The notes under the pieces are model-generated. The model saw only the letters and a list, made by a program, of their open reading frames with translations. It did not search any database and was not told where the DNA came from. A DNA stretch of 49,968 nt, taken from the NCBI RefSeq assembly GCF_018283645.1, contig NZ_JAGSXH010000040.1, forward strand, positions 1-49,968. Direction: 5' to 3'. The DNA comes from Actinocrinis puniceicyclus. Its GTDB lineage: Bacteria; Actinomycetota; Actinomycetes; Streptomycetales; Catenulisporaceae. Of the stretch, positions 1 to 49,968 are shown one piece after another. A program made the position numbers and the translations under genes. Numbering within the stretch: the stretch's first letter is position 1; the number at the start of each line of letters is the position of its first letter.

Positions 1-1
1 C

Positions 2-103
2 AGCGACCGCGAGATGCGACTGCTGAAGGAGCGGCACGTCAGACCACACGAGTTCCACGGCGAGTGGAACTACGACCTGATTGCGACCGAACCGCCCGAA
101 TGA
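2..103 (+). CDS. C-terminal end of a probable ISAzo13-type transposase (partial)
   Basis: The reading frame is open from base 2 to a TGA at 101-103 and gives 33 residues; the rest lies before the window. The tail contains HEFHGEWNYDL, which resembles the C-terminal HGEWNY signature I associate with ISAzo13 (Rhodopirellula-type DDE) transposases. The bases just after the stop (about 108-131) could hold the terminal inverted repeat of the element, but the other end is not visible. The match is from a short motif only, so another protein is possible. Confidence 0.45.
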   Translation, partial: SDREMRLLKERHVRPHEFHGEWNYDLIATEPPE

Positions 104-202
104 GCGTGTCGTTCATTTCCAGGCCCTTAGCTCGACACCAGCCACCTGGCCCGAGGTCGCGAAGTATCGCCTAGGCGTCGCAGGACGTTGTGGTGGACGC
201 TG

Positions 203-1129
203 TCACGATCTCGTCATCCACACGCCGTCCCGCGGCGTGATCGCCTCGATGCCCGAAGGCGCCAGCGTCGCGTTGAAGATCGCCTGCCAGGTGCCGTCCT
301 TCTCGGCGGCCACCAGAATGTCGTCGATCTTGCGGCGCAACAGGTCGTCCCCGTACGGCAGCCCGATGCCGTAAAGCTGAGTGTCCCCGGCCTGGGGGAC
401 CGCGATCAGGCGCAGGTGCGCGGGATCCTGCAACGCGTACCCGGCCAGGACGGCGAGGTCGGTGTACACGCCACTCACGCTGTGGTCCTTGAGCGCCGCG
501 ACGCACTCGGAGAACGAACCGCGCGACACCGGCTGGGCGCGGGTGAGCGACGCGAGCGGAGTGAACGAGGTCGATCCCGAGGTCGAGCACACGGTGTCGC
601 CCGCGGTGAACGAGGTCACGCCGGTCACGCCGCTCTCGTCGGAGCGCACCAGCAGTCCCTCGTCGGTCTGGAAATACGGCCCGGCGAAGGAGACGTTCTG
701 GGCCCGGTCCGGGCTGTACGAGTACGAGGCCACCACGAGGTCGACCGAGCCGTTCTGCAGGGCGTTCTCGCGGTTAGCGGAGGTGATCGGCACGAACTGG
801 ATGCGTGCGCGGCCGAACCCGAGCCTGGCCGCCACCAGTTGCGCGATCTCGACGTCGAAGCCGGTGTAGGTCTTCGTGCTCTCGTCGTAGTAGCCGAGCC
901 CGGGCTGGTCGTTCTTGACGCCGATGACGATGCGGCCACGGCCCTGGTCCCGCTGAGCCATCCGCTGGAAGGTGGGCGAGTTGTCCAGCCGGACCCCGGC
1001 GGCCACGGGAAAGTCGCCGGTGGCCGCGATCGGCGAGATGGTGACGCAGCCCGTGGTCGTGCCCGCCGTGACCGCCATGGCGAGCAGGAGTCCCAGCCAT
1101 CCCCGTCGTCGCACGTGTACGCCCCTCAT
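203..1129 (-). CDS. Glutamate-type ABC transporter substrate-binding lipoprotein
   Basis: This 308-residue protein is an extracellular solute-binding protein of family 3 (polar amino acid, GluB/GlnH type). The N-terminus is Arg-rich, then hydrophobic, and ends in a lipobox-like TTTGC, so it should be a membrane-anchored lipoprotein. Family blocks include YTGFDVEIAQLVAARLGF, TSANRENALQNGSVDLVVAS and VSFAGPYFQTDEGLLV, close to the glutamate binders of actinomycetes. The canonical operon has a permease pair and an ATPase, but none is present here, so it is an orphan or its partners lie elsewhere. Two cysteines (TVCSTSG, FSECVAAL) sit where glutamate binders often have a disulfide. The start is an ATG with no clear Shine-Dalgarno sequence. 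Confidence 0.85.
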   Translation of the reverse strand: MRGVHVRRRGWLGLLLAMAVTAGTTTGCVTISPIAATGDFPVAAGVRLDNSPTFQRMAQRDQGRGRIVIGVKNDQPGLGYYDESTKTYTGFDVEIAQLVAARLGFGRARIQFVPITSANRENALQNGSVDLVVASYSYSPDRAQNVSFAGPYFQTDEGLLVRSDESGVTGVTSFTAGDTVCSTSGSTSFTPLASLTRAQPVSRGSFSECVAALKDHSVSGVYTDLAVLAGYALQDPAHLRLIAVPQAGDTQLYGIGLPYGDDLLRRKIDDILVAAEKDGTWQAIFNATLAPSGIEAITPRDGVWMTRS

Positions 1130-1164
1130 GCCGCTGCCGCCCCGAATGCTCTTCCCGGTTCGGA

Positions 1165-1193
1165 AAGGTAGCGCGTGTCAGCCTTATTCGTCA
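1165..1193 (-). promoter_or_regulatory. Candidate sigma70-type promoter of the solute-binding protein gene
   Basis: On the minus strand TGACGA (1188-1193) is followed after 17 bp by TACCTT (1165-1170). The predicted start of transcription lies about 30 bp before the ATG at 1129. This is a consensus match only. Confidence 0.4.
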
Positions 1194-1414
1194 CGGCGGG
1201 CAATAACGGTCGGGTAACGGAGCCGCGGCGGCCTTCCGATCTCGCGGCGTGCCGCCCGCCCCACGCCCAGCGGGCCGCCGCGGCAGGTTCGGGGCGCCGG
1301 CCGCGCGACTCGACGTGGCAAAATTGCTCAGTGGCCGTCGCGCGCAGGGCTGGCGGCCGTGGCCCGCACGGGCCGCCGCGTCGCGGCGAAGCGGATGAGA
1401 GTGGTACGGCTGGA

Positions 1415-2953
1415 ATGTCCTCCTCCAGGAAGTACGAGATCGTCACGTACGGCTGCCAGATGAACGTGCACGACTCCGAGCGGCTCTCCGGCCTGCTGGA
1501 GAGCGCCGGCTACGAGCGTGCCGAGCAGGGCGAGTCGGCCGATGTGGTGGTCTTCAACACCTGCGCCGTGCGTGAGAACGCGGACAACCGGCTGTACGGC
1601 AACCTCGGGCACCTCGCCTCGGTAAAGGCACAGCGGCCCGGCATGCAGATCGCGGTCGGCGGCTGTCTCGCGCAGAAGGACCGCGGTGAGGTGATCCGCC
1701 GCGCACCCTACGTCGACGTGGTGTTCGGCACGCATAACCTCGCGGCCCTGCCCGTGTTGCTTGAGCGTGCCCGCGTGCGGCAGGAGGCGCAGGTGGAGAT
1801 CGCCGAGGCGCTGGAGGTCTTCCCCTCCACGCTGCCCTCTCGGCGTGAGTCCGCCTACGCGGCCTGGGTCTCGATCTCCGTCGGCTGTAACAACAAATGC
1901 ACCTTCTGCATCGTGCCGTCCCTGCGCGGCACCGAGCGGGACCGGCGACCGGGCGAGATCCTGGCCGAGATCGAGGCGCTGGTCGCCGAGGGAGTCGTGG
2001 AGATCACGCTGCTCGGGCAGAACGTCAACTCGTACGGAGTCGGGCTCGGCTCCGTCGACGGCGGGCCTGGTGCGGACAGCGAGGCGTTCTCCGGGCTGCT
2101 GCGGGCCTGCGGGCGGATCGAGGGACTGGAGCGGGTCCGCTTCACCTCCCCTCATCCGCGCGACTTCACGGATGACGTGATAGCGGCCATGGCGCAGACG
2201 CCGAACGTGATGCCCTCGCTACACATGCCGCTTCAATCAGGCTCGGATGCCGTGCTGCGCGCCATGCGCCGTTCGTATCGCCAGGAGCGCTACCTGGGGA
2301 TCATCGAGCGCGTGCGTAAGGCGATCCCGCACGCCGCCATCACGACGGACGTCATCGTCGGCTTCCCCGGCGAAACCGAGGCCGACTTCGAACAGACGTT
2401 GCACGTCGTGCGCGAGTCCCGGTTCGCCTCGGCGTTCACGTTCCAGTACTCGAAGCGCCCCGGCACTCCGGCCGCCGAGATGGACGGCCAAGTGCCCAAG
2501 CAGGTCGTGCAGGAGCGCTACGAGCGCCTTGTCGCATTGCAGGAGGAGATCTCCTGGGCGGAGAACCGCAAGCTGGTCGGCACGGAGGTCGAGCTGCTGG
2601 TCGCGGAGGGCGAGGGACGCAAGGACGGCGCGACGCACCGGATGTCCGGTCGCGCCCGCGACAATCGGCTCGTGCACTTCGCCGTCGGGGACGCCACGGC
2701 GGACGGGACGAGAGAAGAGCAGCGTCCCCGGCCCGGTGACCTGGTCACGACGCGGATCACCTACGCCGCGCCACACCACCTCGTCGCGGACGGTGATGAA
2801 AACGGGAGTGCGGTACGCACGCTGCGACGTCTGCGCTCCGGAGATGCGTGGGAGGCGCGTCACGCGGCTGCAAACGCCAAGCCGGTCGTGTCGCTCGGGA
2901 TGCCAGGCGTGGGCTCACCCGCGCCGCTTTCGCCGGCTCCGGTCTGCGGCTGA
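1415..2953 (+). CDS. miaB: tRNA-2-methylthio-N6-dimethylallyladenosine synthase MiaB
   Basis: MiaB is a radical-SAM methylthiotransferase that adds a 2-methylthio group to i6A37 of tRNAs, acting after MiaA. From the chosen ATG the protein has 512 residues. The N-terminal UPF0004 domain carries the auxiliary cluster cysteines C14 (TYGCQMN), C50 (FNTCAVR) and C84 (VGGCLAQ). The radical-SAM cluster is C158, C162 and C165 in [13 protein letters not shown]-like domain follows at about residues 380-450. The frame stays open for 80 codons upstream, but that part is not MiaB-like, and [12 protein letters not shown] is the usual N-terminus, so the ATG at 1415 was preferred. The C-terminal 60 residues are a lineage-specific tail. 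The gene is followed after 18 bp by a LigB-like gene and then miaA. Confidence 0.95.
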
Positions 2954-2971
2954 GCGCGGAACGGTTCGAGA

Positions 2972-3715
2972 ATGCTCGTCGCGGCCGCAGTATGCCCGCA
3001 GACACCGTTGCTCGTCCCGCAGATCGCGGGCAATGCCGCTGGGGAACTGGCGGACGTGCGCAGCGCCGCGCTCGACGCGGTAGCCCGGCTGTGCGGCGAG
3101 CGAACGGATTTGCTGATCGTGCTCGCGCCAACCGAGGGCTCGGGCGCCCGAAGGACCGGGCTGACCGGCTCGTTGCGCCGTTTCGGCGTCGACTACAGCG
3201 TCGGAGGGCACGACGGAGCCACGGAACCCTGCTGCGGTCTGCTGATCGGCCGCTGGATGCTTGAGCGAACCTTCCCGGCCGCGGTGCCCGCGCACGAGGG
3301 GTGGGAAGTGGGCGAGCAGACCGAGCCGGGAGAGTGCGCTCGGCTCGGCCGGATGCTGGGCGAGCGGGCCGCACGGGTGGCGCTGCTCATCATGGGAGAC
3401 GGCTCGGCCCGGCGCACGCCCAAGGCTCCGGGCTACTTCGACGAGCGCGCCGAACCCTTCGACGACGCGGTCGCCCGCGCGCTGGCCGACGCGGACGCGG
3501 CGGCGCTCGCGGCCGTGGACCCGACTGCCGCGCGCACGCTGATGGTGGCGGGCCGGGCGCCCTGGCAGGCACTGGCCGGGGCGGCCATGGCCGCTTCCAG
3601 CCGCGCGTGGCATGGCGAACTGCTCTCCTACCGAGCGCCTTACGGCGTCGGTTACTTCACGGCGCTGTGGACCGGTGCGGAACCGGATGCCACTGCGCGC
3701 GACGCCGCTCGCTGA
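2972..3715 (+). CDS. LigB-like (class III extradiol dioxygenase fold) protein of unknown function
   Basis: This 247-residue protein matches the 'class III extradiol dioxygenase subunit B-like' proteins found between miaB and miaA in actinomycetes. Recognisable blocks are AAVCPQTPLLVPQIAG at the N-terminus, an internal GDGSARRTPKAPGYFDERA, and a C-terminal YGVGYFTALW. True extradiol enzymes hold Fe(II) with two His and a Glu near these places. Here the first expected position reads CPQTP, with no histidine, so ring-cleavage activity is doubtful. It lies 18 bp after miaB and is probably co-transcribed. The conserved position between two tRNA A37 modification genes hints at a related role, but this is only guilt by association. 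Confidence 0.75.
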   Translation: MLVAAAVCPQTPLLVPQIAGNAAGELADVRSAALDAVARLCGERTDLLIVLAPTEGSGARRTGLTGSLRRFGVDYSVGGHDGATEPCCGLLIGRWMLERTFPAAVPAHEGWEVGEQTEPGECARLGRMLGERAARVALLIMGDGSARRTPKAPGYFDERAEPFDDAVARALADADAAALAAVDPTAARTLMVAGRAPWQALAGAAMAASSRAWHGELLSYRAPYGVGYFTALWTGAEPDATARDAAR

Positions 3716-3902
3716 CTGCTCGGCTTCGGCCCTTTCGCTCGTCGCCCCGCGTGAGCCTGTAAAGATGATGCCTGCGCGATCCTCAGGCTGGGCCCCGGGG
3801 TGGCGCTGTGTCCGGAAGCCCGAAGAACTGGCCACGGTCGGATCGATTGGTCGCCGCCCGCCCGGGGGACAGCGCGTGAGAGAGCGCGCGAGAGCTGCGA
3901 GG

Positions 3903-4940
3903 ATGGACCCTGTGACAGGGCCAGTGACGCAGCAGGCGCCGTCGCGGTCGACCGCGACGGTCTATGAGGGTGAGGCGCTGCCCGACCGGCTGAGAACCGA
4001 GACCGGCGGGGCAGCCGAATCCTCCGCGGCGCACGGCAGGCCGGCGGTCATCGCCGTGCTGGGTCCGACCGCAGTCGGCAAGTCGGACCTGGCTGTGGCG
4101 CTCGCCAGGGCGGTCGGCGGTGAAATCGTCAACGCGGACTCGATGCAGCTCTACCGCGGTATGGACATCGGTACCGCGAAGCTCACCGAAGCCGAGCGGC
4201 AGGGCGTACCGCACCATCTGCTGGATATCTGGCAGGTGACTGAACGCGCCGCCGTCGCCGAGTACCAGCGCTTGGCGCGCGTGACCCTCGACCGGCTGCT
4301 GGCCGAGGGAAAACCGGCGATCCTGGTCGGTGGATCCGGTCTCTACGTCCACGCCACGCTCGACGACTTCGAGTTCCCCGGGACGGATCCGGAACTGCGC
4401 GCCGAACTCGAGGCGCAACTCGCGGAACTCGGTGCCGGCGCAATGCACGCCCGACTGGCCGCGGCCGACCCGGGGGCCGCGGCCGCGATTCTGCCGTCCA
4501 ACGGCCGCCGCATCGTGCGGGCGCTTGAGGTGATCGAGCTGACGGGCGGCCGGTTCACCGCCACCTTGCCGGGCCACAGCCCGCATTACCCGCACACACT
4601 GCGCCTCGGCCTTACCGCAGACCGCGCTGTCTTGGACGAGCGCATTACGCGCCGCGTGGACGTCATGTGGGAACGTGGACTGGTCGATGAGGTCCGTGTG
4701 CTGGAACGGATCGGCCTGCGCGAAGGCGCCACCGCGAGCCGGGCGCTCGGATACAAGCAGGTGCTCGCGTTCCTCGCCGGAGAGTGCTCGGAGCAGGAAG
4801 CACGGGAACTGACGGTGAAGGAGACCAAGCGCTTCGCCCGGCGCCAGGAATCGTGGTTCCGCCGCGACCCGCACGTGCACTGGCTCGACCAAGGGGTCGC
4901 AGGACTTTACCAAGCCGCGCTGGAACTCGTGCGCGGTTGA
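3903..4940 (+). CDS. miaA: tRNA dimethylallyltransferase MiaA
   Basis: MiaA transfers a dimethylallyl group to N6 of A37 in tRNAs reading UNN codons, producing the substrate of MiaB. The P-loop GPTAVGKS is at about residues 54-61, followed by the DSMQLYRGMDIGTAK block, GGSGLYVHA and the C-terminal ALGYKQVLAFL and TKRFARRQESWFRRD motifs. The 345-residue length includes about 45 unconserved residues before the P-loop. Two starts fit: ATG at 3903, or GTG at 3912, which sits better spaced behind a GAGG sequence. A 187-bp gap after the LigB-like gene contains TGTAAAGATGAT at 3759-3770, a possible -10 region, so miaA may have its own promoter. Confidence 0.95.
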   Translation: MDPVTGPVTQQAPSRSTATVYEGEALPDRLRTETGGAAESSAAHGRPAVIAVLGPTAVGKSDLAVALARAVGGEIVNADSMQLYRGMDIGTAKLTEAERQGVPHHLLDIWQVTERAAVAEYQRLARVTLDRLLAEGKPAILVGGSGLYVHATLDDFEFPGTDPELRAELEAQLAELGAGAMHARLAAADPGAAAAILPSNGRRIVRALEVIELTGGRFTATLPGHSPHYPHTLRLGLTADRAVLDERITRRVDVMWERGLVDEVRVLERIGLREGATASRALGYKQVLAFLAGECSEQEARELTVKETKRFARRQESWFRRDPHVHWLDQGVAGLYQAALELVRG

Positions 4941-4954
4941 CCGAGACCCCCCGA

Positions 4955-4981
4955 CTGCGGCCCAGACGGCGCTGACCGCAG
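4955..4981. terminator. Weak hairpin between convergent miaA and oxidase genes
   Basis: CTGCGG (4955-4960) and CCGCAG (4976-4981) can pair around a 15-nt loop. There is no T-tract. It may separate the convergent genes but is a weak call. Confidence 0.25.
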
Positions 4982-5016
4982 CTCCGACTGAGGTTCTGAC
5001 TGCGCGTCAGCCTGGT

Positions 5017-6339
5017 TCAGGAGCCGAAAACGCGCCGGGTGTACGCATTGGCGAATACGCGCTGCGGGTCCGCCTTATCGCGTACGGCGAGGAAATCGTC
5101 GAAACGTGGATACGCCGTAGCGAAGTAGTCCCTGTCACGCGTGTGCAGCTTGCCCCAATGCGGGCGTCCGTCGTACGCGACCATGATGGACTCGGCGTTC
5201 TCGAAGTACTCGGTCGGACTCACGCCGTTGGGCATGTGGAACGCCAGATAGGCGGTGTCGCGGCCGTACGCGGTCGAGAGCCACAGCTTGTCGGCCGGTG
5301 CCGTGCGGACCTCGATCGGGATGCTGATGCGCAGGCCGGCGTCCTGAAGCATTCGCCGCACCTCACGCAGCGCTGGAACGGTTGCCGCCCGCGGCAGTGC
5401 GTATTCCATCTCAAGGAACTTGAAGCGCCGCGGCGAAGTGAACACCTTGTCCGACCGGTCTGTATAGCTGCGCGCCGACAGGGCCCTTGCCGCGAGTTTG
5501 TTGATGGCGGGAACGGCGCGCGGCGCGCTGCGGCCCGCCTTGAGCAGTCCCGAGTAGAACGTGTTGGACAGGAACTCGTCCTCGAACCACGTGCGTCCGC
5601 GCGAGAGCGGGGCCGCCGGTCCGGCCGTGCGGTTGTTCCGCTTGAGCATGGTGGTGTCGGTGTGCGGGAACCACCAGAACTCGAAATGCTCGTTGTCCTG
5701 CCACAGCTGATCGAAGGAATCGAGCACCGCGTCGAGCCGCATCGGTTCCTCCTGCGCGGCCAGCAGGAAGGCCGGCTCGGTGCGGAAGGTGACCGAGGTG
5801 ATCACGCCGATGGCGCCGAGCCCGATGCGCGCCGCCTCGAACAGTTCGGGGCGCTCGGTCGCCGAGCAGCTCACCGTCGACCCGTCGGCGAGCACCAGTT
5901 CCAGCGCCGCGACCTGCGCGGCGATGGACGCGCTCGCTTTTCCGGTCCCGTGCGTGCCGGTGCCGATCGCCCCGGAGACGGTCTGCTCCTGGATGTCGCC
6001 CATGTTGGTCAGCGCCAGGCCCTGTTCGGCCAGCAGTTCGTTGAAGCGCCACAAGGGCATGCCCGCCTCGACGGTGACAAGCCCGGACGCCTTGTCCGCC
6101 GACCGCAGGCGCGCCAGGTGCTCGAGACGAACCAGTACCCCGTCGGTCACCGCGACCGGGGTGAAGGAATGGCCGGTGCCGACCGGTTTGACGGCCAGTC
6201 CCTGGCCGGCGGCCTCCCGCACGACCTGCGCGACCTCGGCGGTGCTTCCCGGCGTGGCTATGCGCCGCACCCGGGATTTCTGGTTGCCGGCCCAGTTGGT
6301 CCACGTGCGGGTCGGCGCGGCGCTCGCCTCAGTGCTCAC
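5017..6339 (-). CDS. FAD-linked sugar-lactone oxidase (D-arabinono-1,4-lactone / L-gulonolactone oxidase family)
   Basis: The protein belongs to the VAO-type FAD oxidases that act on aldonolactones or alditols. The N-terminal FAD-binding PCMH domain has [28 protein letters not shown] and [12 protein letters not shown]. The His of GTGHSF corresponds to the residue that carries covalent FAD in alditol and gulonolactone oxidases. The C-terminal ALO domain contains [10 protein letters not shown] and ends [11 protein letters not shown] and [15 protein letters not shown], both typical. The frame is open up to an ATG at 6441, but those first 34 residues are Arg-rich and not family-like. The GTG at 6339 gives 440 residues, the usual length; a start at 6426 or 6441 is possible. 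It is divergent from hemH. Confidence 0.85.
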
Positions 6340-6435
6340 AGCCCAGTTCGCCCATCTCTTCAGGTCGGCGCGGTGCCGAGCGCGGGCCGTCCCGCGCGGG
6401 GCTCTCGCGCGTAGCCAACGCGACATGCGCCCGGG

Positions 6436-6452
6436 CGTCAAGAGCCGTCAAG
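6436..6452. repeat. Tandem CTTGACG repeat in the oxidase/hemH intergenic region
   Basis: Two copies of CGTCAAG (6436-6442 and 6446-6452; CTTGACG on the minus strand) are spaced by 10 bp. The upstream copy (TTGACG on the minus strand) has GCATGT 17 bp downstream and may be the -35 of the oxidase gene, which would support the downstream GTG start. Confidence 0.3.
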
Positions 6453-6517
6453 CGCGTACGGCCGGTTTCGCAGGCTCCGGCCGCGGCCTGCGGCAGCAGG
6501 CGTGCGAGGATGGCTTC

Positions 6518-7597
6518 ATGTCTTTGGCCAGCCCGTACGACGCTCTGCTGCTGCTGTCCTTCGGCGGACCGGAGGGACCGGAAGACGTGGTGCCGTTCCT
6601 GGAGAACGTCACCCGAGGTCGCGCAATCCCCAAAGAGCGCCTGGTCGAGGTCGGCGCGCACTACTTCCATTTCGGCGGCGTCAGTCCGATCAACGGGCAG
6701 AACCGGGCCCTGATCGCCGCGCTCGAACGCGACTTCGCCGGGCAAGGACTGGATCTGCCGATCTACTGGGGCAACCGGAACTGGGACCCATACGTCGCGG
6801 ACACGCTCGCTCAGATGGCGGCCGACGGAGTACGCCGCGCCGTGGTCTTCGTCACTTCGGCCTATTCGTCGTACTCCGGTTGCCGCCAGTACCGCGAAGA
6901 TCTGGCCGCGGCGATGGAGTCGGGCGGCGCGGGGAGCGCGGGGCTGTCTCTCGATCGCATCCGCGCCTACTACGACCACCCGGGTTTCGTCGAGCCCATG
7001 ATCCGCTCGACGGTCGATGCGCTGGGCGCGCTCGACGCGTCTGTGCGCGATGCCGCCGAGCTTGTGTTCGTTACGCACTCGCTGCCGCTTGTCCTGGCGG
7101 AGTCGAGCCTTTACGTCGAACAGCACCGCACAGTCGCGCATCTGGTGGCTCAGGGTGTGGAGCTGGCCACCGGGGTCAGCGGCCGGGTGAGCACGTTGAC
7201 GTACTGCAGCCGCAGCGGACCGCCGAGCCAGCCCTGGCTGGAACCGGACATCGGCGACCACCTGTGCGAGCGCTCGGCTCAGGGCCCCGCCGCGGCCGTC
7301 GCGGTCCCGATCGGCTTCGTCTCGGACCACATGGAGGTGGTCTACGACCTGGATACCGAGGCGGCCGAGACGGCGGCCAAGCTCGCCCTGCCCTTCGCCC
7401 GTGCGGCCACCGTGGGCACTGATCCGCAATTTGTCGCCGCGATCCGTGACCTCGTGCTCGAACGAGCGGCGCGGGCGCGCGGCGAACAGCCCAGGCCCAA
7501 GGCCCTCGGGTCGCTGGGCGTGATGCCGGACGTGTGCCGAGCCGGATGCTGCGCCAACCCGAGGGCGCACCGCCCGGCGTTGTGCGGCTCAGACTGA
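6518..7597 (+). CDS. hemH: Coproporphyrin III ferrochelatase
   Basis: This 359-residue enzyme inserts Fe(II) into coproporphyrin III in the actinobacterial heme route (also called CpfC). The N-terminus reads [18 protein letters not shown], followed by [10 protein letters not shown] and [15 protein letters not shown]. The catalytic His is H187 in FVTHSLP, and [15 protein letters not shown] holds the conserved Glu. C122 (SGCRQYRE) and the C-terminal C340, C344 and C345 (DVCRAGCC) fit the ligands of the [2Fe-2S] cluster found in actinobacterial ferrochelatases. The ATG at 6518 was chosen because the family begins a few residues before YDALL. The stop overlaps the next start as TGATG, so the downstream phosphatase is likely translationally coupled. 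Confidence 0.95.
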
Positions 7598-8442
7598 TGG
7601 CGCAGCGGGACGCACCGATGGCGGGTGTCAGCGGCGGCACGGCATTGGACCCATGGCGGTTGCTGGATCTGGCCCGTGCGGCGGCGACGCAGGCCGCTCG
7701 GCTCGCGGTCGAGCGGCGGCCGGCGGACCTCGGCGTCGCGGAGACCAAATCCAGTCCGACCGACGTGGTGACCGAGATGGACACCGCGGCCGAATCGCTC
7801 ATCCGGGAGCTGATCCTCGGACAGCGGCCCGATGACGCTTTCCTCGGTGAGGAAGGCGGCGCCGAATCAGGGCGCAGCGCGGTGCGTTGGGTCATCGACC
7901 CGATCGACGGCACGGTGAACTACCTTTACGACTTACCGCACTGGGCCGTCTCCGTGGGCGTGGAGGTGGATGGGATCACAGTCGCAGGCGTCGTAGCCGC
8001 TCCCCGTCTCGGTGAGCTGTACACGGCGGTGCGGGGCGCCGGGGCCTGGTGCAACGATGAGAAGCTTCGCGTCAGACCGACCACCGAGCTTGGTTCCGCT
8101 CTGATAGCCACCGGTTTCGGTTATCGTGCCGAGCGTCGGCGACGCCAAGGCGCGATCGCCGGTGCGCTGCTGCCGCGGGTACGTGACATCCGGCGAGCCG
8201 GTTCGGCGGCGTTGGACCTGTGCGCGGTCGCAGCGGGCCGGGTGGACGGCTACTACGAGCGGGGAACACACCACTGGGATCGCTGTGCCGGGGCTCTGAT
8301 CGCCACGGAGGCGGGCGCGATCGTCGGGGGCTTCGAGGGTGCCCCCGCGAGCGAGCAGATGGCTCTGGCGGCTCCTCCAGGGACCTTCGAGGCGCTCCAC
8401 GAAGCATTGAGGGAGCTCGGCGCCGACGCAGTCGATTACTGA
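7597..8442 (+). CDS. Inositol monophosphatase family protein
   Basis: This Mg2+-dependent phosphatase of the IMPase/FBPase superfamily has 281 residues from the ATG that shares its A with the hemH stop. The metal-binding residues are visible in FLGEEGG (about 82-88), VIDPIDGTVNY (99-109) and WDRCAGALIATEAGA near the C-terminus. SPTDVVTEMDTAAE is the lead-in block of the family. Possible substrates include inositol-1-phosphate, histidinol phosphate or similar monophosphates; sequence alone does not decide. The pairing with hemH is conserved in actinomycetes. An alternative start at the ATG at 7618 would remove seven residues. Confidence 0.9.
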   Translation: MAQRDAPMAGVSGGTALDPWRLLDLARAAATQAARLAVERRPADLGVAETKSSPTDVVTEMDTAAESLIRELILGQRPDDAFLGEEGGAESGRSAVRWVIDPIDGTVNYLYDLPHWAVSVGVEVDGITVAGVVAAPRLGELYTAVRGAGAWCNDEKLRVRPTTELGSALIATGFGYRAERRRRQGAIAGALLPRVRDIRRAGSAALDLCAVAAGRVDGYYERGTHHWDRCAGALIATEAGAIVGGFEGAPASEQMALAAPPGTFEALHEALRELGADAVDY

Positions 8443-8520
8443 CGTCCGATGACCCAGTGATTCGCTATCTAACACCGCATGACGCTGCGCAGTCGCGGCG
8501 GGTATCCCGCGCGAATGCTA

Positions 8521-8552
8521 AGCGCCCCACACCGCGCAGGGCGTGGGGCGCT
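8521..8552. terminator. Bidirectional hairpin between IMPase and the 59-residue protein gene
   Basis: AGCGCCCCAC (8521-8530) pairs perfectly with GTGGGGCGCT (8543-8552) around a 12-nt loop. It lies between two convergent genes, as expected for a shared terminator. There is no U-tract, which is common in actinobacteria. Confidence 0.65.
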
Positions 8553-8586
8553 TGTTCGGAGTCTCGTGGTTCAGCTCGGGAGATGA

Positions 8587-8766
8587 TCAGGCGGCGGTGG
8601 TAGACGGCGCGACATCTACGCCGTGCTCGGCCGCGATCCGCAGCAGGGAGTCGAGCTCGCCCTGCTCAACTTGGACCGCATACGGGTCCTTTGCGTACAC
8701 AGCACGGCGCAGGGCCGTCTCCGTGTCGTAGATGCGCTGACGCAGACGAATGGAGAACTCTCCCAT
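8587..8766 (-). CDS. Small conserved protein of unknown function (59 aa)
   Basis: This gene runs from an ATG at 8766 (minus strand) to a TGA at 8587 and encodes 59 residues beginning MGEFSIRLRQRIYDTETALR and ending in Thr/Ala. A strong Shine-Dalgarno AAGGAG lies 8 bp before the ATG. The coding part has an obvious third-position G/C bias. The protein is predicted to be a helical hairpin (LRQRIYDTETALRRAV, then LDSLLRIAAEHGVDV) with no membrane segment or cysteine. I do not know a function. It lies between hemH-IMPase and the two-component pair, a place where actinomycetes often have such a short gene. Confidence 0.75.
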   Translation of the reverse strand: MGEFSIRLRQRIYDTETALRRAVYAKDPYAVQVEQGELDSLLRIAAEHGVDVAPSTTAA

Positions 8767-9136
8767 TGGTTCGCTCCTTGCGCGGGGAGGGGCGGACAGG
8801 CGTTCCGGTGAGGGTCCGGGCTGCCGCCAAAGCCGTAGACGTCGGGGCCGGATCGGCCGCGGGTGTAGGGAGTCGCCTTCCTGATGTTCGTACCGGGAAT
8901 GGATCTAGCTCGTAGGTCGTGCCGCACTCACCAAGTGCCCACGCCGCCGTACCGGCAGGTTGAGCCATCTGGGTCAAGCTTCCCGAACCGGCTGACCGCC
9001 AAACCATCCGTTGGGACGCCGTCCTTTCTTGACCCTCCCTTTACGCGGCGCGCGGCAGGCTGTTCTCTTCGAGCGAGCCTCGACCGATGAATATCGGTCG
9101 GGCGTGAAGCCACGGTGAAGCGGAGGCGTACGGAAC
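8767..9136. other. 370-bp regulatory gap between the 59-aa gene and the cutR-like gene
   Basis: This stretch holds no gene that I can support. It must contain promoters for both divergent genes. The visible signals are a palindrome at 9081-9100 and a direct repeat at 9104-9121, both close to the response regulator start, and TTGACC at 9029-9034 as a possible -35. Confidence 0.6.
9081..9121. promoter_or_regulatory. Candidate operator upstream of the response regulator
   Basis: CGACCGAT (9081-9088) and ATCGGTCG (9093-9100) form a perfect inverted repeat with a 4-bp centre. Just downstream GTGAAGC occurs at 9104-9110 and 9115-9121, an 11-bp period. Direct repeats with 10-11 bp spacing are the usual target type of OmpR-family regulators, so autoregulation is possible. 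The Shine-Dalgarno GGAGG follows at 9122-9126. Confidence 0.45.
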
Positions 9137-9793
9137 ATGCGGGTCTTGGTCGCCGAGGATGAGCAGTTGCTGGCCGACGCGATCGCCACCGGACTGCGCC
9201 GTGAGGCGATGGCCGTAGACGTGGTCTACGACGGCGAATCGGCCTGGGAACGCGCCAGCGTGAACGACTACGACGTCGTGGTACTGGATCGCGATCTGCC
9301 CGCCCTGTCCGGTGACGAGGTCTGCCGTCTGGTCGTCTCCTCCGGCTGCGCCACCCGGGTGATCATGCTGACCGCTGCCGCGGACGTCACCGACCGGGTC
9401 GCCGGCCTCTCTCTCGGAGCGGACGACTACCTCGGAAAGCCGTTCTCCTTCGTCGAACTGGTGGCACGGGTGCGCGCGCTCGGCCGCCGGGCCGTCGTGC
9501 CGGTCCCGCCGGTACTGGAACGCGCGGGGTTGCGGCTCGACCCGGCGCGCCGCGAAGTCACTCGCGACGGTGCGCCGGTCACTCTCTCACCGAAAGAGTT
9601 CGCCGTCCTGGAAGTCCTCATGCGAGCGGACGGCACGGCGGTGACCGCCGAACGGCTGCTGGAGAAGGCATGGGACGAGAACGCAGACCCGTTCACGAAC
9701 GTCGTGCGAGTCACGGTCATGACGCTGCGTAAGCGCCTGGGTGATCCGCCAGTGGTGTTGACCGTGCCTGGTGCCGGTTACCGCATCGCGTGA
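9137..9793 (+). CDS. cutR: OmpR-family response regulator, CutR-like
   Basis: This 218-residue regulator has an N-terminal receiver domain (about 1-115) with acidic D8, phosphoacceptor D51 (VVVLDRDLP), switch T79 and K101 (LGKPFS), and a C-terminal winged-helix DNA-binding domain ending VLTVPGAGYRIA. Its kinase starts 10 bp after the stop. The name CutR is inferred from gene order: in Streptomyces cutRS lies next to hemH and the IMPase gene, as here. CutRS in Streptomyces is linked to antibiotic production and to secreted-protein quality control. The gene starts at an ATG with GGAGG 10 bp upstream. Confidence 0.75.
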   Translation: MRVLVAEDEQLLADAIATGLRREAMAVDVVYDGESAWERASVNDYDVVVLDRDLPALSGDEVCRLVVSSGCATRVIMLTAAADVTDRVAGLSLGADDYLGKPFSFVELVARVRALGRRAVVPVPPVLERAGLRLDPARREVTRDGAPVTLSPKEFAVLEVLMRADGTAVTAERLLEKAWDENADPFTNVVRVTVMTLRKRLGDPPVVLTVPGAGYRIA

Positions 9794-9803
9794 GCGGCGA
9801 ATC

Positions 9804-11186
9804 ATGACCGGTGATCCGAACTCGAATACGCAGAACGTGAATTTGCGACGGGGTGACGCTCCGGACGGCAGCGGCCCAGGAGCCACGAACCCCGCCGGGG
9901 TAAGACCGCCTGACCCGCTCGCGCAGACCGTCGTTCCGCTCACCGCCTCGGGCCACTACACGACGGCCACCGAGGCGACGCCACCCTTCGGCCGCCGCGC
10001 GGGGCGTGCGGCCGCCCCGCGCGGCCTGACCGTGCGCGCGAAACTCGCCCTGATCTACGGGGCGTTGTTCGTCGGCGCCGGCATAGTCCTGATCACGCTG
10101 ATCTACCTTCTGGTGCTCTGGCGGCTGAACCACCCGCGGGCGAACCTGCCGTCCTGGTGCACGTTGACGGCGGCGGACCGCGCCGCCGGGATCCGGCTGA
10201 CCGGCGCTCAGAGCGCGTTGTGCAATCGGCTGGAGCGCTCCGACACACTGCGCGGCATCCTGGTCTCCTCGCTGCTCGGTCTCGCGGTCACGAGCGTCGC
10301 GGCCTTCGGCGTCGGCTACTGGGTCGCCGGGCGTGTGCTGCGCCCGTTGAGCCGGGTCACCGCCGCCGCCCGGCGCATCGCGCACCGGCCCGACGCGGCC
10401 GCGCGCACCAGGATCTCGCTCGACGGACCCAGCGACGAGCTGCGGGAGCTGGCCGACACCTTCGACGAGATGCTTGACCGGCTCGACCTCGCCTTCCAAA
10501 GCCAGCGGCGGTTCACCGGCAACGTCTCGCACGAGTTGCGCACGCCGCTGGCGATCAACCGCACGCTCCTGGAGGTGGCGCTCGCCGATCCCGACGTGCC
10601 TAAGCCGACCGAGCAACTGGCCAAGGCGCTGCTCACTACGAACGAGCGCTCCGAGCGCATGATCGAGGGACTGCTCGCGCTTGCCCGAGCCGACAATGCG
10701 CTCGTCAATCCGTCCCCGGTCGATCTCGCCGCGGTTGCCCGCCGTGCCGCCGCTCAGTGCGAGGCTGAAGCCGCCGAGCGCGCCGTCACGGTACGTACCG
10801 ATCTCGGGCCTGCTGCCTCGTTCGGCGACGCGGCCCTACTCGAGCGCGTGGCGACGAACCTGATTCAGAACGGGCTGCGGTACAACATGCCCGGTGGGTG
10901 GGTCGACGTGGTCACCTACGACCAGAGAACCCACGGCCTGCTGGTGGTGGCCAACAGCGGACCCGTCGTGCCCGAGGCTGCCGCTGAGAGCCTCTTCGAG
11001 CCCTTCCGGCGGCTCAAGCGCGGCGCGGGAGGGTCGCCGGACCCGGCAGACCGCGGCGCCGGCCTCGGCCTCTCCATCGTCCGCGCGATCGTCTCAGCGC
11101 ACCGCGGCCGCATCGCGGTCCAGCCGCGCTCCGAAGGCGGCCTCATCGTGCGGGTCTGGATCCCTGCCGTCGACTATGACCGGTGA
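9804..11186 (+). CDS. cutS: Sensor histidine kinase, CutS-like
   Basis: The 460-residue kinase has a disordered 70-residue N-terminus, a first membrane segment at about 81-106, an extracellular segment of about 45 residues, a second membrane segment at about 151-175, a HAMP linker, HisKA with H243 in NVSHELRTPLA, and an HATPase domain with NLIQNGLRYN and GAGLGLSIV. The outer segment contains exactly two cysteines, C119 and C140. Streptomyces CutS is reported to depend on a pair of extracellular cysteines, which supports the assignment. The ATG at 9804 was preferred over an upstream in-frame start at 9771 that would overlap the regulator gene. Confidence 0.75.
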   Translation: MTGDPNSNTQNVNLRRGDAPDGSGPGATNPAGVRPPDPLAQTVVPLTASGHYTTATEATPPFGRRAGRAAAPRGLTVRAKLALIYGALFVGAGIVLITLIYLLVLWRLNHPRANLPSWCTLTAADRAAGIRLTGAQSALCNRLERSDTLRGILVSSLLGLAVTSVAAFGVGYWVAGRVLRPLSRVTAAARRIAHRPDAAARTRISLDGPSDELRELADTFDEMLDRLDLAFQSQRRFTGNVSHELRTPLAINRTLLEVALADPDVPKPTEQLAKALLTTNERSERMIEGLLALARADNALVNPSPVDLAAVARRAAAQCEAEAAERAVTVRTDLGPAASFGDAALLERVATNLIQNGLRYNMPGGWVDVVTYDQRTHGLLVVANSGPVVPEAAAESLFEPFRRLKRGAGGSPDPADRGAGLGLSIVRAIVSAHRGRIAVQPRSEGGLIVRVWIPAVDYDR

Positions 11187-11346
11187 CGGGCCAGGTCCCG
11201 CGAAGCGGTCACCCGAACGGCCCCCCCGGCGCGCCGCTGTCCGGGCTCCGTGCTGCTAGTGTCCCGCGCCGGAAATCCGCCGTGAAAATCGGCCCCCGCA
11301 TCCCGCCTGGCCGCGTTGCCGAAACACCCACAGACGACCCACTGCG

Positions 11347-11373
11347 TTGATTGAGCACCGCGAGGGTAATCAA
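11347..11373. terminator. Weak inverted repeat between convergent cutS and gamma-carbonic anhydrase genes
   Basis: TTGATT (11347-11352) and AATCAA (11368-11373) can pair around 15 nt. This is the only hairpin I see near the end of the 209-bp convergent gap. It is weak and A/T-based. Confidence 0.2.
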
Positions 11374-11395
11374 AGAACTCGGACGACAGAGTGGC

Positions 11396-11914
11396 CTAGC
11401 CGATCCGCCTCAACTCTTGAGCGTAAGACGCGCCGTTCGCGACGTATCGCGCCACCGCGTCGTCGAAGGCGCCCGGAGGCACGGCATCTGTGCGGATCTT
11501 CGCCGGCACGCCGAGGGCCATCGCGCCGGTGGGCACCTCGGTACCGGGGGACACGACGGCACCCGCGCCTACGAGTGCGCCGCTGCGGATGACTGCGCGG
11601 TGCAGCACGATCGACCCGGAGCCGATCAGGCAGCGATCCTCGACCACACACCCCTCCAAATGGGCGATGTGACCGATAACACATTCGGAGCCGATTACTG
11701 TCGCGAGCTCATCCGTCGCGTGCAGGACCGCACCGTCCTGAACAGATGTGCGCTCGCCGACCGTGATGGACCCGTAGTCGCCGCGCAGTACCGCCCCCGG
11801 CCACACCGTGCTCTCTGCACCCACGCTGACCTGCCCGATCACGACAGCATCCGGATGGATGTATGCCTTAGGATGCAGCGTCGGGACGTGGTCGCCCAAG
11901 GCGTAAATCGGCAT
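11396..11914 (-). CDS. Gamma-carbonic anhydrase family protein
   Basis: This 172-residue protein has a left-handed beta-helix built from hexapeptide repeats. Family blocks are GAVLRGDYGSITVG, TSVQDGAVLHA and ALGVPAKIR. Zinc ligands expected in Cam-type enzymes are partly visible: H65 in GAVLHA and H82 in IGHIAHLEG. At the third ligand position of the canonical GHxxxLHG motif there is Glu (LEG), with an extra His at 85, so catalysis may differ or be absent. Such proteins can also be ferripyochelin-binding-like or acyltransferase relatives. The start is an ATG behind GGAAGG. The gene faces cutS and is divergent from the DUF4193 gene. Confidence 0.85.
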   Translation of the reverse strand: MPIYALGDHVPTLHPKAYIHPDAVVIGQVSVGAESTVWPGAVLRGDYGSITVGERTSVQDGAVLHATDELATVIGSECVIGHIAHLEGCVVEDRCLIGSGSIVLHRAVIRSGALVGAGAVVSPGTEVPTGAMALGVPAKIRTDAVPPGAFDDAVARYVANGASYAQELRRIG

Positions 11915-12123
11915 GGGGCAAACCTTCCATGACTGGGTAGGGGTGCGTGACCGGAGGTCGGCCCATCCTGCCAGATCACCCTTTCGGCGGACGCGGGAGG
12001 GTGTCGGTTGCGTAACACCCCTTGAAGTAAGGCAAAATCTCCGCCTCGGATCGGGCACAAGTCCGGCTCCCGAAACGTTACGTGCCCAGAACCAGAGAAC
12101 CGCCTGAAGGGGGAGAGGGAGAA

Positions 12124-12417
12124 ATGGCCACCGATTACGACACGCCACGCAAGACCGACGACGAGCTCAGCGAGGACTCGCTGGAGGAGTTGAAGGCCCG
12201 CCGCGTCGACAAGACCGCGGCCGTCGTGGATCTGGACGAGGGCGATGCCGAGTCGCTGGAACTGCCCGGCGCCGACCTGTCCAACGAGGAGCTCAGCGTC
12301 CGGGTGCTGCCACGCCAGGCCGACGAGTTCACCTGCGCCAAGTGCTTTCTGGTGCACCACCAGTCGCAGTTGGCGTACGAGCGCAACGGGCAGAGCATCT
12401 GCCACGACTGCGCCTGA
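12124..12417 (+). CDS. DUF4193 family zinc-ribbon protein
   Basis: This 97-residue acidic protein has a variable N-terminus (ATDYDTPRKTDDELSEDSLE) and a C-terminal CxxC...CxxC pair (FTCAKCFLVHH and ICHDCA) that should bind zinc. It matches DUF4193, an actinobacterial family represented in M. tuberculosis by Rv2699c next to the DUF3093 and dut genes, as here. The function is unknown. A GGGGGAGAGGGAG purine run serves as ribosome binding site. The gene is closed by a strong hairpin at 12422-12452. Confidence 0.9.
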   Translation: MATDYDTPRKTDDELSEDSLEELKARRVDKTAAVVDLDEGDAESLELPGADLSNEELSVRVLPRQADEFTCAKCFLVHHQSQLAYERNGQSICHDCA

Positions 12418-12421
12418 TCGG

Positions 12422-12452
12422 GGTTGGGAGGGGACGAGATCCCCTCGCAACC
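12422..12452. terminator. Bidirectional hairpin between DUF4193 and DUF3093 genes
   Basis: Bases 12422-12434 pair with 12440-12452 (12 of 13 positions) around a 5-nt loop; the arms begin GGTTG and end CAACC. The hairpin starts 4 bp after the DUF4193 stop and lies between convergent genes. Confidence 0.75.
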
Positions 12453-12503
12453 GGTGCCCGTCAGCCGGCGGGTACCCGAGGTCGTTCGGGCAGCCGGCGG
12501 TGG

Positions 12504-13025
12504 TCAGCGCTGGAGCGCGTTGACCGCCGCTGCGAGCTGCTTGGGCCGGCGGCTGGACAGGTAAAGATACGGGGTCGGGTCTGTCGGGTCGGCGACCTCC
12601 ACACGCACAGCGGTCGGTATGTAGCTGCGCAGCAACAGGAAGGCCCGCGGATCCGCCTCGTACGTCCGCAGCGCACGCGAGCGCTCCGGGTCGAGCGCGT
12701 CCGCCCCGCCCAGCGCGGAGGCGGGCAGGACGGCGGATCCGGCCGCGAGAGTACCGTCCGCACGGATCTCGATGACCGGCCTGCCGTATGCGAGCACCGC
12801 CGCGCCGCTCAGCGCGGTCCCGGCGACCAGCGCGGCCAATGACCACCACGGGCTGATGACCAGCATGATGATCGCCAGACTCAGTCCGAACAGCAGTCCG
12901 ATGAACCAGTACGACAGCGGCGCGCGCAACTGTTCCCGATAGAGCAGACCCCTGTCGCTCAACGCGGCGTTCACCGCTTCGGCAGTCCGCTCGCGGCTGC
13001 CCGTCGATTCCCCGGCGCTCGTCAT
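12504..13025 (-). CDS. DUF3093 family membrane protein
   Basis: This roughly 173-residue protein has two hydrophobic segments (FIGLLFGLSLAIIMLVIS and LAALVAGTALSGAAVLAYG) after a short N-terminus. A C-terminal soluble part contains RPVIEIRADGTLAAGSAVLP and FLLLRSYIPTAVRVEV, typical of DUF3093 (Rv2698-like). The function is unknown; the gene is regularly divergent from dut-associated genes. The ATG at 13025 was chosen. A GTG at 13040 would add five residues. Confidence 0.85.
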   Translation of the reverse strand: MTSAGESTGSRERTAEAVNAALSDRGLLYREQLRAPLSYWFIGLLFGLSLAIIMLVISPWWSLAALVAGTALSGAAVLAYGRPVIEIRADGTLAAGSAVLPASALGGADALDPERSRALRTYEADPRAFLLLRSYIPTAVRVEVADPTDPTPYLYLSSRRPKQLAAAVNALQR

Positions 13026-13073
13026 AGCGCCTAGCGTCACACATGACCCGAGCGCTGCCTAAGCCGCCCCCGT

Positions 13074-13097
13074 CGGCCGAAGGCGCGAATTCGGCCG
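13074..13097. promoter_or_regulatory. Inverted repeat in the DUF3093/thioesterase divergent promoter
   Basis: CGGCCGAA (13074-13081) and TTCGGCCG (13090-13097) are perfect inverted copies with an 8-bp centre. The repeat ends 4 bp before the -10-like TAATGT at 13102 and would cover the -35 region, a natural place for a repressor. Confidence 0.4.
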
Positions 13098-13101
13098 GCT
13101 G

Positions 13102-13107
13102 TAATGT
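13102..13107 (+). promoter_or_regulatory. -10 hexamer of a probable leaderless transcript (thioesterase)
   Basis: TAATGT is followed by exactly 7 bp and the GTG at 13115. Actinobacterial leaderless mRNAs typically have TANNNT 6-8 bp before the first base of the start codon. No clear -35 is visible. Confidence 0.5.
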
Positions 13108-13114
13108 CTGGGGC

Positions 13115-13786
13115 GTGAGCACACCCCACGTGACCCGGCAGAGCGCGCGGGACTCCGCACCCCCGGCCGAGAGCGTGCCGGTCCAAGGCGCAGCGGCCGC
13201 TGCCGCGCCCACGGTCGCACCGACCACGCCACCGCCCGACGCCACACCTGCGCAACGACACCCGGAGGCACCCGCCCCGGGCATCGAACTCGGACAGCAC
13301 TACCCGATGTGCTTCGCCTGCGGTGATGAACAGGCCAACGGCCTGCATCTGCGGGTGTTCGCCGCCGAGGGCGTCGCCGTCACCGCTCAGTTCGAGGTCG
13401 CAGCGGCGCACCAAGGCGCCCCCGGTCTGATCCACGGCGGCCTGCTCACGCTCGCTTTCGACGAGGTGATGGGCTCGCTGCAGTGGATGATGCGCATTCC
13501 GGCGGTCACCGGGCGGTTGGAGACCGACTTCCTGAGGCCGATCCCGCTGGGCCGCACGGTGCACTTCGCCGCGCGCTGCCGCGGCGTACACGGCCGCAAG
13601 CTCTACCACTGCGCCGAGGGCCGGCTCGACGGCCCGGACGGCGAGCCGGTGGCCCGCGCCAGCGCGCTGTTCGTCGAGGTGCGGCTCGACCACTTCGCCA
13701 AGCACGGCCGCGCCGAAGAAGTCCAAGCGGTGCTCGACAATCCCGGCGATCACCGGACTCTGCGCGCCTTCGAGGTGAATCCGTGA
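13115..13786 (+). CDS. PaaI-type hotdog-fold thioesterase
   Basis: The protein has about 223 residues. The first 65 are Pro/Ala-rich and probably disordered. The hotdog domain begins near YPMCFACGDEQANGLHLRV and continues with GLIHGGLLTLAFDEVMG, which holds the HGG catalytic loop of PaaI/YbaW-type acyl-CoA thioesterases, and ends at about VARASALFVEV. It probably hydrolyses acyl-CoA, substrate unknown. The GTG at 13115 fits the -10 signal; the frame stays open to 13043. Its stop overlaps the dut start as GTGA. Confidence 0.85.
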   Translation: MSTPHVTRQSARDSAPPAESVPVQGAAAAAAPTVAPTTPPPDATPAQRHPEAPAPGIELGQHYPMCFACGDEQANGLHLRVFAAEGVAVTAQFEVAAAHQGAPGLIHGGLLTLAFDEVMGSLQWMMRIPAVTGRLETDFLRPIPLGRTVHFAARCRGVHGRKLYHCAEGRLDGPDGEPVARASALFVEVRLDHFAKHGRAEEVQAVLDNPGDHRTLRAFEVNP

Positions 13787-14295
13787 CGGAACACCTGGAA
13801 GAGTTGGAGCGCTCTGCGGCGGCCGGACCCGGTCCGTCGGCGAGCCAGGGCATCGACGGCACGGTGGACGTGCTGGTCACCCGGCTCGACGAGGGGCTGC
13901 CCCTGCCCAGCTACGCCCATCCCGGTGACGCGGGCGCGGATTTGCGCACGACGGTGGACGCGGTCGTGGAGCCGGGAGAGCGCGTCGTGCTGCCCACCGG
14001 TCTGGCCCTGGCACTGCCGGAGGGCTATGCGGCGTTCGTGCATCCACGCTCCGGTCTCGCCGCGCGTTACGGAGTGGCCTTGGTCAACTCCCCTGGAACG
14101 GTGGACGCGGGGTACCGTGGCGAGGTCAAGGTGATCGTGGTCAATCTGGATAAGAATGCCCCTGTGGTATTCCACCGGGGAGACCGGATCGCCCAACTCG
14201 TGGTGCAACGGGTCGAACGTGCCCGTTTCCGCGAGGTCGTGCGGCTGCCGCAGGCGGCGCGCGGCACGGGCGGATTCGGCTCCACCGGCCGATAG
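13783..14295 (+). CDS. dut: Deoxyuridine 5'-triphosphate nucleotidohydrolase
   Basis: dUTPase cleaves dUTP to dUMP and pyrophosphate, keeping uracil out of DNA and feeding dTMP synthesis. The 170-residue protein shows the trimeric dUTPase motifs: AGADLRT, the HPRSGLAAR motif, VNSPGTVDAGYRGEV with the uracil-binding beta-hairpin, GDRIAQLVV and the C-terminal P-loop-like RGTGGFGSTG. About 25 variable residues precede the domain. The start GTG overlaps the thioesterase stop by 4 bp (GTGA), so the two are translationally coupled. Confidence 0.97.
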   Translation: MTEHLEELERSAAAGPGPSASQGIDGTVDVLVTRLDEGLPLPSYAHPGDAGADLRTTVDAVVEPGERVVLPTGLALALPEGYAAFVHPRSGLAARYGVALVNSPGTVDAGYRGEVKVIVVNLDKNAPVVFHRGDRIAQLVVQRVERARFREVVRLPQAARGTGGFGSTGR

Positions 14296-14365
14296 GCGCG
14301 GCGCCGCGATCAGAGTCGGACGCGGACAGCCGCGGACAGTGGTTACAGGATGGGGAGACGAGACG

Positions 14366-15109
14366 ATGTTCCGACGGCGAGGGCGCGACGCGGGTCAGGA
14401 GCCGGAGGACGGCTTCGACGAGTCGGCCGACGACGTCTACGAGGACGCGCAGAGCGCAGCGCGGCCGACCCCGGAGCCGGGTTCCGGCCGGGAGAACGGC
14501 CCGTGGGACGCGGCGGAGCTCGACGACCCCCAGGAAGGCCGGATCGACTTCGGCGGCCTGCTGATCCCGGCGGCCGGCAACATTCGGGTCGAGATGACCG
14601 AACAGGGCCAGCTGGTGGCCATCCGCGTCGAGCTCGGGCAGAGCGCTTTGCAGGTCAACGCCTTCGCGGCGCCGCGCAGCGAGGGTATCTGGGCGGAGGT
14701 GTGCGACGAGATCGCGGTCGAGATCACGAAGCAGGGCGGCATCGTGGACCGCGGCGTCGGCCAACTCGGCCCCGAACTGCGGGCGCGGGTGCCGGTGCGG
14801 CTGCCCGACGGCAACCAGGGCATGCAGGTCATGCGTTTTCTCGGTGCCGACGGTCCGCGCTGGTTCCTGCGCGGCGTGGTCTACGGGCTCGGCGCCGTGC
14901 AACCCGAGGCAGCCGCGGCGGTAGACCGGGTGTTCCGGGAGATCGTGGTCGTACGCGGCACCGAGGCGATGGCTCCGCGTGACCCGATCCCGATGGAGAT
15001 GCCCAAGAACGCCCAGCCGGCCGAGCAGCCACCCGCTGAGGAGGCTTCTCCGTACAGCGGCGGGCTCAATCCGTTCGAACGCGGCCCGGAGATCACCGAG
15101 GTGCGGTAA
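14366..15109 (+). CDS. DUF3710 family protein
   Basis: This 247-residue protein has an acidic N-terminus of 55 residues, then the conserved domain with RIDFGGLLIPAAGNIRVEM, LQVNAFAAPRSEGIWAEVC and RWFLRGVVYG. It corresponds to Rv2696c, the neighbour of dut in mycobacteria. It has no membrane segment and no known activity. The start ATG follows GGGGAG by 8 bp. In mycobacteria an OB-fold gene follows; here the next gene is the DUF3159 gene. Confidence 0.88.
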   Translation: MFRRRGRDAGQEPEDGFDESADDVYEDAQSAARPTPEPGSGRENGPWDAAELDDPQEGRIDFGGLLIPAAGNIRVEMTEQGQLVAIRVELGQSALQVNAFAAPRSEGIWAEVCDEIAVEITKQGGIVDRGVGQLGPELRARVPVRLPDGNQGMQVMRFLGADGPRWFLRGVVYGLGAVQPEAAAAVDRVFREIVVVRGTEAMAPRDPIPMEMPKNAQPAEQPPAEEASPYSGGLNPFERGPEITEVR

Positions 15110-15221
15110 CTGCTGGTCCGAACGCGCCTACGCGGCGGCGAGTCGACCGGAGGGGCTTGCGAAATCGCATGGGGAACACCCCTGATCCGGCCGGATCCCT
15201 CGCCGTCGCGCCGCGTTTGGC

Positions 15222-15227
15222 TACGAT
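15222..15227 (+). promoter_or_regulatory. -10 hexamer of a probable leaderless transcript (DUF3159 gene)
   Basis: TACGAT stands exactly 7 bp before the ATG at 15235. This supports that ATG over the upstream in-frame ATGs at 15157 and 15169, and suggests a leaderless mRNA. A -35 is not evident. Confidence 0.5.
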
Positions 15228-15234
15228 GCACGGC

Positions 15235-16026
15235 ATGCCAGGTTTCCCCCCACCCGACGCGGCTGCGCCCCTTTTTTCCGCTCGCGAGGGCGCAGTCTCC
15301 GCTCACGAGGGTGCAGCCACCCCCCACTGCGGCGCAGGGCCCGCGGCGGTCTCCGAGGAGGCGGCCGTGGTCCCGGAACCGCGCGACGGCGCCCCGGGCG
15401 CCACCGATGAGGAGCGCCTAGAGGCGTACAAGGAATCGATCCTCGCCAACTTCGGCGGCAAGCGCGGACTCACCGAGACCGGGCTGCCGAGCATCCTGTT
15501 CATCGCGGTCTTCACGGCGACCAGGAACCTGAACGAGTCACTGTGGTCCGCGGTCGCCGTCGCGGCCGCGCTGACCGTGGTGCGGCTTGCGCAGCGCGAC
15601 AAGCTCCAACACGCTCTGGGAGGGCTGTTCGGCGTCGTGGTGTGCGCCGGATTCGCCAAGTACACCGGCCAGGCGAAGGACTTTTACCTGCCCAGCGTGC
15701 TGCTCAACGTCGGAGAGGCGCTGCTGTTCAGCGTCAGCGCCCTGGCGCGCTGGCCGATCGTCGGTCTGGTCATCGGTCCGATCACCGGGGAGATGATGGC
15801 CTGGCGCGATCATCCGGAGCGGCTGCGGGTTTTCACGATCTCGACCTGGCTTCTGGCCGCCATGTTCGCGTTGCGCGTGGCCATCGAGATCCCCTTGTAC
15901 CTCGCCAACCAGATCACCGCGCTCGGCGCGGCCAAGGTCGTGCTCGGATATCCCCTGTACATCGCGGTCGTGTTCGTCTGCTGGCGGATCATCAAGAAGG
16001 CACCGTTGCCCGCACAGCCATCGTGA
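15235..16026 (+). CDS. DUF3159 family multi-pass membrane protein
   Basis: From the ATG behind the TACGAT box the protein has 263 residues. About 70 disordered residues precede the DUF3159 core, which starts near LANFGGKRGLTETGLPSILF. At least five hydrophobic segments follow, including SAVAVAAALTVVRLAQ, GGLFGVVVCAGFAKY, ALARWPIVGLVIGPITG, FTISTWLLAAMFALRVAIEI and the C-terminal GYPLYIAVVFVCWRII. The function is unknown. Its M. tuberculosis counterpart (Rv2693c) also sits beside the ceoBC potassium genes. A very strong terminator follows. Confidence 0.88.
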   Translation: MPGFPPPDAAAPLFSAREGAVSAHEGAATPHCGAGPAAVSEEAAVVPEPRDGAPGATDEERLEAYKESILANFGGKRGLTETGLPSILFIAVFTATRNLNESLWSAVAVAAALTVVRLAQRDKLQHALGGLFGVVVCAGFAKYTGQAKDFYLPSVLLNVGEALLFSVSALARWPIVGLVIGPITGEMMAWRDHPERLRVFTISTWLLAAMFALRVAIEIPLYLANQITALGAAKVVLGYPLYIAVVFVCWRIIKKAPLPAQPS

Positions 16027-16056
16027 GCCTGCGCGTGCCAGGCGTGTTACCGCACC

Positions 16057-16121
16057 AAGCGACGCTCCCCGGCGGCTGCCTCTCCATCCTCGGAGAAGGC
16101 AGCCGCCGGGGAGCGTCGCTT
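16057..16121. terminator. Perfect 24-bp-stem bidirectional terminator
   Basis: Bases 16057-16080 are perfectly complementary to 16098-16121. The 17-nt loop contains a further TCTCC/GGAGA pairing. The hairpin begins with AAGCGACG and ends with CGTCGCTT followed by TT, so there are short A and T runs on both sides. It lies between convergent DUF3159 and ceoC genes and should stop transcription from both. Confidence 0.92.
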
Positions 16122-16153
16122 TTCGTGCAACTTTCTCGCCGCCGGGGCACGCC

Positions 16154-16813
16154 CTACTGCGCCGAGAGCAGTTCTTCCAGTTGCTGCTCGCGATCGGGAG
16201 CGGCGACGAACAGCAACTCATCGCCGGCTTCCAGCGGATTCTCCGGGCTCGGCACGAGCACTCGTCCGCCGCGTAACACGGCGACCAACGCCGTGTCCTC
16301 CGGCCACGCGACCTCGCCGATGCCCGTGCCGACAAGCGGCGCATCCGCGGGCAAGGTGAGTTCCACCAGGTTCGCGTCGCCCTGGCTGAACCGCAGCAGC
16401 CGCACCAGGTCGCCGACCGAGACCGCCTCCTCGACCAGCGCCGACATCAGGCGCGGAGTCGAGACCGCCACGTCGACGCCCCAGGCGTCGTTGAACAGCC
16501 ACTCGTTCTTGGGATGGTTGACCCGGGCCACCACCCGCGGCACCCCGTACTCGGTCTTGGCCAGCAGCGAGACGACCAGGTTGACCTTGTCGTCCCCGGT
16601 GGCGGCGATGGCCACGTTGCAGCGTTGCAGCCCCGCCTCGTCCAGCGAGACGATCTCGCAGGCGTCCGCCAGCAGCCACTCGGCGCGCGGCAACTCGTCC
16701 ACGGCGATCTGGTGCGGCTCCTTGTCGATCAGCAGCACCTCGTGCCCGTTCTCCAGCAGCTCCACGGCGATGGAGCGGCCCACGTTGCCGGCTCCGGCGA
16801 TGGCGACGCGCAT
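16154..16813 (-). CDS. ceoC: TrkA-type potassium uptake regulatory protein CeoC
   Basis: This 219-residue protein has a Rossmann RCK-N domain starting MRVAIAGAGNVGRSIAVELL, with LLIDKEP binding the nucleotide ribose, and a C-terminal RCK-C domain from about 140 (ADAPLVGTGIGEV). It should bind NAD(H) or nucleotides and gate a potassium channel or transporter in the membrane. It forms a pair with the upstream ceoB-like gene, whose TGA shares its A with this ATG. No membrane channel gene is seen nearby in this window. Confidence 0.88.
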   Translation of the reverse strand: MRVAIAGAGNVGRSIAVELLENGHEVLLIDKEPHQIAVDELPRAEWLLADACEIVSLDEAGLQRCNVAIAATGDDKVNLVVSLLAKTEYGVPRVVARVNHPKNEWLFNDAWGVDVAVSTPRLMSALVEEAVSVGDLVRLLRFSQGDANLVELTLPADAPLVGTGIGEVAWPEDTALVAVLRGGRVLVPSPENPLEAGDELLFVAAPDREQQLEELLSAQ

Positions 16814-17472
16814 CAGTGTCCCGGTCCCTTCGCGAAGATCTCCTCGACCTTCGGCAACTCGGAGGCGAGCAAGGCCACGTGTGCGAGGTCGCCTTCCTGC
16901 AGCACGGTCTCGTTGTTGGGAAGCATCGCGTGCCCGAGACGGGTGAGGGCGGCGATACGCACGCCTGCCGCGTCCTCCAGGCGCGAAACCCGGTGGCCGA
17001 CCCAGCTCGCGTTCATGTTCACCTCGGCGAGGATCACGGTGCCGGACGGGTCCCGCCAGTGCTCGTCCGCGCCGGCCGGCAGCAGGCGCCGCAGCATCTG
17101 GTCCGCGGTCCAACGCACGGTGGCCACCGTGGGAATCCCGAGCCGCTGGTAGATCTCCGCGCGCCGCGGGTCGTAGATGCGCGCGACCACGTTCTCCACG
17201 CCGAAGGTCTCCCTGGCCACCCTGGCGGCCAGGATGTTGGAGTTGTCGCCGCTGGAAACCGCGGCGAAGGCGCCCGCGCCCTGGATTCCCGCGTCGATGA
17301 GCGTGTCCCGGTCGAATCCGGTGCCGGTCACCCGGCGGCCCGCGAACCCCGTGCCGAGACGACGGAAGGCGTTCGGATCCTGATCGACCACGGCGACCGA
17401 GTGGCCCAGGTCCTCCATGCTCAGGGCCAGCGCGGAACCCACGCGGCCACAGCCCATGATCACGATATGCAA
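16813..17472 (-). CDS. ceoB: TrkA-type potassium uptake regulatory protein CeoB (TTG start)
   Basis: The 219-residue product begins HIVIMGCGRVGSALALSME after the start codon, with an RCK-N Rossmann domain, VAVVDQDPNAFRRLG and GTGFDRDTL, followed by an RCK-C domain at about 140-215. There is no ATG or GTG at the usual N-terminus; the codon before His is TTG, preceded at 9 bp by GAGGAG. I therefore call TTG the start, which restores the standard length and matches the size of its partner. The gene is co-translated with ceoC through a TGATG overlap. It is divergent from the TrmA-like gene. Confidence 0.85.
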   Translation of the reverse strand: MHIVIMGCGRVGSALALSMEDLGHSVAVVDQDPNAFRRLGTGFAGRRVTGTGFDRDTLIDAGIQGAGAFAAVSSGDNSNILAARVARETFGVENVVARIYDPRRAEIYQRLGIPTVATVRWTADQMLRRLLPAGADEHWRDPSGTVILAEVNMNASWVGHRVSRLEDAAGVRIAALTRLGHAMLPNNETVLQEGDLAHVALLASELPKVEEIFAKGPGH

Positions 17473-17675
17473 CTGCCTGGTCTCCTCGGTCCGTCTGCGG
17501 CGCGCACCCATACAGGCCGCACGGGCTTTCGCCGCTCTGTGTCTATCATCTGTCGGGCGTGCCGCCCAGGGCGGGGTTGGCGGCCGTCCGGCGGCAGGCT
17601 CAGAAGGTTCTACCCTGGTGCTTGAGCCTGACCGAACCGTCCGGCGCGGTCGCCCGCTGTAGATCGGATCCCCCA

Positions 17676-19049
17676 GTGCCCGCTCGTTACGCATCCCGCA
17701 CGAAGTCCGCTCGCGAGAACGCTTCCACAGGCCGCTCGCGCGCCGAGCGCCCGGAGACGCGCGCCGACCACGGCCCCAGCATGGCGGGGCAGCGCTTCGA
17801 GGTGGAGATCGGCCCCGTCGCGCACGGCGGGTTCTGCGTGGCGCGGTACGAGGGCCGGGCGGTGTTCGTGCGGCACGCCTTACCGGGCGAACGTGTTGTG
17901 GTCGAGGTGACCGAGGGAGCCGAGGGCGACCGCTTCCTGCGGGGCGATGCCGTCGAGATCCTGCTGGCCTCGCCGGACCGGGTCGAAGCCCCCTGCCGGT
18001 TCGCCGGGCCGGGGAAGTGCGGCGGCTGCGACTGGCAGCACGCGACCCCGCAAGCGCAGCGGCGGATGAAGGCGGCGGTCGTCGCGGAACAACTGCGCAG
18101 GCTCGCGAAGATCGACCGGGAAGTCGTCGTGGAGGAGTTGCCGGGAACGCCGGACGGCCTTGGCTGGCGCACCCGCGTTCAGTTCGCCATTGACGACGAA
18201 GGCCGCGTCGGCCTGCGTAAGCACCGCTCGCACGAGATCGTGCCGGTGGACCACTGCGTCATCGCGTCACCTGACGTCGAGCAGGCGGGTGTCGAGTCGC
18301 GCGCTTGGCCCGGCATGGCGGGCGTGGAGGTGATCGCCGCGACCGGGTCGTCCGATCGGACCGTCGTCGTCACGCCGCGAGCGGGCCACCGCGTGCCACT
18401 GGTCGAGTTGGACGTGCCCGTGTCCGTTCTGCGCGGCGACGGCAAGGGCGGCACCCAGCGCATCCACGGCCGCGGCCACGTGCGGGAGGTCGCCCTCGGG
18501 CAGACGTGGAAGGTCAGCGGGTCGGGCTTCTGGCAGGTGCACCCGGCAGCGGCCGACGCGCTCGCCGCGGCCGTCCTCGACGCGGTGAAGCCGCGGCCGG
18601 GGGAGACCGCGATGGACCTGTACTGCGGCGTCGGCCTTTTCGCGGCCCCGCTCGCCGCGGCGGTCGGCGCGGACGGCGAGGTGGTCGCGGTGGAAGCCGA
18701 CGCGGCCGCACTCGCCGACGCCTCCGCCAACCTGGCCGGGTTCGAGCAGGTCGTGCTGGTGGAGGAGCGGGTGGACAGGGCGCTGGACCAGGCGCCGGAG
18801 GGTTTCGAGGCCGAGGTCGTAGTGCTCGACCCGCCGCGGTCCGGTGCTGGGCGCGCGGTCGTGGACCGCATCGCGGCGCTCAAGCCGCGCGCGATCGCGT
18901 ACGTCGCCTGCGATCCTGCCGCGCTGGCGCGAGACACCGCCTACTTCGCCGAACGCGGCTACACGCTCGCCGACCTGCGGGCTTTCGATCTGTTCCCGAT
19001 GACCCACCATGTGGAATGCGTGGCGACGCTTGTCCGGGACGATCGCTAG
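17676..19049 (+). CDS. TrmA/RlmD-type SAM-dependent RNA m5U methyltransferase
   Basis: The protein has a TRAM domain (FEVEIGPVAHGGFCVARYEG, HALPGERVVVEVTEG), a [4Fe-4S] site with CRFAGPGKCGGC, the GFWQVHP block, SAM motif DLYCGVGLFAAPLA, DPPRSGAG and the catalytic nucleophile in YVACDPAALARD. It should methylate a uridine in tRNA or 23S rRNA; which one is not clear from sequence. The GTG at 17676 gives 457 residues; an ATG at 17781 gives 422 and begins right at the TRAM domain. The gene corresponds to Rv2689c, which also adjoins the ceo genes in mycobacteria. Confidence 0.88.
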   Translation: MPARYASRTKSARENASTGRSRAERPETRADHGPSMAGQRFEVEIGPVAHGGFCVARYEGRAVFVRHALPGERVVVEVTEGAEGDRFLRGDAVEILLASPDRVEAPCRFAGPGKCGGCDWQHATPQAQRRMKAAVVAEQLRRLAKIDREVVVEELPGTPDGLGWRTRVQFAIDDEGRVGLRKHRSHEIVPVDHCVIASPDVEQAGVESRAWPGMAGVEVIAATGSSDRTVVVTPRAGHRVPLVELDVPVSVLRGDGKGGTQRIHGRGHVREVALGQTWKVSGSGFWQVHPAAADALAAAVLDAVKPRPGETAMDLYCGVGLFAAPLAAAVGADGEVVAVEADAAALADASANLAGFEQVVLVEERVDRALDQAPEGFEAEVVVLDPPRSGAGRAVVDRIAALKPRAIAYVACDPAALARDTAYFAERGYTLADLRAFDLFPMTHHVECVATLVRDDR

Positions 19050-19052
19050 GAT
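19047..19052 (+). promoter_or_regulatory. Possible -10 for the glyA riboswitch transcript
   Basis: TAGGAT overlaps the stop codon of the methyltransferase gene and lies about 8 bp before the riboswitch region. No -35 at normal spacing was found, so the call is tentative. Confidence 0.3.
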
Positions 19053-19059
19053 CGTCTCA

Positions 19060-19165
19060 GGCGAGCCGCGACTGGCGCTTCGGCGTGACAGACAGGCCGA
19101 CTAGGTGGGCGTAACCACCGGGAAGCGGCCCGCCGTTCCGAGTGGGCACCGTGCGCCTGGGTGTT
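19060..19165 (+). ncRNA. ZTP riboswitch (pfl motif) upstream of glyA
   Basis: Three blocks match the conserved core of the ZTP/pfl riboswitch in order: GCGACTGGCG (19068-19077), CCACCGGGAAGCGG (19115-19128) and GCGCCTGGGTG (19153-19163). The spacing of about 95 nt fits, and glyA is one of the classical targets. The aptamer senses ZMP/ZTP, which accumulates when 10-formyl-tetrahydrofolate is short, and would raise GlyA synthesis to refill the one-carbon pool. The region lies between the methyltransferase stop and the glyA ribosome site. A covariance-model search was not possible here. Confidence 0.85.
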
Positions 19166-19202
19166 CGCCGCCACCGTAGTTAGCCCAACGATGGAGGCAG
19201 AC

Positions 19203-20504
<1,302 letters not shown>

Positions 20505-20523
20505 GCCGGGCCACGCCGTGTTC

Positions 20524-20557
20524 GAGTGCTGCCGCACACCGCCGTGCGGCAGCACTC
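20524..20557 (+). terminator. glyA terminator hairpin
   Basis: GAGTGCTGCCGCAC (20524-20537) pairs perfectly with GTGCGGCAGCACTC (20544-20557) around a 6-nt loop. It begins 19 bp after the glyA stop. No T-tract follows. Confidence 0.85.
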
Positions 20558-20710
20558 TGACGCATCGGCTCCTGCGCGGCCCGCCCGGCGCGTCACGGCG
20601 CGATGTGGTCTAGGCCGCAGTTTCGCCGCCGCCGAGCCCGGTGACCTGGGGTGATAGGAATGGGGCGGAGAGTGGCCGACAACAAACCCGGGCGAGTTTG
20701 CGCGCAGGGC

Positions 20711-20740
20711 TTGGCGGTTATGCCCTTGTGACCCTATCGT
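20711..20740 (+). promoter_or_regulatory. Candidate promoter within the glyA-dinB gap
   Basis: TTGGCG (20711-20716) and TATCGT (20735-20740) are 18 bp apart. Transcription would begin near 20747, just before the first stem-loop of the putative RNA. Confidence 0.45.
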
Positions 20741-20746
20741 TATCAG

Positions 20747-20940
20747 TGCTCCGCCTAGGTGCGGAGTCCGCCGGGGCCGGTGCGCCCGGTGGCGTGCGTT
20801 CCCAACCCTGAGCGGGGAACACCCGTCACCGGACGTGAGCCGAAGGACGGCCCGGGCGACGACGTCGGATTGAGCCTCCGGCTGTGCGGACACGTGGATA
20901 GTAGGGCCGTGGCGGGCGACCGTCGCGGCCCTCTACTTTT
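20747..20940 (+). ncRNA. Putative structured RNA or attenuated leader upstream of dinB
   Basis: Downstream of the promoter-like sequence there is a stem CTCCGC/GCGGAG with a 6-nt loop (20749-20766). A second stem GTTCCC/GGGAAC follows at about 20797-20819. Further G/C-rich pairings precede a hairpin with GGGCCG/CGGCCC (20904-20931) ending in TTTT (20937-20940). This is the layout of a small RNA of about 195 nt or of a leader with an attenuator. I do not recognise a known family and transcription is unproven. Confidence 0.35.
20899..20940 (+). terminator. Hairpin with T-run, intrinsic-terminator-like
   Basis: The arms GGGCCG (20904-20909) and CGGCCC (20926-20931) pair, extended by TAG/CTA pairs with a small bulge, and TTTT follows at 20937-20940. 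A T-run is unusual among the hairpins of this window. Confidence 0.5.
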
Positions 20941-21021
20941 CTGTGTCCTACTCGCAACCTCGGCGGTGCGCTCGGCGCGGGTTGTATGGGCCTTGTCGGT
21001 GCTGAGCGCGACCATGGAGAC

Positions 21022-22593
21022 ATGGACCGTCCGCCCTCCCCAGCGCCGCTGACACGGCAAGCGCCGTCGGTGCTGCACGTGGACATGGACGCGTTCTACG
21101 CGGCGGTCGAGCAGCAACACAAGCCGAGCCTGCGCGGCAAACCCGTTGTCGTCGGCGGCGTCGGCCTGCGAGGAGTGGTTTCCACCGCGAGCTACGAGGC
21201 GCGTGCGTTCGGCGTGCGTTCCGCCGTCCCGACAGCGCTCGCACGACGGCTGTGTCCGAACGCGGCGTACCTCTATCCGCGCTTTGCCGCGTACCACGCG
21301 GTCAGCACCGTCGTGATGCAGCTGCTGCGGGAGCTCTCGCCCCTGGTGGAGCCGGTGAGCCTGGACGAGGCATTCGTCGATCTCGCGGCGATGCCTGACG
21401 GAGCACCTCGGGATATCGAGCAGGTGCGTGGGATCGCGGAGGAGTTACGCTCCAGGATCGCGCGGCGCACCGGCCTGACCGCATCCGTGGGTGGCGGGAC
21501 CTCGAAGCTGATCGCGAAGGTCGCCTCGGACGCGCAGAAACCGGACGGCTGCGTGATCGTCCCGGTCGGCGGCGAGCTGGACTGGCTCGATCCGCTGCCG
21601 GTGCGCGCGCTGTGGGGCGTGGGTCCCGCGACCGCGGACCGGCTGCGCAAGATCGGCGTCGGCACCGTCGCCGAGCTCAGGGTCCTGACCGAGTCCGACC
21701 TGGTCGGGCTGCTCGGCACGGCGTGGGGCGGCATGCTGTTCCGGCTGGCCCGGGGCATGGACGCGCGTGCGGTGGAACCGGAGCGGCCGACCAAGTCCAT
21801 CAGCGCCGAGGACACCTATCCGCACGACCTGGCGGACCGTGCCGCGATGCGCGCCGCGGTGACGCAGCTCGCCGAGCGGGTGGTGCGCCGGCTGCGGTCG
21901 GCGGGCCACACCGGGCGCACCGTGACCGTGAAGGCGCGCGGTCATGACTTCACCACGGTGACCCGTTCGGAGACCTTCGGCGCGCCGACAGATGACGAGC
22001 GTCTGGTCGTGGAGGCCGCGATCAGGCTGCTCGACGATGCGGTGCCGGCGGCGACCGCGTCCTCGACGGGCATCCGCCTGCTCGGTGTCGGCATTTCAGG
22101 ACTCGCCGACTACGCGCAGGGCGACCTGGTGGCGGAGCTGGCGAGGCTTGAGCGCGCACTCGGCGCCGCCGAGGCGCGAGCGCAGGCAGGGGCCGGCGAT
22201 GGCGGCGCCCCGGGCGACGGAGAGGCTGGTACGGGCTTCGCCGAGCCGAACCCGGCCGGGCCGGATGGCGAGCCGCCGCCCGGCGCTGGTGCCGGTGCCG
22301 CCGCTGCGCATGGGGAGAGCGGCCCGGCGGTTCCGGCGGTAACACTGTTCGGCCCGGTCCCGGTGGACCGGGCGGCGCGTAGGTGGCTCGCCGGGCAAGA
22401 CGTGCGGCACGCGCAGCGCGGACCGGGCTGGGTGCAGGGCGCCGGGGTTGGGCGGGTTACCGTGCGATTCGAGGGACCGGACACCGGGCCCGGCCGAATA
22501 GGTACTTTCCGGGCGGACGATCCCGATCTCGAACCGCTGGATGCGGGAGAGGTTGCTCGGGAGGCGCTGCGGTCACGTCAGTCGCCGGCTTAG
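21022..22593 (+). CDS. dinB: DNA polymerase IV (Y-family)
   Basis: DinB is an error-prone polymerase that bypasses lesions and can be loaded by the beta clamp. The 523-residue protein has the catalytic VDMDAFYAAVEQ and SLDEAFVDL motifs, FGVRSAVPTALARRLCP, the thumb HhH region ALWGVGPATADRLRKIGVG and a little-finger domain to about residue 365. A Gly/Ala/Pro-rich insertion of about 50 residues follows, then VTLFGPVP, which could be a clamp-binding motif. The ATG at 21022 fits the usual short N-terminus; an earlier in-frame start at 20986 is less likely. Confidence 0.93.
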   Translation: MDRPPSPAPLTRQAPSVLHVDMDAFYAAVEQQHKPSLRGKPVVVGGVGLRGVVSTASYEARAFGVRSAVPTALARRLCPNAAYLYPRFAAYHAVSTVVMQLLRELSPLVEPVSLDEAFVDLAAMPDGAPRDIEQVRGIAEELRSRIARRTGLTASVGGGTSKLIAKVASDAQKPDGCVIVPVGGELDWLDPLPVRALWGVGPATADRLRKIGVGTVAELRVLTESDLVGLLGTAWGGMLFRLARGMDARAVEPERPTKSISAEDTYPHDLADRAAMRAAVTQLAERVVRRLRSAGHTGRTVTVKARGHDFTTVTRSETFGAPTDDERLVVEAAIRLLDDAVPAATASSTGIRLLGVGISGLADYAQGDLVAELARLERALGAAEARAQAGAGDGGAPGDGEAGTGFAEPNPAGPDGEPPPGAGAGAAAAHGESGPAVPAVTLFGPVPVDRAARRWLAGQDVRHAQRGPGWVQGAGVGRVTVRFEGPDTGPGRIGTFRADDPDLEPLDAGEVAREALRSRQSPA

Positions 22594-22663
22594 CCGAGGC
22601 CCCGGTGTGCCCGCGGCCGGTCGCTGCGGCCGGCGCGACCCCGTGACAGGTGCCGGAAGTCCG

Positions 22664-22692
22664 TTCAGATCACACCTGGCATGGCCTAATCT
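22664..22692 (+). promoter_or_regulatory. Promoter of the SAM methyltransferase gene
   Basis: TTCAGA (22664-22669) and TAATCT (22687-22692) are separated by exactly 17 bp. The predicted 5' leader of about 50 nt contains a perfect 8-bp hairpin, GCGCGCGG/CCGCGCGC (22702-22723). Confidence 0.55.
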
Positions 22693-22749
22693 GATCACGC
22701 AGCGCGCGGAGGACACCGCGCGCGACCGCCGTCGAAGTGAGGCCCTGCC

Positions 22750-23577
22750 GTGGTTACCGACCGCACGAATCCCAGAAGCTCGGTGCGGACCGCTGTGTTG
22801 TGGGGCGTGGTGCGTTCGGCCCTGGAGACGATCAAGCGCGAGCCGGCTGCGGGCGATGTGCGCTCAGGGCGAGCCGCCGCCGGCGAGCCGGGCCCACCCG
22901 TACCGCTCGACATCGTGGACGTCGGCGGCGGCACCGGCGGCTTCGCCGTCGCGCTTGCCGGGCTCGGACACCGGATCACCGTGATTGATCCGAGCCCTGA
23001 CGCGCTGGCGGCGTTGGAGCGGCGGGCGACCGAGGCTGGGGCCTCCGACTCGGTGCGGGCCGTGCAGGGCGACCTCGGCACGGTCTTCGACGTGCTCGAA
23101 CCCGGCTCCTGCGACGCGGTGCTCTGCCACGGCGTGCTCGAGTACGTCGAAGACCCCGCCGAGGGCTGCCGTAGTGCCCGCGGTCTGCTGCGTCCCGGCG
23201 GCATTGCAAGTTTCCTGGCGGCGAATCGCACGGCGGTCGTGCTCGCCCGAGCGCTCGGCGGCCATGTCGCCGAAGCCCTCGCGGCGCTGCATGATCCCCG
23301 CGGCCGGTTCGGCGCGCACGACCCGGTGCCGCGCCGCTTCGGCGAACAGGCACTGCGCGACCTGGTCGAGCAGGCGGGGCTGACCGTCCACGCAGTCCAC
23401 GGCGTGCGCATCTTCGCCGACCTGGTGCCGGCCGCCGCCATCGACGTGCCGGTCGGCAGCGGGCCCGCGGCCAACGTCGCCGATCTGCTCTCCCTCGAAG
23501 CCGCCGCCTCGGCGCTGCCCGAGTTCCGGGCCATGGCCACTCAGCTGCACGTGCTCGCCGGCCTGGACGAGGCGTAA
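22750..23577 (+). CDS. Class I SAM-dependent methyltransferase
   Basis: The 275-residue protein has the Rossmann motif I IVDVGGGTGGFAVALAGLGH near residues 54-73, the acidic motif VIDPSPDALAALE, and VLCHGVLEYVEDP as motif IV. It resembles SmtA/CmoM-like methyltransferases, but the substrate cannot be deduced. The N-terminal VRTAVLWGVVRSALETI is typical of the actinomycete homologues found between dinB and DUF3040. The start is a GTG. The gene has its own promoter and is followed by a small hairpin at 23582. Confidence 0.85.
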   Translation: MVTDRTNPRSSVRTAVLWGVVRSALETIKREPAAGDVRSGRAAAGEPGPPVPLDIVDVGGGTGGFAVALAGLGHRITVIDPSPDALAALERRATEAGASDSVRAVQGDLGTVFDVLEPGSCDAVLCHGVLEYVEDPAEGCRSARGLLRPGGIASFLAANRTAVVLARALGGHVAEALAALHDPRGRFGAHDPVPRRFGEQALRDLVEQAGLTVHAVHGVRIFADLVPAAAIDVPVGSGPAANVADLLSLEAAASALPEFRAMATQLHVLAGLDEA

Positions 23578-23581
23578 CCTG

Positions 23582-23601
23582 ACTGCGTGGCGTGACGCAG
23601 T
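23582..23601 (+). terminator. Short hairpin after the methyltransferase gene
   Basis: ACTGCGT (23582-23588) pairs with ACGCAGT (23595-23601) around a 6-nt loop, starting 5 bp after the stop codon. There is no T-tract. Confidence 0.5.
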
Positions 23602-23665
23602 GTCATCCTCTCGCCCCGCCCGGGCCGCTGAGGACGGTCCGAAAGCGGAAAATTGAGCAGCGCCG

Positions 23666-23694
23666 TTCCGCACACGCGGGGGCCTGCCTATCCT
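23666..23694 (+). promoter_or_regulatory. Candidate promoter of the DUF3040 gene
   Basis: TTCCGC (23666-23671) and TATCCT (23689-23694) are 17 bp apart. The leader contains GGTGT/ACACC (23706-23725), a small hairpin before the ribosome site. Confidence 0.4.
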
Positions 23695-23764
23695 TGACCT
23701 CAAGAGGTGTCGGTGCTGAAACACCGCAGCTCGCCCTTGCGTAACGTCCAGCGAGGAGGACCCC

Positions 23765-24154
23765 GTGCCGCTGTCCGAGCATGAGCAACGGCTGCTCGAG
23801 CAGATGGAGCGGGCGTTGCACGCCGAAGATCCGAAGTTCGCGTCCGCGCTCCAGGGAAACAAGCTGCGCCGCAGGCTGCGCCGCCGGGTCGGGTTCGCCG
23901 TGGCGGGGGTGCTCGCAGGGGGAGCGCTCATCGGCTATGGAATAGTCGCTGGGCGGGTCGCGCTCGACGCCGCGGGTGCGGCGGTTGTCGTGGCCTGCGC
24001 GTGGCTGGCGTGGCTCAGCTGGCGCCGCATCCCGGCCCCCGGGCAGATCGTGCCCGCCTCCAGGCTGAGGCCGCGCCGCACGCCGCGGTCCGGCTCCTTC
24101 CGCCAGCGCATGGAGCTGCGCTGGCAGCGGCGCCGCGAGCGCGACGGGTTCTGA
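23765..24154 (+). CDS. DUF3040 family membrane protein
   Basis: This 129-residue protein starts PLSEHEQRLLEQMERALHAE, the hallmark of DUF3040. A basic LRRRLRRRVG precedes two membrane segments at about 42-60 and 66-85, and the C-terminus is Arg-rich and cytoplasmic. The function is unknown. In actinomycetes it regularly lies just outside the dcw cluster near the MoxR/transglutaminase genes, as here. The GTG start follows AGGAGG by 6 bp. Confidence 0.93.
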   Translation: MPLSEHEQRLLEQMERALHAEDPKFASALQGNKLRRRLRRRVGFAVAGVLAGGALIGYGIVAGRVALDAAGAAVVVACAWLAWLSWRRIPAPGQIVPASRLRPRRTPRSGSFRQRMELRWQRRRERDGF

Positions 24155-24178
24155 CCACCTGGACCGCGGCCGCTGCGC

Positions 24179-24199
24179 GCCGGCCGTCTTCCGGCCGGC
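24179..24199. terminator. Hairpin between convergent DUF3040 and transglutaminase genes
   Basis: GCCGGCC (24179-24185) pairs with GGCCGGC (24193-24199) around a 7-nt loop. It lies 25 bp after the DUF3040 stop. Confidence 0.5.
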
Positions 24200-24354
24200 C
24201 TGCCGGGAAGCCTGGCAGCGTCGCGCACCGCGCCACCCGGAGGGTGTCCCGTTCGGTTCCCTGGCCGAGGTGACGACCGGCATGCCGCGGGATGGCCGGG
24301 TTGTCGATCGCCCGATCCGTTCCCGATCCGTTCCCGGGCCGGGCCGAACCCTTC

Positions 24355-26886
24355 TCAATCCTCTTTCTCGTGCCCGCGGCCGCCACGGTAGATCGACGCG
24401 GACATCCGCTCGCGCCGCTCACGCAACCGGGTCAGCGAGGACGAGGGCAGGATCGCGGCCCTGATCCGGTTCCCGCGCCCGGCGTGCTCGGCCAGCGCTG
24501 CCCGCAACGTACGCAGATCCCTGGGCAATGCCCGCAGCGCGGGCTGGTCGTACTGTGCGCTCTCGGCATATCGGGCGTGCTCGGTCAGCGTCGTCACTCG
24601 GCCGAACGCCGCCCGTGCCTCGTCGTCCATGCGCGCGGCCGCGGTCAGTCTGGACGCCGCCTGGCGCGGGGTGTCGCTGTCGACCCATGCGTAGCCGAGG
24701 TCGTCCGCGCACTCGCGCAGCTCCGCCCACGCAGCCAGGGCGACAATGGCCATCGGAGAGCGCTGCGTCCGCTCCTGCCGCCAGCGCCCGATGCCGGGCT
24801 GCTGCTGCGTCGGCTCCTCGCCCCGAGCGGCCCGGGCGAGATAGCGCTCGGCCTGCTTGACCAGGGTCCGGCGCTTGCGGCGGCGCCCAAGCCGGCCCAC
24901 CGCCGGGACCGCGGCCAGCGCCAGCAGCACCAGCAGTGCCAGCTTCGCGCCGACCTGCGCCGGGCTGCCGGTCAGGAACCAGCGTTCGAACCAGCGCGGG
25001 ATCACCCCGAACGGGCCCCAGGAGGCGAACTGCCGCGACCCGGCCAGCGGGCCGCCGTTGTCCGCGCCCTCGCAACCGCCGGAGATGCGCCGGACCTGAG
25101 CCGAGCACTGGCTGGCACTCGCGCTCGGATTCGCCGTCGGGTTCTGTGCCGACTGCGAAGGCAACGCGCTCGCGTGCAGCTGGCCCGGCGTGACGCGCGT
25201 CCAGCTCGGGGAGCTGCCCCGCCCTGAAGTCTGGATGCTGACCGTCGGCTCGAAGCGCAGCCAGCCGATTCCGTCGAAGTACAGCATGGGCCAAGCGTGC
25301 GCGTCGTGCGTGGTGACGACGTATGTTCCGTCCACCTGGGCGGTGCCCGGCGTGAAGCCGACGTCGACGACCGCCGGGATGCCCAGGGAACGGGCCATCG
25401 CGGCCATCGTGCCGGCGAACTGCTGGCAGAAACCCTTGTGGTTCTTGAGGAAGGTCTCGATCGAGTCGTTGCCGTCCCCGGCCGGCACCGACAGGCTGTA
25501 GGTGAAGTTCGCCAGGAACCAGTCCTGCAACTCCACCGCCTTCTCGTACGGGGTCGTGCCGCCCGCGGTGATCGTTCTGGCGGTGGCGCGCACGTCCGCC
25601 GGGAAGTCGGACGGGAGTTGGAGGTACCGGCCCAATGACGAGCTCAGCGGCCCGGTCGCAGCCTCCAGCTGTCCGCTGGTGGGTGCGACATCGGCGCTGA
25701 CAACCGCGTACCGCAGCCCGTTCCGGGAGCGTGCGGCCGAGTCACCGGGCACGATCTCAAGAGTGCTCGGGTCGTACAACGGCTGGGAGATGCCCGTGAC
25801 GGTCTCGGGTGCGTAGGGCACCGGGACCGCGCTGAAGGAGAAGTCCGCGATGACGGAGATCCGCGTCGTCACTTCCGTCTGCTTGATCCCTGCGGTGGTC
25901 AGGCCGGGAATGGTGACGCTCGCGGACTCCAGCGGGTTGCTCGGCACCGAGGCCGAGGTCCATTTCTCGCCGTCGAACTTGTCCAGGACCGACATCTGCA
26001 GGTAGTCGGAGCGAACTTGAGGCGAGCTGGTGGTGTAACGCAGCAGTGCCACGGGACTCGACGAAGTCAGCGACTTTCGGATGTTGACGGTCTGGTCGAT
26101 GCTGAACGTGCCCCCGCCTCCGGTCCCGTTGCCGCCGATCGTCTTGAACACGCCGGGCAGGGTCGGCACGAACCAGGGCAGCACCAAGGCGGCAGCCACA
26201 GCGGTGACGGTGATCTTGCGGGAAAGCGAGCTGTGCGGGTTGTTCACCGGTCCCGAAAGCTCGCCGGCCGTGTGTGTCGGGCCGCCGAGCGCCCGGCCCC
26301 AGCGGCTGAGCCGGTCGTGGCCCTCGGCGCTGACCAGCGACAGGTAGCCCGCGGCCGACACCGCGAACGCGAGCCAGCTCAGTCCGCCGGGTCGGCGCGT
26401 GGCCGGGATCAGGTAGACGGCGAGCAACGGCAGCCCGGCGAGCACGGCGCGGCGGAAGGTCACCGCGAGCGCGTCGATCAGGATCGCGAAGGCCGCGCAC
26501 ACGATGGCCAGGATCGTGGTGATGCCCGGGGTCGGGGCCGCGGGCGGAGCGTCGCGGCTGATGTCGGCCTGGCCCGCGGAGACCTGGTCGGCCAGCTCGC
26601 GCCATGCGCCGGGACCCGGGATGATCAGTGCGACGGCGTTGTCCGCGGCGCGCAGCAGGGTGAGCGCCAGCACGGCGGCGACCAATTGCGCCAGGATGAC
26701 CAGCGGGCGCGCGAGCCCGCCGGCGCGGGCGAGATAGCCGGCCGCTCCGGCCACCAGGATCAGTGCGAAGCAGACGAACAGCCACGGGCCGGTCTGCACC
26801 AGACGCGTCAGGCCGAGGGTCGCCGCGGCGGTGGCCACCCCGGCGGCGACGGTCAGGCGCAGCGGAGCACGGCCGGTCTTCGTCAT
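24355..26886 (-). CDS. TgpA-type membrane transglutaminase-like protein
   Basis: The 843-residue protein has an N-terminal membrane part (about 1-240, at least six segments, DUF3488-like), a large extracytoplasmic region, a transglutaminase core, a single membrane segment near 640-665 (LALLVLLALAAVPAVG) and a cytoplasmic C-terminal domain of about 180 residues. The catalytic Cys lies in HKGFCQQFAGTMAAMARSLG, the His in THDAHAWPMLYFDG, completing a Cys-His-Asp triad. It forms an operon with the DUF58 and MoxR genes upstream; the three are thought to act as a chaperone/membrane module. The start ATG lies 16 bp after the DUF58 stop, with GGGAG in between. Confidence 0.92.
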   Translation of the reverse strand: MTKTGRAPLRLTVAAGVATAAATLGLTRLVQTGPWLFVCFALILVAGAAGYLARAGGLARPLVILAQLVAAVLALTLLRAADNAVALIIPGPGAWRELADQVSAGQADISRDAPPAAPTPGITTILAIVCAAFAILIDALAVTFRRAVLAGLPLLAVYLIPATRRPGGLSWLAFAVSAAGYLSLVSAEGHDRLSRWGRALGGPTHTAGELSGPVNNPHSSLSRKITVTAVAAALVLPWFVPTLPGVFKTIGGNGTGGGGTFSIDQTVNIRKSLTSSSPVALLRYTTSSPQVRSDYLQMSVLDKFDGEKWTSASVPSNPLESASVTIPGLTTAGIKQTEVTTRISVIADFSFSAVPVPYAPETVTGISQPLYDPSTLEIVPGDSAARSRNGLRYAVVSADVAPTSGQLEAATGPLSSSLGRYLQLPSDFPADVRATARTITAGGTTPYEKAVELQDWFLANFTYSLSVPAGDGNDSIETFLKNHKGFCQQFAGTMAAMARSLGIPAVVDVGFTPGTAQVDGTYVVTTHDAHAWPMLYFDGIGWLRFEPTVSIQTSGRGSSPSWTRVTPGQLHASALPSQSAQNPTANPSASASQCSAQVRRISGGCEGADNGGPLAGSRQFASWGPFGVIPRWFERWFLTGSPAQVGAKLALLVLLALAAVPAVGRLGRRRKRRTLVKQAERYLARAARGEEPTQQQPGIGRWRQERTQRSPMAIVALAAWAELRECADDLGYAWVDSDTPRQAASRLTAAARMDDEARAAFGRVTTLTEHARYAESAQYDQPALRALPRDLRTLRAALAEHAGRGNRIRAAILPSSSLTRLRERRERMSASIYRGGRGHEKED

Positions 26887-26902
26887 CGTGCGGCTCCCGT
26901 CA

Positions 26903-28255
26903 TCACGCGCCTCCTGCGGTCTTCAGCCCGACCTCCCCGAGGGCGTCCGCGACGGCGCCGACGCCGACCACCGCGGCGGTGTGCCGGGACGCGACCCGCC
27001 ACAGGTCCGCGAAACGGTCGCCGGCGCGCGCGGTGACGACCTGCCAGCCTCCCGCCTCGAGCATTGCGGCGGCGTGCCGCTGGCCGTCCTCGAACCCGGG
27101 TGGAAGGGGGATCGCCGCCGCGCTGCCCGCCCAGGTCTGCGCGTCCAGCAGGAAGGCCACCGCGCTCGCGGTCACCGGCTTGGCCCGGGCCAGATCGGCC
27201 GCATCGTCGCCGGTCAAGGTTCCGAGAAAGGCGATGACCAGACTGTCCGCCCGGTCGTCCGCGGCCGCCTGACTGAGGCTCAGACCGACCGCATGGACCG
27301 GGCGCAGCACGGCGAGGGTGTCGAGGACCGCGTCCTGAGTGTCGGTCAGGATCGAGCCGGCGCCGTCACCGGTGCTCAAGTGCACCGTGTAACCGTTGTT
27401 GAGCAGGTGGATCGCGCTGCTCGCGGCCGCGGAGACGGCCCACTCCAGCGAGGCGGTCGGACCGGTCCCGCGGTGCGCGCCGGCGCGGTTGTCCAGCAGG
27501 ACCGTGCAGCGGCTGTGCCAGGTCTGTTCTTCACGGCGCACCATCATCTCGCCGTGGTGCGCCGTGGCCCGCCAGTGGATTCGCTTCAGTTCGTCGCCGT
27601 AGCGGTACTCGCGCACGCCGACGTCGTCCTCGCCCGCGGCTGCGGCGTGTGCGGCGTGGCCGTCGCCGTGCCCGGCCCATACGGTGCCCAGTGTGATCGC
27701 GGGCAGCTGCTCGACCTTCGGCGCGACCGTCAGCGTGTGCTGAGCGCTGAAGGACCGGGTCAGCTCGAACAGGCCGAGCGGGTCGGCGCTGCGCAGTGTC
27801 AGCGGTCCGAGCTGGTAGCGGCCGCGGCTGTCCGACCGCACCCGGTAGGCGACCCGGCGGCTGCCGCCCGGCTCGATGCGCCGCAGGATGAACCTCGGCC
27901 GGGACCCGAGCGTGTACGGCACCTGATCCTCGACCAGGAGCGGGCTGCTGGGCAGCCGCGCGGCGTTCTCCAGCCGCAGGTGCACGCGCGCCGGCGAGCC
28001 CACCGGCACCCGTGCCGGTTCCAGGCTCCGCCGGCAGGCGATCCGGTACCGCGAGGCCGAGGTGATCGCCGCGGCCGCGACCGGCAGCGCCACCAGCAGG
28101 ATGGCCACCCGCAGCAGCGGCCCGTAGCCGAGCAGGATCGCGCAGGCGGCCGAGGCGAGGCCCGCGGACAGGAAAGCCCGCCCGCGCGTGGTCAAGCCGG
28201 CCGAGAACGTGCGGAAGGTGCTGCGGACCTTCTTCGTCTGCGGGCGGGTGTTCAC
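26903..28255 (-). CDS. DUF58 domain membrane protein
   Basis: This 450-residue protein has two membrane segments near the N-terminus (about 25-70) followed by a beta-rich region. The DUF58 signature is GVREYRYGDELKRIHWRATA, then GEMMVRREEQ, and a von Willebrand A-like fold follows (TVLLDNRAG). It is the usual partner of MoxR ATPases. The genes are closely spaced: 13 bp after moxR and 16 bp before the transglutaminase gene. The C-terminus from about 300 is more variable. The exact role is not known. Confidence 0.9.
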   Translation of the reverse strand: MNTRPQTKKVRSTFRTFSAGLTTRGRAFLSAGLASAACAILLGYGPLLRVAILLVALPVAAAAITSASRYRIACRRSLEPARVPVGSPARVHLRLENAARLPSSPLLVEDQVPYTLGSRPRFILRRIEPGGSRRVAYRVRSDSRGRYQLGPLTLRSADPLGLFELTRSFSAQHTLTVAPKVEQLPAITLGTVWAGHGDGHAAHAAAAGEDDVGVREYRYGDELKRIHWRATAHHGEMMVRREEQTWHSRCTVLLDNRAGAHRGTGPTASLEWAVSAAASSAIHLLNNGYTVHLSTGDGAGSILTDTQDAVLDTLAVLRPVHAVGLSLSQAAADDRADSLVIAFLGTLTGDDAADLARAKPVTASAVAFLLDAQTWAGSAAAIPLPPGFEDGQRHAAAMLEAGGWQVVTARAGDRFADLWRVASRHTAAVVGVGAVADALGEVGLKTAGGA

Positions 28256-28268
28256 GGCCGGCTCCCCG

Positions 28269-29309
<1,041 letters not shown>

Positions 29310-29682
29310 CGGACCCTCCCCTCGTTCACGGCCGCGCCTTTCCGGCTGCCGTTGGGGTCATCTTGCCCGAAGGCGCGCGTGAATGTGCAACAGCTGGGAC
29401 AGGGCTTTCGAATTCGTCAGCGCAGTGAACCGCGCGGTGATCGGTTCCGTGGGATAGCGCCCTTTTCGAAAGTGCCCGGCGAACCGGCGGACGGCGGCGA
29501 AGTGGAGCACTCGGACGGCGTAGAGGGGGGTTTGTGGAGTAGAGTGGAGGGAAGTGGAGGACGTGCGGGATGGCGTCAAGGCGTAGTCACGCACTGCCCG
29601 TCCGCCATGTCCTGTGCGCAACTTCCGCTGACCGCCGTGCCCTGCGGCGCGGCGGGTCCGTCCCGGCCGGCAGGAGGCGCCG
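29310..29682. other. 373-bp divergent regulatory region between moxR and mraZ
   Basis: No gene is supported here. The half near mraZ carries the GTGGAG repeats described separately. The half near moxR contains TTGCAC and CAAGAT on the minus strand (29385-29390 and 29360-29365) with 19-bp spacing, a weak promoter candidate for the moxR operon. Confidence 0.5.
29502..29559 (+). promoter_or_regulatory. MraZ-type operator: phased GTGGAG boxes
   Basis: GTGGAG occurs at 29534, 29544 and 29554, exactly 10 bp apart, with a fourth copy at 29502. MraZ in other bacteria binds tandem short boxes with 10-bp periodicity in front of its own gene and represses the dcw operon. The location 124-181 bp before the mraZ ATG supports the same role here. 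The box sequence is inferred; binding was not shown. Confidence 0.7.
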
Positions 29683-30159
29683 ATGTTCCTCGGCACCTTC
29701 GTTCCGCGCCTGGACGACAAGGGCCGGCTGATCCTGCCGGCCCGGTTCCGCGAGGAGGCGGCCCGGATCGACGGAACGGAGCGGCTGGTGATCACCAAGG
29801 GGCAGGAGCGGTGCCTTTCGGTGTGGCCGGCCTCGGCGTTCGCCGAGGCGGCGGACCGGATCCGCCGCGCCTCCGCGACCGGTTCACTCGCCTCGCCCCG
29901 CGCGGTGCGCGACTACCTGCGGGTGCTCTACGCGGGCGCCAGCGAGCAGTCGTTCGACAAGCAGGGCCGCATCACCTTGCCGCCCGCGCTGCGCGAGTAC
30001 GCCGGCCTGACCCAGCAGGTCGCCGTCGTCGGCGCGGATACGCACTTCGAGCTTTGGGACGCGGCGGCCTGGGACCGCTACGTCGCCGAGAAGGAACCGG
30101 CCTTCGCCGACCTGGATCAGGACGACCTGTTCCGGGGGGTGGCGCCCGACCTGCCCTGA
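29683..30159 (+). CDS. mraZ: Transcriptional regulator MraZ
   Basis: MraZ is a ring-forming DNA-binding protein that autoregulates the division and cell wall cluster. The 158-residue protein contains two SpoVT/AbrB-like repeats, with DDKGRLILPARFREE at about 11-25 and DKQGRITLPPALREYAGL at about 93-110. The N-terminal MFLGTF and the spacing are typical. GGAGG lies 6 bp before the ATG. It is separated from rsmH by 255 bp containing a long hairpin, so mraZ may often be transcribed alone. Confidence 0.95.
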   Translation: MFLGTFVPRLDDKGRLILPARFREEAARIDGTERLVITKGQERCLSVWPASAFAEAADRIRRASATGSLASPRAVRDYLRVLYAGASEQSFDKQGRITLPPALREYAGLTQQVAVVGADTHFELWDAAAWDRYVAEKEPAFADLDQDDLFRGVAPDLP

Positions 30160-30181
30160 ACCGATGCGTCCAGGGCCGCGC

Positions 30182-30287
30182 GCCGCGGCCGTGGGCCTCC
30201 ACCCGCTCACCCGCGTTCTGAAGCCCCTTCCCCGGTTCCAGAGCGTTCGTGAGTACATCCGAGCGGGCGGGGACCCACGGCCGCGGC
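30182..30287 (+). terminator. Long hairpin between mraZ and rsmH (terminator or attenuator)
   Basis: GCCGCGGCCGTGGG (30182-30195) and CCCACGGCCGCGGC (30274-30287) pair perfectly over 14 bp. Inside, four further pairs and then CCCGCTC (30202-30208) with GAGCGGG (30261-30267) extend the stem to about 25 pairs with two mismatches. The 52-nt loop is unstructured by eye. CTTCTTCCCC follows. The stem starts 23 bp after the mraZ stop. Confidence 0.6.
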
Positions 30288-30401
30288 CTTCTTCCCCGGT
30301 ACCACTGTCCAGTGTCGCGCCCGTACCGCGTATCGCCGTGCTGCGCCGGCTGCGGTGTGTCGCGTGCGCTGCGACCGACCGCCGCCCGTGAGCTGCGGTG
30401 G

Positions 30402-30407
30402 GATACT
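30402..30407 (+). promoter_or_regulatory. -10-like hexamer of a probable leaderless rsmH transcript
   Basis: GATACT lies exactly 7 bp before the ATG at 30415. The A and final T of the TANNNT consensus are kept, while the first T is not. The 16 bases from 30403 to 30418 recur upstream of ftsL at 31634-31649. Confidence 0.45.
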
Positions 30408-30414
30408 GGCCGGC

Positions 30415-31515
30415 ATGGCACCTGACTCGGCGGCGGATGACGACACGGCTCGAAAGGGCGATACGGGCCGCATGCGCTCCGAGCCGCGGCAGGCGAGAGA
30501 GCCGGCCGCTGCGGAATCGGCGAGCCACGCCCCGGTCATGCTCGAACGCTGCGTCGAGACGCTGGTCCCGGCGGCCGTGGACGGCGCGGTCTTCGTCGAC
30601 GCGACCCTCGGCCTGGGCGGGCACAGCGAGGCACTGCTGCGCGCCTGTCCGGGAATCCGGCTGATCGGACTGGACCGCGACCCGCAGGCGTTAGCGCGTT
30701 CGAGTGAACGGCTGGCGCCGTTCGCGGACAGGATCGACCTCGTGCACGCCGTCTACGACGAACTGCCCGTGGTACTCGACCGGCTCGGGGTGCGGAGCAT
30801 CCACGGCATCCTCTTCGACCTCGGAGTCTCCTCGCTACAGCTCGACGTGCGCGAGCGCGGCTTCGCCTATGCCTTTGACGCGCCGCTGGACATGCGCATG
30901 GACCAGGACGCGCCGCTGTCCGCATACGAGGTCGTCAACACCTACCCGGTCGCCGAACTGGCTCGCGTCCTGCGCGAATACGGCGAGGAGCGCTTTTCCG
31001 GACGGATCGCCTCGGCGATCGTCGCGGCCAGGGCCAAGGAGCCGTTCACCACCACCGGTCCGCTGGCCGAACTGGTGCGTGACTCGATCCCGGCGGCTAC
31101 CCGGCGCACCGGCGGGCATCCGGCCAAGCGCACGTTCCAGGCGCTGCGCATCGAGGTCAACGCGGAACTGGCGGTCCTGCAGCGGGCGATTCCGGCGGCG
31201 ATCGACGCGCTGGCGGTCGGCGGGCGCATCGCCGTGCTCGCCTACCACTCGCTGGAGGACCGGTTGGTCAAGCGGGCGCTGGCGGCGGGAGCGGCTTCGA
31301 CCGCGCCGCCCGGCCTGCCGATCGCGCCGCCGGACACCGACCCGCTGCTGCGGCTGCTCACCCGGGGGTCACAGGAGCCGAGCGCGGCCGAGATCGCCGA
31401 GAACCCGCGCGCGGCTTCGGCGAAGTTCCGCGCCGCCGAACGGGTGCGCGAAGGGGCGGTGGCCCGCCGGCTGCGCGACACCGCAAGCCAGGATCGCAGA
31501 GCCCGTCGCTATTAG
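30415..31515 (+). CDS. rsmH: 16S rRNA (cytosine1402-N4)-methyltransferase
   Basis: RsmH (MraW) methylates N4 of C1402 in the decoding centre of 16S rRNA. The core begins with [15 protein letters not shown] and has the SAM motif [47 protein letters not shown] and [11 protein letters not shown]. From the ATG at 30415 it has 366 residues, including 38 variable ones before the core. An ATG at 30472 is the alternative and gives a more usual length. The upstream start is kept because of the -10-like box. It is separated from ftsL by 159 bp with a perfect palindrome. Confidence 0.95.
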
Positions 31516-31535
31516 AGCGTTAAGTTCGGTTTCGT

Positions 31536-31555
31536 GGCGGATCGGCCGATCCGCC
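31536..31555. terminator. Perfect 20-bp palindrome between rsmH and ftsL
   Basis: GGCGGATCGGCCGATCCGCC is fully self-complementary and begins 20 bp after the rsmH stop. It could form a cruciform or hairpin acting as a partial terminator, or be a protein-binding site. Confidence 0.45.
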
Positions 31556-31632
31556 CCTGGATCGGGCCGAAAATCCGCGAAGACCGGGCGGCATGTGCCG
31601 CGCCGTTACGCCTTCTCGCATCGGCCTTGCGG

Positions 31633-31638
31633 AATACT
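31633..31638 (+). promoter_or_regulatory. -10-like hexamer upstream of the ftsL leader ORF
   Basis: AATACT lies exactly 7 bp before the ATG at 31646. Together with the following bases it forms the same 16-base block that precedes rsmH. Confidence 0.4.
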
Positions 31639-31645
31639 GGCCGGC

Positions 31646-31678
31646 ATGGTTGCAGCACTGACGGGGGAGCGGCGGTGA
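31646..31678 (+). CDS. Ten-codon upstream ORF coupled to ftsL
   Basis: The ATG behind the -10-like box opens a frame of ten codons, MVAALTGERR, ending in the TGA at 31676-31678. That stop overlaps the ftsL GTG (31675-31677) as GTGA, the same 4-bp coupling used elsewhere in the cluster. GGGGGAG at 31662-31668 inside it can serve as the ftsL ribosome site. It could be a leaderless initiation device that delivers ribosomes to ftsL. The ORF is too short for family evidence. Confidence 0.3.
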   Translation: MVAALTGERR

Positions 31679-32232
31679 GCGCCGGGCCGCCGGAGGGTCC
31701 GCCCGACTCGATCCGCGGACGGGTGCGCCGGCCCGGCCGGGTGGGTCCGGTCGCGGTGATCGAGGGATTCGCGGGCCGCCGGTCGGTCGTTCCCTTCGCC
31801 ATCCTCGTGCTGTGCCTGCTGGCCGCCGGACTGGTGATCCTGCTGCTGCTCAACACCGCACTCGACCGCGGCGCCTTCCAGATCCAGGCCGCGCAGAAAC
31901 GGCGCTCCCAGCTGACGGACCGCCAGCAGGAACTCCAGCTGAGCCTCGCCGCACTCTCCGCGCCCGGGGCGCTGGCCTCGCAGGCCTCGGCACTCGGCCT
32001 GGTACCCAACCCGCGCCCGGCCTTCCTCAACCCGAGCAGCGGCGCCGTCCTGGGCGTGCCGACCCCCGCGCCGACCACGGCGGCGCCCTCGCCCTCGCCG
32101 TCGCCGTCGCCGTCAGCGACGCCCTCGGCCTCAGGCACCGCCTCGGCGACGGCCTCGCCCACCGCGCCCGCATCCGCATCCGCATCCGCATCCGCATCCG
32201 CATCCGCATCCGCGCCCGGGGCGCGCCCGTGA
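31675..32232 (+). CDS. ftsL: Cell division protein FtsL-like (septum formation initiator)
   Basis: This 185-residue bitopic protein has a 45-residue cytoplasmic part, one membrane segment (about 46-67, SVVPFAILVLCLLAAGLVIL) and a short coiled-coil-like region with AAQKRRSQLTDRQQELQLSL, followed by LASQASALGLVPNPRPAFL, as in actinobacterial FtsL. The last 65 residues are Pro/Ser/Ala/Thr-rich, ending in a run of Ala-Ser dipeptides. FtsL links FtsQ and FtsB/DivIC to FtsWI at the septum. The GTG start follows GGGGGAG and overlaps a short upstream ORF. The stop overlaps ftsI as GTGA. Confidence 0.88.
   Translation: MSAGPPEGPPDSIRGRVRRPGRVGPVAVIEGFAGRRSVVPFAILVLCLLAAGLVILLLLNTALDRGAFQIQAAQKRRSQLTDRQQELQLSLAALSAPGALASQASALGLVPNPRPAFLNPSSGAVLGVPTPAPTTAAPSPSPSPSPSATPSASGTASATASPTAPASASASASASASASAPGARP
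32170..32211 (+). repeat. Hexanucleotide tandem repeat (GCATCC)x7 inside ftsL
   Basis: Seven perfect copies of GCATCC run from 32170 to 32211 and encode alternating Ala and Ser near the C-terminus of FtsL. An imperfect CCGTCG run lies shortly upstream (about 32096-32114). Unit loss or gain keeps the frame. Confidence 0.95.
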
Positions 32233-34127
32233 GCCCCACACGCGACGGCGACCGCGGAAACGACGGACGCCGGGTACCGCCACGTCGAACTCCGCAGCAG
32301 TCCGCGAAGCCTCGTTCAAGTGTGCGGACACGGACCGAGAACCGCGTCAGCGCGCCGCCTGCCGCGGCCAAGCCGCTCCAGCTGGGTGACCCGCGCCGGC
32401 GGCTGCGCGTCGGGATGATCACGATGGCGTTCGTACTCTCCCTCTTCGGCGGCCGGCTCTTCCAGCTACAGGCCGTGGACGCGGTGAATTACGGCGCCAG
32501 CGCGGCTGCCGCCAGAACGCAGGACTACGTCCTGACCGCGACTCGCGGCGCCATACTGGACTCCGCCGGCCGGCCGCTGGCCGAATCGGTCGACGCCGTC
32601 GACATCACCGCGGACCCGGTGCAGGTCAGGAGTCTCAAGCAGGACCCGGCGGTGTACGCCTCCAAACTCGCCGCGCTGCTGGGCAATCCGCCCGGCAGCG
32701 TCGACGTGGGCAAGCTGCGCGCCAAGCTGTCCGACGTGACGACCCGTTACGTCCTGCTGGCCAAGCAGATCACCCCGCAGGTCTGGAATCAGGTCAAGGC
32801 CCTGGGTCTGTCCGGGGTCTACGGCGTACCCGACGCGAAGACCGTGTACCCGAGCGGACCGGTTGCCTCGAACCTGGTCGGCTTCATTGACGGCTCGGGC
32901 AAAGGCGCGGCCGGCCTGGAACGCGCCTACGACGGGTTGCTGGCGGGCAAGAACGGCCGCATCTCCTACCAGGCCGCCGACGGCGCCGAGATCCCGACCG
33001 CGGGCATCAACGAGCAGGCGCCCGTGCCCGGCACCTCGATCGAGACGACCATCGACGCCGCGATCCAGTGGGCCGCGCAGCGGACGATCGACGCGCAGGT
33101 CTCCGCCTCGAAGGCCGAGTCGGGCACGGTCGTGGTGATGGACCCGCGCACGGGCGCGATCCTGGCGCTGGCCACCTCGCCGAGCTACGACCAGACGAAC
33201 CTGTCCGCGGTGAACCCGGCCGACCTCGGCGACCGCGCGGTCTCCGAGGTCTACGAACCCGGTTCGGTCGCGAAGGTGATCACGATGGCTGCGGCCATCC
33301 AGCAGGGTGTGGCGAGCCCGACGACACGTGTGGTGGTGCCCGGCGCGATCCAACGCGAGGGAACCGTCTTCCACGACGACACCGCGCACGCCACCGAGCA
33401 CCTGACCCTCACCGGAGTGCTGGCCGAGTCGAGCAACATCGGCACCATCGAGACCACCGACACCTTCGGCCCGGACCGCGACCAGATCCTCTACCGTTAC
33501 CTGACCGAGTTCGGCTTCGGCCGGTACACCGGGCTGAACCTGCCCGGCGAGTCCGCCGGACTGCTCGCGCCCCCGTCGAAGTGGAGCGGCTCACAGCGCT
33601 ACACCATCCCCTTCGGCCAAGGCCTGTCTGTCAACGCGGTCCAGGCCACCAGCGTTTTCGCCACGATCGCCGACGCCGGGGCGCGTGTGACGCCCAACCT
33701 GGTCAAGGGCTACGTCGATACCGGCGGCCGTTTCACCGCCGCACCCGCCGCGTCACGCACCCAGGTCGTCTCGCCCGGCACCGCGCACGAGGTCGAACAG
33801 ATGATGGAGTCCGTGGTCTCCGAAAAGGGCACCGCGCCCGCCGCGAAGATCCCCGGCTACCGCGTCGCGGGCAAGACCGGCACCGCGAACCGCTTCGACA
33901 GCCGGTGCGGCGGCTACTGCGGCTACACCGCCTCGTTCATAGGGTTCGCACCCGCCGACGACCCGCAGTTGGTGGTCTCCGCGGTGATCCAGGACCCGAC
34001 CAGCGGCCCGTACTTCGGCGGCTCGATCGCCGCGCCGGTATTCCAGAAGGTGATGTCCTTCGCGCTGCAGAGCCTGGCGATCCCGCCCACCGGCACCAAA
34101 CCGCCGAACCTGCCGGTGCAGTGGTGA
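32229..34127 (+). CDS. ftsI: Peptidoglycan transpeptidase FtsI (class B PBP, PBP3-type)
   Basis: FtsI cross-links septal peptidoglycan together with FtsW. The 632-residue protein has a disordered basic N-terminus, a membrane segment at about 60-78, the PBP dimerisation domain and a transpeptidase domain. The active-site motifs are S346-V-A-K349 in EPGSVAKV, S401-S-N403 and K549-T-G551. RGAILDSAGRPLAESV is the conserved class B block. GGYCGYTASF contains one of two Cys near the end (C560 and C564). The GTG start overlaps the ftsL stop. A 176-bp gap separates it from murE. Confidence 0.95.
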   Translation: MSPTRDGDRGNDGRRVPPRRTPQQSAKPRSSVRTRTENRVSAPPAAAKPLQLGDPRRRLRVGMITMAFVLSLFGGRLFQLQAVDAVNYGASAAAARTQDYVLTATRGAILDSAGRPLAESVDAVDITADPVQVRSLKQDPAVYASKLAALLGNPPGSVDVGKLRAKLSDVTTRYVLLAKQITPQVWNQVKALGLSGVYGVPDAKTVYPSGPVASNLVGFIDGSGKGAAGLERAYDGLLAGKNGRISYQAADGAEIPTAGINEQAPVPGTSIETTIDAAIQWAAQRTIDAQVSASKAESGTVVVMDPRTGAILALATSPSYDQTNLSAVNPADLGDRAVSEVYEPGSVAKVITMAAAIQQGVASPTTRVVVPGAIQREGTVFHDDTAHATEHLTLTGVLAESSNIGTIETTDTFGPDRDQILYRYLTEFGFGRYTGLNLPGESAGLLAPPSKWSGSQRYTIPFGQGLSVNAVQATSVFATIADAGARVTPNLVKGYVDTGGRFTAAPAASRTQVVSPGTAHEVEQMMESVVSEKGTAPAAKIPGYRVAGKTGTANRFDSRCGGYCGYTASFIGFAPADDPQLVVSAVIQDPTSGPYFGGSIAAPVFQKVMSFALQSLAIPPTGTKPPNLPVQW

Positions 34128-34290
34128 ACGCACGGACCCGGCAGGGCGGAGACGACGTCAAGATCCGGTAACAGTTGCCCGCGCACGTGAAGCCTGCCCG
34201 CAAGTTCAGAGGGTGTCTGGTCCGGTTTCGGGGTCAACGTCGCGGTCGTCGTGCTCGGGGCCGCTGGCACGCAGGCGCGCCGAGACGCGG

Positions 34291-34296
34291 TAGCCT
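34291..34296 (+). promoter_or_regulatory. -10 hexamer of a probable leaderless murE transcript
   Basis: TAGCCT matches TANNNT and lies exactly 7 bp before the GTG at 34304. No Shine-Dalgarno sequence precedes the GTG, which supports leaderless initiation. It lies in the 176-bp gap after ftsI. Confidence 0.55.
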
Positions 34297-34303
34297 GCCC
34301 GTC

Positions 34304-35911
34304 GTGCCGAACCCGCTCAAACAACCGCCCCCCGCGACCGGCCAGCAGCGACCGGGACACGCTCCGCAGCGCACCCTCGCGGAACTGGCCGAGGCGGTGC
34401 CCGACACGGTGATCACCGGCACGCACGACGCGGCCGCAGTGCTCATCTCCGGATTCACCCACGACTCGCGGGCAGTGCAGCACGGTGACCTCTACGCGGC
34501 GATGGCCGGTGCCACGGTGCACGGCGCCGTGTTCGCCGCGCAGGCCGCCGAGCGCGGCGCGGCCGCGATCCTGACGGACCGTGAAGGCGCCGAGCGCGCG
34601 GCCGAGACCGGGCTGCCTGTGATCGTCGTACCGTCGGTGCGTCCCGTTCTCGGTCCTGTCGCGGCCTGCCTTTACGACCAGCCCTCCGCACATCTGAAGA
34701 TGCTCGGTGTGACCGGCACCAACGGCAAGACCACCGTCAGCTATCTGATCGACGGCGGACTGCGCGCGGCCGGTTACCACACCGGCCTGATCGGCACGGT
34801 GGAGACGCGGATCGGTGAGCGTGCCATAAAGTCCAGCCGCACCACCCCCGAGGCCCCCGACCTTCAGGCGCTGCTCGCGATGATGCTTGAGGACGGTGTG
34901 GGCGCGGTCGCGATGGAGGTGTCCAGTCACGCGTTGGCGTACGGCCGGACCGCAGGGATCCGCTACGCCGTCGCCGCGTTCACCAACCTGACGCAGGACC
35001 ACCTCGATTTCCACGCCGACCTCGAGGACTACTTCGAGGCCAAGGCCAAGCTGTTCACCCCCGGCTACACCGAGTTCTCGGTCGTCAACATCGACGATCC
35101 CTACGGCAGGCGCATCGCTCAGCGGCTGACCGACGCGGACCAGCCGCACTGGACTTACTCGGCCGCCGCAGAGCCCTCGGCGCACTGGCGTGCGGCGCAC
35201 GTCGAGCCGGCCGCCGAAGGCTCGGTGTTCACGCTGATCGGACCGGATGACTGCCGCGTTCCCGCCTCGGTACAACTTCCCGGCGGTTTCAACGTCTCCA
35301 ATGCGATGGCCGCGATCGTCGCACTCGTCGCAGCCGGCGTTGAACCGCAGACCGCGGCCGCCGGCGTGGCATCCGTGGCTGGAGTGCCCGGACGGATGCA
35401 GCGGATCGACGCCGGGCAGCCGTACCTGGCTGTCGTCGACTTCGCACACACTCCGGACGCGATCGGCACGCTGCTGGCAGCACTGCGGCCGGTGACGCGG
35501 GGTCAGGTGCGTGTCGTCATCGGCTGCGGAGGCGACCGGGATCGGGGCAAGCGACCGATGATGGGCGCCGCGGCGGCGCGCGGCGCCGACGAGGTGATCC
35601 TCACCAACGACAACCCGCGCTCCGAGGACCCGCTGGCCATCCTGGAGGCCGCCGCCGCCGGGGCGCGTGAAGCGATCGCAACGGGCGCGGCGTCGGCCGT
35701 GCAGGTCATCCCGGACCGCGCCGAGGCGATCGCACGGGCCGTCGCGGCCAGCCGCCTGGGCGACACGCTCGTCGTCGCGGGCAAAGGACACGAACAGGGA
35801 CAGGAGATCGCCGGCGTGGTCCATCCGTTCGACGACGCAGCGGTGCTGCGCACCGCGATCGAACGCTCCTTGACCGAAGGCGGCGCGTCCGAGCGGTCGA
35901 TGCCGCTGTGA
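34304..35911 (+). CDS. murE: UDP-N-acetylmuramyl-tripeptide synthetase
   Basis: MurE adds the third amino acid to UDP-MurNAc-L-Ala-D-Glu. The 535-residue ligase has the N-terminal [17 protein letters not shown], the ATP loop GTNGKTT at 138-144, [20 protein letters not shown] and [13 protein letters not shown]436-N-P-R439 in NDNPRSEDP is the signature I associate with diaminopimelate as the amino acid, as expected for actinobacteria. The first 22 residues are variable. The start GTG follows a -10-like box. The stop overlaps murF as GTGA. Confidence 0.96.
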
Positions 35912-37401
35912 TCGGGATGACCCTCGCCGAGATCGCGCGCGCGGTCGGCGGAACGCTCGCCCCGGGGACGGACGGCTCGCTCGCGGTCACCGGGGCGGTC
36001 ACGGTGGACTCGCGCGCGGTGGAACCCGGCGGCCTGTTCGCGGCCTTCGTCGGCGAGCGCGTGGACGGGCACGACTTCGCCGCGGCGGCCGTCGGGCAAG
36101 GCGCCGCGGGCGTTCTGGCGAGCCGCCGGATCGAATCGGACAGCGGCCATATCCCCACCGTGCTCGTCGCGGACGTCAAGGACGCCCTCGGCGACCTCGC
36201 CTACGCGCTGCTGAACCGGTTGCCGGACACCACCGTGATCGGGTTGACCGGCTCCTCCGGAAAGACCTCGACCAAGGACATGCTCGGCCAGGTGCTCGCG
36301 GCGCACGCCGTGACCATCGCGCCGAAGGGCAGCCACAACAACGAGATCGGACTGCCGCTCACCGTCCTGCGCGCCGACGGGAGCACCAGGTATCTCGTGC
36401 TGGAGATGGGCAGCCGCGGCATCGGCCATCTCAAGTACCTGTGCCGGATCGCGCGGCCGTCGGTCGGCATGGTGCTCAATGTCGGCAACGCGCACGTCGG
36501 CGAGTTCGGCTCGAAGGAGCAGACCGCGCTGGCCAAGGGCGAACTGGTCGAGGCGCTGCCGCCGGACGGCCTGGCCGTGCTCAACGCCGACGACCCGCTG
36601 GTGGCGCCGATGCGCGAGCGGACCGCCGCCCGGGTGCTGACCTTCGGCGAGTCGAACGCCGCGGATGTGCGCGCGAGCGGCATCGAACTGGGCCCGGACG
36701 GCCGCGCTCGCTTCGTCCTGCACGCCGACGCCTACGGCCAGCCCGCCGAGGTCGCGCTGCGCGTGGTCGGCGAGCACCAGGTCGCCAACGCGCTGGCCGT
36801 CGCGGCCGTGGCGCTCGGGCTGGGGCTGCCGGTGGACGCGGTCGCGCGGGATCTGTCGGCGGCGCTGCCGCTGAGCGCCGGGCGCATGTCCGTCTCGGAA
36901 CGTCCCGACGGCGTCGTCGTGATCGACGACGCCTACAATGCCAACCCGGAATCGGTGCGGGCCGCGCTCAAGGCGCTGGGCGCACTGGCCCGCGCCCGGC
37001 CCGGGGCACGCTCCTGGGCGGTGCTCGGGCAGATGCTGGAACTGGGCGAGCGCTCCGGCGAGGAACACGACGCGATCGGGCGGTTGGCCGCCCGGCTGCG
37101 CGTCGACCGGCTGGTCGCGGTGGGCGAAGGCGCCGAGCACATCCACGCCGGGGCCGGTCACGAAGGCTCGTGGGGAGAGGAATCCGTGATGGTGGCCGAC
37201 CCGGATGCGGCGCTGGCGCTGCTGCGCGCCGAGCTGAGGCCCGGAGACGTGGTGCTGCTCAAGGCGTCCAACTCGATCGGTCTCGGCCGGGTGGCGAAGG
37301 CGCTGGTCGAGGACGGTGCGATCGAGGAGTGGGCGGTCGAGGACGGCGCGATCGAGGAGTGGGCGGTCGAGGACGGCGTGGCGGCGGAGGGCGACCGGTG
37401 A
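35908..37401 (+). CDS. murF: UDP-MurNAc-tripeptide:D-Ala-D-Ala ligase
   Basis: MurF attaches D-Ala-D-Ala to complete the UDP-MurNAc pentapeptide. The 497-residue protein starts [12 protein letters not shown] (either the GTG at 35908 or the ATG at 35917), with [19 protein letters not shown], the ATP loop GSSGKTS at 115-121, [25 protein letters not shown] and [13 protein letters not shown]. After the normal end ([18 protein letters not shown]) there is an unusual tail of about 35 residues made of a ten-residue unit repeated about 2.5 times. The GTG start overlaps murE, and the stop overlaps mraY, both as GTGA. Confidence 0.96.
37306..37381 (+). repeat. 30-bp tandem repeat at the 3' end of murF
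   Basis: Units occupy 37306-37335 and 37336-37365, with a third truncated copy at 37366-37381. The first two differ at a single base. They encode [10 protein letters not shown] twice, giving an acidic tail. The period is in frame. Confidence 0.95.
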
Positions 37402-38456
37402 GGGCGGTCCTGTACTCCAGCGTCATCGCGCTGGTCTGCTCGCTGGTCGGCACCCCCGTCGTGATCAGGATGCTGGTCAAGCGCGGCTATGGGCAGCTGA
37501 TCCGGGACGACGGCCCGAAGAACCATCTGACCAAGCGCGGCACGCCCACCATGGGCGGGATCGTGATCGTGCTGTCCACGCTGATCGCGTACGGCGCCAC
37601 GAAACTGGCCACACAGCACTGGCCCAGCGCCTCCGCGCTGCTGGTGCTGTTCCTGATGACGGGGCTCGGCGCGGTCGGCTTCGTGGACGACTTCATCAAG
37701 ATCTACAAGCAGCGTTCGCTGGGCCTGCGGGCCAAGGCGAAGCTGATCGGGCAGGCCCTGGTCGCGGTGATCTTCGCCGTGCTGGTGCTGCACTTCCCGG
37801 ACCAGTACGGGCTGACCCCGGCGTCCACGAGCGTCTCCTTCCTGGCGGACACCACGCTCGTGCTCGGTCCGGTGCTCTTCGTGGTCTGGGCGTACCTGCT
37901 GATCTCCGGCACTTCGAACGCGGTGAACCTGACCGACGGCCTCGACGGGCTGGCCACCGGCGCTTCCGCGATGGTGTTCGCCGCCTACGTGTTGATCGGC
38001 ATCTGGCAGTACGGCCAAAGCTGCGTGAACGCACCCGGCCCGGGCTGCTATGCGGTGCGCGATCCGCTGGACCTGGCGATCGTCGCGGCGGCGCTGATGG
38101 GCGCGTGCTTCGGCTTCCTGTGGTGGAACGCCAAGCCGGCCAAGATCTTCATGGGCGACACCGGCTCGCTGGCCCTCGGCGGCGCGCTTGCCGGGCTGGC
38201 CATCTGCTCGCGCACCGAACTGCTCATCGCGCTGCTCGGCGGCCTGTTCGCGATCATCACGATGTCGGTGATCATCCAGGTCGGTTCGTTCAAGCTGCGC
38301 GGTAAACGGGTGTTCAAGATGGCCCCGCTCCAGCACCATTTCGAGTTGCTGGGCTGGGCCGAGGAGACCATCGTGATCCGGTTCTGGATCATCGCCGGGC
38401 TCTGCGTCGCGCTCGGCATCGGAGTGTTCTACGCCGGATGGGTCACCGGATCATGA
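37398..38456 (+). CDS. mraY: Phospho-MurNAc-pentapeptide transferase
   Basis: MraY transfers phospho-MurNAc-pentapeptide from UDP to undecaprenyl phosphate, giving lipid I in the membrane. The 352-residue protein has about ten hydrophobic segments. Conserved cytoplasmic motifs are [30 protein letters not shown] with the Asp pair, [28 protein letters not shown] and the QHHFELLGW motif near the C-terminus. The GTG start overlaps the murF stop, and the stop overlaps murD as ATGA, so synthesis is coupled on both sides. Confidence 0.97.
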
Positions 38457-40006
38457 CGGAAGCGACGGACACCGCGGACCCGGCCGGGCCGCGCGACTGG
38501 CGGTCGGCGGACGTCGAGGGCCGCGCCGTCGTGCCGTGGCGGGGCTTGCGCGTCTGCATCGTCGGAGCGCGGGTCGTCGGCATCTCCGCGGCCCACGCGG
38601 TGCGCGCGCTGGGCGCCGAGGTCACGCTGGTCGATCGCGGCGACGACGCGACGACGAGCGAGCGCGTCGCACCGCTTTACGCCGAGGGCGTGCGCGTCCG
38701 GCTCGGCGACGACGCCACGCTGCCGGACGGCTGCGAACTGCTCGTCGTCTCGCCCGGAATCCCGCCGCGGGCACCGATCGTCGCGGCCGCCCGGAAGGCC
38801 GGCATTCCGGTCTGGGGCGATGTGGAACTCGCCTGGCGTCTGCGTAAACCGCTTCCGGACGGTTCTTACGCGCCGTGGTTGCCTATTACCGGCACCAACG
38901 GTAAGACGACCGCCGTGCGTATGCTCGCGGCGATGCTGGGGGCCGCTGGCAAGCGCACCGTCGCGTGCGGAAACATCGGCCTGCCGATTCTTGACGCGGT
39001 CCTCGCGCAGGATCCATACGACGTGCTCGCCATCGAACTGTCCAGCTTCCAACTGCACTGGACCGAGTCGATGAGTCCGCTCGCTTCGGCGGTCCTCAAC
39101 GTGGCCCCCGACCACATCGACTGGCACGGTTCGCTCGGCGATTACACCCGGGCGAAGGGCCGCATCTACGAGAACTGCCAGGTCGCCTGCGTGTACAACG
39201 TCGCCGACGATGTCACCCGGGAACTCGTCGAGGACGCGGAGGTCGTTGAGGGCTGCCGCGCGATCGGCTTCACGCTCGGCGCTCCGGGGCTGTCCATGCT
39301 CGGCGTGGTGGACGGCATCCTGGCCGACCGCGCCTTCGTCGAGGACCGGCAGCGCACCGCCGCCGAACTCGGGACCATCTACGACGTAGAGCCGCACGCC
39401 CCGCACAACATCGCCAACGCGCTGGCGGCCGGGGCGCTGGCGCGTGCCTACGGCGTTCCCCCGGCGGCGGTGCGTGACGGGCTGCGCGCCTTCCGGCCGG
39501 ACCCGCACCGCATCGCCTTCGTCGCCTCCATCGACGGCGTGGACTTCGTCGACGACTCGAAGGCGACCAACCCGCACGCCGCCGCCGCCTCCCTGGCCGC
39601 CTACGAGGACGTGGTCTGGATCGCCGGGGGACTGGCGAAGGGCGCGACCTTCGACGACCTGGTCGCCGGGGCGGCCAGGCGGCTGCGCGGCGCGGTGCTG
39701 CTGGGCGCCGACCGCTCGTTGATCGCCCGCGCCCTCGCCCGCCATGCCCCTGACGTCCCGGTCGTGGACATCGGGGGAGCGCAGGACGGCCTGACCGGCG
39801 CCCGGGCGATCGAACGCGCCGTCGAAGCCGCGTCGCGATTGGCCGCGGGCAAGGCGGCAGCGCTCGGCGATGCCGCGGCGGATACCGCGCCCGTGACCGT
39901 GCTGCTGGCCCCCGCCTGCGCATCGATGGACTTGTTCGTCTCCTATGGCGAGCGCGGAGACCTGTTCGCGCGCGCCGTGCGGGAACGCAAGGCCGCACGC
40001 GGGTAA
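38453..40006 (+). CDS. murD: UDP-N-acetylmuramoylalanine-D-glutamate ligase
   Basis: MurD adds D-Glu to UDP-MurNAc-L-Ala. The 517-residue protein has an N-terminal nucleotide-binding domain ([18 protein letters not shown]), the ATP loop GTNGKTT at 147-153, [36 protein letters not shown], and the C-terminal [21 protein letters not shown] and [12 protein letters not shown]. It is longer than the usual 450-480 because of a 30-residue N-terminal extension. The ATG at 38453 overlaps the mraY stop (ATGA); an ATG at 38438 would overlap more deeply. Confidence 0.96.
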
Positions 40007-40044
40007 CGTGCCCTGATGAGCCGGATACGTTTGTCTGGAGATGG

Positions 40045-41448
40045 GTGGGCCGCGTGGTTGAACAGCAGGGCCGACCCGTAGAATTCCCGCCTCCTTCCAC
40101 GACGAAGAACACGGCAACAACGAAGATCACGGCAACAACGAAGAACACTGCGACGACCGAGGGCGCTGCGGCGAACGACGCCGCGCTCGCGGTCTGGGAT
40201 CTGCTGCGCCGCATGCGGCCCGGCCGCGCCGGCTCCGGGGAGGGCGGTCACCCCTCGTTGCCGCGCTACTTTCTGATCGGCGCGACTTTCCTGCTCATCA
40301 CGGTCGGTTTGCTCGAAGTGTATTCGGCCTCGACGGTACACAACCTGCTGACCGGCAAGCCGGAGCTCGGCACCGTCGAACGCCAGGCGATCTCGGTCGC
40401 GATCGGCATCCCGATACTGATCGTCGCGGCACGGCTGCCGGTGCGCTTCTACCGCGCGCTGGCCTACCCGCTGCTGATCGGCACTCTGATCATGCTGGTC
40501 ATGGTCCTGGCCCTGGGCCAGGTCTCCACCGGCGGCAACAAGAACTGGCTGGTGTTCGGGCCGCTGACGATCCAGCCGAGCGAGTTCGCGAAGTTCGCCC
40601 TCGTGCTGTGGGGCGCGGACCTGCTCGCCCGCAAGGAGAAGCGGCTGGCCAGCTGGGACCACCTGATCGTGCCGCTGCTGCCGATGGCCGGGCTGATCAT
40701 CGGACTGGTCATGCTCGGCGGTGACATGGGCACCTCGATGATCATCGCGGCCATCGCCTTCGCGCTGCTGTGGATCGTCGGCGCCCCGGGGCGCCTGTTC
40801 GCCATTCTGACCGGTTCCGCCGCCGGCCTGGCCGCCGTCGCCGTCCTGCTGCGGCCGAGCCGGGTGCGGCGCTTCACGGCCTTCCTCGACCCCGCCGCCG
40901 ACCCGCAGGGCACCGGCTTCCAGGCGGTGCACAGCTTCAGCGCGCTGTCGACCGGCGGCTGGTTCGGCGTCGGGGTCGGGGCGAGCCGGGAGAAGTGGGG
41001 CTCGCTGCCCGAGGCGCAGACCGACTTCATCTTCGCGATCATCGGCGAGGAACTCGGCCTGATCGGCGCGCTGGCAGTGCTGGCGCTGTTCGCGCTGATC
41101 GGATACGCCGGCGTGCGGATAGCGCTGCGCGCCCGCGACAGCTTCGTACGCCTGGCCGCCGGGGCGGTCACCGCCTGGCTGATGGTGCAGATGATGATCA
41201 ACCTCGGCGCGGTGCTCGGGGTGCTGCCCATCGCCGGCGTACCGCTGCCCTTCGTCTCCTATGGCGGCTCCTCGTTGCTGCCGTCCATGGCCGCGATCGG
41301 CATGTTGGTCTCGTTCGCCCGGTCTGGTGACGGCGGCGCGGGACGAACGGATATGCTCTCGACCCGGGCCAGTGCGGCGTCCGCGGCTGCCGCCGGTTCC
41401 GGCCGCCCGCGCCCGAAGGCACCGCGAGAAGAGGGACGCACAACGTGA
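40045..41448 (+). CDS. ftsW: Septal peptidoglycan glycosyltransferase FtsW (SEDS family)
   Basis: FtsW polymerises glycan strands at the septum with FtsI. The 467-residue protein has a 75-residue Thr/Asn/Lys-rich cytoplasmic N-terminus containing a tandem repeat, then ten membrane segments. SEDS motifs are GGNKNWLVFGPLTIQPSEFA, GGDMGTSMII, GTGFQAVHSFSALSTGGWFG and the conserved C-terminal PLPFVSYGGSSLL. A disordered tail of about 45 residues follows. The GTG at 40045 is preceded by GGAG; a GTG at 40054 is an alternative. The stop overlaps murG as GTGA. It lies 38 bp after murD. Confidence 0.95.
   Translation: MGRVVEQQGRPVEFPPPSTTKNTATTKITATTKNTATTEGAAANDAALAVWDLLRRMRPGRAGSGEGGHPSLPRYFLIGATFLLITVGLLEVYSASTVHNLLTGKPELGTVERQAISVAIGIPILIVAARLPVRFYRALAYPLLIGTLIMLVMVLALGQVSTGGNKNWLVFGPLTIQPSEFAKFALVLWGADLLARKEKRLASWDHLIVPLLPMAGLIIGLVMLGGDMGTSMIIAAIAFALLWIVGAPGRLFAILTGSAAGLAAVAVLLRPSRVRRFTAFLDPAADPQGTGFQAVHSFSALSTGGWFGVGVGASREKWGSLPEAQTDFIFAIIGEELGLIGALAVLALFALIGYAGVRIALRARDSFVRLAAGAVTAWLMVQMMINLGAVLGVLPIAGVPLPFVSYGGSSLLPSMAAIGMLVSFARSGDGGAGRTDMLSTRASAASAAAAGSGRPRPKAPREEGRTT
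40102..40155 (+). repeat. 18-bp tandem repeat near the 5' end of ftsW
   Basis: Three units at 40102-40119, 40120-40137 and 40138-40155 share the pattern ACGAAGANCACNGCNACN. They encode Thr-Lys-(Asn/Ile)-Thr-Ala-Thr repeats in the cytoplasmic tail. The base composition is clearly A-richer than the surroundings. Confidence 0.92.
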
Positions 41449-42599
41449 CCGACGCAGCCCGTCCGATCCATGTCGTGCTCGCCGGAGGAGGCACCGCGGG
41501 CCATATCGAGCCCGCCCTCTCCCTGGCCGACGCGCTGCGCAGACGCGACCCACGGATCGGAATCACGGCGCTGGGCACCACCAAGGGCCTGGAGACCAGG
41601 CTCGTCCCGGAACGCGGCTACGACCTCGAACTCATTCCGGCCGTGCCGCTGCCGCGCAAGCCCACTTCCGAGCTGTTCACCGTGCCGAGCCGGCTGGCGG
41701 GCACGGTGCGCCGGGCCGCCGAGGTGCTCGACCGGGTCGGCGCGGACGTCGTGGTCGGCTTCGGCGGCTACGTCGCGTTGCCGGCGTACTTCGCCGCCCG
41801 CCGCCGAGCGGTGCCGATCGTGCTGCACGAGGCCAACGTGCGCCCGGGCCTGGCGAACCGGGTCGGCGCGCGGATGACCGAGCGGATCGCGACCGGTTCG
41901 CCGGACTGCCGGCTCGGCGGCGGCCGCTACATCGGCATGCCGCTGCGTCGCTCCCTGTCCACACTCGACCGGGCTGCCTTGCGCGCGGAGGCCTGCGACG
42001 CGTTCGGCCTGGAGAAGGAGGGCCCGACGCTGCTGGTCTACGGCGGGTCACTGGGCGCGCGGCGGCTGAACGAGGCGGTCACCGCGGCCGCTCCCGCGCT
42101 GTGCGCGGCCGGGGTGCAGATTCTGCACGCCGTGGGCCGCGCCAACTACGACGAGTCGGCGCTGCCGCGCATCGGCGGCGCCGGACAGGGCGGCGCGCTC
42201 GCGAAGTACGTCGCAGTGCCCTACCTCGACCGGATGGACCTCGCTTACGCCGCCGCGGATCTGGTCCTGTGCCGCGGTGGTGCGATGACCTGCGCCGAGG
42301 TCGCCGCGGTCGGCCTGCCTGCAGCTTATATACCGCTTCCGATCGGTAACGGCGAGCAGCGCCTTAACGCGCAACCGGCCGTGCGCGCGGGCGGTGGCCT
42401 GATGATCGATGACGCGGATCTGACCGCGGACTGGCTCATCCGTGAGCTGATCCCGCTCGCTCGGGACCGGGAGCGATTGGACCACATGGGCGCCGCCGCG
42501 GCCGAACTCGGTCGCCGCGACGCCGACGAGACCCTGGCCGACCTGGTCTTCGAGGCGGCCGGCAGCACGCCGGCGGTTGCCGCGGGAGCGCAGGCGTGA
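41445..42599 (+). CDS. murG: Undecaprenyldiphospho-muramoylpentapeptide GlcNAc-transferase
   Basis: MurG adds GlcNAc to lipid I to form lipid II on the inner face of the membrane. The 384-residue GT-B enzyme has the N-terminal glycine loop VVLAGGGTAGHIEPALSLAD, VPLPRKPT, VVGFGGYVALPAYFAARR and HEANVRPGLANR, and the C-terminal domain contains YGGSLGARRLNEAV and LCRGGAMTCAEVAAVGLPA, the UDP-GlcNAc site. The GTG start overlaps ftsW, and the stop overlaps murC, both as GTGA. Confidence 0.96.
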   Translation: MTDAARPIHVVLAGGGTAGHIEPALSLADALRRRDPRIGITALGTTKGLETRLVPERGYDLELIPAVPLPRKPTSELFTVPSRLAGTVRRAAEVLDRVGADVVVGFGGYVALPAYFAARRRAVPIVLHEANVRPGLANRVGARMTERIATGSPDCRLGGGRYIGMPLRRSLSTLDRAALRAEACDAFGLEKEGPTLLVYGGSLGARRLNEAVTAAAPALCAAGVQILHAVGRANYDESALPRIGGAGQGGALAKYVAVPYLDRMDLAYAAADLVLCRGGAMTCAEVAAVGLPAAYIPLPIGNGEQRLNAQPAVRAGGGLMIDDADLTADWLIRELIPLARDRERLDHMGAAAAELGRRDADETLADLVFEAAGSTPAVAAGAQA

Positions 42600-44149
42600 G
42601 CGTCGGGCCGACGCACGGGCTCGCCGATCCGCGCGGCTACGAACCGCCGCAGTCGATTCCGGCCGCCGAGGAGCTGGGACGCATCCACTTCGTGGGCATC
42701 GGCGGAGTAGGCATGGCCCCGGTCGCGCGGATCGCGGCCGAGCGCGGCCTGCCGGTGTCCGGCAGCGACATCAAGCGAACCGCCACGATCGACGCGCTGC
42801 GGGCCGCGGGCGCACTGATCCGCATAGGCCAGGCCCCGGAGAACCTCGACGGCGTGGACACGGTCGTGGCGACCACGGGCGTGCGGCCGGACAATGTGGA
42901 ATTCGTCGAGGCGATGCGGCGCGGGCTGCGCATCATCCACCGTGCCACGGCGCTCGCGGCGCTCATGGTCGGGCGCACGGCGGTACTCGTCGCGGGCACG
43001 CACGGGAAGACCACGACCACGTCGATGCTCGCGGTCGCGCTCGACGTCCTCGGGCTGGACCCGTCGTACGCGATCGGCGGCGAGATCGGCGCCTCCGGTG
43101 TCAGCGGGCACGCCGGGGGCGGCGCCGTGTTCGTCGCCGAGGCCGACGAGTCCGACGGCACGTTCCGGCACTACGAACCCGACATCGCGGTGGTCACCAA
43201 CGTCGAACTCGACCACACCGACTACTTCGGCTCGCTCGACGACGTGCACAAGGCGTTCGTCTCCTTCGTGGACCGGCTCAAGCCCGGCGGCCTGCTGGTG
43301 GTCTGCGCGGACGATCCCGGCGCGGTCGCGGTCGGGCGGGTGGCGCAGGACACCGGGCTGCGTGTGGTCTGGTACGGCGAGAACGCCGCGGTACCCGGTC
43401 AGCCGTCGCGTGCGGGCCGGCCCGAGGGGGAGCAGACCGTCGACTATCGGATCGAAGGGGTCGAACTGGTCGGCGGCGCCGCGCGTTTCGACATACGCGC
43501 CAAGGCCACGGGCATGGTCCATCACCTGCGGCTGGGCGTTCCCGGCCGGCACAACGCGGCCAACGGCACAGCCGCCTTCGCCGTCCTCGACGCGCTGGGT
43601 ACCGATCTGAACCGGGCACCGGACGCCCTGGCGGCCTTTCACGGTGCCAGGCGCCGAATGGACTTCAAGGGTGAGGCCGGCGGCGTACGCGTCTACGACG
43701 ACTACATGCACCACCCGACCGAAATCGCCGCGACGCTCGCCGCGTTTCGCGCCCTGGCCGGGGACGGCAGGCTCATCGTCGCCTTCCAGCCCCAGCGCTA
43801 CACACGCGCCCGGACCTTCCTGCGCGAGTACGGGCCGCGGCTCGGCGCCGCGGACGCCGTAGTCGTGCTCGAGGTCTACCCGGGTTCCGGCGAGGATCCG
43901 ATCGAGGGCGTGACCGGCGCCGTGATCGCCGGTGACATCCCGCTGCCGCCCGACCGCGTCGTCTTCGAACCCGACAGCGCGGCCGTGCCCGCGCGGCTGG
44001 TGGCCTGGGCCCGGCCGGGCGACCTGATCGTCACCGCCGGGGCCGGGGACGTCACGAGCCTCGGCGCGAAGATTCTCGACCTGCTCGCGGCCGGCGACGG
44101 CGCGGCTTCGCCGGAACCGGCCGGTGCGGAGGCAGGATCGGATTCGTGA
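42596..44149 (+). CDS. murC: UDP-N-acetylmuramate-L-alanine ligase
   Basis: MurC adds L-Ala to UDP-MurNAc, the first peptide step. The 517-residue protein has the N-terminal IHFVGIGGVGMAPVARIA, ATP loop GTHGKTT at 134-140, VAEADESDGTFRHYEPDIA, VTNVELDHTDYFGSLDD, VYDDYMHHPTEI and FQPQRYTRA. A location between murG and ftsQ is the arrangement seen in mycobacteria and corynebacteria, whereas as far as I recall murC lies outside the cluster in Streptomyces. The GTG start overlaps the murG stop, and the stop overlaps ftsQ. Confidence 0.96.
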   Translation: MSVGPTHGLADPRGYEPPQSIPAAEELGRIHFVGIGGVGMAPVARIAAERGLPVSGSDIKRTATIDALRAAGALIRIGQAPENLDGVDTVVATTGVRPDNVEFVEAMRRGLRIIHRATALAALMVGRTAVLVAGTHGKTTTTSMLAVALDVLGLDPSYAIGGEIGASGVSGHAGGGAVFVAEADESDGTFRHYEPDIAVVTNVELDHTDYFGSLDDVHKAFVSFVDRLKPGGLLVVCADDPGAVAVGRVAQDTGLRVVWYGENAAVPGQPSRAGRPEGEQTVDYRIEGVELVGGAARFDIRAKATGMVHHLRLGVPGRHNAANGTAAFAVLDALGTDLNRAPDALAAFHGARRRMDFKGEAGGVRVYDDYMHHPTEIAATLAAFRALAGDGRLIVAFQPQRYTRARTFLREYGPRLGAADAVVVLEVYPGSGEDPIEGVTGAVIAGDIPLPPDRVVFEPDSAAVPARLVAWARPGDLIVTAGAGDVTSLGAKILDLLAAGDGAASPEPAGAEAGSDS

Positions 44150-44952
44150 GCGACGACGGCACCGATCCCGCGGACCCGGCACGGTCCGCGATCGCGTCGG
44201 CCCGCTCGCTCACAGCCGTCTCCCGCTTGCCCGCACAGCTGTACGCGGCCAGGATGCGCGCCCGCGAACGCTGGCGGAGATTGAGTATCACCGTCACGGT
44301 CACGCTCGTCCTGCTCGCGGTAGCCGCATACATCATCATCTGGCACACGCCCGTCCTCGCTCTTACGACCGTACGTGTCGCGGGGGAGAAGAGTGTGCGC
44401 GCACAGCAGATCGTCAATGCTGCCGCACTGCGCGACGGCACGCCGCTCGCCTCGCTCGACACCGGCGCGGCGGCAGCGCGGGTGCGGAGACTGCCACCGA
44501 TCGCCTCCGCTTCCGTGTCACTCGACTGGCCGCACGGCGCGGTCATCACCGTGACCGAACGCGTGCCGGCCGCGTTGGTACCCGAGGGTGCGCGTTACGA
44601 CGTGGTGGACGTGTCCGGGGTCGTCTTCGGGGTGCGGGACGCGCCATCCGGCGTCCTGCCCGTCATCCGCGTGCAGGGCTCGCCCGCGGTGAAGGCCGCC
44701 GTGGTTCCCGGCGCACTCGCCGCGCTCAAGGCACTCGCCCCGGTCATCGTCGGCCAAGTCACGGGTATCTCAGCGTCGAGCGCGTACTCGATCGAATTGA
44801 CCCTGCGCGACGGCTCTGTGGTGGAATGGGGTGGACCCGACGCGGCGTCGGCGAAGGCGGCTGACCTTGCGGCCCTGTTGCGGCTCGGCAAAGCGGCCCG
44901 ATACGACGTCAGTGCCCCGGAAGCTCCCGCGATGTCCGGACGATATGACTGA
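44146..44952 (+). CDS. ftsQ: Cell division protein FtsQ
   Basis: The 268-residue bitopic protein has a cytoplasmic N-terminus of about 45 residues, one membrane segment at about 47-66 (SITVTVTLVLLAVAAYIII), and a POTRA domain (VLALTTVRVAGEKSVRAQQI, LASLDTGAAAARVRRLPPIA) followed by the FtsQ beta domain (ASVSLDWPHGAVITVTERVP). FtsQ joins the FtsL/DivIC complex outside the membrane. The GTG start overlaps murC as GTGA. It is the last gene before the ftsZ promoter region. Confidence 0.93.
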   Translation: MSDDGTDPADPARSAIASARSLTAVSRLPAQLYAARMRARERWRRLSITVTVTLVLLAVAAYIIIWHTPVLALTTVRVAGEKSVRAQQIVNAAALRDGTPLASLDTGAAAARVRRLPPIASASVSLDWPHGAVITVTERVPAALVPEGARYDVVDVSGVVFGVRDAPSGVLPVIRVQGSPAVKAAVVPGALAALKALAPVIVGQVTGISASSAYSIELTLRDGSVVEWGGPDAASAKAADLAALLRLGKAARYDVSAPEAPAMSGRYD

Positions 44953-44959
44953 GTGACGG

Positions 44960-45069
44960 TGGGTCAGTTGAACTGTGCTTCAGGAACTTTCGGCGTGTTC
45001 GTTGAACAGGCGCTCCGAGAGACCTACTGTCGATTCGTCGATCGAGTCGTCACCTCGATGACTGACCCA
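44960..45069 (+). repeat. Distant inverted repeat in the ftsQ-ftsZ gap
   Basis: TGGGTCAGT (44960-44968) and ACTGACCCA (45061-45069) are perfect inverted copies enclosing the main ftsZ promoter candidate. They could close a looped leader RNA or be paired protein sites. Confidence 0.4.
45002..45030 (+). promoter_or_regulatory. ftsZ promoter
   Basis: TTGAAC (45002-45007) and TACTGT (45025-45030) are separated by exactly 17 bp, the best sigma70-type match in the window. Transcription would start near 45037, giving a leader of about 147 nt before the ftsZ GTG. Dedicated promoters before ftsZ are known in Streptomyces. Confidence 0.7.
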
Positions 45070-45072
45070 TAG

Positions 45073-45099
45073 TTGATGTTGACCCTAATTGATGTTGAC
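45073..45099 (+). repeat. Direct repeat TTGATGTTGAC in the ftsZ leader
   Basis: TTGATGTTGAC occurs at 45073-45083 and 45089-45099, a 16-bp period. It lies just downstream of the promoter. The second copy provides TTGACT before TAAGGT (45115-45120), but a spacing of 14 bp makes a second promoter doubtful. A protein-binding site is an alternative. Confidence 0.5.
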
Positions 45100-45183
45100 T
45101 CAGTCCGAGGGCGATAAGGTCGTTCGCGAATAGACACCGAGCGCCGACCATCCGTACTCACCAGCGCGAGAGGCCTTCGAACC

Positions 45184-46341
45184 GTGGGTGCACCGCAGAA
45201 CTACCTCGCCGTGATCAAAGTCGTCGGGATCGGCGGCGGTGGCGTCAACGCGATCAACCGGATGATCGAGGTCGGGCTCAAGGGCGTCGAGTTCATCGCG
45301 ATCAACACCGACGCGCAGGCTCTGCTCATGAGCGACGCGGACGTCAAGCTGGACGTCGGGCGCGAGCTGACCCGCGGCCTCGGCGCCGGCGCGGACCCCG
45401 AGGTGGGCCGCAAGGCCGCCGAGGACCACGCCGAGGAGATCGAGGAGGTCATCAAGGGGGCCGACATGGTCTTCGTGACCGCCGGCGAGGGCGGCGGCAC
45501 GGGTACCGGCGGCGCTCCGGTGGTGGCCCGCATCGCCCGCTCGCTCGGCGCGCTGACCATCGGCGTGGTCACCCGTCCGTTCACCTTCGAGGGCAGGCGG
45601 CGCGCGGCGCAGGCCGAGTCCGGGATCGCACAGCTGCGCGAGGAGGTCGACACCCTCATCGTCATCCCGAACGACCGGCTGCTTTCCATCTCCGCGCCCG
45701 GGGCCACGGTGCTCGACGCGTTCAAGTCCGCCGACCAGGTGCTGCTCTCCGGTGTCCAGGGCATCACCGACCTGATCACCACCCCGGGCCTGATCAACCT
45801 GGACTTCGCCGACGTCAAGTCGGTCATGTCCGAGGCCGGCTCCGCGCTCATGGGCATCGGTTCGGCCCGCGGCGACGACCGCGCGGTCGCGGCGGCCGAG
45901 ATGGCGATCTCCTCTCCGCTGCTCGAGGCCTCGATCGACGGGGCGCGCGGGGTGCTGCTGAGCATCTCCGGCGGCTCGGACCTCGGCCTGTTCGAGATCA
46001 ACGAGGCGGCGCAGCTGGTCTCCGAGGCCGCGCATCAGGACGCGAACATCATCTTCGGCGCGGTCATCGACGACGCGCTCGGCGACGAGGTGCGCGTCAC
46101 CGTGATCGCCGCCGGGTTCGACGGCGGCCAGCCGGCCAAGCGCCGCGACGGCACCCGCCGCGTCGACGAGCCGCCCGCCCAGAGCAACACCACCGTGCAC
46201 AACGCGATGCTCGGCACGCTGCCCCGGCCCGCCGGCGACGAGGACCCGCTCGCGGCCACGATCCCGGGCGCCCGCATCGAAGACGCGGCGAGCGCCGCCG
46301 ACGAACTCGACATCCCGGACTTCCTCAAGGAAGGGAACTGA
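45184..46341 (+). CDS. ftsZ: Cell division protein FtsZ
   Basis: FtsZ is the tubulin-like GTPase that forms the division ring. The 385-residue protein has the N-terminal [20 protein letters not shown], the tubulin signature [12 protein letters not shown] at 101-112, and the T7 synergy region [12 protein letters not shown] linker of about 55 residues leads to the conserved C-terminal peptide [13 protein letters not shown] that binds SepF and other partners. The GTG start is preceded by GAGAGG. A good promoter lies 150 bp upstream. The next gene starts 63 bp later. Confidence 0.98.
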
Positions 46342-46369
46342 CCGCTTCCGGGCACGTGCCGCCCCGCGG

Positions 46370-46398
46370 TTGGTGATCGCGCGGCGATCTGACACGCT
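46370..46398 (+). promoter_or_regulatory. Weak promoter candidate before pgeF
   Basis: TTGGTG (46370-46375) and CACGCT (46393-46398) are 17 bp apart, and the GTG follows 6 bp later, so this could be another leaderless start. The -10 is poor. Confidence 0.25.
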
Positions 46399-46404
46399 CG
46401 TTGC

Positions 46405-47139
46405 GTGACTATCGCATTCAGCGGCCCGGTGCGCTTCGCCTTCACGGACCGCCGGGGCGGCGTCAGCCTTCCGCCCTACGATTCGCTCAACCTCGGTGAC
46501 CACGTCGGCGACGATCCGCAGGCCGTGCGCACCAACCGGCAGCTGGCCGCGCGGGAACTCGGCGTCGCCCGGGAGCAGGTCGTCTACATGAAGCAGGTGC
46601 ACGGCGCGGACGTCGCGTATGCCGGCGAACCGTGGCCCGACGAGCTCGCGCCGAGCGTGGACGCGCTCGTCACCGACCGGCCCGGCCTCGTGCTGGCCGT
46701 CCTCGTCGCCGACTGCACCCCGGTTCTGCTCGCGGATCGGGCCGCGGGCGTCGTCGCGGCGGTGCACGCGGGCCGCCCCGGGATGGCCGCCGGAGTGGTG
46801 ACCGCGGCCGTCGCGGCGATGCGCGAACTCGGCGCGCAGCCCGCGCGCATCGAGGCGTACACCGGACCCGGCGTATGCGGGGCCTGCTATGAGGTGCCCG
46901 AGCGGCTTCGCGCCGAGGTGGCGGCCAGGGAACCGGAGTCCTGGGCGACGACGCGCCAGGGAACGCCCGCGATCGACGTGGCCGCCGGGGTGTCGGCGCA
47001 GCTGCGCCGCGCGGGAGTCCGGCAGAACCCGACCCGGATCGCCGACGGCTGCACGATGGAGACCTCGCAGTACTTCTCGTACCGGCGCGACGGGGTCACC
47101 GGCCGCTTCGCCGGATTCGTCTGGTTCGAAGAGGACTGA
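46405..47139 (+). CDS. pgeF: Peptidoglycan editing factor PgeF (YfiH/DUF152, laccase-domain family)
   Basis: This 244-residue protein belongs to the polyphenol oxidase/laccase-domain (YfiH) family. In E. coli PgeF prevents misincorporation of L-Ser into the UDP-MurNAc peptide. Metal-site blocks are QVHGADVAY, LVADCTPVLLAD with the conserved Cys, and VAAVHAGRPGM with the His. GPGVCGACYEVP and DGCTMET are also conserved. Its location between ftsZ and yggS is standard in actinobacteria. The start is a GTG. Only 6 bp separate it from yggS. Confidence 0.92.
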   Translation: MTIAFSGPVRFAFTDRRGGVSLPPYDSLNLGDHVGDDPQAVRTNRQLAARELGVAREQVVYMKQVHGADVAYAGEPWPDELAPSVDALVTDRPGLVLAVLVADCTPVLLADRAAGVVAAVHAGRPGMAAGVVTAAVAAMRELGAQPARIEAYTGPGVCGACYEVPERLRAEVAAREPESWATTRQGTPAIDVAAGVSAQLRRAGVRQNPTRIADGCTMETSQYFSYRRDGVTGRFAGFVWFEED

Positions 47140-47145
47140 GGCACC

Positions 47146-47922
47146 GTGGCCGAGTCGTACGCCGGTTCCGGGCCCGAAGACCAGCGCGCCGCGCAGCTGG
47201 CCGAGAATCTCAATGCCTTGCGCACGCGCCTCGACGCCGCCTGCGCCGCCGCGCACCGCGCGCCCGGCGCGGTCGCGCTCGTCGCCGTGACCAAGTTCTT
47301 TCCCGCCACCGACGTCCTGCGACTGCTGCGCCTCGGCCTGCGCGAATTCGGCGAGAACCGGGACCAGGAGGCCGCGGACAAGGCCGCGCGGGTGGCCGGG
47401 GCGCTGCGCGGCCCGCAACACCTGGATCTCGCGGCGCCGCGCTGGCATTTCATCGGGCAGCTCCAGACGAACAAGGCCCGGTCCGTCGTCTCCTATGCGG
47501 ACGTCATCGAGTCCGTCGACAGGCTCAGGCTGGTCGCCGCGCTGGATCGGGCGGCGGAACGGGCCGGGCGCGCGCCCACCTGTCTCATCCAGGTGAATCT
47601 CGATCCCGACCCCGGTGCGGGAGCCGACGCGGACGGTCGCGGCGGCGCCGCACCCGGCGAGGTCGAACGGATCGCCGACGCGGTGGCCGGTTCCCCGGCG
47701 CTGCGCCTCGGGGGCCTGATGGCGGTCGCCCCGCTCGGCGCCGACCCGCGTCCCGCCTTCGAACGCCTTGCCGAGTTGCATGCGAAAGTCCTTGGCACGC
47801 ACCCTGAAGCTGTGTCACTCTCAGCGGGGATGAGCGGGGATCTCGAAGCGGCCGTGGCCGCGGGCGCGACACACGTACGCATCGGGTCCGCGTTGCTCGG
47901 TAGCCGAGCGCCGCTGCGGTAA
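47146..47922 (+). CDS. YggS/PLPBP family PLP homeostasis protein
   Basis: This 258-residue alanine-racemase-fold protein binds pyridoxal phosphate without known enzyme activity and helps balance PLP and amino acid pools. The PLP lysine is K50 in [15 protein letters not shown]. Other blocks are [69 protein letters not shown] and [11 protein letters not shown] Gly/Ala/Asp-rich insertion near 155-165 is not conserved. The start is a GTG 6 bp after pgeF, so the two are likely co-translated. Confidence 0.93.
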
Positions 47923-48032
47923 CGTCTGATCCAGTATCCGAACGAAGAGCGCCGAGCGCCTCGGTCCGCAGGGGGAACACGGCGGCCGTCCGCGACCGGT
48001 TGATCCGTCAGTTCGAACAAGGAGGGACGGGC

Positions 48033-48761
48033 ATGCCCGGATTCATGAAGAAGACGGCCGTCTACCTCGGGCTGATGGAGGGGGACGACCCCTACGCGTA
48101 CGAGGAGTACGGCCAGGAGGCGGACGAGGAGCGGCCGCTTCACCTCGACGACGACGAGGAGGAGGAGCCGGAGCGCTACTCCGCCTCGCGTACCGAGTCC
48201 GCCGCCGCCGAGCAGGAATCCCGGCCGCTGTTCCTGTCCGAGCCGCGGCGCCCCCGCGACGCCGAGCGTACCCCCGAGCGCCGCGAGGTGGATCGGCGCG
48301 ACGCCGGCGACTCCGCCTTCCACGGCGCCCAGTCCGCCGGATACCCCGTCGCCCGGCCCGCGCCGATCGCGCTGCTGCCCGAGCGGGCCGATCGTTATGA
48401 GCGCCCTGCGCCGGTGGCCGCGACGATGGGCAGCGTCGGGCACGGGTTCGGCGGCGGCGGTGACGGCGGCTCCTCAAGCGACGCATACCGGATCACGACG
48501 CTGCACCCGCGCACGTACAACGAGGCGCGCACCATCGGAGAGCACTTCCGCGACGGAACCCCCGTCATCATGAATCTGACCGAGATGGGCGACGCCGACG
48601 CGAAGCGGCTGGTGGACTTCGCCGCGGGCCTGGTCTTCGGGCTGAGGGGGTCGATCGAGCGAGTGACGCAGAAGGTGTTCTTGCTTTCACCTGCTAACGT
48701 CGACGTGACGGCCGAGGACAAGGCCCGCATCGCCGAGGGCGGGTTCTTCAACCAGAGCTGA
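48033..48761 (+). CDS. sepF: Cell division protein SepF
   Basis: SepF tethers FtsZ to the membrane in actinobacteria. The 242-residue protein starts [18 protein letters not shown], whose amphipathic helix inserts in the membrane, followed by an acidic and charged linker of about 125 residues. The globular SepF domain (about 150-242) contains [38 protein letters not shown] and [12 protein letters not shown]. The linker is longer than in most homologues. A strong AAGGAGG lies 7 bp before the ATG at 48033, which decides the start over an upstream in-frame codon at 48000. Confidence 0.95.
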
Positions 48762-48824
48762 CAGGCGGTACCCGACCGGGCGCCGCCGGTGACCGCGGCA
48801 TCCGGGACGGACGGACGTTTTTCG

Positions 48825-49112
48825 ATGGGACACGTGGCGATCCAACTGGTCACAGTGGTTCTGTGGGCTTACTGGGTCGTGCTGATCTTCCGGTTGATCA
48901 TGGAGCTGGTTTTCCAGTTCGCCCGCTCCTGGGATCCGCGCGGTGTCATGCTGGTGGCTGTGGAGTCCGCCTACACGGTCACTGATCCCCCGCTGAAGTT
49001 TCTGCGTCGGCACATCCCGCCGCTTCGTCTCGGCGGTATTGCGCTGGACCTGGCGTTTATGCTGCTCTTGCTTATCATGTGGCTGTTGATCGGGGTGGTG
49101 GGCCGCCTGTGA
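48825..49112 (+). CDS. YggT family membrane protein
   Basis: From the ATG at 48825 the protein has 95 residues with two membrane regions (about 4-32 and 73-95) joined by a conserved segment, FQFARSWDPRGVMLVAVE and TVTDPPLKFLRRHIPPLRLG. It matches YggT proteins that lie between sepF and divIVA in actinobacteria. The exact role is unknown, though it is linked to osmotic tolerance in some bacteria. A GTG at 48789 would add 12 residues not seen in homologues I recall. Confidence 0.92.
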   Translation: MGHVAIQLVTVVLWAYWVVLIFRLIMELVFQFARSWDPRGVMLVAVESAYTVTDPPLKFLRRHIPPLRLGGIALDLAFMLLLLIMWLLIGVVGRL

Positions 49113-49138
49113 CACGACAGAACCGCCAGGACACGAGA

Positions 49139-49144
49139 TATTGT
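49139..49144 (+). promoter_or_regulatory. -10-like element before divIVA
   Basis: TATTGT stands 38 bp before the divIVA ATG in the 70-bp gap after yggT. No good -35 was seen, so it may be a weak or activator-dependent promoter. Confidence 0.35.
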
Positions 49145-49182
49145 CTGTCCGGTACGCCGACGATCCACGCTGAGGTGAAGAG

Positions 49183-49968
49183 ATGCCGTTGACCCCCGAG
49201 GACGTGCACAACAAGCAGTTCACGACCGTCCGGCTGCGCGAGGGCTACGACGAGGAAGAGGTCGACGCCTTCCTGGACGAGGTGGAGGCCGAGCTCACCC
49301 GGCTGCTGCGGGAGAACGAGGAGCTGCGCGCCAAGCTCGCCGCGGCCACGCGCGCCGCGGCCGCCGCGCAACAGCAGCCGCCGATGGACCGTCCGCCGAT
49401 GGACCGGATGCCCGCCAGACGAGAACCCGTGCCGATACCGCCACAGCTTCCCGCGCCGATGCCGGTACCCGTACCGCAGCCGCAGCCGCCGCAGTTCCAG
49501 CCCGGCGGCGACTCGGCGGCCCGGGTGCTCGCGCTGGCGCAGCAGACCGCCGACCAGGCGATCGCCGAGGCCCGCAACGAGGCCAACAAGATCGTCGGAG
49601 AGGCGCGTACGCGCGCCGACGGCATGGAGCGCGAGGCCCGCGGTAAGGCCGACGCCCTGGAGCGGGACGCGCAGGAGAAGCACCGCGTGGCGATGGGCAC
49701 GCTGGAGCAGGCGCGCGCGTCGCTGGAGCGCAAGGTCGAGGACCTGCGGGCGTTCGAGCGCGAGTACCGCCAGCGGCTCAAGTCGTACCTGGAAAGCCAG
49801 ATGCGGCAGCTGGAGTCCAACAGCAGCGACGACCCGGCGCTCTCGGCCTCGCGCGGCGGTTCACCGTTCCCGCAGCTGGGCGCTGGCGCGCCCCAGGCTC
49901 AGGCTCCGGCGCCGGCGATGGTCGGCGCGGGCATGGGCCCCGGCATGGGCATGGGTCCGCAGCAGGGC
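49183..49968 (+). CDS. divIVA: Polar growth protein DivIVA/Wag31 (3' end missing)
   Basis: The reading frame is open for 262 codons to the end of the window, so the gene is truncated by the edge. DivIVA marks curved membrane at poles and directs apical growth in actinobacteria. The N-terminal membrane-binding domain is PLTPEDVHNKQFTTVRLREG and EVDAFLDEVEAELTRLL. A Pro/Gln/Met-rich linker (about 67-105) follows, then a long coiled coil (about 108-215, with RVLALAQQTADQAIAEARNE). A Gly/Pro/Met-rich stretch starts at the edge. GAGGTGAAGAG precedes the ATG. Confidence 0.95.
   Translation, partial: MPLTPEDVHNKQFTTVRLREGYDEEEVDAFLDEVEAELTRLLRENEELRAKLAAATRAAAAAQQQPPMDRPPMDRMPARREPVPIPPQLPAPMPVPVPQPQPPQFQPGGDSAARVLALAQQTADQAIAEARNEANKIVGEARTRADGMEREARGKADALERDAQEKHRVAMGTLEQARASLERKVEDLRAFEREYRQRLKSYLESQMRQLESNSSDDPALSASRGGSPFPQLGAGAPQAQAPAPAMVGAGMGPGMGMGPQQG

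Follow-up and report, generated by a model that had tools for sequence, protein, structure and literature searches.

The DNA between rsmH and ftsL in Actinocrinis puniceicyclus is best explained, in our reading and with roughly even confidence, by a leaderless promoter whose ATG (position 31646) opens a ten-codon open reading frame (mini-ORF) with an inferred GTGA coupling to ftsL. The sequence analysed, referred to here as the window, is a stretch of 49,968 nucleotides, and its relevant features are collected in Table 1. We propose that AATACT acts as the -10 box and that, seven bases further on, the ATG lies at or beside the transcription start. A 70S ribosome would start on the 5'-terminal AUG, at about 31646, and translate ten codons; the translating ribosome would open a hairpin that holds the Shine-Dalgarno (SD) sequence and the GTG of ftsL, stop at the UGA that overlaps this GTG, and there re-initiate or let another ribosome bind to the SD sequence. 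What is observed is the sequence, the place and the conservation of the block; the transcription start, the translation of the ten codons and the coupling are the parts of this mechanism that we infer. By its position, the 16-base block that carries the ATG, ATACTGGCCGGCATGG, corresponds to the promoter and start codon of ftsL in a neighbouring genus, whose FtsL begins with the RTG, and indels in the fast-changing N-terminus of FtsL may have put the ATG into another frame, giving the ten-codon ORF.

Table 1. Coordinates of the features around the rsmH-ftsL junction (positions in the window)
Feature	Position	Strand	Basis or remark
-10-like box GATACT, 7 nt before the rsmH ATG	30402..30407	+	Sequence; lacks the first T of TANNNT
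rsmH (mraW), 366 aa, leaderless start proposed at ATG 30415	30415..31515	+	PF01795, E 1.2e-111
Perfect 20-nt palindrome GGCGGATCGGCCGATCCGCC, 21 nt after the rsmH stop	31536..31555	+	Folds as an 8-bp stem with a GGCC loop
-10-like box AATACT, 7 nt before ATG 31646	31633..31638	+	ATACTGGCC invariant here and in 3/3 neighbouring-genus genomes
Ten-codon ORF MVAALTGERR, its ATG the proposed transcript 5' end	31646..31678	+	Counterpart by position of the neighbouring-genus ftsL start codon
Predicted RNA hairpin	31662..31692	+	GTG in the loop, SD partly paired in the outer stem; -21.0 kcal/mol
Shine-Dalgarno-like GGGGGAG, 5 nt before GTG 31675	31663..31669	+	Sequence
ftsL, 185 aa; begins at an SD-led GTG that overlaps the stop of the mini-ORF as GTGA	31675..32232	+	

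From the 60 genomes found, 30 loci were examined: the window, three from the neighbouring genus, which is probably Actinospica (G001, G003 and G005), ten from another genus of the family, presumably Catenulispora, and 16 from other families. In all three neighbouring-genus genomes the block stands after rsmH, directly at the start of ftsL and in the FtsL frame (AATACTGGCCGTCATG, GATACTGGCCGTCATG and GATACTGGCCCTCGTG). The starts there read AATACTGGCCGTC-ATG, GATACTGGCCGTC-ATG and GATACTGGCCCTC-GTG, with products that begin MAERP or VAERP, and the interchange of ATG and GTG among these loci preserves a start codon; the spacers (GGCCGTC and GGCCCTC) differ from that of the window. The FtsL of the window and the three neighbouring-genus FtsL proteins have VIEGxAGRR and the core that follows it in common. 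When the four genomes are aligned on the RTG, 12 of the 16 columns from -13 to +3 are invariant, versus 5 of 47 columns upstream, and the match of the block to the neighbouring-genus ftsL starts was equalled by one of 5000 resampled versions of 31516-31700. Judged by these alignments, the position of the block, unlike the repeat or the GTGA junction, is not chance-like.

All four loci of the two genera have, no more than 200 nt after rsmH, an RTG that is preceded at 6-8 nt by a -10-like box; the window has a second such box, TAAGTT before GTG 31534. The same layout was found within 200 nt after rsmH at none of the 26 other loci (ten from Catenulispora and 16 from other families), and the block is absent from all 26. 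For the earlier note, relatives that lack the ATG or shift its frame would refute the idea, and this is partly so. The RTG is kept in the neighbouring genus, but it lies in the ftsL frame in 3/3 genomes and no mini-ORF occurs at this place there. A coupled layout in related species, which is reported for some of the mycobacterial cases and is not required, was found in neither the neighbouring genus nor Catenulispora.

Starts of the leaderless type are common in this genome, judging by the spacing of its -10 hexamers. In an 861 kb sample, TANNNT stands 6, 7 or 8 nt before RTGs that are in frame in 26, 21 and 9 cases, and before those out of frame in 4, 7 and 5 cases (2150 versus 1490 RTGs); over 400 kb of G003 the corresponding counts are 25, 9 and 3 versus 0, 4 and 2 (1092 versus 641 RTGs). 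AATACT and GATACT both lie at 7 nt, within the 6-8 nt peak of TANNNT in the genome. The -10 consensus of leaderless promoters is the full TANNNT hexamer, which neither box has, the first base being A or G instead of T. The class NATANT is not clearly enriched at 6-8 nt (eight in frame versus four out of frame; zero versus one in G003). No -35/-10 pair of the sigma-70 type was found. Leaderless genes are reported to make up more than a fifth of genes in Actinobacteria and to be marked by a TA-like signal some 10 bp ahead of the start codon (PMC3160421).

The earlier note had described a ten-codon ORF from ATG 31646 with a stop that overlaps the ftsL GTG as GTGA, and this is indeed what the sequence contains: the TGA at 31676-31678 overlaps the GTG at 31675-31677. 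This ATG and ftsL are in different frames; the next codon that could start ftsL in its own frame is GTG 31675. The product from this GTG matches no Pfam family at E 0.001. GC3 is 0.89 in 31675-31755 versus 0.65 in 31597-31674, and the codon score is neutral in 31675-31755 (-0.01 bits/codon) and 0.69 in the ftsL core. With ten codons the mini-ORF falls within the 5-50 codons of the small ORFs of Shell et al. (2015), and it has their RTGA overlap if ftsL starts at GTG 31675, a junction with a high chance level.

Three other readings of this start have to be weighed; we consider each of them weaker than the leaderless mini-ORF. In the first, which is unlikely though the likeliest of the three, the promoter is real and ftsL is translated on its own through GGGGGAG and GTG 31675, the 5'-terminal ATG being left over without a use. 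The SD sequence is a fair one at a spacing of 5 nt, and the nine codons of the mini-ORF have no coding signature (-0.52 bits/codon), as this reading would have it. The frequency of coupled endings also speaks for it: in the 861 kb sample, 1471 out-of-frame RTGs near gene starts have no -10-like box 6-8 nt upstream, and for 276 of them the ORF is 2-50 codons long and ends in GTGA or ATGA on the frame of the gene. Such endings thus often arise by chance, and a GTGA or ATGA junction alone is not rare here. After -10-like boxes they are not significantly enriched (6/19 versus 276/1471, p 0.13; in G003 3/7 versus 100/634, p 0.09). The ftsL case itself is absent from these counts, since at this place a longer overlapping frame (31662-34124) was chosen as the gene. 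Other RTGs outside the gene frame, among them L184:12021, L185:5586, L171:1942 and L196:16579, have a TANNNT box 6-8 nt upstream and open 5-17 codons that end in RTGA on the frame of a gene; these are further candidates for coupled leaderless small ORFs.

The folding of the ftsL start bears on the unused ATG in both directions. Compared with shuffles of its own sequence the predicted hairpin is not exceptional (13 of 200 were as stable for the 41-nt stretch; 96 and 129 of 200 for the 60-nt and 120-nt stretches from 31646), which favours the unused ATG. Against it, the SD/GTG region is more stably folded than 226 of 229 SD-led starts (three, or 1.3%, are as stable). As stable a fold was found in 27 of 464 random coding 41-mers (5.8%) and at none of the 17 gene-gene RTGA starts in the sample, the latter a point against the coupled mini-ORF. 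This predicted stability is to be expected at a site that is opened by the ribosome of the mini-ORF, and could likewise come about if the GTG were not the true start. For leaderless initiation in mycobacteria, moreover, an RTG at the transcription start is reported to be both required and enough (PMC4633059), which speaks against an ATG that is not used.

In the second reading, which seems improbable, ftsL starts leaderless at GTG 31534 (TAAGTT, 7 nt, GTG), and its N-terminal part merely contains the ten-codon ORF as a passenger in another frame. GTG 31534 is in the ftsL frame with no stops between, and the peptide that it opens, VADRPIRPWIGPKI, resembles the neighbouring-genus [MV]AERPSRxGxGPRL. 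One of 3000 RTG-anchored resampled regions gave a match as good, and the match ranks third among the 44,590 RTGs sampled. When the six residues that follow the RTG are scored alone, 6 of 5000 resampled regions and one of 486 window tiles reach the score. Codons 2-21 could be coding, as 28% of 47 leaderless-like genes score as low. The match is, however, encoded by the perfect palindrome at 31536-31555, a structure that would form at the extreme 5' terminus of such a transcript, and we rate the start at 31534 lower because its N-terminal match proved to lie on this palindrome. Without anchoring, 79 of 3000 resampled regions equal the match. Codons 22-47 look non-coding (-0.63 bits/codon), with one of the 47 leaderless-like genes as low by this score and three of 47 by GC3; GC1, GC2 and GC3 of 31534-31674 are flat (0.70, 0.68 and 0.70), and the codon score of this stretch was reached by 0.27% of 374 coding windows. 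The block match and the peptide match cannot both be collinear homologues: one of them is due to chance, or the region has been rearranged.

Perfect palindromes of 20 nt occur twice in the window, the one discussed here (GGCGGATCGGCCGATCCGCC) included. Folding around the palindrome at 31536-31555 is strong: 31534-31583 has a z-score of -3.28, with two of 200 shuffles as stable, and for 31516-31583 the count is 15 of 200. It may be a 3'-end hairpin without a U tail, or possibly an operator; a simple scan called no terminator there. A perfect stem of at least six pairs occurs in the 110 nt before the ftsL start in one of the three neighbouring-genus genomes.

The third reading, to which we give little credence, is an assembly indel, for example in the run of five G bases at 31663-31667: the true ATG would be in the ftsL frame, ftsL would be leaderless and the mini-ORF would be an artefact. 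A difference of one base would indeed join the frames, and the SD/GTG context folds more like the interior of a coding region than like an SD-led start (5.8% versus 1.3% in the comparison above). An indel is nevertheless unlikely because no frame split was seen in 69 orthologue-like genes with 23,134 aligned residues, when 484 query proteins were compared with G003. Indels in a run of five are also rare in MiSeq data at 37x. The A. puniceicyclus draft was obtained by MiSeq at this coverage (PMC9308616).

The observation in the earlier note that bases 30403-30418 and 31634-31649 are identical is correct: ATACTGGCCGGCATGG occurs at both places, and the genome (6,765,010 bases in 430 contigs) holds no further exact copy. 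The first copy extends one base beyond the rsmH ATG at 30415, and the second contains ATG 31646. The window has 14 distinct maximal two-copy direct repeats of at least 16 bases, so the repeat is unremarkable, and a 16-base repeat by itself is weak evidence. Outside the 16-mer, nothing longer than 8-base matches was found between the rsmH and ftsL regions, and a search for a duplication of 31516-31632 into 31633-31760 gave nothing above 8-base matches either. A search of the genome with 31537-31680 gave no other strong match, the best having an E value of 0.019. Matches to a relaxed form of the block, ATACTGGCCN(2-4)RTG, occur in 13 of the 14 family genomes searched; where the locus was available some of them open a long ORF and others do not, and we claim no regulon. 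In the A. puniceicyclus genome, the third relaxed match (contig C24) begins a frame of 25 codons.

Exact identity at two adjacent genes and nowhere else in the genome might suggest a common regulatory site or initiation module that coordinates rsmH and ftsL, but we find this scarcely credible and rejected a shared module or operator as a likely explanation. Neither the spacer nor the copy at rsmH is kept in the neighbouring genus, where rsmH has other boxes or none was found; the identity ends at the block except for short matches; and 16-base repeats are common in the window. Of the overall interpretation in the earlier note, a coupled 5'-terminal mini-ORF is plausible from the layout of the sequence, and the same initiation module feeding two genes is unsupported.

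The copy at rsmH is proposed to be a second promoter of the same leaderless type and not a control element shared with ftsL. The claim that the ATG in the first copy (30415) opens rsmH agrees with the PF01795 match of the product; the exact start stays provisional because the codon score of 30415-30516 is weak (-0.06 bits/codon). A box of this kind near the rsmH start is present in the window, in two of the three neighbouring-genus genomes (TAGACT and TAGAGT) and at one of the 26 other loci (L021).

The earlier note knew of no description of such a layout, but counterparts have been reported, both as coupled leaderless small ORFs in mycobacteria (PMC4633059) and as 5'-terminal AUG ORFs in Escherichia coli (PMC4965119). 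With these precedents, and that of short ORFs that deliver ribosomes (PMC12548453), the case is an example of a known layout and not a novel kind. In Mycobacterium tuberculosis, 23 of 220 leaderless small ORFs are reported as coupled through RTGA, versus 32 of 1000 random ORFs (Shell et al., 2015; PMC4633059). As in that report, a 5'-terminal RTG opens 5-50 codons, the TGA overlaps the RTG of the annotated gene and the sequence of the peptide need not be conserved. The mycobacterial cases rest on mapped transcription starts and ribosome profiling (PMC4633059), where here both the start and the translation are deduced; what sets the present case apart from them is that relatives use the corresponding RTG as the start of the gene itself. 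The likeness to E. coli (Beck et al., 2016; PMC4965119) lies in a 5'-terminal AUG and a downstream SD-led start on one mRNA, and some of the E. coli upstream ORFs are reported to affect the downstream gene. Those ORFs, unlike ours, come from the transcriptome, and the abstract of that paper mentions no GTGA overlap. The -4 (NTGA) overlap, the short ORF that merely delivers ribosomes and the models of RNA unfolding and re-initiation are all treated by Brown and Wade (2025; PMC12548453), which is a review of general cases; 'ftsL' is absent from its text. Among the matches listed from open-licence PubMed Central, by titles and the starts of abstracts, there was none on leaderless or mini-ORF control of ftsL.

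The interest of the case therefore lies in the evolutionary contrast with the neighbouring genus. According to Zheng et al. (2011; PMC3160421), orthologues in Actinobacteria have in the course of time switched from SD-led to leaderless starts or back; the TA-like signal before the start and the switching are shared with the present case, and the difference is that the switch here would go through a small ORF. We suggest tentatively, as a possibility that is still doubtful, that a change of frame in the N-terminus turned the start codon of a leaderless ftsL into a mini-ORF that delivers ribosomes: the promoter and AUG would have been kept, the hairpin-held SD and GTG would have taken over, and ftsL output would now need both leaderless initiation and coupling. 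If this is true, a core division gene depends on leaderless initiation followed by re-initiation, and we would be catching in the act the conversion of a leaderless gene into a coupled pair of small ORF and gene; the Actinocrinis/Actinospica pair would then illustrate how a change of frame in a leaderless gene can give rise to coupled small ORFs of the kind reported in mycobacteria. For annotation, the warning is that the kind of ftsL start may differ between neighbouring genera.

Some further features of this region were noted. The distance between mraZ and rsmH is within about 0.5 kb in the window (29683-30415 for comparison) and in the ten Catenulispora genomes; in two neighbouring-genus genomes the genes are about 10 kb apart (7468449 and 7479032 in G003; 2803 and 12678 on contig C61 of G001), and in G005 they are on separate contigs. 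Between mraZ and rsmH, G003 has two ABC-permease-like ORFs and a LacI-type-like ORF, identified by eye (C1:7470001-7490000, 5987-9001). Within the window, a hexanucleotide array (CCGCAT, 7.7 copies, 32168-32213) lies in the Ala/Ser-rich C-terminus of ftsL and is a candidate for length variation, and a 30-bp unit is repeated 2.5 times at 37305-37378, near the C-terminus of an ORF that by eye is murF-like.
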